Source: Akkermansiaceae bacterium (lineage in GTDB: Bacteria; Verrucomicrobiota; Verrucomicrobiia; Verrucomicrobiales; Akkermansiaceae). From it: 47,998 nucleotides of DNA. The stretch lies in NCBI GenBank assembly GCA_947491475.1, contig CANLKN010000017.1, positions 1-47,998 of the forward strand, given 5' to 3'. The notes beneath the pieces were generated by a model. The model did no database searches and had not been told where the DNA came from. It saw nothing but the letters and a program-made list of their open reading frames with translations. Each line of letters opens with the position of its first letter. Position 1 is the stretch's first letter. Below are positions 1-47,998 of this stretch, one piece after another. The position numbers and the translations under genes were made by a program.

Positions 1-344
1 GTCGTCAGGCTTTGCTGCGGATCCAGCGTTGCCAAACGGCTCGCGAAAGTGTCATCCAGATAAACCGATCCATGCTGCTGGCCGGAACCGGCGATCATTT
101 CCACTTGGGTTAGATCCGCTGCCGCGCCCAAGCGGGTGAAGAGCAGGTCAAGCGCATCGAGCCACATGCGTGGATCCGCATGCACTTCGCCATCCGCAGC
201 GCCGGGAATGAAGCCGCTGGGTGCTTTGTAATGCGGCAGATCCGCGCCGAAATTGACGGAGCATTGGCCGGCTATTTTTCCCGAGGCGGGATCGATCAAA
301 ACGGCGGTGAGGGACTGGGTGGAGGAATCAATGCCGAGGAACAT
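1..344 (-). CDS. xylB: FGGY-family carbohydrate kinase, probable xylulokinase (5' part only)
   Basis: Reading the minus strand from the ATG at 344 gives an open frame that runs off the left edge, so only about 114 N-terminal residues are visible. It begins MFLGIDSSTQSLTAVLID, the ATPase-fold phosphate-binding start of FGGY sugar kinases. About 90 residues in it has GSGQQHGSVY, a sequence typical of the substrate side of D-xylulose kinases. These enzymes use ATP to phosphorylate D-xylulose in the cytoplasm, feeding the pentose phosphate pathway. The sugar specificity is inferred from this short stretch; another pentulose is possible. It follows the prepilin peptidase gene on the same strand after 64 bases, but the two have no obvious functional link. 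Confidence 0.8.
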   Translation of the reverse strand, partial: MFLGIDSSTQSLTAVLIDPASGKIAGQCSVNFGADLPHYKAPSGFIPGAADGEVHADPRMWLDALDLLFTRLGAAADLTQVEMIAGSGQQHGSVYLDDTFASRLATLDPQQSLT

Positions 345-408
345 GCGCGGAGTGTGTGGACCCGCGCCGGAGATTCCAAGCGCAAGATGCGGGCAGGAGA
401 TCTCTCTT

Positions 409-1545
409 TCATTGTCCCCACAACGGGCCGAGGAAATCGAGATACCATGCCCAAAGTTTCCAGCCGCCGAAGGCCCAGCTGAGCGCACCCATCGCCAGGA
501 ATGGTCCGAAGGGAAGTTGTTTGCCGAAACCAATGCGGCCGATGATCGCTGCGATGATCGCGAAGATCGATGCCGCAAAGAGCGAGAAGAAAACCCCGGT
601 CCAGCCGAAAAACGCGCCGATCATGCCTAACAAGTGAATGTCGCCCACGCCCATCGCCTCGCGCGGGATCACCACCGAACTGGCCCTGCCATCCAGCGAT
701 TTCATTTTAGCCAAGTGAATCACCGTGCCATCCGGTAGTTCGATTTCCTTCTCGCGAATGGTCAATTTGCCGCCGCCCACGGACTCGCCGTCCACCCGGA
801 TGTCGTTGCTTTCGATCAGCAGGCGGTCGGACTTGCGGGCGAACATGTCCCACCACGGCACCGCTTCGCCATCGATTACGAAACACATCGGATCCTGGTC
901 GCCCTCCGGTTCGCGCAGGTGCCATTCGACCGGTTTATCGAATCGCAGCGCCTTTTTGCCAAATGCCAGTTTCCCGAGCTGCACCACGCACCACAGGCCG
1001 ATGAAACCCGCGGCCCAGCCGATGGTTCCATGTTTCAAGCCGGACAACCAATCGCCCGCGGTGCCGGCCATCACAGGCAGTTGCGGCCACAGCGCGCAGG
1101 CCAGCAACCCGACCAGCGAGCCGGCCCAGGTGAGAGAGGTGGGAATGATGAGGTGCTCGGCGTCGATGAAGGTGATCGCCACCAATAGCGCGGCCATGAT
1201 CCACAGCGGGATCACCACCTGCGGCGGAAATGTCTGCCAGATGGCGGCGAACAACACGGCTGTTAGAAGTTCCACGCCGAAGTAGCGGAAGGCGATCGGC
1301 GCACCGCATTCGCGGCATTTTCCGCGCAGCCGCAGCCAGCTGACCAGCGGCAGGTTGAGCCACATGGGGATCGGATTTTTGCAGTGCGGGCAGAACGAGC
1401 GCTTCGGCTCGTTCACCGACATTCCGAGGGGCACGCGGTAAATCACCACGTTGAGGAAGGATCCGATGCAGGCACCGATCAGAAACGCGGGGATCAACCA
1501 GATCCAGTGGTCAAATGGTGGATAAAACAAAGCGCCGCCATTCAA
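409..1545 (-). CDS. pilD: Prepilin peptidase (type IV prepilin leader peptidase, A24 family)
   Basis: An integral inner-membrane aspartic protease that cleaves, and in many family members N-methylates, type IV pilin and type II secretion pseudopilin precursors. At 378 residues it shows the full family layout. The N-terminal membrane segment holds GACIGSFLNVVIYRVP. A cytoplasmic zinc-type loop has Cys52-x2-Cys55 and Cys77-x2-Cys80. The catalytic aspartates lie in FIDAEHLIIP (Asp128) and in the GxGD motif GVGDIHLLG (Asp302). A soluble insert of about 90 residues (roughly 200-295) separates the last membrane helices, which makes the protein longer than the usual 260-290 residues. The insert looks like a small beta-rich domain of unknown role. 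No pilin genes are adjacent. Confidence 0.93.
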   Translation of the reverse strand: MNGGALFYPPFDHWIWLIPAFLIGACIGSFLNVVIYRVPLGMSVNEPKRSFCPHCKNPIPMWLNLPLVSWLRLRGKCRECGAPIAFRYFGVELLTAVLFAAIWQTFPPQVVIPLWIMAALLVAITFIDAEHLIIPTSLTWAGSLVGLLACALWPQLPVMAGTAGDWLSGLKHGTIGWAAGFIGLWCVVQLGKLAFGKKALRFDKPVEWHLREPEGDQDPMCFVIDGEAVPWWDMFARKSDRLLIESNDIRVDGESVGGGKLTIREKEIELPDGTVIHLAKMKSLDGRASSVVIPREAMGVGDIHLLGMIGAFFGWTGVFFSLFAASIFAIIAAIIGRIGFGKQLPFGPFLAMGALSWAFGGWKLWAWYLDFLGPLWGQ

Positions 1546-1784
1546 TCCGGCAGGGTTGCGCTGCCAAGAACAAAGGACAATATGATTTTTTTGTCATCCA
1601 CAGAGCGGTCGGGCCATGCGGGGGCGCGTTCGCCGACCGGGAGCATCCGGCTTTATCCGGCTTGCCATGGCGGACCACCAGCGTGCGGATGGCGGGCTCG
1701 CAGTCGCCGTGGTTGAAGAGAGGACATCTTAGCCGGAAAGTGAGCATCTCATTTTCTTAGCCTTGCTGGGCCTGGAATCTGGGA
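1546..1784. other. Intergenic gap, no gene recognised
   Basis: These 239 bases lie between two minus-strand genes. The only open frame (78 codons, minus) has no domain-like sequence and overlaps the prepilin peptidase start, so I do not call it. A short direct repeat (CCGGCTTTATCCGGCTT) is present at about 1648-1664. Confidence 0.5.
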
Positions 1785-2264
1785 TCAAAGGCGCGGGTCG
1801 CGCCTCCATCGCCTGACTTTGAAGGTGGCGTGGGTTTCCAGCAGTTCGGATTGCGGAAAATCCTTTTCGAACTCAGGGAAGTGCGTGTCTCCATCATGCG
1901 CGGCGAACACATGGCTAACCAGAATCTCGTCGATCATCGGCAGGAACGCAGCGTAAATTTCCGAGCCGCCAATGATGAATACCCGGCCTTCGAGGTCCGG
2001 CAGCGATGACAGATCCTCCGGCCGGTGAATTACTTCTACGCCCGGTGCCGACCACGCGGTTTCACGGGTGAGCACGATGTTGCGGCGCTTCGGCAGAGGG
2101 CGACCGATTGATTCGTAGGTCTTGCGTCCCATCACCACCGGGTGGCTGGATGTCGTGCGTTTGAAAAATGCCATGTCCTCCGGCAGGTGCCATGGCAGGC
2201 TGCCATCTCGGCCGATAACCCGGTCGGCGGTCATGGCAACGATGGCAGTAAGTTGTGGTTTCAA
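1785..2264 (-). CDS. folA: Dihydrofolate reductase
   Basis: Reduces dihydrofolate to tetrahydrofolate with NADPH. The sequence has the classic type I features: AIVAMTADRVIGRDGSLPWH at the N-terminus, the active-site acid in LPEDMAFFK (Asp30), VVMGRKTYESIGRPLP, and the NADPH-binding VFIIGGSEIYAAFLP. I chose a TTG start at 2264, giving MKPQLTAIV and 159 residues, the same length as the E. coli enzyme. The only upstream ATG in frame (2336) would add 24 residues unlike any DHFR and would run into the promoter region of the divergent metallohydrolase gene. Met11 (ATG) would remove the first strand. No Shine-Dalgarno sequence decides the start. No thymidylate synthase gene is adjacent. Confidence 0.93.
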   Translation of the reverse strand: MKPQLTAIVAMTADRVIGRDGSLPWHLPEDMAFFKRTTSSHPVVMGRKTYESIGRPLPKRRNIVLTRETAWSAPGVEVIHRPEDLSSLPDLEGRVFIIGGSEIYAAFLPMIDEILVSHVFAAHDGDTHFPEFEKDFPQSELLETHATFKVRRWRRDPRL

Positions 2265-2463
2265 AATTCTTGCGGATGCGGGTTGGCAGCAAAGTCCGTG
2301 GAATCCCGCATCTTGGCAAGGCGTAAGCGGGCACAAGCAAAACTGCCTATTCCACCCATCCCAATGGACGTCTCGACGTGGCCGGAATCAGTGGCCAATT
2401 TTTTCTCAACCTTCGCGGCTCTTACATTGCGATGCGCTGGTAAAGGGTGTTCATTGCGCAGAC

Positions 2464-5400
2464 ATGTCCCGCATATTTCCACGCTTCCTGGTTTGCCTGA
2501 TGATGGCCGCTGCGGCTTCGCAGGCAAACACCGCACCGCCACTCATCAAGCTGGGCATCTCCGATGAAGGCCAAATCAATGCCAGTGAAGGCGGCGCGGT
2601 GCGCGAACTCGTCCAAGGTGAATGGCGGGATTTCCACATCACCATCGACAACCCTGACGGCGTTGCATCCGCGCTTGTCATCGAGAGCGCACAACTGCAG
2701 CCGGCACCACCCGCCACGCCGGAGCGCGACCAATGGCTGCGTCTCGAACTCATCCCTGCCGGGCCGCTCAGCGGCGAGAAACACGAAACCCGCAAGCTGC
2801 GTTTGTGGTCCGATCACTCCGGTGTTCGCTCCGCCGTGCTGAAGTTCGCCGCTGGTCCGGATTCAACAGCCGGCAGCGACTTGCTGCTCAATTTCAAGAT
2901 CAAGTCGGCAAATCTCGACAAGGACGCTGCCCGCCGCGAGGCGCTCGATTGGTTCCGGCTATTCACCCGCCTTCCCTATGAGGCACCCTGCGAGCTGCAA
3001 GCCGAGATGCTCGATCTCTGTTTCGAGGTATATACCCGCTGGATCGTCATGCCCGAGCCGGATCCTGACATGACGCGCGTCTGGCTGGAAAAACTACGCG
3101 ATCTCGGCAGCCGCACCCGCGAGACATTCGGTGCCACCCGCATCGAGTGGCGAGGCGATGGGCTCGCGGTCATCGATGATCAACCGGTCGTCCTAACAGT
3201 CGGTCTCAAGCGCGCCGTCTTGTTAGAGATCGCCAATCGCTCCGAGGAAGCGCTGATGCTGGTGCCGCTCTGGTCCGGCTACAAGGGGATGCTAGCCGAG
3301 GCGGTCGAGCTGCGACCCGGCGAGTCGCGCCTCACATGGGCCTCGATCCAGATTGATAATCCGGCAAGCGCCGAGGCTACGCTCACGCTCGTCCGCCAGA
3401 ATGTTGCCCCGGAAGTTCGCCGCGAGCTGCGGATACCGCTGCGCATGCAAGAACCCGCCGTGTTGAAAGGCCGGATTCTGGAATCCGCGGCCGGCGCACC
3501 GTTTCCCGGCCGCGTTCTCGTCCGCGGTGGCGATGGCGTGCTGCGCCATGGCAAGGCTTTTGCCGATAACCCTACGCTCAGCGAAAAGCCGCACGTGCCA
3601 TTGATGTATTCGGGTCACCCGACCAACATCAAACTGCCATTCTTCTACAGCGATGGCAGTTTCGAGATCGCCATTGCCCCGGGCCCGGTAAAAGTGACGC
3701 TCGAACGTGGTTTTGAGCATTCACTGGTTTCTGAAAAGCTCGATCTCAAGCCTGGAGAAACCCGCGAGATCACCCTCGAGTCCGGTCGTTTCATCGACAT
3801 GAAATCGCTCGGCTGGATCAGCGGCGACACCCACATCCACTGGGCCAAGAACTGGTGGAGCGAGGACGAGGACATCCAGTTGCTTAAAATGGTGCAGCGC
3901 GCCGAGGACATCCGCGTCGTCAACAATCTCACACTCAAACACCACACCACCGACCAGAATTTCATCGCCCCCACCCAATACCCGATGGGGCCCATCCCCG
4001 GCTTGTGCGATGACGATTACCATGCGGAGATGGCGCAGGAATATCGCAACGAGGAGTTTTACGGACATATCATTTTACTCAACATCAAGCGCCTGATCCA
4101 ACCGATCAGCACCGGCTTCATGGGAGGGCCTCCGTTCTGGGACTGGCCGCACAACGTGCCCGCCATCCTCGAAGCCCGCGCCCAGGGCGGCATCTCCATC
4201 GAGGCGCACGGACTCGGCCGCAACAACGATGTGCCCGTCAACGTGGCCCAGCGCCTCAGCGACTCGCTCGACCAACTCGAACCGCACGATTACTACCGTT
4301 TTCTCGATTGCGGCTTCCGCGTGCCGCTCAGCAATGGCAGCGATCACCCGGCGCGTGTGGCCGGCGTATGCCGCGTTTATGTGAAAACCGAAACGCCCTT
4401 CAGCTACGAGCGCTGGATCGAAGGGTTCCGCAAAAACAGCACCTTCACCACCAGCGGGCCGCTGCTTTTCCTCACGGTGAACGGCCAGGACATTGGCAGC
4501 GTGCTTGATGTGAAACCGGGCACGCCGCTGCGCATCAAGGCCCGCGCCGTCTCGCGCAACCCGCTCGGCGTGTTCGAAATCATCTCTAACAACCGCACGC
4601 TCGCCGTGCGCAAAACCCAGGAACGTCAGGCGGAAATCGAGATTGATCACATCGCGGGCGAACCGCTGTGGGTGGTCGCCCGCGCCTCGCGATCGGACAG
4701 CTTCAACGCACTCAACGGCCCGGACATCGCCCACACCAGCGCTATCTATGTGGATGTCGATGGCAAGGCGCGCTTCAACCGCGACGCCGCCCAGGAATGG
4801 ATCAACCGGATGGAGATCCACGCGCAGGATATGGAAAAAAATGGTCGTTTCCCCACCGATGAAAACCGCGCCGAAGCCGTCGGCCACGTCCGCGCCGGCA
4901 TCGAGGTCTATCAGAAACTCATCAAGGCCCATGCGGACCCGAGCACCAGCGGGCTGTCAAAGGATGGCCTCACTCCGGTGCGTGGCCGCATCATCGATGC
5001 CGATGGCGGCCAGCCGCTGCCCGCGCGCATCTACATCCGCGGCGATGATGGCGCATGGCACTACCCTCAAAGCGAGGGTGGCCGCTCGGTGACCTATCAG
5101 AAAACCAGTTGGCACGATCCGCTCAGCGAGGAACACCACAGCACCCTCTGCGCCAAACCTTGGAGCGCGCTACTACCGCCGGGATATTATACCATCACCG
5201 TGGAGCGTGGCCCGGAATGGACACCCTTGGAACGCCGCATCGAAGTGGGGGATGCTCCGCTTGACATCGAACTGCCCCTCTCGCGCTGGATTCACATGGC
5301 CGCCGATGGTTGGTTCAGTGGCGACACACACGTCCACCGCACGCTCGACGAGCTGCCGAATGTGATGCTGGCCGAGGATCTCAACGTCGCGTTCCCTCTC

Positions 5401-6456
5401 ACCTACTGGGGAAAAAACGCCGGCGAGGCCCCGCCGTGCTGCGATCCGGATGATGATCCCGAGAAACCCGCGGAACTGATCCAAGTGGATGAAAACCACG
5501 TCATCTGGCCGCGCAATACCGAGTGGGAAATCTTCAGCGTCGATGGTCACGACCACACCCTCGGCGCGGTCTTCGCGCTCGGTCACCGCACACCCATCGC
5601 CGAAGGCGCGCCGCCGCTGCGCGAGGTCGTGGAGGAGGCGCGCGCCCAAGGTGCCATTTTCGACATGGACAAGCCCGACTGGCCTTGGGCGCTCGCGCTG
5701 CCGCCAATCATGGACATCGATCTCTACGAGCTGGCAAACAACCACATGTGGCGCACCCGGTTCGCGATCAACAAATGGTTCACGCCCGCTCCGGAGTGGA
5801 TGCTGCCGAACGCCACCCACCAGGGTGGCGAGCGCGATTGGATCGAATACACCCATCAATGTTACTGGGCAGTGCTCAACTGCGGCCGTCGCCTGCAACC
5901 GACCGCCGGCACGGCCAGCGGCGTGCATCCCGTGCCGCTTGGCTTCAGCCGCGTCTATGTCCAATGCCCGGACGGCTTCACATATGATAACTGGCGCAAG
6001 GGCCTGGAAAGCGGCCGCAGCTTCGTGACCACCGGACCGATGTGTGTGGTGGACGTGGTCCGCGATGGATCGAAGGCCCGCTTCAAAGCCCGCATCCGCA
6101 GCAGCCAGGCCGCATGCAGCGCCGAAATCATCGTCAATGGACGCATTTCTGAAACCATCGCCATCGAGTCGGCGGACTCACTTATCGAGCGTGACATCCC
6201 ACTGGACGGCACCACCTGGATTGCCTTGAGAGTCTGGGAACCCCGTTCCGATGAGCGTATCCGCTTCGCCCACAGCGCGCCCGTTTGGTTCGACGATCCT
6301 CAAAAACCGCTGCGCCCGCGCCCCGAACAAGCAGCGTTCCTCATCAAGCGCGTGGAGGATGAAATCGAGCGCAGCCGGGACAAGCTGCCACCGGAAGCCA
6401 TCGCCGAATACGAGGCCGCGCTCGCCGCATGGCGCAGCTTCGCCAGCGACCCGTGA
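2464..6456 (+). CDS. Secreted double-module CehA/McbA-family metallohydrolase
   Basis: A 1330-residue exported protein. The ATG at 2464 is chosen because it opens a signal peptide (MSRIFPRFLVCLMMAAAASQA); the same frame is open further upstream but is antisense to DHFR there. After an N-terminal beta-rich region there are two similar units. Each has a carboxypeptidase-regulatory-like strand region (RGRIIDADGGQPLPARIYI at about 839 in the second) followed by a PHP-type metallohydrolase domain. Metal-binding motifs are SGDTHIHW near 455 and SGDTHVHR near 952. SNGSDHPARVAG near 621 and TFTTSGP near 659 complete the first domain; SFVTTGPM near 1187 closes the second. Characterised relatives (CehA, McbA) hydrolyse ester or amide bonds of aryl substrates. 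The natural substrate here is unknown. The second module has a less conventional middle (FDMDKPDWPW), so it may be altered or inactive. Confidence 0.82.
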   Translation: MSRIFPRFLVCLMMAAAASQANTAPPLIKLGISDEGQINASEGGAVRELVQGEWRDFHITIDNPDGVASALVIESAQLQPAPPATPERDQWLRLELIPAGPLSGEKHETRKLRLWSDHSGVRSAVLKFAAGPDSTAGSDLLLNFKIKSANLDKDAARREALDWFRLFTRLPYEAPCELQAEMLDLCFEVYTRWIVMPEPDPDMTRVWLEKLRDLGSRTRETFGATRIEWRGDGLAVIDDQPVVLTVGLKRAVLLEIANRSEEALMLVPLWSGYKGMLAEAVELRPGESRLTWASIQIDNPASAEATLTLVRQNVAPEVRRELRIPLRMQEPAVLKGRILESAAGAPFPGRVLVRGGDGVLRHGKAFADNPTLSEKPHVPLMYSGHPTNIKLPFFYSDGSFEIAIAPGPVKVTLERGFEHSLVSEKLDLKPGETREITLESGRFIDMKSLGWISGDTHIHWAKNWWSEDEDIQLLKMVQRAEDIRVVNNLTLKHHTTDQNFIAPTQYPMGPIPGLCDDDYHAEMAQEYRNEEFYGHIILLNIKRLIQPISTGFMGGPPFWDWPHNVPAILEARAQGGISIEAHGLGRNNDVPVNVAQRLSDSLDQLEPHDYYRFLDCGFRVPLSNGSDHPARVAGVCRVYVKTETPFSYERWIEGFRKNSTFTTSGPLLFLTVNGQDIGSVLDVKPGTPLRIKARAVSRNPLGVFEIISNNRTLAVRKTQERQAEIEIDHIAGEPLWVVARASRSDSFNALNGPDIAHTSAIYVDVDGKARFNRDAAQEWINRMEIHAQDMEKNGRFPTDENRAEAVGHVRAGIEVYQKLIKAHADPSTSGLSKDGLTPVRGRIIDADGGQPLPARIYIRGDDGAWHYPQSEGGRSVTYQKTSWHDPLSEEHHSTLCAKPWSALLPPGYYTITVERGPEWTPLERRIEVGDAPLDIELPLSRWIHMAADGWFSGDTHVHRTLDELPNVMLAEDLNVAFPLTYWGKNAGEAPPCCDPDDDPEKPAELIQVDENHVIWPRNTEWEIFSVDGHDHTLGAVFALGHRTPIAEGAPPLREVVEEARAQGAIFDMDKPDWPWALALPPIMDIDLYELANNHMWRTRFAINKWFTPAPEWMLPNATHQGGERDWIEYTHQCYWAVLNCGRRLQPTAGTASGVHPVPLGFSRVYVQCPDGFTYDNWRKGLESGRSFVTTGPMCVVDVVRDGSKARFKARIRSSQAACSAEIIVNGRISETIAIESADSLIERDIPLDGTTWIALRVWEPRSDERIRFAHSAPVWFDDPQKPLRPRPEQAAFLIKRVEDEIERSRDKLPPEAIAEYEAALAAWRSFASDP

Positions 6457-6521
6457 GACACGATGTCTGCCGGACACTTGAAAAAAAGCGATTTTCACCC
6501 AAAAAAAATCTTCCAGCAGTC

Positions 6522-6550
6522 TTGACAAGCTGGGGCGCTCTCCAAAACAT
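6522..6550 (+). promoter_or_regulatory. Predicted sigma-70 promoter of the HU-like gene
   Basis: A perfect TTGACA at 6522-6527 is followed after 17 bases by AAACAT (6545-6550), a weak -10. A/T-rich tracts upstream (6480-6510) could act as an UP element. Transcription would start near 6557, right at the ATG (6558), so the mRNA would have almost no leader. Confidence 0.5.
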
Positions 6551-6557
6551 CCTGCCC

Positions 6558-6890
6558 ATGGCTACCAAGAAAACCGCCCCCGTTAAAGAGCGTCTCTCGA
6601 AGACGCAGATCGTTGATCAAATCGCAGGAGAAACCGAACTAAGCCGCAAGCAAGTTGTTGCTGTGCTCGACAGCCTCACCGGTGTGATCGAAGCGCACGT
6701 CAAAAAGAATGCAGTTGGTGAGTTCGTCCTTCCCGGACTTCTCAAGATCGCCACTGTCCGCAAGCCCGCTGTGAAGGCTCGCAAAGGCATCAATCCTTTC
6801 ACCAAGGAAGAAGTGACCTTCAAGGCCAAGCCCGCCACCACGGTGGTCAAGGTCCGTCCGCTCAAGAAGCTCAAGGACATGGCTCTCTAA
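6558..6890 (+). CDS. HU/IHF-family DNA-binding protein
   Basis: A small basic nucleoid protein of 110 residues. After a short lysine-rich leader (MATKKTAPVKERLSKTQIVD) comes an HU-like fold: helix pair IAGETELSRKQVVAVLDSL, then GEFVLPGLLKIATVRKPAVK, and an arm and C-terminal strand region (RKGINPFTKEEVTFKAKPAT). This matches the HU family, whose members bend DNA as dimers; the extended arm is diverged from E. coli HU. The start at 6558 is the first ATG and gives a normal N-terminus; the open frame upstream overlaps the preceding gene. No Shine-Dalgarno sequence is present, in line with a leaderless transcript. It stands alone, followed by two terminator hairpins. Confidence 0.9.
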   Translation: MATKKTAPVKERLSKTQIVDQIAGETELSRKQVVAVLDSLTGVIEAHVKKNAVGEFVLPGLLKIATVRKPAVKARKGINPFTKEEVTFKAKPATTVVKVRPLKKLKDMAL

Positions 6891-6908
6891 GATGGGATCA
6901 TTGTTAAG

Positions 6909-6940
6909 GCGGGCCGCGCGAAAGCGCGGCCCGCTTGTTT
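6909..6940 (+). terminator. Strong intrinsic terminator after the HU-like gene
   Basis: A perfect 11-bp GC stem (6909-6919 with 6924-6934) is closed by a GAAA tetraloop and followed by TTGTTTT. Confidence 0.9.
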
Positions 6941-6953
6941 TCAAACCAATACA

Positions 6954-6977
6954 CGCCCGCACTGCGGGCGTTTTTTT
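6954..6977 (+). terminator. Second intrinsic terminator in tandem
   Basis: The 7-bp stem CGCCCGC (6954-6960) pairs with GCGGGCG (6964-6970) around the loop ACT, followed by seven T residues (6971-6977). It directly backs up the first hairpin. Confidence 0.9.
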
Positions 6978-7013
6978 GTGATCGGCTGATATATCTTTTT
7001 TTTTGTTCCGGGT

Positions 7014-7595
7014 ATGATTCTCGCATTTCATAAACCCTATGGTGTGCTCTGCCAGTTCACTCCCGATCAAACGGGCCAGCGCACGCTGGCGGAGTTCGGT
7101 TTTCCAGCGGGTGTTTATCCTTTGGGACGGCTCGACATGGACTCCGAGGGCCTCCTGCTGCTAAGCGACGAACCGGGACTGAACAGCCGTTTGTTGGATC
7201 CGGCCATGGCGCATCCCCGGACCTATTGGGTGCAGGTGGAAGGCTTGCCGGCCCCCCATGCAATTGATCGGCTTGCCCGCGGCGGTTTGGTCATCCAAGG
7301 ACATCGCGCACGGCCATGCCACGCGCGGTTATTGGAACCCGCGCCGGACTTTCCACCACGCGAGCCGCCGGTGCGCTTCCGCAAACACATCCCCACATCA
7401 TGGCTGGAGATGGAACTCACCGAAGGCAAAAACCGCCAGGTCCGCCGCATGACCGCGGCGGTGGACCATCCCACGCTGCGCTTGATGCGCGTCGCGATCG
7501 GTGGCTTCCGGGCACCGGAACTTGCGCCCGGCCGATGGCGCGAGTTGTCCACTGCGGATATGGCCGTAGTGATGGCCGGCGGCGTCAGCCGCTGA
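7014..7595 (+). CDS. rluE: 23S rRNA pseudouridine synthase, RluE type (RsuA family)
   Basis: Isomerises a uridine in rRNA to pseudouridine. At 193 residues it lacks an N-terminal S4 domain, as RluE does. It starts directly with MILAFHKPYGVLCQF. The catalytic motif GRLDMDSEGLLLL places the nucleophilic aspartate at residue 41. Near the C-terminus are PPVRFRKHIPTSWLEMEL and TEGKNRQVRRMTAAV, which fit the RluE subgroup (position 2457 in E. coli 23S rRNA) better than RluB or RsuA. The exact target in this organism is inferred. The gene sits behind the HU terminators and converges on the aldo/keto reductase gene, with a palindromic repeat between them. Confidence 0.9.
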   Translation: MILAFHKPYGVLCQFTPDQTGQRTLAEFGFPAGVYPLGRLDMDSEGLLLLSDEPGLNSRLLDPAMAHPRTYWVQVEGLPAPHAIDRLARGGLVIQGHRARPCHARLLEPAPDFPPREPPVRFRKHIPTSWLEMELTEGKNRQVRRMTAAVDHPTLRLMRVAIGGFRAPELAPGRWRELSTADMAVVMAGGVSR

Positions 7596-7628
7596 AACAC
7601 ATGGATAGATATTGTGAATGGTTGGTAT

Positions 7629-7654
7629 GGCGGCTGGCGAGACGCCCGCGCCAC
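7629..7654. repeat. REP-like palindromic element (copy 1)
   Basis: GGCGGCTGGCGAGACGCCCG followed by CGCCACG matches, with few changes, the elements at 31191-31217 and 31309-31335. It lies between two convergent genes, a usual site for REP elements. Confidence 0.65.
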
Positions 7655-7684
7655 GGTTTGCTATCCAAATGCATGGTTTTACGG

Positions 7685-8686
7685 TTAAGAGTCCGTCGCC
7701 TGGCTGGCCATTACGGCATCAATGGCCTCGACCAATCCCTGATCCAGCTCCAAGCCATTGACGGAGTCCAGCGTGTCATCGAGCTGTGCCACATTGCGGG
7801 CACCGATCAACGATGAGGTGATGGCTTGTTTGCGCAGTGTCCAGCGGATGGCCAGGTGATGGAGCGGCATGCCGTGCGCGGTGGCCAGATCGCTGAGAGT
7901 GCGGATTTGTTCTTGCCTTGCTTCGACCTGTTCAGGCCGCAGGAAACCGTGGGGTAGGGCGGCCCGTGTTCCTGAGGGAATGCCATTGAGGTATTTCGGA
8001 GTGAGCATTCCTTGGGCCAACGGACTGAAACCAATGCAACCGATGCCTTCCTCTTCCAGCCATTTCAGGGTGCCGTCCTTTTCCACATCACGCTGGAAGA
8101 TGGAATATGGAGGCTGATAGATCAGACAACGGATGCCCATGTCACGCAGGATTTTCACCGCCTTCTTGAGCCGCTTGAGCGGGTATTTAGAGAGACCCGC
8201 ATAGAGCGCCTTGCCGCTGTGCACCGCAGTGGCAAGTGCGGACATGGTTTCCTCAAGTCGTGTCTCGGAATCAGAGCAGTGAGAATAGAAGATATCGACA
8301 TAACTAAGGCGCAGGCGCTTGAGTGATTGGTCGAGCGATGCAAGCAGGTGCTTGCGGGAACCGTTCATGCCATAGGGGCCGCTCCACATCTCGTGGCCGG
8401 CCTTGGTCGAGATCACCAACTCGTCCCGGTGACAAATGAAGTCGCTGACCAAAACGCGGCCGGCAATTTCCTCGGCCGAGCCTGGCGGCGGACCGTAGTT
8501 GTTGGCAAAATCGAAATGGGTGACGCCGCAATCGAAAGCGCGGCGCATCATCCGGCGGCCTTCTTCGAAATCATCGACGGCTCCGAAGTTGTGCCAAAAT
8601 CCGAGTGAAATGGCGGGCAGCAGCAGGCCGGAATCGCCGCAACGCCGGTAGGGCATGCGGCCGTCGTATCGCGCGGTGTCAAACAT
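7685..8686 (-). CDS. gpr: Aldo/keto reductase, L-glyceraldehyde-3-phosphate reductase type
   Basis: A cytoplasmic NADPH-dependent oxidoreductase of 333 residues. It aligns from memory along its length with E. coli YghZ (Gpr), which reduces L-glyceraldehyde 3-phosphate and methylglyoxal. Shared stretches include GFWHNFGAVDD, THFDFANNYGPPPGSAEE, ISTKAGHEMWSGPYG, LLASLDQSLKRLRLSYVDIF and GFSPLAQGMLTPKYLNGIP. The AKR tetrad is visible: Asp and Tyr in FDFANNYG, Lys in ISTKAG and His in FYSHC. I chose the ATG at 8686 (MFDTARYDGRMPYRRCG), which matches the YghZ N-terminus; an in-frame start at 8749 adds 21 residues without homology. The gene is divergent from the MFS transporter. Confidence 0.9.
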   Translation of the reverse strand: MFDTARYDGRMPYRRCGDSGLLLPAISLGFWHNFGAVDDFEEGRRMMRRAFDCGVTHFDFANNYGPPPGSAEEIAGRVLVSDFICHRDELVISTKAGHEMWSGPYGMNGSRKHLLASLDQSLKRLRLSYVDIFYSHCSDSETRLEETMSALATAVHSGKALYAGLSKYPLKRLKKAVKILRDMGIRCLIYQPPYSIFQRDVEKDGTLKWLEEEGIGCIGFSPLAQGMLTPKYLNGIPSGTRAALPHGFLRPEQVEARQEQIRTLSDLATAHGMPLHHLAIRWTLRKQAITSSLIGARNVAQLDDTLDSVNGLELDQGLVEAIDAVMASQATDS

Positions 8687-8850
8687 GGCGACAAGGTGGC
8701 CGCGGGCCAGCCCAATGCCAAGCATCAAGAACAGCGCTTCGTAATCCACAACGCGACATCTTGTTTTGTGGCTGCGCTACAAAACCGGAATCGATCGGAT
8801 TTTGACGACAAGTCCGGGCTCTCTGCGGATGCTCCATTGCAACAAGATCC

Positions 8851-10140
8851 GTGCAATTTGCATATTACCGCTTTCCAAGGCCGACAAACTTCCATAACAG
8901 GCACCCGGTGTGCCGCGATCATCATAGGTGGAAGGATCAGAGAGTCATATTCTCCTTGTTGTGGGTGGTTTTTTTCCTGCAGGGCATGATGCTGGGTTTC
9001 TGGCTGCCGGCGCTCACCAACATTCTCGGTGCGCGCGGTTTGAGCAAGTGGGTGCCGGTGGTGTTCATGGTGATTCCGGTGTGTTCCCTGATCGCTCCGA
9101 TTGTCGGCGGGGCGCTGGCTGACCAAAGGGTGGCGGCAGACCGGCTTTTTGCGTGGTCATCGATCGGGGCTTCGCTGGCTCTTGCTGCGGCGTTCGGTGC
9201 TTTGGACTTTGGCTGGCCTCCTTGGTTGTTTGTGGCCTTCATGGCATGTTGGGCACTACTCGTTTCGCCATCCGGCGGGCTCTTGACGACGGTCTCGATG
9301 TTGCATTTGTCGCATGGCGAGCGGCAGTTTCCACTGGTCAGGGTGGGGGCTACGATCGGTTGGATCTGCGGCGGTTTGACCACCAGTTTCTTGCTGCGTG
9401 CGGATTCCAGTCCGTTGGCTGGATACGCCGGTGCGCTTGCCTATCTGGTGGCGGGATTAGTGGCATTTCGCATGCCGCACACGCCACCGCTGGGGATTCC
9501 AAGCACGGGCATGAGCGCGCGATTGGGGTTGGATGCGTTCACTTTGCTCAGGGAGCGTGATCAAAAAGTGTTTTTTCTGGTGACTGCATTGTTTTCAATC
9601 CCCCTGGCTGCATTTTACATGTATGGGCCTGAATTTCTCAAAGCACTGGGTGACGAGCGGCCGACCGGCACGATGACCGTGGCACAGGTGCTGGAGGTGG
9701 GCAGCCTGCTTTTGTTCGGTTCGGTGATGACGCGCTTCCGGGTCAAGACCGTGCTCTCGCTAGCCTTGGGGTTTTCAGTGCTGCGCTACGCGATGAGTGC
9801 GGTTGCGGGGGTGAATGGTGCCATCGCCTGGCACATCGCGGGAATCGCGCTGCACGGGTTGTGCTTCACGTTTTACTTCGTGACGGCGCAGGTCTTCCTG
9901 AATCGTCGGGTGGACCCTTCGCTCAAGGGCCGTGCGCAAGGCCTGCTTTCGATGGTTTCCGGTGGTCTGGGGCCCTTGATCGGGGCTTTGTTCTGCGGTT
10001 GGCTCAGACAGGCATGCGTGACTCCCGATGGCAATGGCTGGGACTGGTTCTGGGGAATCCTCTCGGCGATCATCGCCTGTTGTTTTGCGATTTTCCTGAT
10101 GTTCTACCGCGGGCTAGGGAAGCCGGGTGCATCGAAGTGA
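8851..10140 (+). CDS. MFS transporter, nucleoside:H+ symporter-like
   Basis: A 12-helix major facilitator of up to 429 residues. Hydrophobic segments run evenly through the protein, with charged loops such as GGALADQRVAADR after helix 2. The two-half layout, LSHGERQFPLVRVGATIGWI after helix 4 and the C-terminal GRAQGLLSMVSGGLGPLIGA resemble the NupG/XapB nucleoside:proton symporter family. The substrate is not shown by the sequence. The true start is uncertain: the first 30 residues from 8851 are hydrophilic and unlike the family, and the first helix begins at FSLLWVVFFLQG. A TTG at 8956 or 8959 is therefore as likely as the ATG at 8851. The terminus lies 185 bases from the convergent GH106 gene. 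Confidence 0.75.
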   Translation: MQFAYYRFPRPTNFHNRHPVCRDHHRWKDQRVIFSLLWVVFFLQGMMLGFWLPALTNILGARGLSKWVPVVFMVIPVCSLIAPIVGGALADQRVAADRLFAWSSIGASLALAAAFGALDFGWPPWLFVAFMACWALLVSPSGGLLTTVSMLHLSHGERQFPLVRVGATIGWICGGLTTSFLLRADSSPLAGYAGALAYLVAGLVAFRMPHTPPLGIPSTGMSARLGLDAFTLLRERDQKVFFLVTALFSIPLAAFYMYGPEFLKALGDERPTGTMTVAQVLEVGSLLLFGSVMTRFRVKTVLSLALGFSVLRYAMSAVAGVNGAIAWHIAGIALHGLCFTFYFVTAQVFLNRRVDPSLKGRAQGLLSMVSGGLGPLIGALFCGWLRQACVTPDGNGWDWFWGILSAIIACCFAIFLMFYRGLGKPGASK

Positions 10141-10325
10141 ACGGTATGCTCCACCAATGGCATTACCCGACGACCGCGCTTCAAATTACTGGAGACAGAA
10201 GTGCTTGAAATTTATAATCGGCAATAGGAACCACTGTTTTTCAAAAAGCAGCAAACCACCCAACCATTATCTAACAGATAAATGAGGTGGTGCCACTTAG
10301 TTGGTGATATTTGTAAAAAACAAGC

Positions 10326-13300
10326 TCAATCAGCCAATCGGGAACTTGCTGTCACCTTCATCAGACTGCGCACGGTGACCGGCCCCAGCAGGCCGGCGGG
10401 GAGCAGCGGGCTTTCCTTGCGCACGGTGGGGACCATGAGGAAACTCCTCCGCTGGTCTGCGGGCAGTGCGGCATCGCCGACGAGGCGGTTGTTCCAAACA
10501 TTCACCACCTCGATTTCCAGTTTGTTGGCACCCGGCTTGGCGGCCGCGGTGATGTCCACCTGCCATGGTGCGAGCCAGAGCGGGGGAAACTCGTGGTCGT
10601 TGAGGCGCACGGTGGCCAGGTCGCGCACGCTGCCGAGGTCGAGCATGAGTTGCTGCGTGGCGGGATCAAACTCCGGCAGATTGATGGTTTTCCGGTAAAG
10701 AACCGTGCCCGAGTAATGGCGGATCTCCTGATCCGGGTGCTTGGTCCAGTCTGTCAGCCGCTCGAAGGTGATGCGTTCCGGCACCCCCCAGCCGGGCGTG
10801 AAGTTCAGATCCCACGGGCCGGAAATTTCCACTGCCGGCGGCACCGCGGGCACTTGGATGGCGAACTTCCTGCCATCGGCAGTTTCCATCTGATAGTCGC
10901 CGGCCATGCTGGCAAGGCCGTAAAACGAGCCGTTTTCACCACGCTCCAGCTCCAGTCCGCCCGTGCCGCCTCCGGCATGGGAAACTGCCGTCACGCGCGG
11001 GGCGTCCGGCGTTTCAGCGCCGCGGAAAACCACAAATACCGAGCCTTGCGGGCCGAGTGAAAGCGGCAGCCGCACGATGCCATCCGCCATTTCATACACC
11101 GCCGGCCGGGTGATGCGCCCGCTCTCCGGCCACCACAGTTCCGGAGTCCTTGCTCCGGCGCGCAAAGCCACCGTGGTTTCCACCGCGGCGTCCACGGGAT
11201 TGGCCACGAAGAATATGTCCGTATCGCCATCGCGCCGGTGGCTGAAGCGCAGCTTCGCGGGGCTCTCGAAATCCGGCTTCGATCCCATCTCGGCCAGCAC
11301 CTCCGCCAGCCCGGTGTTCCAGAAAACGCGGCCCTTGCCGAAGAGGCGGCTGCCGGGTTGGGTGGTATCCTCGCCGCCCCAGAGTTCGGCGCTCATGGCG
11401 CGCACCTCATGATCCGCGCGGGGAAAATCATGCAAACTCGGCGAATGCAGCGGCGGCGGCCCGAGCACGGTGGCACCGGCCGCCACCAGCTCCTGGATCT
11501 TGCGCAGCAGTGCCGGGCGCATTGTTTCCTGGCGCGGCAGCACCAGCACCTCGTAGCTGGTGCCGTGCGGCAGGGTGAGCCGCCCGTTTTCCACCGTGAG
11601 CTGGTTTTCGATCACCTCCGCGTTGATGTAATCAAAATCCCTGCCCGGCGGCAGTTCCGGATCCCGGGTGCCCGTCATCTTGGGCGTGTCCTCGCCGATG
11701 AAATACGCCACATCCGCCACGCGCGTGCCTTGCTGCAGGAGCCAACTCGAGCGCCGCAGGTAGTCGATCCAGGATTTCCCCTGCTCAAACCACGTGTTGT
11801 GGCGGTTGAACTCGGTGCCCCACGGTGCGTTCATGCCCGGCATGCGTTCCTCCCACGGCTGGTGGATGTAAACGTGCAGCACGAAGTGATTGATGCCCTC
11901 GCTGAAGGCCCAGTCGCCGCGTGCCTTGAGTTGCGCCGGAGCGTTTTGAAATGGCGGTCCGCCGGTAAAAGCCTCCGCCGAAACGATCGTATTGCCGCCG
12001 TAGGTGTTCACGCAGGACGAGGCCGCCCGCAGCTCGATCTCACCCAGCTGGTTGCCCACCCAGAACTCGCCCGCCACCCGGTCCGACTGGCTGCCGTATT
12101 TCAAAAACTCCCCGGGAAACCCCCAGTGGCCGTAGTTTTCCAACCACAGCTCCAAGCCGTGTGCGTTGCTCGCCTCACGCAGACCGCCCACATATTCCGT
12201 GGCCACGCGGTCCGCCACCAGCCGCCGCAGGTCCCACAGGAAACGCTCGCTTTGGTCCGCGCTGCCCACGATCCGCCCGCTCAACACCGGCAGCCAGCGC
12301 CGCGCGTCATAGCCATAGCGCTTTTTGAAATCCTGATCCATGCCATCGGTCCAGTTCTGCGCCCCCGCCTCGTAGCTGTCCGCCACCACCCGCTTAAGTG
12401 CCTTGCGGTCCTCACGCGGCATCCGCCGCAGCAGTTCGCCCACAAACGAGTCGAAATGATGCTTCGCCATGTTGCGGTTCATCTTGTCCACTTCCAGGCC
12501 AATCCCTTCCGGCGAGGCCGGGCTGTTTTCCATGCCGGTGGGCGTCATGCCCAGCCGTTGGATGATCCACTCGCCGGCCGGCACCTCCCAGTTCAGCGTG
12601 CCATCGGCCGCCATCATTCCGCTCAAGTCGAGCACCTCGCCCTCCGGCACCGTCAGCCCCGCGCCTTCCGGTTCGCTTGGCTGCGGCCAGAGGTAGGCGT
12701 CCCACATCGGCAGTGGCGTCAGGTGCATTTTGCCGAGCTGTTTTTCCGCAAATTTCTCCAAACGCGCCGCCCCGCTCAGGCGGATCTCCGCCAGCGCCGC
12801 GCCCCGGTCCGGCTTGAAATTCCGGTTGCCGCTCTTCACATCGGTGATCCGCAAGCGGAAACGCTGCGCCTCCGTGGCCGGAATCGTCACCGCCAGCGGT
12901 GCCTGCTGCAGGAACCCCAGCGCCAGCATCACCCTCGACCAATCACAGCCGAAGTTTTTCAGCGTGCGGAATGTCCCCTGCGGATCCTCCGCCTGCAGCT
13001 CCACCTTAAACGAACAAGCCCGTTCCCCCGGAAAAATCTCAATCGTCCGCACCGTCGCCGGCTCCGCCAGTTCCAGGTCGATTACAAACGCCTCGCCACT
13101 CGTGCCCGCTCCCTCCGGAAACTCCAGCGCCGTATCCAACCGGCCGTCCACTAGCGCCTCCGCGCCCGGGGCCTCCGGCACGGAGCGCACCACCGGCGGC
13201 TTGCCCGCTGACAGTCCGCCGTCCTCACGCGGTGCGGGAAACGCCACCACCGCCACATCCTGGAACGGTTCGCGCGGCACCGCCAGCTTCTGCTCCAGCT

Positions 13301-13751
13301 TGCGCGGACCGCTCACCCGCAGTTCAGACGTCGCCAGATAGCGCATCGCCTGCTCCGGCGCGATCCACGGCCCACCGGATTGGCTCCACCCCGGACAATT
13401 GAACAAACCGATACCCACCCCCAGCCGCCCTCCCTCGCGGATCGCGTGTTCCACCATTCCCCACCACTCCGGTGTGAGCACTTTCACCGTTCCCGGCTCC
13501 ACTTCCGCACCGTATTTCTCCGTCAGGAAAATATTACCGATCAATGCCTCGCCGATTCCCGCCCGCTTCATCGCCTCCAGATCCCGCGTCAGTCCCTCCT
13601 TGGAAATGTGGTTGCTGATCCAATACCAGTAACACCACGGCTTCGTCTGCTCCGGTGGATTCTCGAACCCCTCCGCCAACCGGTCCGCCGCCTGCAAGGG
13701 TCCCATCACCGACACCGCACTCCAAAAAACCGCAAAAAATCTCGTTTTCAT
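10326..13751 (-). CDS. Secreted GH106-like alpha-L-rhamnosidase
   Basis: A 1141-residue glycoside hydrolase with an N-terminal signal peptide (MKTRFFAVFWSAVSVMGPLQ, start chosen at 13751; upstream in-frame codons add 61 residues without homology). Residues about 25-700 have GH106 features: FENPPEQTKPWCYWYWIS, LTRDLEAMKRAGIGEALI, GVGIGLFNCPGWSQSGGPWI, ELWLENYGHWGFPGEFLKYG and FSEGINHFVLHVYIHQPW. The C-terminal 150 residues (from ISGPWDLNFTPGWG, about 977) form a GH2-type sugar-binding beta-sandwich, as in Bacteroides GH106 enzymes, which remove alpha-L-rhamnose from pectic or algal polysaccharides. Together with the divergent GH2 genes and the AraC gene it makes a small polysaccharide-use locus. 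The family call is firm; substrate linkage is inferred. Confidence 0.85.
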   Translation of the reverse strand: MKTRFFAVFWSAVSVMGPLQAADRLAEGFENPPEQTKPWCYWYWISNHISKEGLTRDLEAMKRAGIGEALIGNIFLTEKYGAEVEPGTVKVLTPEWWGMVEHAIREGGRLGVGIGLFNCPGWSQSGGPWIAPEQAMRYLATSELRVSGPRKLEQKLAVPREPFQDVAVVAFPAPREDGGLSAGKPPVVRSVPEAPGAEALVDGRLDTALEFPEGAGTSGEAFVIDLELAEPATVRTIEIFPGERACSFKVELQAEDPQGTFRTLKNFGCDWSRVMLALGFLQQAPLAVTIPATEAQRFRLRITDVKSGNRNFKPDRGAALAEIRLSGAARLEKFAEKQLGKMHLTPLPMWDAYLWPQPSEPEGAGLTVPEGEVLDLSGMMAADGTLNWEVPAGEWIIQRLGMTPTGMENSPASPEGIGLEVDKMNRNMAKHHFDSFVGELLRRMPREDRKALKRVVADSYEAGAQNWTDGMDQDFKKRYGYDARRWLPVLSGRIVGSADQSERFLWDLRRLVADRVATEYVGGLREASNAHGLELWLENYGHWGFPGEFLKYGSQSDRVAGEFWVGNQLGEIELRAASSCVNTYGGNTIVSAEAFTGGPPFQNAPAQLKARGDWAFSEGINHFVLHVYIHQPWEERMPGMNAPWGTEFNRHNTWFEQGKSWIDYLRRSSWLLQQGTRVADVAYFIGEDTPKMTGTRDPELPPGRDFDYINAEVIENQLTVENGRLTLPHGTSYEVLVLPRQETMRPALLRKIQELVAAGATVLGPPPLHSPSLHDFPRADHEVRAMSAELWGGEDTTQPGSRLFGKGRVFWNTGLAEVLAEMGSKPDFESPAKLRFSHRRDGDTDIFFVANPVDAAVETTVALRAGARTPELWWPESGRITRPAVYEMADGIVRLPLSLGPQGSVFVVFRGAETPDAPRVTAVSHAGGGTGGLELERGENGSFYGLASMAGDYQMETADGRKFAIQVPAVPPAVEISGPWDLNFTPGWGVPERITFERLTDWTKHPDQEIRHYSGTVLYRKTINLPEFDPATQQLMLDLGSVRDLATVRLNDHEFPPLWLAPWQVDITAAAKPGANKLEIEVVNVWNNRLVGDAALPADQRRSFLMVPTVRKESPLLPAGLLGPVTVRSLMKVTASSRLAD

Positions 13752-13901
13752 GGCAAAAAACAGCCGCACCGCAGCCGCATGTCCGCAACTTGCACAAAGC
13801 AATCTCCCTTGTCCACCTCCGGAAACCCTTAGCGAATGGGGCAGGGGATGGTGGCTTAGTTCAGTCGGGATCGCATGCATGCCGAAAGATTGGGAGGATA
13901 G

Positions 13902-13925
13902 ATAGCTTTTTGGAATGCCAGCTAT
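13902..13925. promoter_or_regulatory. Inverted repeat in the divergent GH106/GH2 control region
   Basis: ATAGCT (13902-13907) and AGCTAT (13920-13925) are exact inverted copies separated by 12 bases. The site sits between the divergent glycoside hydrolase genes, where an operator would be expected. No binding protein can be assigned. Confidence 0.3.
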
Positions 13926-13951
13926 TCTTTCCATGAAAACTCAGTGTTAGA

Positions 13952-14479
13952 TTGTGCGTTCCTTTCACGGCGGAGAGTTACGAGGCCGCCTTTGCCAATG
14001 ATTTTCTGGGCGGCGAGTCAGCAGCCAAAGCCGAACCGGGCACCAAGGTCGGCGACCACGAATGGAAAATCCTGAAATCAGACGCCGAAGGGATTTTCCC
14101 GCTGAACTCGTTGAGCACCGACCCGCAGGCGATGAATGCGGCGGCCTATCTGAGCTTCTGGGTATTCTCCCCGCGCTCCGACAATGTGCTGGAGGGGAAT
14201 CCGCGCGGGGCGAAGCTGGACTTGACCGTTGCCAGCGATGACGGGCTGAAAATATGGTATAATAACAAACCGATTCTAGACATGCCCGCGCCGCGTGCGA
14301 TTTCCTATCCCCCCTTTCAACTCAACCGCCTGTCGCTCAACCGCGGCTGGAATCATTTCCTGGTCAAGGTGGCCAACACCCACGGCGATTGGAAATTCCA
14401 CGCCCGACTACAATGTTCCGATCCCGAACTGGCCCCATTATTGCAGGCTGCCCTCTTTCCTGAAGATATAAAGAAATGA
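13952..14479 (+). pseudogene. Stump of a duplicated GH2 gene: C-terminal module only
   Basis: A 175-codon open frame matches the last ~170 residues of the downstream GH2 protein almost position for position. Shared stretches include AAKAEPGTKVG / AAKAQPGTKVG, AAAYLSFWVF, IWYN, NRLSLNRGWNHFLVKVANTH and the final DPELAPLL. There is no signal peptide and no catalytic domain. The frame opens with a TTG in the linker where the module starts in the full protein. The likely history is a tandem pair of GH2 genes from which the first lost its signal and catalytic parts. DNA identity between the two copies is high but clearly below 100 percent, so the duplication is not recent. The stop overlaps an ATG at 14476 (ATGA). 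A stand-alone small protein cannot be excluded. Confidence 0.7.
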
Positions 14480-14526
14480 AATCGTCACCGGCAACACCAG
14501 TGAGCATCGCAAATCATGAGAGGATC

Positions 14527-17500
14527 ATGGCCATTCGACCATGGATGATGGTTCTGATCGCATGCATCGCAGAACCCGTCATGGCGGCGGTGAATTTTCC
14601 CGGTGAGTTTGCGCCCGCCGGAAGCATCTCCGCGGAGTCCGCGCCGCCCTATCGTCACGAATTGTGCCTGAACGGGCGCTGGCAGTTTCAAGCGGCCGCG
14701 CTGCCGCCCGACTGGGTTGCCGGAACCGGCAATGCCCCGGTCTTGTCCGATCCAAAGCCGGATGGCTGGGACCAGGTTCCCATCAAAATCCCGTCGCCAT
14801 GGAATGCGAACTCCTACGGCGAAGCCGACGGTGGCGAGTTCCGCACTTTTCCCAGCTATCCGGTCGCGTGGGAAAAAGTGGACATGGCGTGGCTGCGCCG
14901 CGAGTTCCGCGTGCCGGCGGAGTGGGACGGCCAGCGCGTGATTCTTAAACTCGATGCCGTCGCAGGTGATGTGCAAGTCCGCGTCAACGGGCAAAACTTC
15001 GGCGGGCATTTCTCCAACTTCCTGCCCTATGAGGTGGACATCACCGATGCGATCCGGCGCGGTGACTCGAATGAATTACTGCTCGGGGTGCGCGCGCCCC
15101 GTTTGTTCAACATCAAAGGCAACTTGGGTGAGTTGACTTACCCGACGGGTTCTTACTTCGGAATGCACATCGTGGGAGTCTGGCAGGATGTGAAGTTGCT
15201 GGCGCGTCCGGCGATCCGGGTCAGCGGGGTTTTCGTGCAACCACTTCTGGACCAAGGCATGCTCCGGATGGAGGTGGAGTTGCGCAACGATACCTCCAGC
15301 GCATCCCAGGCGGCCATCGCTTGGCAGATCAAGCCATGGATACCGGCCGCCGACATGACCGGCAGGACATTTCCCGAAACGCGCGGTCAATATGACACGA
15401 AGCCGGTCCTGCAATCCAATGCGCCGCTGGTTGTGGATATTCCAGCAGGCGGGTCGCGGGAAATCACGTTGGAACAAGCCGTCGGGAATGAACTCAAGGT
15501 ATGGAGCCCCGAGCATCCGGAACTTTACGGCCTGGTGATCGAAACCAGCACGGGAAACGGGATCGTGGATCGCAAGGTGGAGCGCTTCGGCTGGCGGCAG
15601 TTCGCCTTCGCCGGGCGCGACCTGCATTTGAACGGACACAAATACCGCCTCAAGGGGGAGATCACCCACTTCATGGGCGTGCCCTATCTGAGCCCGCGCC
15701 ATGCCTGGGCGTATTACCGGATGCTCAAGGATGCCAACGTCAACTGCGTCCGCCTCCATGCCATGCCACATCCCAAGTTCTATCTCGAACTGGCGGATGA
15801 AATGGGCATGGTCATCGTGGCCGAAACCGGATTGTGGGGCAGCAACTGCAACTTCAACTATGATGCGGAGGAATTCTGGACCCGCTCGGATGAGGAACTC
15901 GCCGGAATGCTGCTGCGCGACCGCAACCATCCGTCCATCGTCGGATGGAGCGTGATGAACGAGTGCATTCAGGCGATCTCTCTGAAAACATCCGACCAGG
16001 CTTACATTCAAAGCATGATGAAACGCTTCGAGCCGATGTTCGACCGGGTGCGCGAGTTGGACCCGACGCGGCCATACATCGTGGGCGAGGACCATCACCC
16101 GATCCAAGGAGCGACCGCCCATGTCTTCCACTACGGCGGCGATGAGTTCAACCGCGCCGGAGAAGTCTCGGGAAAACCTTGGGCCATCACCGAGGACACC
16201 CAGTCGAACTGGATGCTCCCACCCTACGCATCCCAGTGGAACGGTGACCGCGCATTCGAAAACTGGCGCGGGCGCATGGAGGCATCCGGCATCGAGGCCT
16301 ATGAGCTGATCACGCGGCGGCAGCTTCCCTCGTCGGCATTCTACACCGCGACTTACAGCGTGAACTGGTATGGCCTGAAGCACCAGCCCCTCGGGCACCC
16401 CGAAATTTCCAGAGCCCCTACGATCAATGACGGCGTATTCTTCACAGCGCCCTATCAAGAAGGCAAACCAGGCATGCAGCCGGAGCGTCTGGCCCCCTAC
16501 TCGACGCCGCTGAATCCCGGCTATGATCCCGCGTTTCCGCTTTATTCGCCAACCCCCTATTTCGAAGCGGTCCAGGCCGCATTCGCGCCGGGCGGGCCAC
16601 TGCCATGTCCATGGGATCAACGCCGCGCGGATCTCAAGACATTCGAATCCATCACCCCGCTGCCGACGATCCACACGGTCGGTTTCTTCGGAAACATTGA
16701 TGGGGCGCTCGCCCAAACGCTGATCGCCAGTGGAGTCCCTCTTGTATCATCTAACAACCCAACGGAGCCCGGCGGCATTCTGCTGGTGGATGCCGCCACC
16801 GTGGCATCCGGGGAATTCGCGGCGGTGAAGAACGCGGCGCAGGCTGCTGTCGCCAAGGGAGGCACGGCTATTTTATGGGCTCCAAATCGCGGCGCGGAGG
16901 ACGCCCTGAAAAAACTCGCACCGGCGGAGGTCAGCCTCACCGAGCGGGTGACGACCGCGCTGCTTGCGGATCGCAATCATCCTCTCGGTTACGCCTTCAA
17001 GCAGTCGGCACTGTATTTCAGCGAGGCCAGCGCCGGCAAAGAGGTCCTCAACAACGGTCTAACCGGGCCGCTGGTCGAACGCGGAAAAGTCATCTTGCGC
17101 GCACAGGACACCGACTGGCCGTCCTGGCGCTCGCAGGCGGAATCGACCCGCAACCAGATCGTGACGCGCTCTGAAAACGAAACCAAACCCTCCGGTGCCG
17201 CCCTCGTGGAATTCCCCGCCGGCAACGGCCGCTGGCTCGTCACTTCGCTTCCCGCATCCGCCGCCACTCCTCAACATGGCGAGATGTTGCGCACCTTGTT
17301 TCGCCAACTCGGCGTGAGTCTGGCCGAACCCCGTCCGCTGACCGGTGCGATTCTGAGCGCTGATGGCACTTTGCAGCAGGCGCTGGTCATCGGAGCCTTC
17401 GCCGCCAAGACCTACGAAGAAGCCTTCGCCGCGGATTTCCTGAATGGCGAAGCGGCAGCCAAAGCCCAACCCGGCACCAAGGTGGGAGAACTGGAGTGGA

Positions 17501-17910
17501 AAACCATGGAGTCTGATGCCGACGGCATTTTCACGCTCAATTCATTGAGCTCCGACCCACAGGCACTCAACGCCGCAGCCTACCTGAGTTTCTGGGTCTT
17601 CTGCCCGCGCACCGACGATCTGCTGGAAAATCCGCGCGGTGCCAAAATCGATCTTCACGCCGCGAGCGATGACGGCATGAAGATATGGTATAATGGAAAA
17701 CCGGCTCTGGACGCGGCCGCACCCCGACCGATCTCCGATCCGCCATTTCTCATCAAGCGGCTGTCGCTCAACCGTGGCTGGAATCACTTCCTGATCAAGG
17801 TGGCCAACACGCACGGCGACTGGAAGTTCCGCGGCCGCCTGCAATGCCCCGATCCGGAGCTGGCTCCTTTGTTGGAAACCGCTCTCTTCCCCGAAACGTC
17901 AAATCCATAA
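14527..17910 (+). CDS. Secreted GH2-family beta-galactosidase-like glycoside hydrolase
   Basis: A protein of about 1127 residues with a signal peptide (MAIRPWMMVLIACIAEPVMA). I prefer the ATG at 14527, preceded by GAGAGG, over the in-frame ATG at 14476. A GH2 sugar-binding domain (HELCLNGRWQFQA; WLRREFRVPAEWDGQRVIL) and an Ig-like domain precede a TIM barrel starting near residue 370 (GHKYRLKGEITHFMG). NHPSIVGWSVMNE gives the acid/base Glu479, and ITEDTQSNW offers Glu556 as possible nucleophile. Residues from about 955 form a C-terminal module (YLSFWVF, SLNRGWNHFLIKVANTH) that is also present in the upstream stump. Between them is a Rossmann-like ThuA/GATase-type region. The enzyme probably removes a beta-linked sugar from a polysaccharide outside the cytoplasm; the exact substrate is unknown. 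It converges with the AraC gene after 14 bases. Confidence 0.83.
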   Translation: MAIRPWMMVLIACIAEPVMAAVNFPGEFAPAGSISAESAPPYRHELCLNGRWQFQAAALPPDWVAGTGNAPVLSDPKPDGWDQVPIKIPSPWNANSYGEADGGEFRTFPSYPVAWEKVDMAWLRREFRVPAEWDGQRVILKLDAVAGDVQVRVNGQNFGGHFSNFLPYEVDITDAIRRGDSNELLLGVRAPRLFNIKGNLGELTYPTGSYFGMHIVGVWQDVKLLARPAIRVSGVFVQPLLDQGMLRMEVELRNDTSSASQAAIAWQIKPWIPAADMTGRTFPETRGQYDTKPVLQSNAPLVVDIPAGGSREITLEQAVGNELKVWSPEHPELYGLVIETSTGNGIVDRKVERFGWRQFAFAGRDLHLNGHKYRLKGEITHFMGVPYLSPRHAWAYYRMLKDANVNCVRLHAMPHPKFYLELADEMGMVIVAETGLWGSNCNFNYDAEEFWTRSDEELAGMLLRDRNHPSIVGWSVMNECIQAISLKTSDQAYIQSMMKRFEPMFDRVRELDPTRPYIVGEDHHPIQGATAHVFHYGGDEFNRAGEVSGKPWAITEDTQSNWMLPPYASQWNGDRAFENWRGRMEASGIEAYELITRRQLPSSAFYTATYSVNWYGLKHQPLGHPEISRAPTINDGVFFTAPYQEGKPGMQPERLAPYSTPLNPGYDPAFPLYSPTPYFEAVQAAFAPGGPLPCPWDQRRADLKTFESITPLPTIHTVGFFGNIDGALAQTLIASGVPLVSSNNPTEPGGILLVDAATVASGEFAAVKNAAQAAVAKGGTAILWAPNRGAEDALKKLAPAEVSLTERVTTALLADRNHPLGYAFKQSALYFSEASAGKEVLNNGLTGPLVERGKVILRAQDTDWPSWRSQAESTRNQIVTRSENETKPSGAALVEFPAGNGRWLVTSLPASAATPQHGEMLRTLFRQLGVSLAEPRPLTGAILSADGTLQQALVIGAFAAKTYEEAFAADFLNGEAAAKAQPGTKVGELEWKTMESDADGIFTLNSLSSDPQALNAAAYLSFWVFCPRTDDLLENPRGAKIDLHAASDDGMKIWYNGKPALDAAAPRPISDPPFLIKRLSLNRGWNHFLIKVANTHGDWKFRGRLQCPDPELAPLLETALFPETSNP

Positions 17911-17924
17911 CCGTGTCCGGCCGT

Positions 17925-18751
17925 TCACTTTGCGGCCATGTTCCAAGCCTGCTTGCGGACGTCGCGGGGTGGCATCCCTTGGAGTTGTTTCACCATGCGC
18001 GAGAAATGAAACGGGTTCTGAAAACCGCACTGGTAGGCGATTTCGGCAACGCTCAAACCGGTCTCCCCGAGCATGGCGATGCCGCGTTCCGTGCGGAGTT
18101 TCCAAAGGAAGCGGGACGGAGTGGCATGATGGCGTTTCTGAAACTGGCTGATCAGCGTGTTGCGCGAAACTCCGGCCGCCTTGTGCGCGCCCGGCAAACA
18201 GGCCGCTTCTCCGAAATGATCCTGCATGTGGTGCACGGCAAGATCCACCGGATCATCCAAGCGGTTTCCGGCCCGGGTGTGTTCCACGAGATTGAGAAAT
18301 TCCGCAAACAAGGTCAGGGCCATGAAATCGACTTCCCACGCCACCGCCTTGCCGGTGGCTGGCCGCATCTCCAGCGCGGTCGCCAGCAGACGCTTGAAAA
18401 AACCGACGCCGCCACGGATGAAACCGCCTCGTCGAGCGCCTGCATCAGGTCGGCAGGCAGCCGTGCGGGTTTGATCTTGCACCAGCACTGATGCGTTTCC
18501 TGCTCGCGGGAGAAACGGAAGTGCTCCTGCTTCCCCGGCTTGAACAGATAAACGACATCCGGCCGCAGTTCCGCGGACCGCCCGTCGATGATGGCATCGC
18601 CGCCGCCGGAGTGCAGAACCATCAACTCGAAGCAATCCTGCCACCGGGGGCCGGCAAATCCGCCCGGATGGTAAAGCACCTCGCCGATCACCGACTGATC
18701 GGTCGAAACCCGGCGGTTCACCCACTTGATTTTAGCGCCATCCTCATGCAT
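17925..18751 (-). pseudogene. AraC-family transcriptional regulator broken by a frameshift
   Basis: Two minus-strand frames together make one complete AraC regulator. From the ATG at 18751 the first frame reads a cupin-like sensor domain (VIGEVLYHPGGFAGPRWQDC, VYLFKPGKQEHFRFSREQ). It continues to about ALDEAVSSVAASVF. The second frame then carries on with FKRLLATALE and ends in a normal AraC double helix-turn-helix (AAGVSRNTLISQFQKRHH; LSVAEIAYQCGFQNPFHFSR). The frames meet at a run of six A on the plus strand (18397-18402); a seventh base would restore one frame of about 275 residues. It is either a true mutation, a slippage site or a sequencing error. Position beside the GH genes suggests a regulator of that locus. 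Confidence 0.82.
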
Positions 18752-18915
18752 GCCGCCCAACCTGTCGCGTTCGCCGGAATGCGTCAACGAGATCGGCGGC
18801 GGATTGTGGCCAAGGATCGCTTTTTAGCACGCAAAACGCGCGTTCGCAGCAGGGCGGACGCGCGTTTTGAAAAAACGAGGAAACAGAGCGGCGGTTAATC
18901 GGGAAGTGCCGGGGC

Positions 18916-19185
18916 TCAGTCGAGCTTCGGCTTGCCCACGCGGCGCACGGAGCCGAAGCGCTTCTGGAATTTGTCGATCCGGCCTTCGGTATCGACAAAC
19001 TGGGCGAGCCCGGTGAAGAACGGATGGGAATCGGAGGTGATGCCGATCGAGATCAGACTGTGCTCCACGCCGTCGATCACTTCCTTTTTCTCGGAAGTCT
19101 TGGTTGAGCGGGTGATAAAGCGCTTGCCGGTGGTCATGTCCACAAAGACAACCGGATTGTATTTCGGATGAAGGTCCTTTTTCAT
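18916..19185 (-). CDS. rpmE2: Ribosomal protein L31, type B (zinc-free)
   Basis: An 89-residue protein of the large ribosomal subunit. The start MKKDLHPKYNPVVFVDMTTG, the central SLISIGITSDSHPFFTG and the basic tail (DKFQKRFGSVRRVGKPKL) are typical of bL31. The CxxC zinc-binding pairs of type A L31 are absent, so it is the zinc-independent form that in many bacteria replaces the zinc form under zinc shortage. I chose the ATG at 19185; an upstream in-frame start (19257) adds 24 non-homologous residues. It is transcribed alone, divergent from the next gene. Confidence 0.95.
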   Translation of the reverse strand: MKKDLHPKYNPVVFVDMTTGKRFITRSTKTSEKKEVIDGVEHSLISIGITSDSHPFFTGLAQFVDTEGRIDKFQKRFGSVRRVGKPKLD

Positions 19186-19394
19186 GGGAATCGTTTGAGC
19201 CGCCGCGGTTCCAACGCGCCGGGGCGGGGACACTGGCGGAAATCCGCAAGCTGTCAAGCTGCCATCCGCTGGCGATTCAGACTTTTTTTCAGAAGATTGA
19301 ACCTTAGGACTTGCAAATCATTAATTTTAGCTTGGGATTTTTGATTTATTTTTTGAGTCGCTTTTATCGCAAGGCTGTGTATCTTGACGGCGTT

Positions 19395-19715
19395 ATGGCA
19401 ATCACCACTAAACGTACCCGATTCTCACGCCGCCTTCCTGACCACGTCACCGATGAGCTCGTGAATGTTCTCTCTGAGAAAAAAGTGTTCGGTTTCAATG
19501 ACCTGTTCGAGCGGGTTTTTGCAAATCTCAAGCTTCGTAATGCAGTGAGCGGCGGTGAGGAGATGCTGCGGCTGCGCGCTTACGAAAAACTTCAAAATCT
19601 CGTGACCCGCGGGCTGGTTGAAAAACTCGGCAAGGAATACAAGGGGACTTCCCGGGTGCATGAGGCGTCCAGCGCTTACGCCGCCGCCCAGGAAGCCGCC
19701 GCTCAAGAAGATTGA
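19395..19715 (+). CDS. Small conserved protein of unknown function
   Basis: A 106-residue protein starting MAITTKRTRFSRRLPDHVTD. It is basic at the N-terminus, mainly helical in the middle, and has a stretch (AYEKLQNLVTRGLVEKLGK) that reads like the last helix and wing of a winged-helix fold. The C-terminus is alanine-rich (AYAAAQEAAAQED). I do not recognise a family. The ATG at 19395 is chosen because the frame upstream is low-complexity and very hydrophobic. An intrinsic terminator follows 22 bases after the stop, so it is a single-gene unit. A DNA-binding role is only a guess from the apparent fold. Confidence 0.65.
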   Translation: MAITTKRTRFSRRLPDHVTDELVNVLSEKKVFGFNDLFERVFANLKLRNAVSGGEEMLRLRAYEKLQNLVTRGLVEKLGKEYKGTSRVHEASSAYAAAQEAAAQED

Positions 19716-19738
19716 TTTTCCGGCAGCGAATCCTTTCA

Positions 19739-19772
19739 AAACCCGCGCCTTCAATGGTGCGGGTTTTTTTTC
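19739..19772 (+). terminator. Intrinsic terminator
   Basis: AAACCCGC (19739-19746) pairs with GCGGGTTT (19759-19766) around a 12-base loop and is followed by a T run. Confidence 0.85.
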
Positions 19773-19839
19773 TACCCAAATCCGGAGCGGTTTTCCATCA
19801 TCCACCCATCCGGCACTGTGCCGACATCCCATCCATTCC

Positions 19840-20211
19840 ATGCCCGATCAATATCTGCCGGTTCTTCTGCAAGTGCTCGTTGCCAGCGGTTTCGCAGTCT
19901 TCGTCTTGGTGGCAAGCGTGATTTTCGGCCGTTCCGCGCGCCGCAATCCGACCAAGGACAGTGCGTATGAATGCGGGATGAAGCCGATGGGCGAGGGGGC
20001 ACCGCGCTTTTCGGTGAAGTTTTACCTGGTGGCGATGTTGTTTGTGCTTTTCGACATCGAGGTGGTTTTCATGTATCCATGGGCGGTGCAGTTCCGGGAT
20101 TTGACTGCGGACGGGCCGGTCGCGTTGGCCAGCATGGCGGGATTCGCCGGAGTATTGGCCGTGGCTTACGTTTACGCGCTCAAAAAAGGGGCGTTGAACT
20201 GGAAATCCTGA
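19840..20211 (+). CDS. nuoA: NADH-quinone oxidoreductase subunit A
   Basis: A 123-residue membrane subunit of respiratory complex I, which couples NADH oxidation to quinone reduction and proton pumping. Three transmembrane segments are visible, with the NuoA signature YECGMKPMGEGAPRFSVKFY and the conserved VAMLFVLFDIEVVFMYPWA. The start at 19840 gives the usual short N-terminus before helix 1 (MPDQYLPVLLQVLVASGFAV). It stands alone: the next gene is on the opposite strand and no nuoB follows, so the rest of complex I must be elsewhere. Confidence 0.95.
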   Translation: MPDQYLPVLLQVLVASGFAVFVLVASVIFGRSARRNPTKDSAYECGMKPMGEGAPRFSVKFYLVAMLFVLFDIEVVFMYPWAVQFRDLTADGPVALASMAGFAGVLAVAYVYALKKGALNWKS

Positions 20212-20225
20212 TGCGCCAGGGGCGC

Positions 20226-20822
20226 TCAGCGGCGGAGCGCCTGTTCCTCGGTGAAAATTTCCGCAAGGCGGAAGCAACGTCGCGAGAGTTCCTTGGCATC
20301 ATTGTCGCCAATCAGGGCCACGCCTTCCTCGCTGACCTCCGCGAGGTAGATTTTCCAGGCGAGCTTGGCGATCATTTCGGAGTCGAGCTTCGGCTTCGAC
20401 TGGGATTGGCGCGGAGCGGGTGGTGCCACCGCGTTTGCTGGCGCTGCGGCGGGGGATTCATTTTTGCTGGATGTCAGCGCGTCTTCTGATCCGGCGAGAG
20501 GTGCGATTTGCTGGCCGCCCTTGCCTTTTTTGCGACGTCGCTTGCGTTTGGAATTTTCCCGCACGGAGGCATCGCTGGAGGAATCAGCCTCGGGCTCAGG
20601 CCAATCGGTGGCAGGTGGGGATTCCTCCACCACGGGCGATGGACTGGCAGGTGCCTCGGAGAAATCGAAAACCGGATACGGGGAGATGGATTTTTCCACA
20701 GCGGGATTGGCAGGCTCCTCCACGTCTCCGGCTTTGGATTTGCCAGTCTCGGAGTGCTTGGCTGCCTTCTTGGGGCGGGATTTGGACTTTTCTCGGGAAT
20801 TGCTCTGCTTTGCTTCGCTCAT
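20226..20822 (-). CDS. Hypothetical protein with a long disordered N-terminal half
   Basis: A 198-residue cytoplasmic protein. Residues 1-140 are low complexity: lysine/serine-rich (SREKSKSRPKKAAKHSE), then acidic and proline-rich, then a basic patch (SKRKRRRKKGKGGQQ), then alanine/proline-rich. The last 50 residues (KLDSEMIAKLAWKIYLAEVS, then DAKELSRRCFRLAEIF) look like a compact helical domain and are probably the conserved part. The basic patch could bind nucleic acid. I do not recognise the family. The gene converges with nuoA after 14 bases. Confidence 0.6.
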   Translation of the reverse strand: MSEAKQSNSREKSKSRPKKAAKHSETGKSKAGDVEEPANPAVEKSISPYPVFDFSEAPASPSPVVEESPPATDWPEPEADSSSDASVRENSKRKRRRKKGKGGQQIAPLAGSEDALTSSKNESPAAAPANAVAPPAPRQSQSKPKLDSEMIAKLAWKIYLAEVSEEGVALIGDNDAKELSRRCFRLAEIFTEEQALRR

Positions 20823-20900
20823 GGGGTGCGCAAAGCAAGCCCGGTGCCAATCCCAGCGTCGAGAAAAATTCCGTGTCGAAATCGTGGAGAACGGGATGCG

Positions 20901-21812
20901 CTACAGACCGCGCATCCGCTTCTGCTCCGCAAGCCACGCCCGGTCGTCCTCGCTGAGTTTGTTTTCGTGCGTCCGGCTGCGGGTGCCATCGGGCTCGATG
21001 AGGGTGAGCGAACCATTGGCATAATTGGTGAGTTTGGCGAAGACCCTGCGGTCCTGGCGGTCCCGCCACTCGCGGTAGCCTTTTTTCTCAAGCGACTTGC
21101 GCCATGCCTGATATGAGTGCGCCGAAGCGACCTCCGCCTGCTTGATGAGGCCCCATTTGTAGTCGGCCTCGCCCCGCTTGTATCCCCGGTAAGTGTTAAG
21201 CACCTCGCCGCTGGGGTTGAGCATTAAGATTACCGGATGGCCGAGCACCTTGTATTGTTTTTTCATGCGGGCGACATAGCTCCTGATCTCGGTCAAGCGG
21301 GTTTCCTTGTCTTCGAGTGAGATGTCCGCATCGTCCACCACCACATTGGCATCCACCCGCAGGCGGACGAGTTTTTCCGCGGCCCACGCCTCGAACTCGG
21401 GATTGCTGAAGAGTTCCTGGCTGAGCGCCTTGCACATCGGGCTGCGTGCGGAGTCGGTGAACCAGATGAGCAGCGGCTTGCCCTCGCGGGCGGCGCGGCG
21501 CTTGGCGATGGACTCGCTTTGCTCCCAGGGGCCGCGGCGCTGCGGCGCTGCGGCAAGCAGGGTGGAGAGCTCGGGCAGGCTGGCTTCCGGGTTGTCAGGA
21601 TCGGTGAAAACGATGTCCTCCTCAGGGGTGAGCTCGACTGGCGGGCCCGGCTGGACGGGGGTTCCGGTGTCTCGGGCCGAACTGCGCATGATGGGCGGTG
21701 ACACGTTGGAATCGGATGGCAGCATGTCAGCCGTCGGTTTGGTGCCCGGCCCGGATTTCGCGCAAGATGCAAGGACCGCCAAAGCGAGCAGAGAAGTGGT
21801 GAGATGCCTCAT
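20901..21812 (-). CDS. Thioredoxin-like lipoprotein with C-terminal SHD1-like domain
   Basis: A 303-residue exported lipoprotein. The start at 21812 gives a lipobox signal (MRHLTTSLLALAVLASCAKS); the longer frame adds a non-homologous leader. After a proline-rich linker comes a thioredoxin-fold region (AAREGKPLLIWFTDSARSPM, CKALSQELFSNPEFEAWAAE, LGHPVILMLNPSGEVL). In place of the CxxC pair there is SARSPMC, with one cysteine, so a classical disulfide reductase role is unlikely. The C-terminus (YREWRDRQDRRVFAKLTNYA, NGSLTLIEPDGTRSR, LSEDDRAWLAEQ) resembles the SHD1 domain often fused to such proteins in Planctomycetes and Verrucomicrobia. It may have a chaperone-like role in the envelope, but its function is unknown. 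Confidence 0.7.
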   Translation of the reverse strand: MRHLTTSLLALAVLASCAKSGPGTKPTADMLPSDSNVSPPIMRSSARDTGTPVQPGPPVELTPEEDIVFTDPDNPEASLPELSTLLAAAPQRRGPWEQSESIAKRRAAREGKPLLIWFTDSARSPMCKALSQELFSNPEFEAWAAEKLVRLRVDANVVVDDADISLEDKETRLTEIRSYVARMKKQYKVLGHPVILMLNPSGEVLNTYRGYKRGEADYKWGLIKQAEVASAHSYQAWRKSLEKKGYREWRDRQDRRVFAKLTNYANGSLTLIEPDGTRSRTHENKLSEDDRAWLAEQKRMRGL

Positions 21813-21841
21813 TGGAAAAACATTCGCTTTGAGACTGGCGA

Positions 21842-22903
21842 TCATTCCTTGAGTCGCACGGGCGTGCCGCAATGCGTGCAGCGGAACCAACGAAACAGCA
21901 GGATCTGGATGCAAAGCGGAAAAATGTATCCCAAGCCAGGCACATGGTGGGCGCGCGGATTCTTCAAGTGCTGGCGGTGGCGGAAAAGACTCTGACCACA
22001 AATCCGGCATCTGCCGCCAAATCCCCAGATCAGATAGAAGATGCCAAATAATGGCAGAACCATCGGAAACACGATCAGCCAGCCTGGCACCCAGGAAAAT
22101 TTTGTTGGAAGCTCGCCGGAGAGCAGCAGCAACATCCCGGAAACGATGGCCAGCGGAGTCATGATGAATGCCAGCAGGGTGACCAAGGCCCCGGCGGAAA
22201 TTGATAGCGGATGGGTGTGGAGAACCCCGCGAATGTAGCGGCGGGATTTCGGATTGCGCCCTTTGTTGGTCCCGCGCCGGGGAGCGCGGAGCAAGGCGAC
22301 ACGATCTTGGTTCGGTGAGCTCTTGATGGCGACCGGCCGGATGTGGGATTCTCCCATATTGTCAGTGCTGCGCAGGCGGCTGGTATCGATTTCGAGCCGC
22401 GAGTTTGAGGCTTCCGATAGCCTGACAAACTTTCTGGAGCTGGCCTGAGAATTGGTGTTGGGCTGGCGGTTCTCCGGAATGCGCTGTGTGGTCCTGACAT
22501 CAAGATCGCCCGTGCAGCGGTTGAACAGGATGGCCGGGGGGATATCCGACACCGTAAGATCTGCCGTCACCAGAATGCGTGCGGGCAGCGGAATGGCAAA
22601 AGGCGCGACGCTGAGCATGCTGGTTCCCTGAGGCGTGATTTCGTAATTCACCGGCACGACTGAGACCACCACGGCTTCGGAGGAAACTCCGGTGATTTCA
22701 CGGGCGCTCTTGATCCAATCTTCAACCATCATGCGGGACGGCATTTTTTTAAGGATCTGGAGCATCGAGTTGGCGCGGGTCAGCTCGGCGGCCAATTCTT
22801 CCACTCCGGTATTGGCAAGCGATTCCACATCCAGGAAACCGGCCGCCTCGAGCAGTTCGAGCGACGATTTTCCGATTCCGGGAATTGAGTTAAGATTATC
22901 CAT
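21842..22903 (-). CDS. Membrane protein with N-terminal helix-hairpin-helix (DUF4332-like)
   Basis: A 353-residue protein. The N-terminus (LNSIPGIGKSSLELLEAAGF, VESLANTGVEELAAEL) is a tandem helix-hairpin-helix of the DUF4332 type. A middle region of about 150 residues is hydrophilic and repeats Arg/Ser. Two membrane segments follow at about 235-260 (ALVTLLAFIMTPLAIVSGML) and 275-297 (LIVFPMVLPLFGIFYLIWGF). Two possible zinc ribbons close the protein (GRCRICGQSLF and FRCTHCGTPVRLKE). The HhH motif commonly binds DNA or protein. A membrane-bound HhH protein with zinc pairs is unusual, and I cannot assign a role. Start 22903 is the only reasonable ATG. Confidence 0.62.
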   Translation of the reverse strand: MDNLNSIPGIGKSSLELLEAAGFLDVESLANTGVEELAAELTRANSMLQILKKMPSRMMVEDWIKSAREITGVSSEAVVVSVVPVNYEITPQGTSMLSVAPFAIPLPARILVTADLTVSDIPPAILFNRCTGDLDVRTTQRIPENRQPNTNSQASSRKFVRLSEASNSRLEIDTSRLRSTDNMGESHIRPVAIKSSPNQDRVALLRAPRRGTNKGRNPKSRRYIRGVLHTHPLSISAGALVTLLAFIMTPLAIVSGMLLLLSGELPTKFSWVPGWLIVFPMVLPLFGIFYLIWGFGGRCRICGQSLFRHRQHLKNPRAHHVPGLGYIFPLCIQILLFRWFRCTHCGTPVRLKE

Positions 22904-22956
22904 CGCATCATTTACTGTAGCACCAGTCTAGTGTGAGCAGTTGCCTTGGCAAGGTT

Positions 22957-25641
<2,685 letters not shown>

Positions 25642-26234
25642 GGGGGCGGATGGATGGCAGAGGAGGCGCGGTTTGTCCAGCATCGGAGGGAAAGGCGGGC
25701 ACCGTTCTCCCGGCAATCCAAAAGAAATCGTTTCCGCCTTATCCTTCCCGCCTGCGGACATTTCCTGGAAAGCTCCCCGCTTTTCACTCCGGTTCCCATC
25801 CTCGTCCCCGCCGCCGGGACCTCCCCCGGCTGCCATCCCGTGCTCTCCCAGCCAATTATCCGTACCCCGGCTTCCTCCGCATCAGTAGAACTTGCCCGCA
25901 CGCGTCGCAGCGGTTCCGGAAATCCGTTCCCGCAGACGGGGGCCTCGTTTTTCACTGCCAACCCGCCGCAATCACTCTGCGCGCACTCCGCCACACCCGC
26001 AATCAGGCCGACCGCCGCCTCGCCGGATTGTTCAGACGCTTCGCCAAAGGCGTCTGCGCCCATCCGGATTTCGGCGCTGATTCCCCCTTCTACCGCTACC
26101 TCGGCTTCATCCCCCACAGCGGGAGCCGCACCGGCCGCCCGCGCAAGCGCAAGATCTGAGTGCAAGCCAACGTGGCACGGGCATCCTGCCAGGAGCCTCT
26201 TCTTCTTCATTCAAAAATCAAAGTTCAACACTCA
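25642..26234. other. Gene-free stretch upstream of valS, holding the left island repeat
   Basis: No complete gene is visible. From 25642 to about 25879 I see nothing recognisable apart from the valS leader. From 25880 to 26159 the plus strand has the tail of a possible decayed gene. Its last ~60 codons read sensibly (LFRRFAKGVCAHPDFGADSP, FYRYLGF, TGRPRKRKI then stop; the last part has an AT-hook-like GRPRKRK). From 26121 onward the sequence belongs to the left arm of the inverted repeat. Confidence 0.5.
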
Positions 26235-26248
26235 TCAATCGTCAATCC
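25880..26248. repeat. Left arm of the long inverted repeat bounding the accessory island
   Basis: 26121-26248 matches the reverse complement of 27901-28026 almost base for base. Homology continues outward at lower identity (25880-25925 against 28063-28110), with about 150 bases missing from the right copy. The arm contains the end of a decayed reading frame, a REP-like palindrome (26171-26192) and the A/T-rich word-like repeat at 26208-26248. Confidence 0.85.
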
Positions 26249-26627
26249 ACCTCACGCCACCATCGCCTTTTCCACCGCCGCCCGCCCCCGCAAGCCACGC
26301 GCGACAAGTTAAGGACGCTGTGCCTTGAATCCCTATCGAATCCCGCAGCCGCCATCCGCCTTCAAACTGCCGGAGTTCATGCTTCAGCATGCCCCGCAGG
26401 GCGCAGTGCAAGAACTGAAGAATCAGCGCGAACTCCGGACGTCTTCCCCACGGATCAAGCGGCCGGAGTTCATCATATGGTGAATCTCGATATGCGGATG
26501 TGATCGGCACACAAAGACTGAGTGCCCTCGGTGGGTTGGAATCCTCGCGTGATACAACCAACATCATCCGCACCTTGCCACCGGCACCAAGATCAACTCG
26601 ATACACTTCTCCCGGCTTAGTCGTCAT
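26235..26627 (-). pseudogene. MazF/PemK-family toxin with a replaced, truncated C-terminus
   Basis: From the ATG at 26627 (TTG at 26639 is an alternative) the protein starts as a MazF/PemK-like toxin, an mRNA endoribonuclease: KPGEVYRVDLGAGGKVRMML, VVSREDSNPPRALSLCVPIT, SAYRDSPY. After about 55 residues the family's C-terminal strands are missing. What follows (DELRPLDPWGRRPEFALILQ, FLHCALRGMLKHELRQFEGG) is unlike MazF and contains short palindromes (CATGCTTCAGCATG around 26380). The frame then runs into the left island repeat and ends in glycine-rich sequence. The toxin is therefore probably inactive. Its start overlaps the end of the antitoxin gene, the usual arrangement of a coupled toxin-antitoxin pair. 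Confidence 0.68.
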
Positions 26628-26844
26628 AGCATGTATCAAGTGCCGCTTGTCTTGCCATAGCCGAACGCAAAATATCCGAATCAGATGGGATCTCTACTGC
26701 GAAGGGCAAGCCACGCCGCATCTTCACCTGCGTAAGGAACATCCGAATCGCCTCGGTGGTCGAAATACCCAGGCACTCAAATACATTCTCCGCTTCCTCC
26801 TTGAGGCGCGGCTCCACTCTAGCTCGGACAACTGCTTCTTTCAT
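26617..26844 (-). CDS. RelB/DinJ-family antitoxin
   Basis: A 75-residue ribbon-helix-helix antitoxin. MKEAVVRARVEPRLKEEAEN, VFECLGISTTEAIRMFLTQV and the tail RRGLPFAVEIPSD are typical of the RelB/DinJ family, which binds its own operator as a dimer and neutralises a partner toxin. I prefer the ATG at 26844; an ATG at 26862 would add six residues. It overlaps the downstream toxin gene by 11 bases. RelB/DinJ proteins usually pair with RelE/YafQ toxins, so pairing with a MazF/PemK-type toxin is a mixed combination. With the toxin truncated, it is probably an orphan antitoxin. Confidence 0.85.
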   Translation of the reverse strand: MKEAVVRARVEPRLKEEAENVFECLGISTTEAIRMFLTQVKMRRGLPFAVEIPSDSDILRSAMARQAALDTCYDD

Positions 26845-26915
26845 AGCCCGAATGTAGCGCATGCAGGCTACGGCGCAGTGATTATTTTTAGCGAACGTCG
26901 AGGCCTGGCAACCCG

Positions 26916-27368
26916 CTACCGGTCGCGCCCCTCCGCTTCAGGTTGAGGTTGCTCGCCACCCTCCGGCTCAACCACGGGGAGCGTAGCGGGTTGTCCAGTG
27001 CCGGGTTGTTCGCTTGGGTCTTCGTATTCAGATTCAAGGTCGGCTTCAGTGAAGATCTGCAAAGGCACCCCGTCACCAGCTTCAGATGCTTCGAGTTCCT
27101 CCCATAGAATCTCTGCACCGTCCTCAAATTCGTCGTAAATAGGAATGAGGTCAGAAACACCAATGAACGCATGAGGCCCTGTAAAAGCTCTATCCCCAGT
27201 CCTTGCGTCGGACAACCCCATCTCTACTGCCCTTCGGAACGCCGTCCGCCAGTCGTTGGCTCTAATGAGGCGGTAGTTGTTCCAATAGGAGCTTCGGCTG
27301 GAATCGGGCTGCTTCTCTAAGAGGCCGGCAATCCACCACCCTGTAGGACTAGTTGCAGGCTTCTTCAT
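26916..27368 (-). CDS. DUF4288-like protein
   Basis: A 150-residue cytoplasmic protein. The N-terminal ~90 residues (GWWIAGLLEKQPDSSRSSYW, NNYRLIRANDWRTAFRRAVE, FIGVSDLIPIYDEFEDGAEI) resemble the DUF4288 family, small stand-alone proteins often found in integron cassettes and other mobile regions. The last 60 residues are acidic, proline-rich and probably disordered. The start at 27368 (MKKPATSPTG) is the only good ATG. The sequence GTTCGCTAA followed by RAA lies shortly upstream (27383-27392 on the minus strand) and again after this gene (26889-26897), which could mark cassette borders. Function is unknown. Confidence 0.6.
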   Translation of the reverse strand: MKKPATSPTGWWIAGLLEKQPDSSRSSYWNNYRLIRANDWRTAFRRAVEMGLSDARTGDRAFTGPHAFIGVSDLIPIYDEFEDGAEILWEELEASEAGDGVPLQIFTEADLESEYEDPSEQPGTGQPATLPVVEPEGGEQPQPEAEGRDR

Positions 27369-27600
27369 AGAATGAGTTTTTCTTAGCGAACAGTTTTATT
27401 GAACAGCGCGCCGTATTTGTCCTGCAAATGCTGCACGCTGTATAAGCAGGGCAAATGCGGCATAGAGGGGCAGGATTCTGGGCACACCATTCATCGCGGT
27501 GATTTCTATTTTTCCCAAGGAGAACCCGCAAGACAAAAATGGATGAGGCGCTGGAGGATGTGGTGAGGTTTTGGGCGGTGCGCGGAACAGGCAAGTCCGG
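27369..27600. other. Spacer between the DUF4288-like gene and the integrase remnant
   Basis: These 232 bases hold no convincing gene. I looked for attC/attI core sites (GTTRRRY) on the minus strand and found none that is clear; the closest are the two GTTCGCT boxes noted for the DUF4288-like gene. Confidence 0.4.
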
Positions 27601-27833
27601 TCAGTCGAGGTCCAGCGGACTGGGTGCGCCGGCTCCGGGACGTTTCATGACGTGAAGGTAGATCATGGTGGCAAAGTGCTTTGGGCAGCGGGACGATGCG
27701 GTGTCTGCCGCCCTTGCCATCATGGATGGTGATGGTGCCCTGACCGAGATCGAGATCCTTGACGCGAAGACGTAGGGTTTCCGCGAGGTGCAGACCGGAG
27801 CCGTGCATGAGCTGGGTGGCTGAGGCTATTCAA
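27601..27833 (-). pseudogene. Decayed tyrosine recombinase, integron-integrase type
   Basis: Two fragments of a tyrosine recombinase are left. The first, through the ATG at 27808, reads ATQLMHGSGLHLAETLRLRV, KDLDLGQGTITIHDGKGGRH and RIVPLP, the start of the catalytic domain. The second, in another frame from 27666 to the stop at 27601, reads MIYLHVMKRPGAGAPSPLDL. It contains the catalytic tyrosine context and the PG-x-G-x-x-SPLD tail seen in integron integrases. About 100 residues between them are deleted. The position of the first catalytic arginine (usually G-L/M-R-L/I-x-E) is histidine here (GLHLAE). The N-terminal half is missing and replaced by the A/T-rich repeat. It cannot be active. 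The integron-integrase subtype rests mainly on the tail. Confidence 0.72.
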
Positions 27834-27938
27834 AATCAAAAATCAAAAATCGTCATTCATCAATCGTCAATCAAGCGGGAAGCGGCGAAAGAGGAGAGAG
27901 ATTGACGATTGATGATTGTTGAACTTTGATTTTTGAAT
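27828..27938. repeat. A/T-rich word-like repeat pair forming a long hairpin
   Basis: 27828-27872 and 27900-27938 are near-perfect inverted copies built of TCAAAAATCAAAG / TCATCAATCGTCAATC words, with a 27-base purine-rich loop between them. The right half is the outer end of the right island arm, and a third copy is at 26208-26248. Confidence 0.8.
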
Positions 27939-28355
27939 GGAAGAAGAAGAGGCTCCGGGCAGGATGCCCGTGCCACGTTGGCTTGCACTCAGATCTTGCG
28001 CTTGCGCGGGCGGCCGGTGCGGCTCCGGAAGGTGAGGAAGTGTCTGGCGCGGTCGAGGGACCGGGTTTGCGGAACTGCTGCGTCGTGTATGGGCAAGTTT
28101 TGCTGAAATGGAGTGGAGGAGGGGACGTCGCAAAATGGAAACGACGATGGTTTTTATGCGGGGCGCGGCTGTCGCATGTGCTAAGCCCGCTGGACTGCTT
28201 GTAGCGCGGCATGTGCGGAGAAGACCGGAGGAATTTCTGACCAGCGCGGGTGCATCAACGGGCCATCGGGCACCGGTGAAATTTTCCCTCGCTCCGACCT
28301 TGCCACGGTGGCGGCCAGCGCCTTGACTGCCGGCCGCATCCCACCCTTTCCCACC
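27834..28355. other. Gene-free stretch holding the right island repeat
   Basis: From 27834 to 28110 the DNA is made of repeat sequences. From 28111 to 28355 I see no gene, terminator or promoter that can be supported. Confidence 0.5.
27901..28110. repeat. Right arm of the long inverted repeat bounding the accessory island
   Basis: Reverse complement of the left arm: 27901-28026 is nearly identical to 26121-26248, and 28063-28110 is the diverged outer part. It includes a REP-like palindrome (27957-27977) and the same GRPRKRKI-stop reading on the minus strand. Confidence 0.85.
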
Positions 28356-28856
28356 GTGAAAGCCCACGAACTTTACTCCGCAGTCGATCCCGCCCTGGTC
28401 TCTGAAATCCTCGATTGGTTCCGTGCCAACGACCGGAATGTTTACAAGTCGGCCGTCGCCACGCTCGCCGGAAACCGCAAACTCCGGCCGGTCTTCATCC
28501 AGAAAAAACCGCTCGTCGATCAATACGCGTGGATCCACAAAACCCTCAAGCTAAACGCCTGCAACGTCATCGGCGAACAGCTGCTCCAAGCCTACCTGAT
28601 GGCTGCCCAGCAATCGATGCTCGGCATGTTCTGCGACGGCCTCGGCATCCCGCACGATGGCAAGGGCTCGGTGGTCGGCGATCTGCCGAAAAAACTCGAT
28701 GCTGAACGCCTTGCCGCGACCATCGACCGCCTCGTCGGCCTTTTCGATCCCAATTTATTCACTCTCTACCTCCACTGCTTCAACATGCAGGTCCCCGGCG
28801 GTTGGCCGGAACTCACGGAAAAACTCGCTTCCGACGAGCGTCTCAAGCTCGCTTGA
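28356..28856 (+). CDS. Conserved hypothetical protein, function unknown
   Basis: A 166-residue soluble protein. I chose the GTG at 28356 (MKAHELYSAVDPALVSEILD); the frame is open further upstream from a GTG at 28308, but that part is not protein-like. It is mostly helical: WFRANDRNVYKSAVATLAGN, KTLKLNACNVIGEQLLQAYL, MAAQQSMLGMFCDGLGIPHD, RLAATIDRLVGLFDPNLFTL. There is no signal peptide or membrane segment. I do not recognise the family; the sequence looks like a maintained gene with a normal codon pattern. It converges with the DUF3592-like gene after 15 bases. Confidence 0.65.
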   Translation: MKAHELYSAVDPALVSEILDWFRANDRNVYKSAVATLAGNRKLRPVFIQKKPLVDQYAWIHKTLKLNACNVIGEQLLQAYLMAAQQSMLGMFCDGLGIPHDGKGSVVGDLPKKLDAERLAATIDRLVGLFDPNLFTLYLHCFNMQVPGGWPELTEKLASDERLKLA

Positions 28857-28871
28857 TAGCTTTTCAATCTG

Positions 28872-29405
28872 TCACTGGGAGATTCGGTCGCCGCGCAGAA
28901 TCAATGCCCGTGTGGCGATGCCAAGCCCGCCGATCACAAACAAAGCTGGAAACCAGATCGAGTAGCCGGGTGCGAGCGAGTCTGGCTTGAGCACGGCGAA
29001 GTCTGGGTTTGCAGGATTCACGCGGCAGGTGGTGGTGGTTCCAGCCGGGTATTCGGCGGCGCGTTTCTCGGCCAGCACACGTTTTGACGACCACGGGTTG
29101 CCGCGCAGCGTGAGGTGGTCGCCGATGCGTGGGATGCCCTCCCACTCGTAGCCAAACTGCACATCCACGCGGTATTCGCGCGGCGATTGCGGATCGTGAA
29201 TGCGCTCGACGATCGAGTTGTGCAGGATCACGCATTCGACTTCCGGCCAGGCATGCATTTCACGCGCCCTGAGGTAGCTGCGCGCCAACAGCCAGACAAA
29301 CAGCGCGCCGATCAGGGCGGTGGCGAAGCCGATGAATGCAAGAAACCAGCGACCGCTGGTGGATGGTGGCGGGCTTGTGCGGGCAGGTGGCGGGGCGGAG
29401 TCCAT
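28872..29405 (-). CDS. DUF3592-like membrane protein
   Basis: A 177-residue protein with two membrane helices flanking an extracytoplasmic domain. Helix 1 is WFLAFIGFATALIGALFVWL (near 20-40). The middle domain reads WPEVECVILHNSIVERIHD, YRVDVQFGYEWEGI and the family stretch YPAGTTTTCRVNPANPDFAV. Helix 2 is YSIWFPALFVIGGLGIATRA. This is the DUF3592 layout; the role of the family is unknown. I chose the ATG at 29405; an in-frame ATG at 29492 adds 29 hydrophilic residues. It is divergent from the subtilisin-like protease gene. Confidence 0.78.
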   Translation of the reverse strand: MDSAPPPARTSPPPSTSGRWFLAFIGFATALIGALFVWLLARSYLRAREMHAWPEVECVILHNSIVERIHDPQSPREYRVDVQFGYEWEGIPRIGDHLTLRGNPWSSKRVLAEKRAAEYPAGTTTTCRVNPANPDFAVLKPDSLAPGYSIWFPALFVIGGLGIATRALILRGDRISQ

Positions 29406-29542
29406 TCGGCGGTGAGAAGGCCTCAAATCATACCGGTGGATCGGGAATTTCAACCACGGATCCAGATCGTCGTTCACATTGGGATGCATCATTGCGCAGT
29501 TTTTCGTGGTTTATGGTCACTTTCTGCGTTTCATTGCGCGGC

Positions 29543-31168
29543 ATGAGAAATCGTCAATGGCTCTGGATAGCGGGATGCGCGCTGGTCGCGATACTCGGCT
29601 ATTGGCTTGCGGGCACTACGGTCCCTCATAAAACCACACGCGAAAAATCCGCTTCGCAGGCTGTGCCGAAAAGTGGCAGCTCTTGGGTGGACGAGCCCGC
29701 GCCGAAATTCCGCCGCGCCGAACGCCCGCCTGCGAGTCCCGGTGATCCGGAGGCGGAAATGCTCGGCGCGCTGGAAGGCCAGCGGGTGTTGGTGTTCAAG
29801 GACCAGTCAGCACTGGAGAATTTCCTGAAACGAATGGGGAAGGGGATTCGTCTGTTAGGCCGGCTGGATGCGCTCAACGCCCTGCGTGTCGGATTTTCAG
29901 ACTACGCGGAACTGGCCGCTTTGTTGGATGGCGATGAGGAATTGTCGTTTGTTTTTCCGGTCAACACACCGCCTTTGCCGGAAGGCAGCGTGCAGCCTGG
30001 GGCGGTGGCACTGGGCAACCAATTGCTGGAGTGGCTCGGCATCACCGGCGATCATTCCAATGCCGGAGCCGGAGTGCGCATCGCCATTCTCGATACCGGA
30101 GTGGCCTCTCATCCCGCGTTTCAAAGCCTCATCCGCTCGATCAACCTCGTTGATTTTCCCTCGGACCTTTCTGCCCTTAACGGCCATGGTACTGCCGTCG
30201 CCTCGTTGATCATCGGCAATGGCCAGCTCACTCCCGGCGTAGCACCCGGCGCGGAAATCATTTCCATCCGTGTGGCTGACGACTTCGGGCAATCCAACAC
30301 CTTTTTGCTGGCCCAAGGCATCATCGCGGCGGTGGATGCGGGAGCCAGATTAATCAACATCTCCATGGGCGGCCTCGGCGAGAGTGCCTTGCTCAAAAAT
30401 GCCGTCGCCTATGCCCAGGAGCGCGGTGCGCTGATATTCGCGGCTGCTGGAAACAACGGCATCGATCAGGTTTATCAGCCTGCCGCCAGCGATGGCGTGA
30501 TCGCCGTGGGATCGGTGGACGCCAGCGGCAATCACCTCGCATTCTCCAACAGCGGCAGCGAGATCGACATTTCCGCCCCCGGCTACGCGGTGAACGCCGC
30601 ATGGCCGGGCGATCAGGCCGCGGGCGTCACCGGAACCTCATTCAGCACCCCCATCGTGGTCGGCGCGGTGGCCCACGTGATGACCGAGGCTGGTCCCGGC
30701 ACCCTTACGCCCTGGCAGGCTTGGCAGTTGCTTTCATCCAATCTCAAAGATGGCGGAGAAGCGGGCAAAGACCCATTCCTAGGTGCCGGTATGCCGGACA
30801 TTGGCATGGCGCTCAACACCGGTAATTCCGGCATTTACGATGCCGCTGTGGCCTCTCAACGCATCCTCCCGCCGGACGCCGCAAATCCCTACGGCCAGAT
30901 GGAAATCCTCATTCAAAACCGCGGCACGGAAAAACTGATCAATACCGCCATCAAGATTTCCACCGGCGGCAGCGCCACCACCCACAACATCACCACCCTC
31001 GCGCCCAACTCCGTGACCACCGTCCGCGTGCCAATCACCCGGCCACCGACCGCTGGCACTGCCCAGCTCCAAGTGGATTCCAGGGTTTCTCTCTCCGGTG
31101 GCCTGATCGATGTCAAACCCTCCAACGACCGACGGATCGAAACGTATGCGCCTGCCGGTTCTCCGTAG
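29543..31168 (+). CDS. Exported or membrane-anchored subtilisin-like serine protease (S8)
   Basis: A 541-residue S8 peptidase. The ATG at 29543 gives an N-terminal signal or anchor helix (RQWLWIAGCALVAILGYWLA). A prodomain-like region follows (LVFKDQSALENFLKRMGKGI). The catalytic triad is complete: Asp184 in RIAILDTGVASHP, His215 in LNGHGTAVASL and Ser366 in GVTGTSFSTPIVVG; the oxyanion Asn lies in FAAAGNNGID. After the protease domain (about 165-440), residues to the end form a beta-rich C-terminal region (MEILIQNRGTEKLINTAIKI, TTVRVPITRPP) like a CARDB or Ig-type domain. It is followed by a secreted C39-like gene, so a proteolytic pair is possible. Confidence 0.9.
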   Translation: MRNRQWLWIAGCALVAILGYWLAGTTVPHKTTREKSASQAVPKSGSSWVDEPAPKFRRAERPPASPGDPEAEMLGALEGQRVLVFKDQSALENFLKRMGKGIRLLGRLDALNALRVGFSDYAELAALLDGDEELSFVFPVNTPPLPEGSVQPGAVALGNQLLEWLGITGDHSNAGAGVRIAILDTGVASHPAFQSLIRSINLVDFPSDLSALNGHGTAVASLIIGNGQLTPGVAPGAEIISIRVADDFGQSNTFLLAQGIIAAVDAGARLINISMGGLGESALLKNAVAYAQERGALIFAAAGNNGIDQVYQPAASDGVIAVGSVDASGNHLAFSNSGSEIDISAPGYAVNAAWPGDQAAGVTGTSFSTPIVVGAVAHVMTEAGPGTLTPWQAWQLLSSNLKDGGEAGKDPFLGAGMPDIGMALNTGNSGIYDAAVASQRILPPDAANPYGQMEILIQNRGTEKLINTAIKISTGGSATTHNITTLAPNSVTTVRVPITRPPTAGTAQLQVDSRVSLSGGLIDVKPSNDRRIETYAPAGSP

Positions 31169-31190
31169 GCGCAACCATGCGGTTGCGAAA

Positions 31191-31335
31191 CGTGGCGCGG
31201 GCGTCTCGCCCGCCGCCATTCCTGCCAAATATTCGGTTCCTTCCGACCCTGCCGAACCAACCCAGGGCGAAGGGGACCACTGGGAGCAGCACAAGCATCA
31301 TGAAATTTGGCGGCGGGCGAGGACGCCCGCGCCAC
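31191..31335. repeat. REPIN-like inverted pair of REP palindromes
   Basis: CGTGGCGCGGGCGTCTCGCC (continuing CGCCGCC) at 31191-31217 is repeated in inverse orientation at 31309-31335, with one extra base. The 91-base spacer shows no symmetry. Each half also has its own small palindrome (CGGGCG / CGCCCG). Related single copies lie at 7629-7654, 26171-26192 and 27957-27977. The pair fills the gap between the protease and the C39-like gene. Confidence 0.78.
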
Positions 31336-31355
31336 CAACCGCCCTCATCCGCTCT

Positions 31356-32171
31356 ATGGATGCCACTCTGCGATTTGCCGCATGGTTGGGACTTGGTATC
31401 TTTTTTTGCAATGGTCCGCTCCTCGCAGCTCCACCGCTGCGCGAGGCTCCGAATCCCTCTGCTCCACCGGCCAACCAGCTATCGGTATCCGGCAATGCCT
31501 GCGGGCCTACTGCCCTGCTCAACGCGTTTCGTTTCGGCAGCCCGCAGTGGCAGCGCGCCGCAGATGCCGTCACCGGGAAAAACGACCGCGAGCGCATTTT
31601 CACCATCATTCGTGAGATCGGCATGCGGCCTTCCAAACATCTTCCCGGCCGTCCGCGCTGGAACCGCCGCGGCGTCGGCGTTGCGGACCTCAGAGACATG
31701 GCCAACGAAATGACCCTCGGGCATTACATGCCGCCGCTCCACGATGAGGTGTTCTTCATCAAGCCGCGCGAAACACCGGAAAAACTCCTGCGGCGTGTCC
31801 ATCACTGCTTGGAAGGCTCTCTTGCCAAGGGTTTTCCGCCCGTCATCAGCCTCCGCCGCCACGCCCTGCGAAAGCAGAAGAATGGCCCGGCCCAGTGGAT
31901 CGTCATCGATGCCCACTTCGTCACTCTAACTGCCATCCCGCGCAAGCTGGAGAAAAATGCCCGCTGGTTTCCCGTCCGCTACATCGACCCTTGGGGCGGC
32001 CGCCACTGCGAGGGCCGCATCTCGATCCCCGAAAAGCCGGTTTTTTCCGACTCGAGCGGCCAATCCTCCTGCCTCGAAGCCCTGTTTCCAGAGGCTTCCG
32101 TGGGCATGAAACTGCTGCGCCACGGCGAGCAAACCATGCTCTTCATCCCCGCGGCCATCGGCAGGTGGTAG
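31356..32171 (+). CDS. Secreted C39-like cysteine peptidase-fold protein
   Basis: A 271-residue exported protein. The ATG at 31356 opens a signal peptide (LRFAAWLGLGIFFCNGPLLA). The papain-like triad can be traced: Cys49 in SGNACGPTALLNAF, His187 in IVIDAHFVTLTAIPR and Asp211 in VRYIDPWGGRHCEG. This matches the C39-like layout of stand-alone secreted proteins, without an ABC transporter domain. It may be a peptidase or a transglutaminase-like enzyme. The longer frame upstream passes through the REPIN-like pair and is not used. The substrate is unknown. Confidence 0.7.
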   Translation: MDATLRFAAWLGLGIFFCNGPLLAAPPLREAPNPSAPPANQLSVSGNACGPTALLNAFRFGSPQWQRAADAVTGKNDRERIFTIIREIGMRPSKHLPGRPRWNRRGVGVADLRDMANEMTLGHYMPPLHDEVFFIKPRETPEKLLRRVHHCLEGSLAKGFPPVISLRRHALRKQKNGPAQWIVIDAHFVTLTAIPRKLEKNARWFPVRYIDPWGGRHCEGRISIPEKPVFSDSSGQSSCLEALFPEASVGMKLLRHGEQTMLFIPAAIGRW

Positions 32172-32488
32172 TCGGAAACCGCGCGGCTGGGGGATTAGTT
32201 AGAGGCCTGCCTACGCGGAAAACGCACAAATTGTGAGAGGATATGCGTAGCTGCTTTGGTCTGCTCTGCCAATCTCCCGTTATCTCATGAGTCTCATTCA
32301 ATCAGATGGACTGCAACAACCTCACTGGTCTGAGGTTTTTCCAATCCGATTTCATGAGGCCAGTCCGGCGTCTCTCGCTCAAAATGGCAATGCTTCCGTG
32401 GGTGACGCTTCCACTGTGATTTTGTTAAAAGCCGATGATTAGATTCTGTTAGACGCCTCCATTTCCAATCCCACCAAAAACACACTCC
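32172..32488. other. Intergenic region ahead of the cytochrome cluster
   Basis: These 317 bases hold a terminator (32318-32342) and presumably the promoter of the cytochrome operon, but no consensus -35/-10 pair or operator stands out. No gene or RNA is recognised. Confidence 0.5.
32318..32342 (+). terminator. Intrinsic terminator after the C39-like gene
   Basis: AACCTCA (32318-32324) pairs with TGAGGTT (32331-32337) around CTGGTC, followed by TTT. Confidence 0.65.
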
Positions 32489-33310
32489 ATGAAAAACGCC
32501 TGGAAAATACCCGCCGCCACGGCAGTCAGCCGCTGGATCCGCCAATCTCAAGGAAACCTTTTGTGGATCGGAGGGGCGGGCGCTTCCGCGGCCCTGATCC
32601 TGATTTCCTGCTCCACCGGCGGTCGCACGATCATGGCTCCAACCAGCATCCCCGGAGCCACCTTCGTCGGCACCGAGGAATGCGCCCAGTGCCACGAGGA
32701 TGTCGTCCGTGACTTCAAGACCGCCGACCACGCGAAGCTGATGGCCAAGGGACCCAACGCGGTGGACATGGGCTGCGAATCCTGCCACGGCGCAGGCAGC
32801 AAGCACGTCGAAGCCGGCGGCGGTGCGGGCACGATCATCAATCCTGACGAATCCCCGGAAACCTGCTTCCAGTGCCACCTCGATACCAAGGCGCAGTTCA
32901 TGCTGCCTTTCAGTCACCCGGTGCTCAACGGCAAGATGTCCTGCTCCGAGTGTCACGACCCGCACAAGGGCAGCGCCATCAAGGGTGGCGGCACCCAGTT
33001 GCATGGCAGGAATGAAACCTGCGCAGATTGCCACCAAGCACAAACCCAACACTTCGTATTCGCCCATGATGCAGTCAAGGAAGGCTGCACCACCTGCCAC
33101 AGCCCGCACGGATCAGTGAACCAGAAAATGCTCACCGAGCGCAACGCGACCCTGTGCCTCAAATGCCATACCGATCAGTTCACCCCCACAGCCGGAACCA
33201 TGGGGCCCTCTGGCGGCCACAATGGACGTTTCCCGTCCGGAACCTGCTGGAGCGCTGGTTGCCACGAGGCTGTCCATGGTTCCAACACCAACATTGAACT
33301 GCGCTTCTAA
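32489..33310 (+). CDS. Octaheme c-type cytochrome, MtrA/DmsE-like, predicted lipoprotein
   Basis: A 273-residue exported multiheme cytochrome. After a long basic start, the signal ends in a lipobox (ALILISC, Cys41). Seven CxxCH heme sites lie at 65, 96, 126, 152, 178, 200 and 223. An eighth site at 253-259 is CWSAGCH, a CxxxxCH motif. Extra histidines (SHP, DPHKG, SPHG, FAHD) can serve as distal ligands. The TEECAQCHEDV start and regular spacing resemble the MtrA/PioA/DmsE group, which has ten hemes in about 300-330 residues. In those systems the protein sits inside an outer-membrane barrel and conducts electrons across it. The barrel gene follows 26 bases later, in the same order as mtrAB/pioAB. 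Confidence 0.85.
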   Translation: MKNAWKIPAATAVSRWIRQSQGNLLWIGGAGASAALILISCSTGGRTIMAPTSIPGATFVGTEECAQCHEDVVRDFKTADHAKLMAKGPNAVDMGCESCHGAGSKHVEAGGGAGTIINPDESPETCFQCHLDTKAQFMLPFSHPVLNGKMSCSECHDPHKGSAIKGGGTQLHGRNETCADCHQAQTQHFVFAHDAVKEGCTTCHSPHGSVNQKMLTERNATLCLKCHTDQFTPTAGTMGPSGGHNGRFPSGTCWSAGCHEAVHGSNTNIELRF

Positions 33311-33336
33311 TAAAAATCCTAACCCTGAACACCACC

Positions 33337-35490
33337 ATGAAGGCATTTCAAACAATCAAAATCCTCGCCCCCGCACTCGCACTCGGTATCGCCCAATCCC
33401 ATGCCGGAGCACCAACACCCGCCGACACAGAGTCGGTTGCAGCTGAACCCGCCAGCAACTGGATCACATTCATGACCGGAGGTGCGTTTGTCAGCGGCGA
33501 CGACGCCAATATGCAGGCGCGCACCCGCACTAACGACTTCTACGGCGGCATCAGCGATCTGCACTACGGCTTGCAGGTCGATGATAAGACATCTCTCCAG
33601 ATGGAGGGAAGAGCCCTGCCCGGACTTGAGGATTACGAACTCGATCTCCTGCTCACCAAGGAGGATATTGGGTATGTGAATTTGGGATTCAGCCAGTTCC
33701 GCACATGGTATGACGCTTCAGGCGGCTATTCGCCTCTGGCAGGAAACCGCTGGGTGGTGCCATTTGACGACGAGCGGTATATCGACCGCGGTGAACTGTT
33801 TCTCGAAGCGGGCCTCCGAATGGAAGACATTCCGGAGATCACCTTCCGCTACACCCATTCCTATCGAGACGGAGAGAAAGACTCGACCGTGTGGGGTGAC
33901 AACCCGACTGCCCCCAGATTCAAAAATTCGCCCGCGTTGTGGTATATCGACGAGCAGGTGGACCTCTTCGAACTGGACATCGCCCATTCGCTCAGCATCA
34001 CGGACATTGAACTCGGTCTCGTTTACCAGCATGTGGACCTCGACAATACCCGCTACACGGAACGGGGTGCGAACTCAGTACCAACTGGCGGCGCGGGAGT
34101 AAACAAGACATGGCTGAACGAAAAAAGCGAGTCCGACCTGTTCGCCGGGCATGCTTCGACGGTCACCCGTTTCAATGACAAGGCATGGCTCAGTTGGGCG
34201 GCTTCATACACCACCATGGACAGCGACATCGACGGCGGCTCGCGCACTTGGGGCAGCTATTGGGGTCCTCCCAATGCCAACGCCGGTACCCAAACACGGG
34301 ACTATGCTTACGACGCAATGAGTGGCGGCAGCAATGTAAGCCAGTTCATCACCAACTTGAACTTCATGTGGGTTCCGGTTTCGGATTTGACGATTACTCC
34401 TTCGCTCCGATACGAAAACGAGTCCGTTTACTCATCAAGCCGGTTCCGCGCGTTCAACACTGGGGCATTTTCCAACCCCGCCTCCAACCCCCCTGGTTTT
34501 GGTGTGGCTTGGTTGGGTCGTCAGAATTTGTCATCGGATACCGACATGGATGCTTGGAACACCGCTCTCGACGTCCGTTATAAGGGTATCGAAAACGTCG
34601 TTCTTTACGCCAACGCCGACTGGGGTTGGGAAGATGAGACGATCATGCGAGTTGATCAGGTGCTTCCGGGCGAATGGCTCGACTCTGATGTCACCATAGA
34701 CGAGCAGGAATACAAGTTGGGAGCCAACTGGTATCCTATGAACAAGCTCAGCTTCGGCATCCAGGGGATTTACGAATTGCGCGAGCAAGGATTTGACCAC
34801 ATCGCTGCCAGCCAAGGCAAAGCGATAGCCTCTGCCAATGGTGCGGCCAACAATTTCCGTCCGATCATGGCCGATCATAACACCGAGACCGAGAACCTCA
34901 ACTTGAGGATGACATGGCGTCCGCTCGGCAATGTTTCGATGGTTACACGCTACGATTATTCCAAGACGGAATATGAGAACCGCGGTGTCCTGTTGAGCCC
35001 GCCAGCCCAGAGCCCGCCCATCACGGGAACACTGCTCAATCTGATTGAAAGCGGCCAGGTCGAATCGCACGTGGTCAGCGAGACCGTCACTTGGAATCCG
35101 ACTGCACAGATGTATGTCCAGGGGTCTGTGAGCTGGGTCTCATCGGAAACATCCACGCCCACCAATGTGTTGAATCCCGACATGGACAACGATTACATCG
35201 TATGTGGCCTGAATGCCGGATATGCTTTGGACGCCCGCACCGACATCACTGCCGGCTACAACTTCTATACCCAGCGGAATTACGGGGTGGCTGCCGCCTC
35301 AATGGGGTATGGGCTGGAAACCTCCGAGCATATGTTCAGTATTGGTATGAACCGGATGCTCACCGACAACATCCTTTGGACCGTCAGCTACGGTTTCATC
35401 ACCAGCGACACCAAGGACATTGACCAATCAGGCGGCTTCAACGATTTTGACGCCCACATGGTGTCAACGGGCTTGCAAGTTCGCTTCTGA
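33337..35490 (+). CDS. MtrB/PioB-like outer-membrane beta-barrel of a porin-cytochrome complex
   Basis: A 717-residue exported protein with a signal peptide (AFQTIKILAPALALGIAQSH). It is built of alternating, aromatic-rich strands throughout (NWITFMTGGAF, YGLQVDDKTSLQMEGRALPG, DIGYVNLGFSQFRTWYDASG, NVSMVTRYDYSKTEYENRGV) and ends in a typical outer-membrane terminal strand (STGLQVRF). Length and position directly after the MtrA/DmsE-like gene match MtrB/PioB porins, which encase the decaheme cytochrome. No N-terminal CxxC is present. It presumably forms the sheath for the upstream cytochrome. No extracellular MtrC/OmcA-like cytochrome is encoded here. Confidence 0.82.
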   Translation: MKAFQTIKILAPALALGIAQSHAGAPTPADTESVAAEPASNWITFMTGGAFVSGDDANMQARTRTNDFYGGISDLHYGLQVDDKTSLQMEGRALPGLEDYELDLLLTKEDIGYVNLGFSQFRTWYDASGGYSPLAGNRWVVPFDDERYIDRGELFLEAGLRMEDIPEITFRYTHSYRDGEKDSTVWGDNPTAPRFKNSPALWYIDEQVDLFELDIAHSLSITDIELGLVYQHVDLDNTRYTERGANSVPTGGAGVNKTWLNEKSESDLFAGHASTVTRFNDKAWLSWAASYTTMDSDIDGGSRTWGSYWGPPNANAGTQTRDYAYDAMSGGSNVSQFITNLNFMWVPVSDLTITPSLRYENESVYSSSRFRAFNTGAFSNPASNPPGFGVAWLGRQNLSSDTDMDAWNTALDVRYKGIENVVLYANADWGWEDETIMRVDQVLPGEWLDSDVTIDEQEYKLGANWYPMNKLSFGIQGIYELREQGFDHIAASQGKAIASANGAANNFRPIMADHNTETENLNLRMTWRPLGNVSMVTRYDYSKTEYENRGVLLSPPAQSPPITGTLLNLIESGQVESHVVSETVTWNPTAQMYVQGSVSWVSSETSTPTNVLNPDMDNDYIVCGLNAGYALDARTDITAGYNFYTQRNYGVAAASMGYGLETSEHMFSIGMNRMLTDNILWTVSYGFITSDTKDIDQSGGFNDFDAHMVSTGLQVRF

Positions 35491-35539
35491 TGTACCAGAT
35501 TATTTCCACTGCTTACCCAATCACCAACCAATACCAATA

Positions 35540-35863
35540 ATGAAAATCCAGATTACACTTCTATCGATCGCCGCCCTGCTGGCAACGCCAGCTGCCTTCG
35601 GTGATGCCGCCGCCATTTACGCCAAGAGCTGCGCCTCCTGCCACGGCAAGGACGGTGCCGGAGCCACCAAGATGGGCAAAAAAGCCGGTGCCAGAGACTA
35701 CACCACCGCGGAAGGCCAGAAATGGTCGGATGAGGAAGGGGTCAAGGCCATCCTCGAAGGCGTCAAGGACGGCGACAAAACCAAAATGAAGGGTTACACC
35801 GGCAAGATTACCGAGGCGGAAGCCAAGGAACTCGTTGCCTACATCCGCAAATTCAAGAAATAA
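35540..35863 (+). CDS. Small periplasmic monoheme cytochrome c (class I)
   Basis: A 107-residue exported electron carrier. The ATG at 35540 gives a signal peptide (KIQITLLSIAALLATPAAFG). The mature protein has a single heme site (IYAKSCASCHGKDGAGATKM) and a C-terminal class I helix (ITEAEAKELVAYIRKFKK). MKGYTG holds the likely axial methionine. It can shuttle electrons through the periplasm between the membrane quinol dehydrogenase and the outer-membrane conduit. It follows the barrel gene by 49 bases and precedes a terminator, so it closes the first transcription unit of the cluster. Confidence 0.92.
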   Translation: MKIQITLLSIAALLATPAAFGDAAAIYAKSCASCHGKDGAGATKMGKKAGARDYTTAEGQKWSDEEGVKAILEGVKDGDKTKMKGYTGKITEAEAKELVAYIRKFKK

Positions 35864-35914
35864 CCCCGACCAACCGATCCGGTGCCGGTGATCCGCCACC
35901 GGAACGGTTGCCTG

Positions 35915-35949
35915 AGCGGAGTCTCGCATCCCGAGGCTCCGCTTTTTTC
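35915..35949 (+). terminator. Intrinsic terminator after the small cytochrome gene
   Basis: AGCGGAG (35915-35921) pairs with CTCCGCT (35937-35943), with inner pairing CTCG/CGAG, followed by a T run. Confidence 0.85.
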
Positions 35950-35967
35950 TAAACCTCGATTCGATCT

Positions 35968-36000
35968 GAATCACGAAAACCGACGAATTTCACGAATATC
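35968..36000. repeat. Word-like A/T-rich dispersed repeat
   Basis: The sequence TCACGAAAACCGACGAATTT followed by CACGAATATC contains the repeated word CACGAA. Such CACGAATTTCACGAAT-type strings are, from memory, dispersed in many bacterial genomes. It lies just outside a terminator. Confidence 0.4.
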
Positions 36001-36173
36001 AAGGAGTTGAAGAACGACCTCCAATGTTTGGGACATTTTTCCATCAGGCTGAGGATATTCTCATTTCGTGGTTTCCTTTTTTCAGAGGGTTGATGCAAAT
36101 CGCATGACGGTTTGATTGAGAAATTCCGATAACTCCGCCCTCTTTTCAAAACACACAACAATACGCCAAGCCC

Positions 36174-37670
36174 ATGAGCGAAGAACCTCACAGCACTACG
36201 ATCCTCGGTCGTCTCAACCGTTTGCGCAACTGGCTCAGCCTTGCCGGCATGGTGCTCTGCGCATCCGCCGTATTCGCGTTCGTGCTGCTGGTGGCCGTTG
36301 ACCTGTTCGCCACCCACGCCAACCCCTACATGGGCATCCTGGCCTATGTGGTGGCTCCGATGTTCTTCTTCATGGGTCTGGGCCTGGTGGTTCTCGGCTA
36401 TTTCCTGGAAAGCCGCCGCATCCGCAAGGGCGTGCCGCGCAAGGAGGGGGGGCTGGTGCTGAGTGTGGACCTTTCGCGCAAGCGGGACCGCCAGATGATG
36501 GCCGCCTTCGTGCTGGGCAGCATTGGTTTCCTGCTGCTGACCGCCTTCGGCAGTTATGAGACCTATCACCTGATGGAATCCAACACCTTCTGCGGCCAGG
36601 CCTGCCACACGCCGATGGAGCCGCAATTCAGTGCGCACCAGCACTCGGCGCATGCCCAGGTGGATTGCGTGGCCTGTCACATCGGCCCCGGCACCACCGC
36701 CTACATCCGCACCAAGCTCAACGGGGTGAAACAGCTGTATCACCAGATTCGCGGTGATTTCAACCGGCCGATCCGGATTCTCAACCCGAACCTGCGCCTG
36801 GCCCAGGAAACCTGCCAGACCTGCCACTGGTCGCAGAAGCATTTCGGCGATGTGCCGAAGACTTTCAAACGCTTCCTCGCCGACGAGGAGAACACGCCTT
36901 TTACAGTCCAGATGCTGCTCAAGGTGGGTGGCAGTGATCCGGTGCGCGGACCTGTGGAGGGCATCCACTCGCACATGAACGTCTCCAACAAGATCGAGTT
37001 CATCCATTCGGACGATGAGCGGCTGGAGATTCCCTGGGTGCGCGTGACGGATGCCGATGGCAAGGTCACCGAATACCGCACCGAGGGGTTCACGGACGAC
37101 ATTTCGAAGCATCAGATCCGCACCATGGATTGCATGGATTGTCACAACCGGCCGGCGCACGAATTCCTGTCGCCGAATGATGCGGTGGACCAGGCGCTGG
37201 CGACGGGCCGCATTGATCCGTCGATCCCCTGGGCCAAGAAAAATGTGGTCACCGCGCTCGCCGCGCCCTATTCCACCCGCGAGGAGGCCCAGCAGAAAAT
37301 CGAAGAATTCCTGCGCGCCGAGTATCCGGATGACAAGCGCGTGGATGCGCTGATCGCCGAGGCCAAGAAGATTTATGCCACCAATTTCTTCCCGGAAATG
37401 AAGGCTGACTGGCGCGCCCATCCGGACCACATAGGCCACAAGGACACCAACGGCTGCTTCCGCTGCCACGACGGCACGCACTTCGCCTCCGACGGCAAGA
37501 CCACCATCAAGGGCAGCGATTGCAATGCCTGCCACATCATCACCGCACAGGGTGCCGGCGAGGAACTGGAAAAAGTCAACCTCAAGGGCCACGACTTCTT
37601 CCACCTCGATTCGGAATACCTCGAGCCCAACTGCGCCGAGTGCCACAACGGGCAGATCCAGGAGGAATGA
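36174..37670 (+). CDS. Membrane-bound multiheme cytochrome c, NapC/NrfH/CymA-like quinol dehydrogenase
   Basis: A 498-residue protein with three predicted membrane helices (about 21-43, 53-77, 109-126) and a periplasmic multiheme part. Heme sites are CGQACH at 140-145 (CxxxCH), then CVACH (165-169), CQTCH, CMDCH, CFRCH, CNACH and CAECH, seven in all. The stretch ESNTFCGQACHTPMEPQFSA with HQHSAHAQVDCVACHIGPG is typical of the NapC/NirT family, which takes electrons from membrane quinols. Known NapC/CymA proteins have one helix and four hemes, so this is an enlarged form with extra helices and hemes. In this cluster it is the obvious electron entry point for the periplasmic cytochrome and the outer-membrane conduit. 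Role and direction of flow are inferred. Confidence 0.85.
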   Translation: MSEEPHSTTILGRLNRLRNWLSLAGMVLCASAVFAFVLLVAVDLFATHANPYMGILAYVVAPMFFFMGLGLVVLGYFLESRRIRKGVPRKEGGLVLSVDLSRKRDRQMMAAFVLGSIGFLLLTAFGSYETYHLMESNTFCGQACHTPMEPQFSAHQHSAHAQVDCVACHIGPGTTAYIRTKLNGVKQLYHQIRGDFNRPIRILNPNLRLAQETCQTCHWSQKHFGDVPKTFKRFLADEENTPFTVQMLLKVGGSDPVRGPVEGIHSHMNVSNKIEFIHSDDERLEIPWVRVTDADGKVTEYRTEGFTDDISKHQIRTMDCMDCHNRPAHEFLSPNDAVDQALATGRIDPSIPWAKKNVVTALAAPYSTREEAQQKIEEFLRAEYPDDKRVDALIAEAKKIYATNFFPEMKADWRAHPDHIGHKDTNGCFRCHDGTHFASDGKTTIKGSDCNACHIITAQGAGEELEKVNLKGHDFFHLDSEYLEPNCAECHNGQIQEE

Positions 37671-37706
37671 GATTCTAAATCTTCGGTCTTTTTTTGCTGG
37701 AGAATT

Positions 37707-37720
37707 GACGGTTCGCCGTC
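37707..37720. promoter_or_regulatory. TTCG-capped hairpin in a short intergenic gap
   Basis: GACGGTTCGCCGTC forms a 5-bp stem closed by a stable TTCG loop, 34 bases ahead of the lipoprotein start. It could modulate expression or mRNA stability. No T run follows. Confidence 0.4.
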
Positions 37721-37753
37721 TGGCGTGAACATGCGCCCGCTACGAACTCAATC

Positions 37754-38974
37754 ATGAAACCCAAGCTGTTTTCCGCCGGACTTTTCGCCCTCGCCCTCGC
37801 CTCCTGCAAACAGGACAAGGAGATCAAGGTTTACCGCGTAGCCAAGGAAACGCCGGCTGCCAGTGCAGACCCCCATGCGGGCATGCCCGGTATGATGCCC
37901 GGCGGAGCGATGCCGGGGCCGGTCGATGGTGCCGATCCTCATGCCGGAGTTCCAGGCATGGGTGGCGGCAGTGCAGATCCCCATGCCGGCCTGACTGCGG
38001 AACAACTCGCTTCAGCGGGCGCGGCCATGCAGCAGTCCCAGGAGTTCACCGATAGCCCGCCCTCTCATTGGAAAAAGCTACCGCCCTCGGCCATGCTGTT
38101 GGGAAAATACCAGATCGAGGGCCCGGAGGGAGTCACGGTTGATGTGACCTTTTCCACCTTGCGCAGCGCGCCCGGCGGGCTGCTCGCCAACATCAACCGC
38201 TGGCGGGGCCAACTTGGCCAAGAGCCGTTTGCAGACGATGCCGCACTGAAGGGAAACACACGCATGGTGCCGTCAAGTTTCGGCGAGGCCGTCTTCATTG
38301 ATATTGAGGGCCTCATGGACAGTGCTGACCCGAAAAAGGACGGTCGCCTGATCGGTGCCATCGCCGAATCCGGTCCCAGCGCATGGTTCTTCAAGCTGCG
38401 CGGCAACGACGCCCTGGCCGCTGCGGAACGCGAGAATTTCATTCGCTGGGTGGAGTCCGTGAAACTAGCCGAGGTTTCCAACGCGCCGGTGCCCGCCGCT
38501 TCGCCGGCAGATGCCGCCACATCGCCAGTTTCACCCGCTGCCGCCCCGGCAGGTGACGGCTCCGTGACATGGCAACAGCCGGAGGGCTGGTCGGTGGTCA
38601 ATGGCAGCTCCGCCCGTTATGCGACGCTCGCAATCACTGATGCCGATGGTGCAAAAGGCGAACTTGCCGTCACCCATTTCCCCGGTGACGTCGGTGGCGA
38701 TCTGGCCAACGTCAACCGTTGGCGATCGCAAATCGGGCTTGAACCCATCGACGAGGCCGCGCTCGCAACCAGTGTGACTCAGGTGACTGCCGGGCCCAAG
38801 ACCATCCAAGTGATCGATGTGACCGGCCCGAAAAACCGTTGCGCCGCCGGTTGGGTGGCCCATGGCGGGGAAACCTGGTTCTTCAAGTTCACCGGTCCCG
38901 ATGCTCTGGTCGGCGCGCAGAAGGCAAAATTCACCGCGTTTCTTGAATCCATCCGTTTCACAAAGCCCGACTGA
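37754..38974 (+). CDS. Lipoprotein with ADPHAG repeats and a duplicated domain
   Basis: A 406-residue envelope lipoprotein with a lipobox signal (KLFSAGLFALALASCKQD). Residues 35-95 hold three ADPHAG motifs, each but the last followed by a Met/Gly/Pro-rich run (MPGMMPGGAMPGP). Two similar globular domains follow (about 100-245 and 270-400). Shared features are LLANINRWRGQLGQEPF / LANVNRWRSQIGLEPI and WFFKLRGNDALAAAERENF / WFFKFTGPDALVGAQKAKF. His- and Met-rich repeats are often metal-binding, and a copper or heme-handling role would fit its place directly ahead of resB. That role is inference. The stop overlaps the resB start by one base (TGATG), so the genes are translationally coupled. No characterised family is recognised. 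Confidence 0.72.
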   Translation: MKPKLFSAGLFALALASCKQDKEIKVYRVAKETPAASADPHAGMPGMMPGGAMPGPVDGADPHAGVPGMGGGSADPHAGLTAEQLASAGAAMQQSQEFTDSPPSHWKKLPPSAMLLGKYQIEGPEGVTVDVTFSTLRSAPGGLLANINRWRGQLGQEPFADDAALKGNTRMVPSSFGEAVFIDIEGLMDSADPKKDGRLIGAIAESGPSAWFFKLRGNDALAAAERENFIRWVESVKLAEVSNAPVPAASPADAATSPVSPAAAPAGDGSVTWQQPEGWSVVNGSSARYATLAITDADGAKGELAVTHFPGDVGGDLANVNRWRSQIGLEPIDEAALATSVTQVTAGPKTIQVIDVTGPKNRCAAGWVAHGGETWFFKFTGPDALVGAQKAKFTAFLESIRFTKPD

Positions 38975-40140
38975 TGAAATTACTCATGCGTTTTTTGCGT
39001 GCCTCGGCCTCGCTGAAGCTCACTATTTTCTGTCTCTCCGCCGCCCTCGTGCTGGTTTTCGCCGGCACCCTGGCGCAGGTGAAGATGGGCCTCTATCTGG
39101 TGCAGGAAGCCTATTTCCAAAGCTGGATCGTCTGGTGGACCGCTCCCTCCGGAAACTTCAGCATCCCGGCGTTTCCCGGTGGCCATCTGATCGGCGCGCT
39201 GCTGCTCATCAACCTGATTGCCTCGCTGATCACGCGTCACATCTGGAGTTGGAAAAAACTCGGCATCCAGTTGATCCATGTCGGCATCATCATCATGCTG
39301 GCCGGTGGATTGGCCACCGACCTGTTCTCGGTGCACAGTTTCATGCGCATCAAAGAGGGGGAAACCAAGAACTACTCCGAGGACAGTGTGCGCATGGAAC
39401 TCGCGTTGATCGATCACAGTGATCCGGAAGCGGAGCAAGTGACGGCAATTGCCGGAGAGCGGCTCGCCGATGGCGGCACGATCAAGCACGAGGCGCTGCC
39501 GTTCCGCATCGAAATCCGCGGCTTTTACCGGAACTCCGGCTTGCAGATGATTTCCGCGCAGGGTGGCGCGGCGGTCCCCGCATCCACCATGGGCACCGGA
39601 AAGCGCCTCGCGGTGAAATCCCTGCCACGCGCCACCCGCATGGATGAACGCGACGTGATGAGCGCCGTGATCGAGATCATTCCGGAGGGCGGCCAATCAC
39701 TTGGCACCTGGTTGGTCTCCGATTCGCTCGCCGCCGCGCAGGAAATTGAGATCGCCGGCAGCCGCTGGAGTGTCCAGATGCGGCCCGCCCGCTATTACAA
39801 TCCCTACAGCCTCGAGTTGCTGGATTTCACCCACGAAACATATCCCGGCACACAGATCCCGAAAAACTTCTCCAGCAAACTGAATCTCGTGGATGCGGAA
39901 AACAACGATTCGCGGCAGGTGCTCATCTACATGAACAACCCGCTGCGTCATCAGGGGGCCACTTACTACCAATCCGGATTCGAACCGGACAATAGCGGCA
40001 CCGTGCTGCAAGTCGTCCGCAACCCGGGCTATCAGGCACCCTACATCGCCTGCGTGATCGTCTCGCTGGGCCTGATCTATCAGTTTTCAATCCATCTCAT
40101 CGGCTTCGCCCGTCGCAGAAAAACCTCCACCGCTCCATGA
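38974..40140 (+). CDS. resB: ResB-like cytochrome c maturation protein (System II)
   Basis: A 388-residue membrane protein. ResB with CcsA carries heme across the membrane and attaches it to apocytochromes c. Membrane segments are seen at about 15-35 (LTIFCLSAALVLVFAGTLAQ), 70-88, 98-118 and near the C-terminus (YIACVIVSLGLIYQFSIHLI). A large periplasmic region lies between them, containing the ResB-like NNPLRHQGATYYQSGFEPDN. The start shares one base with the previous stop and the stop overlaps the ccsA start by four (ATGA). This puts the lipoprotein, resB and ccsA in one coupled unit placed next to the multiheme cytochromes that need it. Confidence 0.87.
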   Translation: MKLLMRFLRASASLKLTIFCLSAALVLVFAGTLAQVKMGLYLVQEAYFQSWIVWWTAPSGNFSIPAFPGGHLIGALLLINLIASLITRHIWSWKKLGIQLIHVGIIIMLAGGLATDLFSVHSFMRIKEGETKNYSEDSVRMELALIDHSDPEAEQVTAIAGERLADGGTIKHEALPFRIEIRGFYRNSGLQMISAQGGAAVPASTMGTGKRLAVKSLPRATRMDERDVMSAVIEIIPEGGQSLGTWLVSDSLAAAQEIEIAGSRWSVQMRPARYYNPYSLELLDFTHETYPGTQIPKNFSSKLNLVDAENNDSRQVLIYMNNPLRHQGATYYQSGFEPDNSGTVLQVVRNPGYQAPYIACVIVSLGLIYQFSIHLIGFARRRKTSTAP

Positions 40141-42029
40141 AACGTTTCGGCCCATATCTCGTCCTGCTCGTCTTCCTGCTGTGGCTTGCGTCTTCATGGC
40201 GTGCCCCGCGCGCCAAGCCCGGGGATTTCGACCTTGCCTCCTTTGATCGCATCCCGGTGCTGGTCGGCGGACGCATCAAGCCGCTCGACACCGTGGCCCG
40301 CAACTCGCTGCTCATTCTTAGCGGCAAGCAGTCGCTGCGCCTTGAGCAAGACGGCAAAAAAATCAAAATGCCGGCATCCCGTTGGTTGGCAGACGTTTTG
40401 TTCAACCCGGAAGTCGCCGATACTTATCCGGTTTTCGACATCGCCAACCCCGAAATGCTCGGCATGCTCGGCCTGCCGGACTCCGGCCGCCGCAAATGCT
40501 CCTATCAGGAGCTCAAGCCGCACATCGCCAAGATCGACGAAGAGGGCAAACTCGCCGGTGAGTTGCAGGCCACCCAGCGCACGCCCTTTCAGTCCGCCGC
40601 CTTCAACCTGCGCAACTCGCTGTTTCTCTATCAGCGCCTCAAGAGCAGCGTCCACCAGGAAGGCACCAAGGATTTCGCCAAGGAAATCAAGACCTATGCC
40701 GACGCCGTCGCCGCAGGTGTGGAAAAACTCCGCGAAAGCAACGAAGCGCTCGACAAGGATCGCTTGATGCTCCTGCGCGGCGCGGTCGCGCGCTACCAGG
40801 CCCAGTCTGAATTCGCCTACATGCTGATGATTGCCCCGCCCGCGGGTGGCGGCGAGGGCGACTGGCTCAGCACCGGCGACGCCTTGATGCGCGTCAAATC
40901 CGTGGCAACCGTGCCACCCTCGGTTTACGCCTTCGCCGAAATGGGCGACGCTTTCCGCGCCGGCGACACCGCGAAATTCCTGCTCGTCACCCGCGAATAT
41001 GCCGACTGGCTCAACACCGAGCACCCGGAGTGGGCCAGTCGCACCACATTCGAGCTCCGTTTCAACCACATCGAACCCTTCTACGGCAGCATGGTGCTCT
41101 ATGTCGCCGTGTTCCTGCTCGCCTGTTTTTCATGGCTTGTCATGCCGCAGGGCCTGCGCAAAACCGCATTTTTGCTGCTGCTGTTGGCTTTTGCCATCCA
41201 TACTTTCGGCATGTTCGCGCGGATGTATATTCAGGGCCGTCCGCCGGTCACCAACCTCTATTCCTCCGCCATCTTCGTCGGCTGGGGAGCGGTTTTGTTG
41301 GGAATCGTGCTCGAGCGCATGTTCAAAGATGGCATTGGCAGTGCCGCCTCGGGCGTGGTGGGCTTCACCACCTTGGTCATCGCCCACCATCTCGGCTCCA
41401 GCGGAGACACCCTGGAGATGATGCAAGCCGTGCTCGACAGCAATTTCTGGCTCGCCACCCACGTGGTGGTCATCACTCTCGGTTATTCGGCGATGTTCCT
41501 CGCCGGCATGCTCGGCATCGTCTATCTGCTGCTCGGTTTGTTCACGCCGCTGCTCACCCGCGATACCGCCAAGGCGCTCACCCGCATGGTCTATGGCATC
41601 ACCTGTTTCGCGCTGCTCTTTAACTTCGTCGGCACCGTGCTAGGCGGCATTTGGGCGGACCAATCATGGGGCCGCTTCTGGGGCTGGGATCCCAAGGAAA
41701 ACGGCGCGCTTCTGATCGTGCTGTGGTCCGCCCTCGTGCTCCACGCCCGCTGGGGCGGCTACATCCGCGAACGCGGCCTGATGGCCATGTCCATCGTCGG
41801 TAACGCCATCACCGCCTTCTCATGGTTCGGCGTCAACATGCTGGGCGTCGGCCTCCATTCCTACGGCTTCATGGACAAGGCCTTCCCCTGGCTCGTCGGC
41901 TTCGTGATTTCCCAGTTCCTGTTCGTCGCGCTTAGCCGGTTGCCCGCCAGGTTCTGGCGCAGCTTCCGCGGTGCCCAGCAGCGCGATCTCAATGCCGTGG
42001 GCTTTCAATCCGCCACTACGCAGTCGTGA
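40137..42029 (+). CDS. ccsA: CcsA cytochrome c synthase subunit (System II)
   Basis: A 630-residue polytopic membrane protein. The C-terminal half has the heme-handling tryptophan-rich (WWD) motif, DQSWGRFWGWDPKENGALLI, and the CcsA stretches GRPPVTNLYSSAIFVGWG, NFWLATHVVVITLGYSAMFL and FSWFGVNMLGVGLHSYGF with conserved histidines. The N-terminal ~320 residues are an extra, mostly periplasmic region that starts FDRIPVLVGGRIKPLDT, as in the long CcsA/CcsBA proteins of Bacteroidetes and Planctomycetes. It completes System II together with the upstream resB. The four-base ATGA overlap shows coupled translation. Confidence 0.92.
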   Translation: MKRFGPYLVLLVFLLWLASSWRAPRAKPGDFDLASFDRIPVLVGGRIKPLDTVARNSLLILSGKQSLRLEQDGKKIKMPASRWLADVLFNPEVADTYPVFDIANPEMLGMLGLPDSGRRKCSYQELKPHIAKIDEEGKLAGELQATQRTPFQSAAFNLRNSLFLYQRLKSSVHQEGTKDFAKEIKTYADAVAAGVEKLRESNEALDKDRLMLLRGAVARYQAQSEFAYMLMIAPPAGGGEGDWLSTGDALMRVKSVATVPPSVYAFAEMGDAFRAGDTAKFLLVTREYADWLNTEHPEWASRTTFELRFNHIEPFYGSMVLYVAVFLLACFSWLVMPQGLRKTAFLLLLLAFAIHTFGMFARMYIQGRPPVTNLYSSAIFVGWGAVLLGIVLERMFKDGIGSAASGVVGFTTLVIAHHLGSSGDTLEMMQAVLDSNFWLATHVVVITLGYSAMFLAGMLGIVYLLLGLFTPLLTRDTAKALTRMVYGITCFALLFNFVGTVLGGIWADQSWGRFWGWDPKENGALLIVLWSALVLHARWGGYIRERGLMAMSIVGNAITAFSWFGVNMLGVGLHSYGFMDKAFPWLVGFVISQFLFVALSRLPARFWRSFRGAQQRDLNAVGFQSATTQS

Positions 42030-42030
42030 T

Positions 42031-42044
42031 TTTCTGCGCAGAAA
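42031..42044. promoter_or_regulatory. 14-base perfect palindrome after ccsA
   Basis: TTTCTGCGCAGAAA is perfectly self-complementary and begins two bases after the ccsA stop, about 100 bases ahead of the antiporter gene. It could be an operator for the antiporter or a small hairpin. Confidence 0.35.
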
Positions 42045-42142
42045 TGCGTGGCATCCAAAATGATAGGATGGATTTGGATTCGTGAGTCGTGAGATGCATT
42101 TCCGCCTTGCTGTGAGGATCTGCGGCGAAAGACTAGGCGGCG

Positions 42143-43885
42143 ATGGCTGACGGTTGGATGTTGCTGGCAAGCGGAGTGGCGAATATTTCGCCTCTGTTTG
42201 CCTTGCTGACATTGGTGTTGGTGCTGGCGGTGCTGGTTTCTCTGGTTTTGGTCAGGTTCAAGCAGAGCCTGTTGGTAGGTTATCTGTTGTGCGGGGTGTT
42301 CATCGGCAATACCGGTTTGCTGGCGCTGGTCGGCACCGGGCGCGGAGATCCGGTGATTTACAATCTGGCGGAAATCGGCGTGGTGCTGCTGATGTTCACG
42401 CTGGGCATAGAGTTTTCGCTCGGCGAATTAAGGCACTTGTGGCGCACGGCGTTGATCGGTGGTAGTGTGCAGGTGGGCTTGACCGCCTTCATTGCGGGAC
42501 TTGCCGCATCATGGCTCGGCTTTCCGGTGGCGGATAGCATCGTGCTGGGCATTGCGGTGGCGCTGAGTTCCACGGCAGTGGCGATGAAGTCGTTCCAGGA
42601 TTTCGGTCAGCAAAACAATCCCGGAGCGCGGGCGAGTCTAGGTATCGCCTTGTTTCAGGACATTCTGGTGATCCTGGTGTTCCTCGTGATGCCCTCGCTT
42701 TATCGCGATGACGAGGGCGGATTGGTTTCAAACATCGCGCTGGCAGTGGGCAAGGGGATCGCGTTTCTGGCCGGTGCCTGGCTGCTTGGCCGCTATGGCA
42801 TCACGCCGCTGCTGCACGCGGTGGCGCGCACCCGAAGTCGCGAATTGTTCACACTCACGGTGATCGGCCTGTGCGCCGGCGTTGCAATCGCGGGCGGCGC
42901 GCTCGATCTCTCGCTTGCTTTGGGTGCCTTTGCCGCCGGTCTGGTGGTGAGTGAATCAATTTACAGTCACCGCATTCTATCTGATATCCTGCCCTTCAAG
43001 GATTTGTTTCTGGCGATCTTCTTTGTCTCGGTGGGGCTGTTGATCGATCTCAGCGTGGTGGCCGGCGAGTGGCAGCGGGTTCTGTTAGGCAGCGTGGCGA
43101 TTCTTTCGATCAAGGGGGTGATCGTGTTTGCCGTTTTAAAAGTCCTCCAGCTTCCTGGGCGCTCTGCTTTGCTGGCTGCCGGCAGTCTTGCCAGCACCGG
43201 GGAATTTTCGCTGGTTCTCATCGGCAAGGCGGGTGGTTACCGGCCGTTTGATCCGGCCACCGAGCAGATCCTGCTGGTGTGCACGGCGGTGACGATGGCC
43301 GCCGTGCCCTCGCTGATGCGCCTTTCCAGTCCCTTTGGAAAATGGCTTGAAAACAAGCGCCTGCTTGCCGCGCACCAGATGTTGCCCAAATCGCTCAATC
43401 CGGGAAAAGTAATCAAACAACTCGCCGATCACGCAATCATCTGCGGCTACGGACCGGTGGGCCGCGCGCTCAATGAGGCGCTGATCCGCTGCGGAGTGGA
43501 TACGCTGGTGCTGGAGTTGAACTCGGATACGGTGAGAGCCCTCAAGATCGCTGGGCAGCCGGTGCTTTTCGCGGATGCCACCCATCCCGAGGCGCTGGAT
43601 CTTGCCGGCATCCAGCGAGCGCGCCTGGTGGCTTTCACCTTTCCGGCAGTGGAAATGACATGTGCCGCCGTGCCCTTGGTGCGCGAGCGCAATCCCGCAA
43701 TCTATATCTTCGGCCGCGCCAAGTTCACCAAGGAAGTCAACCGCCTGCTTGAGCTGGGCGTCCAGGTGATTCACGACGAGCGGGAAAGCGCCGTGGCCAT
43801 GGTGCGCGCCGCCATTTCCTCGTATGAACGCCCTGACATTGATCCCGAGAAGGTCGTCCATGAGGCCATGGAGCAAGAAGGATAA
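42143..43885 (+). CDS. CPA2-family cation/proton antiporter with RCK domain (KefB/KefC/YbaL-like)
   Basis: A 580-residue inner-membrane transporter. The first ~390 residues are a 12-13 helix exchanger domain with family stretches (GYLLCGVFIGNTGLL, VVLLMFTLGIEFSLGELRHL, ALSSTAVAMKSFQDFGQQ, FLAIFFVSVGLLIDLSVV, STGEFSLVLIGKAGGY). From about residue 429 a cytoplasmic TrkA-N/RCK domain follows, with the nucleotide-binding HAIICGYGPVGRALNEALI and an acidic strand end (VLELNSD). Such proteins exchange K+ or Na+ for protons and are gated by NAD(H) or other ligands. It is preceded by AGGCGG, one of the few Shine-Dalgarno-like boxes in the window. The ion is not defined by the sequence. Confidence 0.9.
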   Translation: MADGWMLLASGVANISPLFALLTLVLVLAVLVSLVLVRFKQSLLVGYLLCGVFIGNTGLLALVGTGRGDPVIYNLAEIGVVLLMFTLGIEFSLGELRHLWRTALIGGSVQVGLTAFIAGLAASWLGFPVADSIVLGIAVALSSTAVAMKSFQDFGQQNNPGARASLGIALFQDILVILVFLVMPSLYRDDEGGLVSNIALAVGKGIAFLAGAWLLGRYGITPLLHAVARTRSRELFTLTVIGLCAGVAIAGGALDLSLALGAFAAGLVVSESIYSHRILSDILPFKDLFLAIFFVSVGLLIDLSVVAGEWQRVLLGSVAILSIKGVIVFAVLKVLQLPGRSALLAAGSLASTGEFSLVLIGKAGGYRPFDPATEQILLVCTAVTMAAVPSLMRLSSPFGKWLENKRLLAAHQMLPKSLNPGKVIKQLADHAIICGYGPVGRALNEALIRCGVDTLVLELNSDTVRALKIAGQPVLFADATHPEALDLAGIQRARLVAFTFPAVEMTCAAVPLVRERNPAIYIFGRAKFTKEVNRLLELGVQVIHDERESAVAMVRAAISSYERPDIDPEKVVHEAMEQEG

Positions 43886-43955
43886 AGTGACTTGGGCGAG
43901 GCTGAAATTAGCGCTTCCCGGTTGCATTTCCGCCGGGCTTTGACTTGCCTTAGCT

Positions 43956-44687
43956 ATGGAACAATCGACGGGAAACAACAAGCGGTTCACAGAGGAGCAG
44001 CGTGAGGAGGCGACCCGCCGCGTGTTGGCCGGCGAGAAGGCAGTCGATCTGGCGGTGGAGTATGGCTGCACGCGCGCCTACATTTCCCTGCTCAAGGCGC
44101 AGGCGCTCGATCCCGATCGGTTCAAGCGCAAATTTGAAGGCAGGCTGAAACTCAAACTCACCGATGAGGAGATCGCACGGCTGAAGCACCTCTTCGACAC
44201 CAGCACGCCGGAGGACAACGCCCTGATCCCCGCACGCGAGAGTTGGTCGCTTGATCATGGATTCCAGTTGGCGATGAAGTTGTTCCAAAAGAAGCCGAGC
44301 GTAAGGGCAATGAAGGAATGCATGGGTGAGCACATCAAAAGGCGACCGGATTTTGGCGATCCGAAACCGAAGCCGCCCAAGCCACACCACCTCAACCAGC
44401 TTGATCCGGAACTCGCGAAGGATCCGGATTTCGTAGCCTATTATCTTTCGCCGCAGGCCGAGCGCATCGCATTGCGTGAGTATGAATTCGCGCTCGCGGA
44501 GTGGGAGAAAAGACACCCGAATGGCGAGGAGGACGGGCCGTATCGCGAGCCCGGTGATGAGGACTGGCAGTATCCCGCGATGTCTCCGCAGCGGCAGTTC
44601 GCGCCAGGCCAAAGGGTGGGCAAACACGCCAAGAGCAAGGGCAAGCCATTCACACCGCCCAAGAAGCGCAGGAAAAAGCGGCGGTAA
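43956..44687 (+). CDS. Helix-turn-helix protein of unknown function
   Basis: A 243-residue soluble basic protein. The N-terminus (RFTEEQREEATRRVLAGEKA, VDLAVEYGCTRAYISLLKAQ) is a transposase-type (Tn/IS3 OrfA-like) helix-turn-helix. The middle (LTDEEIARLKHLFDTSTPED, ARESWSLDHGFQLAMKLFQK) resembles a second HTH of the recombinase type. The C-terminus is proline- and lysine-rich (KGKPFTPPKKRRKKRR). No DDE or other catalytic motif and no IS ends are seen nearby, so it may be a domesticated DNA-binding protein rather than a transposase. The start at 43956 is the first ATG. Confidence 0.68.
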   Translation: MEQSTGNNKRFTEEQREEATRRVLAGEKAVDLAVEYGCTRAYISLLKAQALDPDRFKRKFEGRLKLKLTDEEIARLKHLFDTSTPEDNALIPARESWSLDHGFQLAMKLFQKKPSVRAMKECMGEHIKRRPDFGDPKPKPPKPHHLNQLDPELAKDPDFVAYYLSPQAERIALREYEFALAEWEKRHPNGEEDGPYREPGDEDWQYPAMSPQRQFAPGQRVGKHAKSKGKPFTPPKKRRKKRR

Positions 44688-44772
44688 CCGTCCGCCACAA
44701 GCCACCCACTACTCCATTCTTGATCCAACATCCATGATCTCCTATCAATCCGCTGCCTACCTCAACCATAGC

Positions 44773-44800
44773 TTGGTTAAGCCAACCAGAGGTTGGATTT
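44773..44800 (+). promoter_or_regulatory. Two competing hairpins in the leader of the oxidoreductase gene
   Basis: TGGTT (44774-44778) can pair with AACCA (44784-44788). Alternatively CCAACC (44782-44787) can pair with GGTTGG (44791-44796), the latter followed by ATTTT. The two stems share bases, as in attenuators. It lies 32 bases ahead of the start at 44832. Confidence 0.35.
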
Positions 44801-44831
44801 TAGGGGCCGCCTCACACATTGCCATACTGCC

Positions 44832-46043
44832 ATGAATACTGCCTCCATTTCACGCCGACGATTCATTGAAGTGGCTGCTGCGGCCGCCGTTCTACAGCCA
44901 TTGGCAAGCCGCGGGGAGGATGGCCCTGCCAACAAACCCAAGATCAAGATCGGACTGATCGGCGCAGGCAGCCGCGGTAGCTGGATCGCCACTCTGTTCC
45001 AGCAACACTGCGGATACGAGTTTCACGCCATTGCGGATTATTTCCAACCCGTAGCCGATAAAGCCGGGGCGGCGCTCGGCGTGGACGAGGCGCGCTGCTT
45101 CTCCGGCTTGTCGGGATTCAGTAAGGTGATCGAAAGTGGGGTGGAGGCAGTGATTCTCGAAACACCGCCGTATTTCATGCCCGAACACGCCGCTGCCGCC
45201 GTCGCCGCCGGGCTGCATGTATACATGGCCAAGCCGGTGGCTGTGGATGTGCCCGGCTGCCTCACCATTGATGCCGCCGCGGCCGATGCGACCAAGAAAC
45301 AAAAGGTCTTCCTTGTGGACTATCAGATGCCCACCGATCCAATCAACAACGAGGTGGTCCGACGCATTCACGATGCGGGGTTCGGCCCCTTGCTGCAAGT
45401 CCAGTCACTCGGAATCTGCGACGGCTTCAGCGACCCGCCACGCGGCACCACCCTCGAGAGTCGCCTGCAGAACCTGATCTGGTGCAATGATATCGCAATG
45501 GGCGGTGACTACATCGGCAATTTCGACATCAACGCGATCGACGCCGCAATGTGGATCATCGGCGAACGACCGGTCTCCGCCAGCGGCAGCTCGCGGGTCG
45601 GTCGCCCCAATCCGCATGGGGATTCCCGCGATGTGTGCTCGGTGATCTATCGCTACGCCAACGGAGTGATCCACAACCACTATGGCCAAGCACTCTCCAA
45701 CAGCGCTCAGTGCACGATCCGGGTGCTCGCATACGGCCAAAGGAACAACGCACAGGTGGACTACCTGGGCGAGGCTTACCTGCACGGTGCCGGCGAGCTG
45801 AGATTCAAGGGGGGAAAGATCGAAAACCTCTACACAAACGGCGTGGTCCGCAACATCGCCACCTTCCACCAGAACGTCACCGGTGGAATTTTCACCAACG
45901 ACACCGTGCGGCGTTCCGTGGACGGCTGCCTCGCGTGCATTCTCGGTCGCGAGGCCGCCGCCCGTGGTACCGATCTGACCATGGAGCAACTGCTCAAGGA
46001 AAATCGCAAACTGGATCCCGATCTAACAGGACTAAAGGCATGA
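44832..46043 (+). CDS. Tat-exported Gfo/Idh/MocA-family oxidoreductase
   Basis: A 403-residue NAD(P)-dependent oxidoreductase with a twin-arginine signal (ISRRRFIEVAAAAAVLQPLA), so it probably folds with its cofactor before export. The Rossmann nucleotide motif is KIGLIGAGSRGSW; the family EKP position is AKPVAVDVPG (YMAKPV), a common variant. The C-terminal sheet domain contains NLIWCNDIAMGGDYIGNFDI and NAIDAAMWIIGERPVSASGS. This group is expanded in Verrucomicrobia and Planctomycetes and acts on sugars or inositol-like compounds. The downstream TIM-barrel gene overlaps by four bases (ATGA), so the two probably act on one sugar. The start at 44832 is set by the Tat signal. Confidence 0.88.
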   Translation: MNTASISRRRFIEVAAAAAVLQPLASRGEDGPANKPKIKIGLIGAGSRGSWIATLFQQHCGYEFHAIADYFQPVADKAGAALGVDEARCFSGLSGFSKVIESGVEAVILETPPYFMPEHAAAAVAAGLHVYMAKPVAVDVPGCLTIDAAAADATKKQKVFLVDYQMPTDPINNEVVRRIHDAGFGPLLQVQSLGICDGFSDPPRGTTLESRLQNLIWCNDIAMGGDYIGNFDINAIDAAMWIIGERPVSASGSSRVGRPNPHGDSRDVCSVIYRYANGVIHNHYGQALSNSAQCTIRVLAYGQRNNAQVDYLGEAYLHGAGELRFKGGKIENLYTNGVVRNIATFHQNVTGGIFTNDTVRRSVDGCLACILGREAAARGTDLTMEQLLKENRKLDPDLTGLKA

Positions 46044-46921
46044 AACAACGAGTCGCCATTCTAGCTCTCGCCCTTGTCCTCGCTGGGGTGCTGGCCATCG
46101 CCCACGCCGCGGAACCGGCGTTTTTCGCCATGGACACCGGCACCAAGGACGCAACCCACCAAGCCCCTGAACAACAGGTGGCCCTCGTGCAGGAGGTCGG
46201 CTTCGCCGGCCTGGCGCCGATCTATCATACGCCGGAGATGCTGCGCGACACGCTGGCCGCCCTAGATCAACGGAAGCTCAAGATATTCGCCGTCTATGTG
46301 CTTCTGGACCTCGACTCACCCGCTCCGGTGAGTCCGGCGATCCGGGACGTGATCGAACAATTGCGCGGCCGCGACGCGTTCCTTTGGCTCTATGTCAACT
46401 TCCGCGCCCACCAGCCGTCCGATCCCGCCGGAGACGCCAAAGCCGTCCCAGTGTTGCGTGAAATAGCGGACCTCGCCAAAGATGCCGGGATCCGCGTCTC
46501 GCTTTACCCGCACCTCAAGAACTGGGTCGAGCGGACTGAGGACGGTGCGCGGCTGGCGAAGCAGGTTGACCGTGAAAACTTCGGCCTCACCTTCAACCTC
46601 TGCCACTGGTTGTTGGTTGGCGAAACCAATCTCGATGCCAAACTGCGCGAAGCTCTTCCCCATTTGCAGATGATCACGATCAACGGCGCCGATGCCGGAA
46701 GCAAGGAGCTGAAAGCCTGCATCCAGCCCCTGGGCAGCGGCACCTTCGATGTCGGCGAAGTTCTAACAAAGATCGCCGGACTCGGCTGGAACGGCCCCGT
46801 CGGTCTGCAACATTTCGGAATCGCAGGCGACGCCAGGGCCAACCTGCAAAGATCGATGGACGCATGGCGGATCATGTCGCCCAAAGCATGGACTCCCGGC
46901 ACCACCCCAAAGACGGAGTGA
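46040..46921 (+). CDS. Secreted xylose-isomerase-like TIM-barrel protein (sugar isomerase/epimerase family)
   Basis: A 293-residue protein with a signal peptide (QRVAILALALVLAGVLAIAH), start 46040 overlapping the oxidoreductase stop. The mature part has the AP-endonuclease-2/xylose-isomerase barrel signature: VALVQEVGFAGLAPIYHTPE, AKDAGIRVSLYPHLKNWVER, NFGLTFNLCHWLLVGE and GLGWNGPVGLQHFGI. In this fold Glu/Asp/His residues at strand ends bind a divalent metal. The usual metal-binding Glu at strand 4/5 appears replaced (YPHL, LQHF), so isomerase activity is not certain. It is coupled to the Gfo/Idh/MocA gene, a frequent pair in sugar conversion. The exact reaction is unknown. Confidence 0.82.
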   Translation: MKQRVAILALALVLAGVLAIAHAAEPAFFAMDTGTKDATHQAPEQQVALVQEVGFAGLAPIYHTPEMLRDTLAALDQRKLKIFAVYVLLDLDSPAPVSPAIRDVIEQLRGRDAFLWLYVNFRAHQPSDPAGDAKAVPVLREIADLAKDAGIRVSLYPHLKNWVERTEDGARLAKQVDRENFGLTFNLCHWLLVGETNLDAKLREALPHLQMITINGADAGSKELKACIQPLGSGTFDVGEVLTKIAGLGWNGPVGLQHFGIAGDARANLQRSMDAWRIMSPKAWTPGTTPKTE

Positions 46922-46952
46922 TGCCGCTGTTGGGATTGCTCATTTCCAGCAC

Positions 46953-46998
46953 CTAAAACCCAATGGTTTTAGCGGATAATGATCTAAATTCAGATCAT
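46953..46998. terminator. Paired hairpins between convergent genes, possible bidirectional terminator
   Basis: CTAAAACC / GGTTTTAG (46953-46960 and 46965-46972, loop CAAT) and ATGATCT / AGATCAT (46979-46985 and 46992-46998) are perfect stems between two convergent genes. Neither has a strong T run, so termination is only suggested. Confidence 0.45.
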
Positions 46999-47008
46999 CT
47001 GATCCGGG

Positions 47009-47827
47009 TCAGTGGTCCAAATATCCCAACGATTGTGCGCGTTTGACGGCTTCGGTGCGGTTTTTGGCGTGCAGCTTGGCGTAGATGTTTTTGACGTGGT
47101 TGTGCACCGTGTGCTGGCTGATTCCGAGTGAATCGGCGATCTCCTTGTAAATTTTTCCGGCTGCCAATTGTTGAAGCAATTCGCTCTCCCGCTTGGAAAG
47201 ATCGGCCGATTCGTCCTGCGGCGTGCTGGCCCGGAATTGTTGGATCAGATGACTGGCCATCGAAGGACTGATGGGCACATGGCCTTTGACCAACCCGCGC
47301 AGGGAATCGACCAGTTCCAGCGCCGTGCTGCCCTTGATGATGTATCCGGAAGCGCCGGCGCTGAGTGCGGCGAAGAGATTTTCACGGTGTTCGTGGATCG
47401 TGTAGGCCACGGCCAGCAAGCTCGGATTGCGGTTCACGGCTGCGGAAATGAGCCCCGCGCCCGACATTCCCGGCATTTCAAGGTCGGTCAGCAACACATC
47501 CACATCGCACCAGTCCACCGACATCATCGCCTCTGCCGCCGATGCATGAGCCCCGGTCACCACAAAATCCTCGGCCCGCGAAAACAGCCGCTCCAGACTG
47601 TCGAGCAGCGCCACGGCCCGGTAGCAAAGCACGCTACAGAACAGCAGCGTCGCCAGCGAGGTGAAGCGCGCTGAAAATCGCAACCACTCGCGCCGTTCGC
47701 ACCACAATTCCCGCACGCCGAGCAACAGGAAAAGCAGAAACAACGGGCTGGTGAGCAGTGGACGGACTGGCAGATGCGGATGAAACCATGCCAGCCATGC
47801 GTAGATCGCGAATAATCCCATAGCCAC
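47009..47827 (-). CDS. LuxR/NarL-type regulator fused to a membrane segment, 5' end truncated by an IS
   Basis: The 272 residues from the GTG at 47827 have two or three membrane segments (AMGLFAIYAWLAWF; PLFLLFLLLGVRELW; FTSLATLLFCSVLCYRAV). These pass directly into a receiver domain (LLDSLERLFSRAEDFVVTG) and then a LuxR helix-turn-helix (DLSKRESELLQQLAAGKIYK, EIADSLGISQHTVHNHVKNI). The phosphoacceptor Asp is in LLTDLEMPG, with Thr in VAYTIHE and Lys in GYIIKGS. The first receiver strand with its acidic pair is missing, replaced by the membrane part. The frame stays open upstream to the IS end at 47850, so the start codon is not certain and the original gene was probably longer. It may be a fusion made by deletion. 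Confidence 0.72.
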   Translation of the reverse strand: MAMGLFAIYAWLAWFHPHLPVRPLLTSPLFLLFLLLGVRELWCERREWLRFSARFTSLATLLFCSVLCYRAVALLDSLERLFSRAEDFVVTGAHASAAEAMMSVDWCDVDVLLTDLEMPGMSGAGLISAAVNRNPSLLAVAYTIHEHRENLFAALSAGASGYIIKGSTALELVDSLRGLVKGHVPISPSMASHLIQQFRASTPQDESADLSKRESELLQQLAAGKIYKEIADSLGISQHTVHNHVKNIYAKLHAKNRTEAVKRAQSLGYLDH

Positions 47828-47849
47828 GTAAAAAGGCCAGCCCGCCGCC

Positions 47850-47869
47850 CAGGGTCCCTACACTAGGGA
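47850..47869. repeat. Predicted terminal end of an ISAs1-like insertion sequence
   Basis: CAGGGTCCCTACACTAGGGA begins with CAGGG, the usual start of ISAs1-family terminal repeats. It lies directly outside the transposase stop and marks the border to the truncated regulator gene. Confidence 0.5.
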
Positions 47870-47998
47870 GAGGAGTTGTTCGAGGTATGCCGTGTCGTGG
47901 GCGGCGCGGAGTTCTCGTTTCGGGAGGCTTTTGCGCTTTTTGCCTTCGTAGGGCATCCGGTTGTGGGCGTTGAGAGCCATGCGCCGAAGGATGGAGTG
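47858..47998 (-). CDS. Transposase C-terminus, probably ISAs1 family (partial)
   Basis: The last 46 codons of a minus-strand gene that continues beyond the window: HSILRRMALNAHNRMPYEGK, KRKSLPKRELRAAHDTAYLE, QLLSLV, stop. The ILRRMALN stretch and the basic segment ending about 10 residues before the stop fit ISAs1-family transposases, which move DNA by a DDE mechanism. No catalytic residues are in the visible part. The family call rests on this short tail and on the CAGGG end beyond it. Confidence 0.55.
   Translation of the reverse strand, partial: HSILRRMALNAHNRMPYEGKKRKSLPKRELRAAHDTAYLEQLLSLV

Follow-up and report, generated by a model that had tools for sequence, protein, structure and literature searches.

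A probable dismantled reverse integron between two inverted decayed gene copies, with an attC family that doubles as coding sequence

What lies between two long inverted repeats that face each other on a contig of an Akkermansiaceae bacterium, and what are the repeats themselves? The window considered here (the whole stretch of DNA that was analysed, 47,998 nucleotides of contig CANLKN010000017.1, hereafter C17) belongs to a host genome available as a 3.89 Mb MAG in 182 contigs. From its sequence, the segment enclosed by the repeats had been predicted to be a decayed mobile or integron-like unit, with a repeated gene tail as its borders. The features collected in Table 1 very probably represent a dismantled reverse chromosomal integron, situated between two inverted decayed gene copies, and whose attC family doubles as coding sequence.

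Table 1. Features of the segment, with positions in the window
Feature	Positions	Strand	Remarks
Left arm, outer part	25875..26159	+	Decayed gene-family copy; middle and C-terminus kept (...FGADSPFYRYLGFIPHSGSRTGRPRKRKI, then stop)
Left arm, near-identical part	26122..26247	+	Gene tail, REP and half A/T hairpin
REP-like palindrome core GTGGCNCGGGCATCCTGCC	26172..26190	+	13 genome copies with at most 1 mismatch
Dispersed repeat, ~105-bp unit	26370..26472	-	Takes the place of the mazF 3' half
mazF/pemK toxin gene, 5' part only	26473..26639	-	PemK/MazF match below Pfam cut-off
relB/dinJ antitoxin gene, intact	26617..26862	-	RelB E 1.8e-11; second cassette, with the truncated mazF
attC, 125 nt	26890..27014	-	R'' AGCGAAC (27014-27008), R' GTTCGCT (26896-26890), long imperfect hairpin between
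Coding part of attC	26916..27014	-	Last 32 codons and stop of the DUF4288 gene (SEQPGTGQPATLPVVEPEGGEQPQPEAEGRDR, then stop)
DUF4288-domain cassette gene, 150 aa	26916..27368	-	Pfam 27.5 bits, cut-off 27.0
attI-like crossover box GTTCGCT	27385..27391	-	Adjoins the intI remnant
Integron-integrase remnant	27601..27834	-	Start missing, C-terminus MIYLHVMKRPGAGAPSPLD intact
A/T-rich hairpin repeat	27836..27936	.	~38-nt arms, variable loop; abuts the integrase remnant
Right arm, near-identical part	27900..28026	-	Matches the left arm
Right arm, second decayed copy	27989..28113	-	N-terminus fused to C-terminus via a different internal deletion

Remains of an integron

Among ten recombinase models compared, the integrase remnant matches the integron-integrase family TIGR02249 best (E 5e-15), with a score that lies far below the family cut-off because the remnant is truncated. 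Relative to G013, it is made of two pieces joined across an internal deletion of about 370 bp near 27673, and it has the same C-terminus as the intact G013 integrase, which is accompanied by a cassette array running in the same direction. Homology with relatives over the intI-attI region stops at the GTTCGCT box at 27391-27385 or slightly past it (27389-27376). The first cassette gene, coding for a DUF4288-domain protein, has an 85% identical counterpart in G002, the match stopping no more than a few bases away from the R'' box of attC. The attC itself is 80-90% identical to attCs of relatives, the fold of its strand is surpassed by only 1 of 200 shuffles (z -3.1), and 14 aligned attC sites have in common an arm of 18 pairs in which unpaired bases are confined to one side. 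In the second cassette, mazF breaks at 26473, exactly at the start of the 105-bp repeat, and the rest of its open reading frame is repeat, so that RelB is complete and MazF incomplete. In G043 (88% identical) and G021, the same relB-mazF pair is found directly after an attC, and intact mazF genes are present in cassettes or loci of G043, G021, G047 and G049.

Taken as a whole, the segment holds an intI (as a remnant only), an attI-like junction, an attC, and cassettes exchangeable between att sites. The intI remnant, the attI box, the DUF4288 gene and relB follow one another in this order, all on the minus strand and as in G013, which is the layout of a reverse integron, and intact integron platforms as well as the same cassettes are found in relatives. 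The toxin-antitoxin pair, cassette gene and integrase remnant had been correctly assigned to the minus strand, although the MazF open reading frame proves to be a chimera and the remnant two joined pieces; likewise, the diagnosis of a decayed mobile or integron-like unit stands for the integron (integrase family, attI-like junction, attC and two cassettes) and falls for the arms as mobile borders. According to the history that these remains suggest, a reverse chromosomal integron would once have stood here, with intI, attI, and then cassettes in one direction. Its intI would then have been deprived of its start and of about 370 bp of internal sequence, mazF would have had its 3' half replaced by a dispersed repeat, all cassettes further on would have disappeared, and what was left would now lie between two inverted copies of a lineage-specific gene, each of which decayed independently.

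Several other loci can be mentioned in this respect. More integron debris, as integrase-like pieces and a tailless attC of the same family (family A, see below), lies elsewhere in the host genome (G000:C34:11648-12526, C64, C26, C76:223-342). The DUF4288 cassette of G002 (C149) is associated with another attC, and its product ends in a tail of 10 residues, not 32, which represents a natural tail swap. At about 2.18-2.23 Mb of G004:C1 lies a large array of cassettes, in which one other attC family accounts for at least 40 sites, and the G004 integrase, at 2.2526 Mb, is divergent, so that both integron orientations exist in one genus.

A shared tail encoded in attC

The attC begins at codon 119 of the DUF4288 gene, whose stop codon is located 32 codons into the site, in the 3' arm of the hairpin, the next gene beginning 54 or 72 nt after it, according to which of two candidate start codons is used. 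Is such an ending peculiar to this gene? A protein search with the DUF4288 product revealed about 50 places, in long open frames, that match only its last 35-40 residues. The attC family was then searched by DNA, in order to avoid a frame bias. This family (family A, to which the attC of the window belongs) is present in 31 of the 73 genomes of the genus and, outside the genus, in 110 of 289 genomes and 32 of 50 genera of the order Verrucomicrobiales. Within the genus, 51 of 60 sites are entered in the frame of R'' (AGC-GAA-CAA), with a stop 30-32 codons in (p = 2e-16). The same rule is obeyed by 52 of the 59 sites outside it (p = 3e-18), where the median number of open codons upstream is 192, 15 and 19 in the three frames. 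The proteins upstream of the 51 genus sites form 46 unrelated clusters, and the tailed proteins total 103, in 89 unrelated clusters. Their tail consensus, AEQAGAGQPATRPESKSEGSDKPQPESEGRSR, contains nearly no hydrophobic residues, and no Cys, Trp or Tyr. In 51 of the 55 genus sites where it could be measured, the length from R'' to the stop is a whole number of codons, the length from the stop to the core varying by single bases: indels in the coding part of attC are mostly frame-preserving.

Does this rule simply follow from the way attC sites are built? Other attC families were sought family by family, as a strict perfect-box scan of the arrays gave almost nothing because array boxes are hybrids. 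Family B, whose 49 sites come nearly all from G004 arrays, is distributed over frames 0, 1, 2 and none as 10/15/3/21 (A versus B, p = 7e-12), and no frame rule was found in families C and E; the 32-codon rule is not a trivial outcome of attC structure. Two smaller families, D and F, are mostly in frame 0, with tails of 6-10 codons, and frame-0 entry may thus be partly general, beyond family A.

The tailed proteins also differ from other cassette products in their N-termini. An export signal, as called by a simple and crude hydrophobic-segment rule, is carried by 41 of 52 tailed proteins versus 39 of 79 proteins of cassettes with other attCs (p = 9e-4), and by 37 of 52 in the out-of-genus tailed set; the DUF4288 protein of the window has none. 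SignalP rates of 11-14% have been published for cassette proteins (PMC10963911, PMC9668308), but methods differ and only the internal comparison counts.

Most likely, translation of attC keeps the hairpin open and passes ribosomes on, and the tail peptide mainly needs to be harmless. A family A cassette gene has no stop before attC, is read across the 5' half of the site in a single constant frame, and stops in the 3' arm of the hairpin; ribosomes crossing attC would hold the mRNA hairpin open, and be released near the start of the next cassette, while the tail would form a harmless, disordered and hydrophilic extension, best tolerated by exported proteins. The pN/pS ratio in the tail centre is 0.73 (0.88 and 1.52 in the other frames): selection on the tail peptide itself is weak at best, and this value agrees more with the opening of the hairpin than with a strict peptide signal. 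In view of the export bias, the peptide may still have a role of its own. It is only as a tentative proposal that the 32-residue tail can be called selected and functional, the integrons of Verrucomicrobiales adding a common C-terminal peptide to captured genes, chiefly those of exported proteins, as a tag or as a hairpin-opener.

The tail could also be a neutral by-product, a reading that is quite possible but not the one favored here: R'' reads GAA and not a TAA stop (in xxCGAAC, the frame-0 codon is GAA), so that genes would merely run to the next stop. The frame-0 entry and short tails of families D and F agree with this, as does the pN/pS of 0.73. Family B, however, has the same GAA in R'' and yet no frame preference, and the preservation of the frame over a length of 96 nt, the enrichment in export signals among tailed proteins, and the composition of the tail, almost devoid of hydrophobic residues, also argue against a mere by-product.

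The inverted arms

The near-identical parts of the arms, inverted and 1.65 kb apart, agree at 124 of 127 columns (2 mismatches, 1 gap), and their longest exact inverted match extends over 69 nt, as compared with at most 18 nt in 50 shuffles. More diverged homology continues outward, with 44 of 57 positions identical between 25875-25931 and 28057-28113. Both arms contain the ...SRTGRPRKRKI tail followed by a stop, the TGGCACGGGCATCCTGCC palindrome, and an A/T-rich repeat. In all these respects, the description given in the original prediction was accurate. The inner part is more alike than the outer one (98% versus 77% identity; Fisher p = 2e-5, with a breakpoint chosen by eye), which suggests that the tail, REP and A/T repeats may have been duplicated late, or homogenised late by gene conversion.

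What, then, are the arms made of? Each consists of a pseudogene from a genus-level family, then of a palindrome of REP type and of an A/T hairpin repeat. In the window, the family is represented at 25965-26159 (+) and 27989-28113 (-). Whole relatives of the arm gene are proteins of about 120 aa (MSLLHNKP...FVTAWRKFAPD...EDCSFYRALGFVPKSEQRRGRPRKPK), characterized by the motif YRALGFVPKSERKSG, and occur as dispersed and diverged copies, up to 21 per genome (21 in G003, 9 in G047, 5 in G013 and 5 in G016). Across 388 sampled genomes of the phylum, the family was found in 2 of 198 genera, and it has no convincing match in Pfam, NCBIfam or PHROG, apart from one weak sub-threshold Pfam match. The left copy retains ...NQADRRLAGLFRRFAKGVCAHPDFGADSPFYRYLGFIPHSGSRTGRPRKRKI and its stop, the right copy joins an N-terminal SLDRARHFLTF to SRTGRPRKRKI and a stop, and the internal deletions differ between the two. 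The family was also considered as a repeat element, and rejected as such, its copies being diverged genes with their own terminators; one copy near an intI in G016 was judged to be there by chance.

The short repeats of the segment are dispersed as well. A reversed-pattern control for the GTGGCNCGGGCATCCTGCC palindrome gave 0 copies in the genome. The A/T-rich hairpin repeat, without any match in Rfam, is full beside the right arm and only half present beside the left one, and is dispersed in relatives such as G015 (about 20 matches there), often in intergenic positions. The 105-bp repeat is GC-rich, single or in tandem, with 13 matches in the host genome. These elements recall REP and other palindromic intergenic repeats in being short, dispersed palindromes, and are unlike usual REP in that they lie here within or beside pseudogene arms.

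The arms are not transposon ends. The composite arm was found at this locus only, neither elsewhere in the host genome, where only REP or A/T fragments occur, nor in 15 genus relatives. As for the borders originally ascribed to a repeated gene tail, the tail does come from a multi-copy gene family, but the arms, with a composite found only here and different deletions on each side, do not border a mobile unit. The ValRS gene and the gene at 28308 that flank the segment are each conserved in the genus and never adjacent there in the relatives compared, which leaves no definable empty site, and no counterpart of 25689-28275 was found beside either of them in relatives.

Could the facing arms result from the assembly of a metagenome bin, through a chimeric join at the repeat? 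The fragmentation of the MAG into 182 contigs, the length of the inverted repeat (about 127 bp, close to that of short reads) and the non-adjacency of the flanking genes in relatives would be compatible with such an artefact, which is nevertheless very unlikely, as 3 differing positions and distinct internal deletions identify the arms as two real copies, and the integron parts inside join at exact att boundaries. It is also very improbable that a mobile element, since decayed, brought the cassettes with the arms as its terminal inverted repeats: long and near-identical inverted arms do surround foreign-looking genes, and 25689-28275 has no counterpart beside either flank in relatives, but the composite arm is confined to a single locus (the ends of an IS or composite transposon being expected in several copies), its outer part corresponds to a pseudogene whose deletions differ from one arm to the other, no transposase was found among the main ORFs of 25640-28856, the enclosed integron parts have boundaries of their own (attI/attC junctions, REP insertion), and the REP and A/T parts are found alone elsewhere. 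As for a target-site duplication, none was seen by eye at 25875 or 28113, where divergence blurs the true ends. As flanks of a dismantled integron, which is the preferred reading, the arms represent nothing more than ordinary local decay, and may recombine with each other.

Known systems and meaning

The reverse integron plan, with intI, attI and cassettes in one direction, is known from Treponema (PMC3607928, PMC7691350). The locus resembles the reverse chromosomal integron of Treponema denticola by its attC hairpins and by the presence of toxin-antitoxin genes among the cassettes, and differs from it by its dead intI, the two cassettes left, its phylum (Verrucomicrobiota) and its core box (GTTCGCT/GTTCGGC). 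According to reviews, stem-loops formed by attC in the transcript hinder the expression of downstream cassettes, an effect that a short ORF inside attC is able to lift (PMC8876359). As for ORF-11 in attI1 or a short ORF in attC (PMC8876359), translation of an att site would here affect the next cassette. Unlike these separate ORFs, the 32 additional residues belong to the cassette protein itself, in a single frame and in proteins unrelated to one another, across an order. In one large survey, only genes whose overlap with attC was at most 50 nt were retained (PMC7370490), a filter that would discard the tailed genes, which overlap it by 99 nt. In the open-access literature searched, neither a precedent for a shared tail encoded by attC nor a description of Akkermansiaceae integrons was found.

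Integrons, the gene-capture platforms of bacteria, are regarded as neutral carriers, with recombination sites situated outside the genes. The recombination site described here, distributed across an order, forms part of the reading frame, and makes unrelated proteins end alike. Two matters approached only indirectly so far become testable: whether the translation of attC governs how the next cassette is expressed, and whether a protein can be modified by the very act of its capture.

Follow-up and report, generated by a model that had tools for sequence, protein, structure and literature searches.

The octaheme cytochrome and its gene neighbourhood

The window (the whole analyzed stretch of DNA, 47,998 nucleotides in length) carries on its forward strand a gene (32489..33310, +) for a c-type cytochrome of 273 residues, which was assigned via profile, sequence and structure matches as an MtrA/DmsE-like octaheme protein and a probable lipoprotein. 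Seven canonical CXXCH motifs, starting at C65, C96, C126, C152, C178, C200 and C223 (32681..33169, +), are followed by CWSAGCH (residues 253-259 in the reading of the open reading frame; 33245..33265, +), a CX4CH heme-attachment motif which, judged by sequence and conservation, represents the eighth and last heme site. The original prediction had described this order of motifs and placed CWSAGCH at the same residues; it was right and its coordinates were exact. The letters of the motif are C253-W-S-A-G-C258-H259, and no overlapping CXXCH is present at this place in the translation, residue 255 being a serine. Four residues further downstream, H263-G264-S265 (HGS; 33275..33283, +) follows, whose histidine occurs in 53 of 53 aligned eight-site rows and may serve as the distal ligand close to that site. 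A long reverse-strand open reading frame overlaps part of the gene; the conserved frame is the forward one. Furthermore, C41 follows Leu-Ile-Ser in a lipobox-like context (within 32489-32611) and is a cysteine in 51 of 53 rows. This sequence context suggests a lipid-anchored conduit cytochrome; MtrA is not known to carry such a lipid anchor.

Directly 3' of the octaheme gene a porin-like outer membrane protein of 717 residues is encoded (33337..35490, +), which presumably forms the cytochrome sheath in the role of MtrB and shows a weak match to the NCBIfam profile GSU2204 (34 bits versus a cut-off of 350). Of the 27 octaheme loci (L041-L066 and L071), 26 have a homologue of the porin-like gene next to that of the cytochrome; only L062, which sits at a contig end, does not. 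The porin-like gene is followed by a monoheme cytochrome c (35420..35863, +; Pfam Cytochrome_CBB3 and Cytochrom_C over cut-off), whose true start is probably internal to the listed open reading frame, near 35540, and by a NapC/NirT-type membrane cytochrome of 498 residues with seven heme motifs (36174..37670, +; Pfam PF03264, 37.6 bits, over cut-off). The latter is likely the quinol oxidase, and in its size and number of hemes it would be similar to Geobacter ImcH. Its first motif is of the CX3CH type (CGQACH). In a motif scan which also allowed CX2CH, CX3CH was the first motif as well in all ten relatives found in other loci (L020, L041, L043, L045, L050, L077, L092, L099, L103 and L115). Besides the octaheme and the NapC-type cytochrome, the window contains no protein of more than 90 residues with two or more CXXCH motifs.

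Between the NapC-type gene and ccsB a protein with a lipoprotein-like start and without a family match is encoded. The resulting order of lipoprotein-like gene, ccsB and ccsA (37754-42029) recurs near the octaheme gene in L045 and L071. A link between CX4CH and an adjacent large multiheme (extracellular) cytochrome was considered as well and none was seen, the CX4CH loci showing both arrangements.

With respect to curated profiles, the octaheme cytochrome scored under cut-off for both NF041028 (156.8 bits, cut-off 325) and TIGR03508, DmsE (150.4 bits, cut-off 192.2). Among solved structures, phmmer placed MtrA far ahead (6r2q_A, 1.5e-24); the entry 6r2q is entitled 'Structure of the Mtr complex', and its chain is listed under another molecule name in the phmmer result. 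An AlphaFold model from 60 sequences, moderately confident and without hemes (mean pLDDT 75.8, pTM 0.65; pLDDT 51-65 for residues 231-260, the motif included), gave MtrA as the first Foldseek match (E 4e-8) and as the best match in VIA-align (Z 9.9, rmsd 4.3, 180 residues aligned; next Z 6.6). At the last motif MtrA aligns CLNCHSQVHGSN with CWSAGCHEAVHGSN of the octaheme cytochrome, and H263 finds its counterpart in the HGSN of MtrA. The octaheme cytochrome is a shortened MtrA relative with eight sites instead of ten. Aligned with decahemes, it lacks an internal stretch that holds two sites, which suggests the loss of an internal heme pair, while the structural alignment (model residues 56-273 on MtrA 121-333) would also fit an N-terminal loss. 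In summary of this comparison, the protein shares with MtrA/DmsE (TIGR03508; PDB 6r2q) the kinship in sequence and fold, the C-terminal site, the HGS motif and the porin partner, but differs in the number of sites, in the CX4CH spacing of the last one, in being a probable lipoprotein and in scoring below the family cut-off. The heme density, which had been expected to exceed that of MtrA, does not do so: there are 34.1 residues per heme here versus 33.3 in the 333-residue MtrA chain.

Presumed maturation of the cytochrome by System II

Downstream of the NapC-type gene, the window encodes both subunits of a System II cytochrome c synthase, a CcsB/ResB-like protein (38974..40140, +; PF05140 over cut-off) and a CcsA-like protein (40137..42029, +; PF01578, 86.5 bits; NCBIfam TIGR03144, 131.5 bits, under the cut-off of 187.6). 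The genome as a whole contains two ResB genes and three Cytochrom_C_asm genes, and CcmE was not found in this draft, which is 96.6% complete. With CcsB/CcsA present and CcmE not found, System II is the sole evident pathway and presumably matures the octaheme cytochrome via CcsB/CcsA; it would presumably accept the CX4CH spacing. No paper treating CcsBA together with CXXXXCH was found in an open-literature search.

The original prediction had regarded CX4CH as rare and its spacing as difficult for System II. A serious obstacle of this kind finds no support in the described cases. Tetraheme cytochrome c3 is reported to carry two CX4CH heme sites per protein (PMC10454114). Apart from this likeness, the octaheme cytochrome shares with it only general multiheme Pfam matches, e.g. 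Cytochrom_c3_2. MmcA of Methanosarcina acetivorans, an electron-conduit cytochrome like the present one, has one CXXXXCH among mostly canonical sites; mass spectrometry is reported to have demonstrated heme on this site, and all seven sites to hold heme (PMC11024163), which means that a CX4CH-type site can hold heme. MmcA is an archaeal heptaheme protein, however, and is likened to the octaheme cytochrome by motif and role. One review describes maturation as flexible when more than two residues separate the cysteines, with a dedicated apparatus for CX15CH (PMC7096707), and another describes a dedicated CcsBA or CcmF/H as needed for CXXCK and CX15CH (PMC10663686).

In analogy to the Wolinella synthases for CXXCK and CX15CH, heme could be bound at CWSAGCH only thanks to the adjacent CcsB/CcsA pair (38974-42029), if this pair were specialised for CX4CH. 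The pair indeed lies ~5.7 kb downstream of the octaheme gene, and four of seven genomes of the genus have a ResB gene no more than ~8 kb from a CX4CH gene. Furthermore, among genomes with an octaheme gene seven of eight possess two ResB genes, versus 9 of 29 among those without it (Fisher p 0.012, relatedness ignored). However, genome G016, whose octaheme cytochrome is canonical at all sites, also has a ResB gene ~12 kb away on the same contig, and CcsB/CcsA was seen in the available DNA of just two of the 27 octaheme loci, many of which are short. Given the nearby ResB gene of the canonical G016 and the nine octaheme-free genomes with two ResB genes, a synthase dedicated to CX4CH is unsupported, and we consider it unlikely.

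Conservation and probable heme attachment at the terminal motif

The terminal motif was followed through an alignment with homologues, in which two cysteines and the histidine are kept in 53 of 53 distinct eight-site rows, 50 of them with CX4CH and three with CX2CH. This conservation in relatives supports the earlier view of CWSAGCH as a non-canonical CX4CH site which, if it bears heme, makes the protein an octaheme cytochrome. C258 and H259 are present in all 53 rows, the C253 column holds a cysteine in 51 and Trp254 is likewise kept in 51. In L008 and L038, the two rows without C253, a cysteine follows two residues later, giving CXXCH. L056 reads CWSCH (checked on the DNA): Cys-Trp-Ser is kept, the site is two residues shorter and the tree places this row among CX4CH rows. 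Since conservation is highest in the C258-H259 half of the motif, the heme could also be attached by a single thioether bond via C258 only, in the manner of an XXXCH-type site, with C253 free or redox-active. We judge this very unlikely, since both rows lacking C253 regain CXXCH and the second cysteine is missing in none of the 53. A site whose spacing alternates between CX4CH and CX2CH while both cysteines and the histidine are always retained behaves as expected of a heme site.

The same picture was obtained in wider samples. Within the genus, eight of nine full-length genes, drawn from 59 genomes of the genus and the order, have the CX4CH spacing as CW[ST]AGCH, the ninth being L008 with CTSCH. 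In a phylum sample, 21 of 387 genomes matched at E <= 1e-15 and all 21 carry a CX4CH gene; two second genes are canonical, the octaheme L038 and the decaheme L040. Named genomes were scanned with search patterns from which the last motif was absent, and 80 loci were obtained. Among these, CX4CH was found in 25 of the 26 loci L041-L066, the remaining one being L056, and in L071 (Omnitrophota), and at the tenth site of two Armatimonadetes decahemes (L082 and L098), whereas the other 50 loci (Acidobacteria, Proteobacteria and others) have a canonical final motif. The recurrence of the spacing across genus, phylum and eight-site rows means that the motif is not a chance occurrence. Left out of the rows were near-copies or genes on the same contigs, all of them CX4CH (L007 and L042, of L006; L044, of L011; L046, of L023), the contig-end fragment L067 without a C-terminus, L039, which is the same gene as L037, and the partial weak matches to other proteins L009, L010 and L012-L017.

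In a tree of 106 rows (52 CX4CH, 54 CX2CH) the spacing changes three times, two of the changes being forced by starred branches; the tree was built quickly and has long branches, and gain and loss of CX4CH are indistinguishable on it. The Armatimonadetes genes for MtrA-type decahemes (L082:10001-10687 and L098:978-1580), with CWASGCH/CWSSGCH at the tenth site, lie outside the octaheme clade on this tree. Two loci have a second gene for a CX4CH eight-site cytochrome (L048:1202-2011 and L052:5625-6581), at a distance of a few kilobases.

Outside the motifs, exactly eight histidine columns are conserved in half of the rows or more (81, 106, 143, 159, 193, 207, 244 and 263); H244 is present in 50 of 53 rows and the other seven in all 53. 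Together with the eight histidines of the CH pairs they fit eight bis-histidine hemes, whereas with seven hemes two of these sixteen histidines would have no explanation. Least probable of all readings is that CWSAGCH binds no heme and that the protein has seven hemes, the motif being a disulfide, a site for another metal or a decayed site: the non-canonical spacing, the low model confidence over residues 231-260 and the fact that heme binding is here a prediction would allow for it, but the conserved cysteines and histidine, the CWSCH variant of L056, the alignment with a heme motif of MtrA and the sixteen conserved histidines speak against it.

From the motif, its conservation and position, the homology to MtrA and the gene neighbourhood established in the present analysis, we conclude with a probability of roughly 0.88 that CWSAGCH is the eighth heme site of an octaheme MtrA relative, which would lie within, or dock on, the porin of the neighbouring gene and carry electrons across the outer membrane. 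The occupancy of the site by heme is very probable in view of its sequence. CWSAGCH would correspond in position to the tenth, C-terminal heme motif of MtrA, lengthened by an insertion of two residues that separates the cysteines further. The heme would be attached to C253 and C258 through the usual thioether linkages, with H259 as the putative proximal ligand; H244 and H263, both among the conserved spare histidines, are candidates for the distal one. Electrons would pass from quinol to the NapC-type cytochrome, the monoheme cytochrome, the octaheme cytochrome in the porin and finally an acceptor outside. By analogy with MtrCAB, this route and an outward-facing location of the last heme are likely; the C-terminus of MtrA is described as facing outward (PMC7198977).

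Comparison with known systems and implications

Verrucomicrobial gene clusters of a porin and an eight-site cytochrome were already described by He et al. 2017 (PMC5615132) and, compared by description, agree with the present locus in having the porin gene beside the cytochrome gene. The passages concerned do not mention a CX4CH spacing, and Shewanella- and Geobacter-homologous systems are stated there to be absent from their MAGs (PMC5615132), whereas the present cytochrome is clearly related to MtrA. OmaB and OmaC of Geobacter are, by description, similar as eight-heme periplasmic porin partners (OmaB: PMC6344600). CX4CH has already been included among the heme motifs in papers on iron oxidisers (PMC5566968, PMC10734462). 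Open-literature searches, mostly at the level of listings, returned no mention of a CX4CH site in this octaheme family. Thus, while the verrucomicrobial clusters and CX4CH as a kind of motif were known, the present analysis adds the place of the family among MtrA's kin, the terminal CX4CH as a near-fixed trait and canonical siblings as natural controls.

Tentatively, and as a possibility we would rate well below even odds, the stretched terminal CX4CH site starting with Cys-Trp might be a fixed trait of an entire verrucomicrobial branch of the MtrA family and have arisen separately in the decahemes of Armatimonadetes. Ordinary System II would then attach its heme, and the site would tune or expose this exit heme, from which electrons pass to extracellular acceptors.

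Heme counts which rely on CXXCH only would score the family as seven-heme proteins and miss the last, probably outermost heme. The natural CX4CH/CX2CH pairs (the window and L008; L065 and L056) make the tolerance of CcsBA towards the spacing and the effect on the exit heme testable. With the octaheme family, a verrucomicrobial conduit is placed among MtrA's kin.
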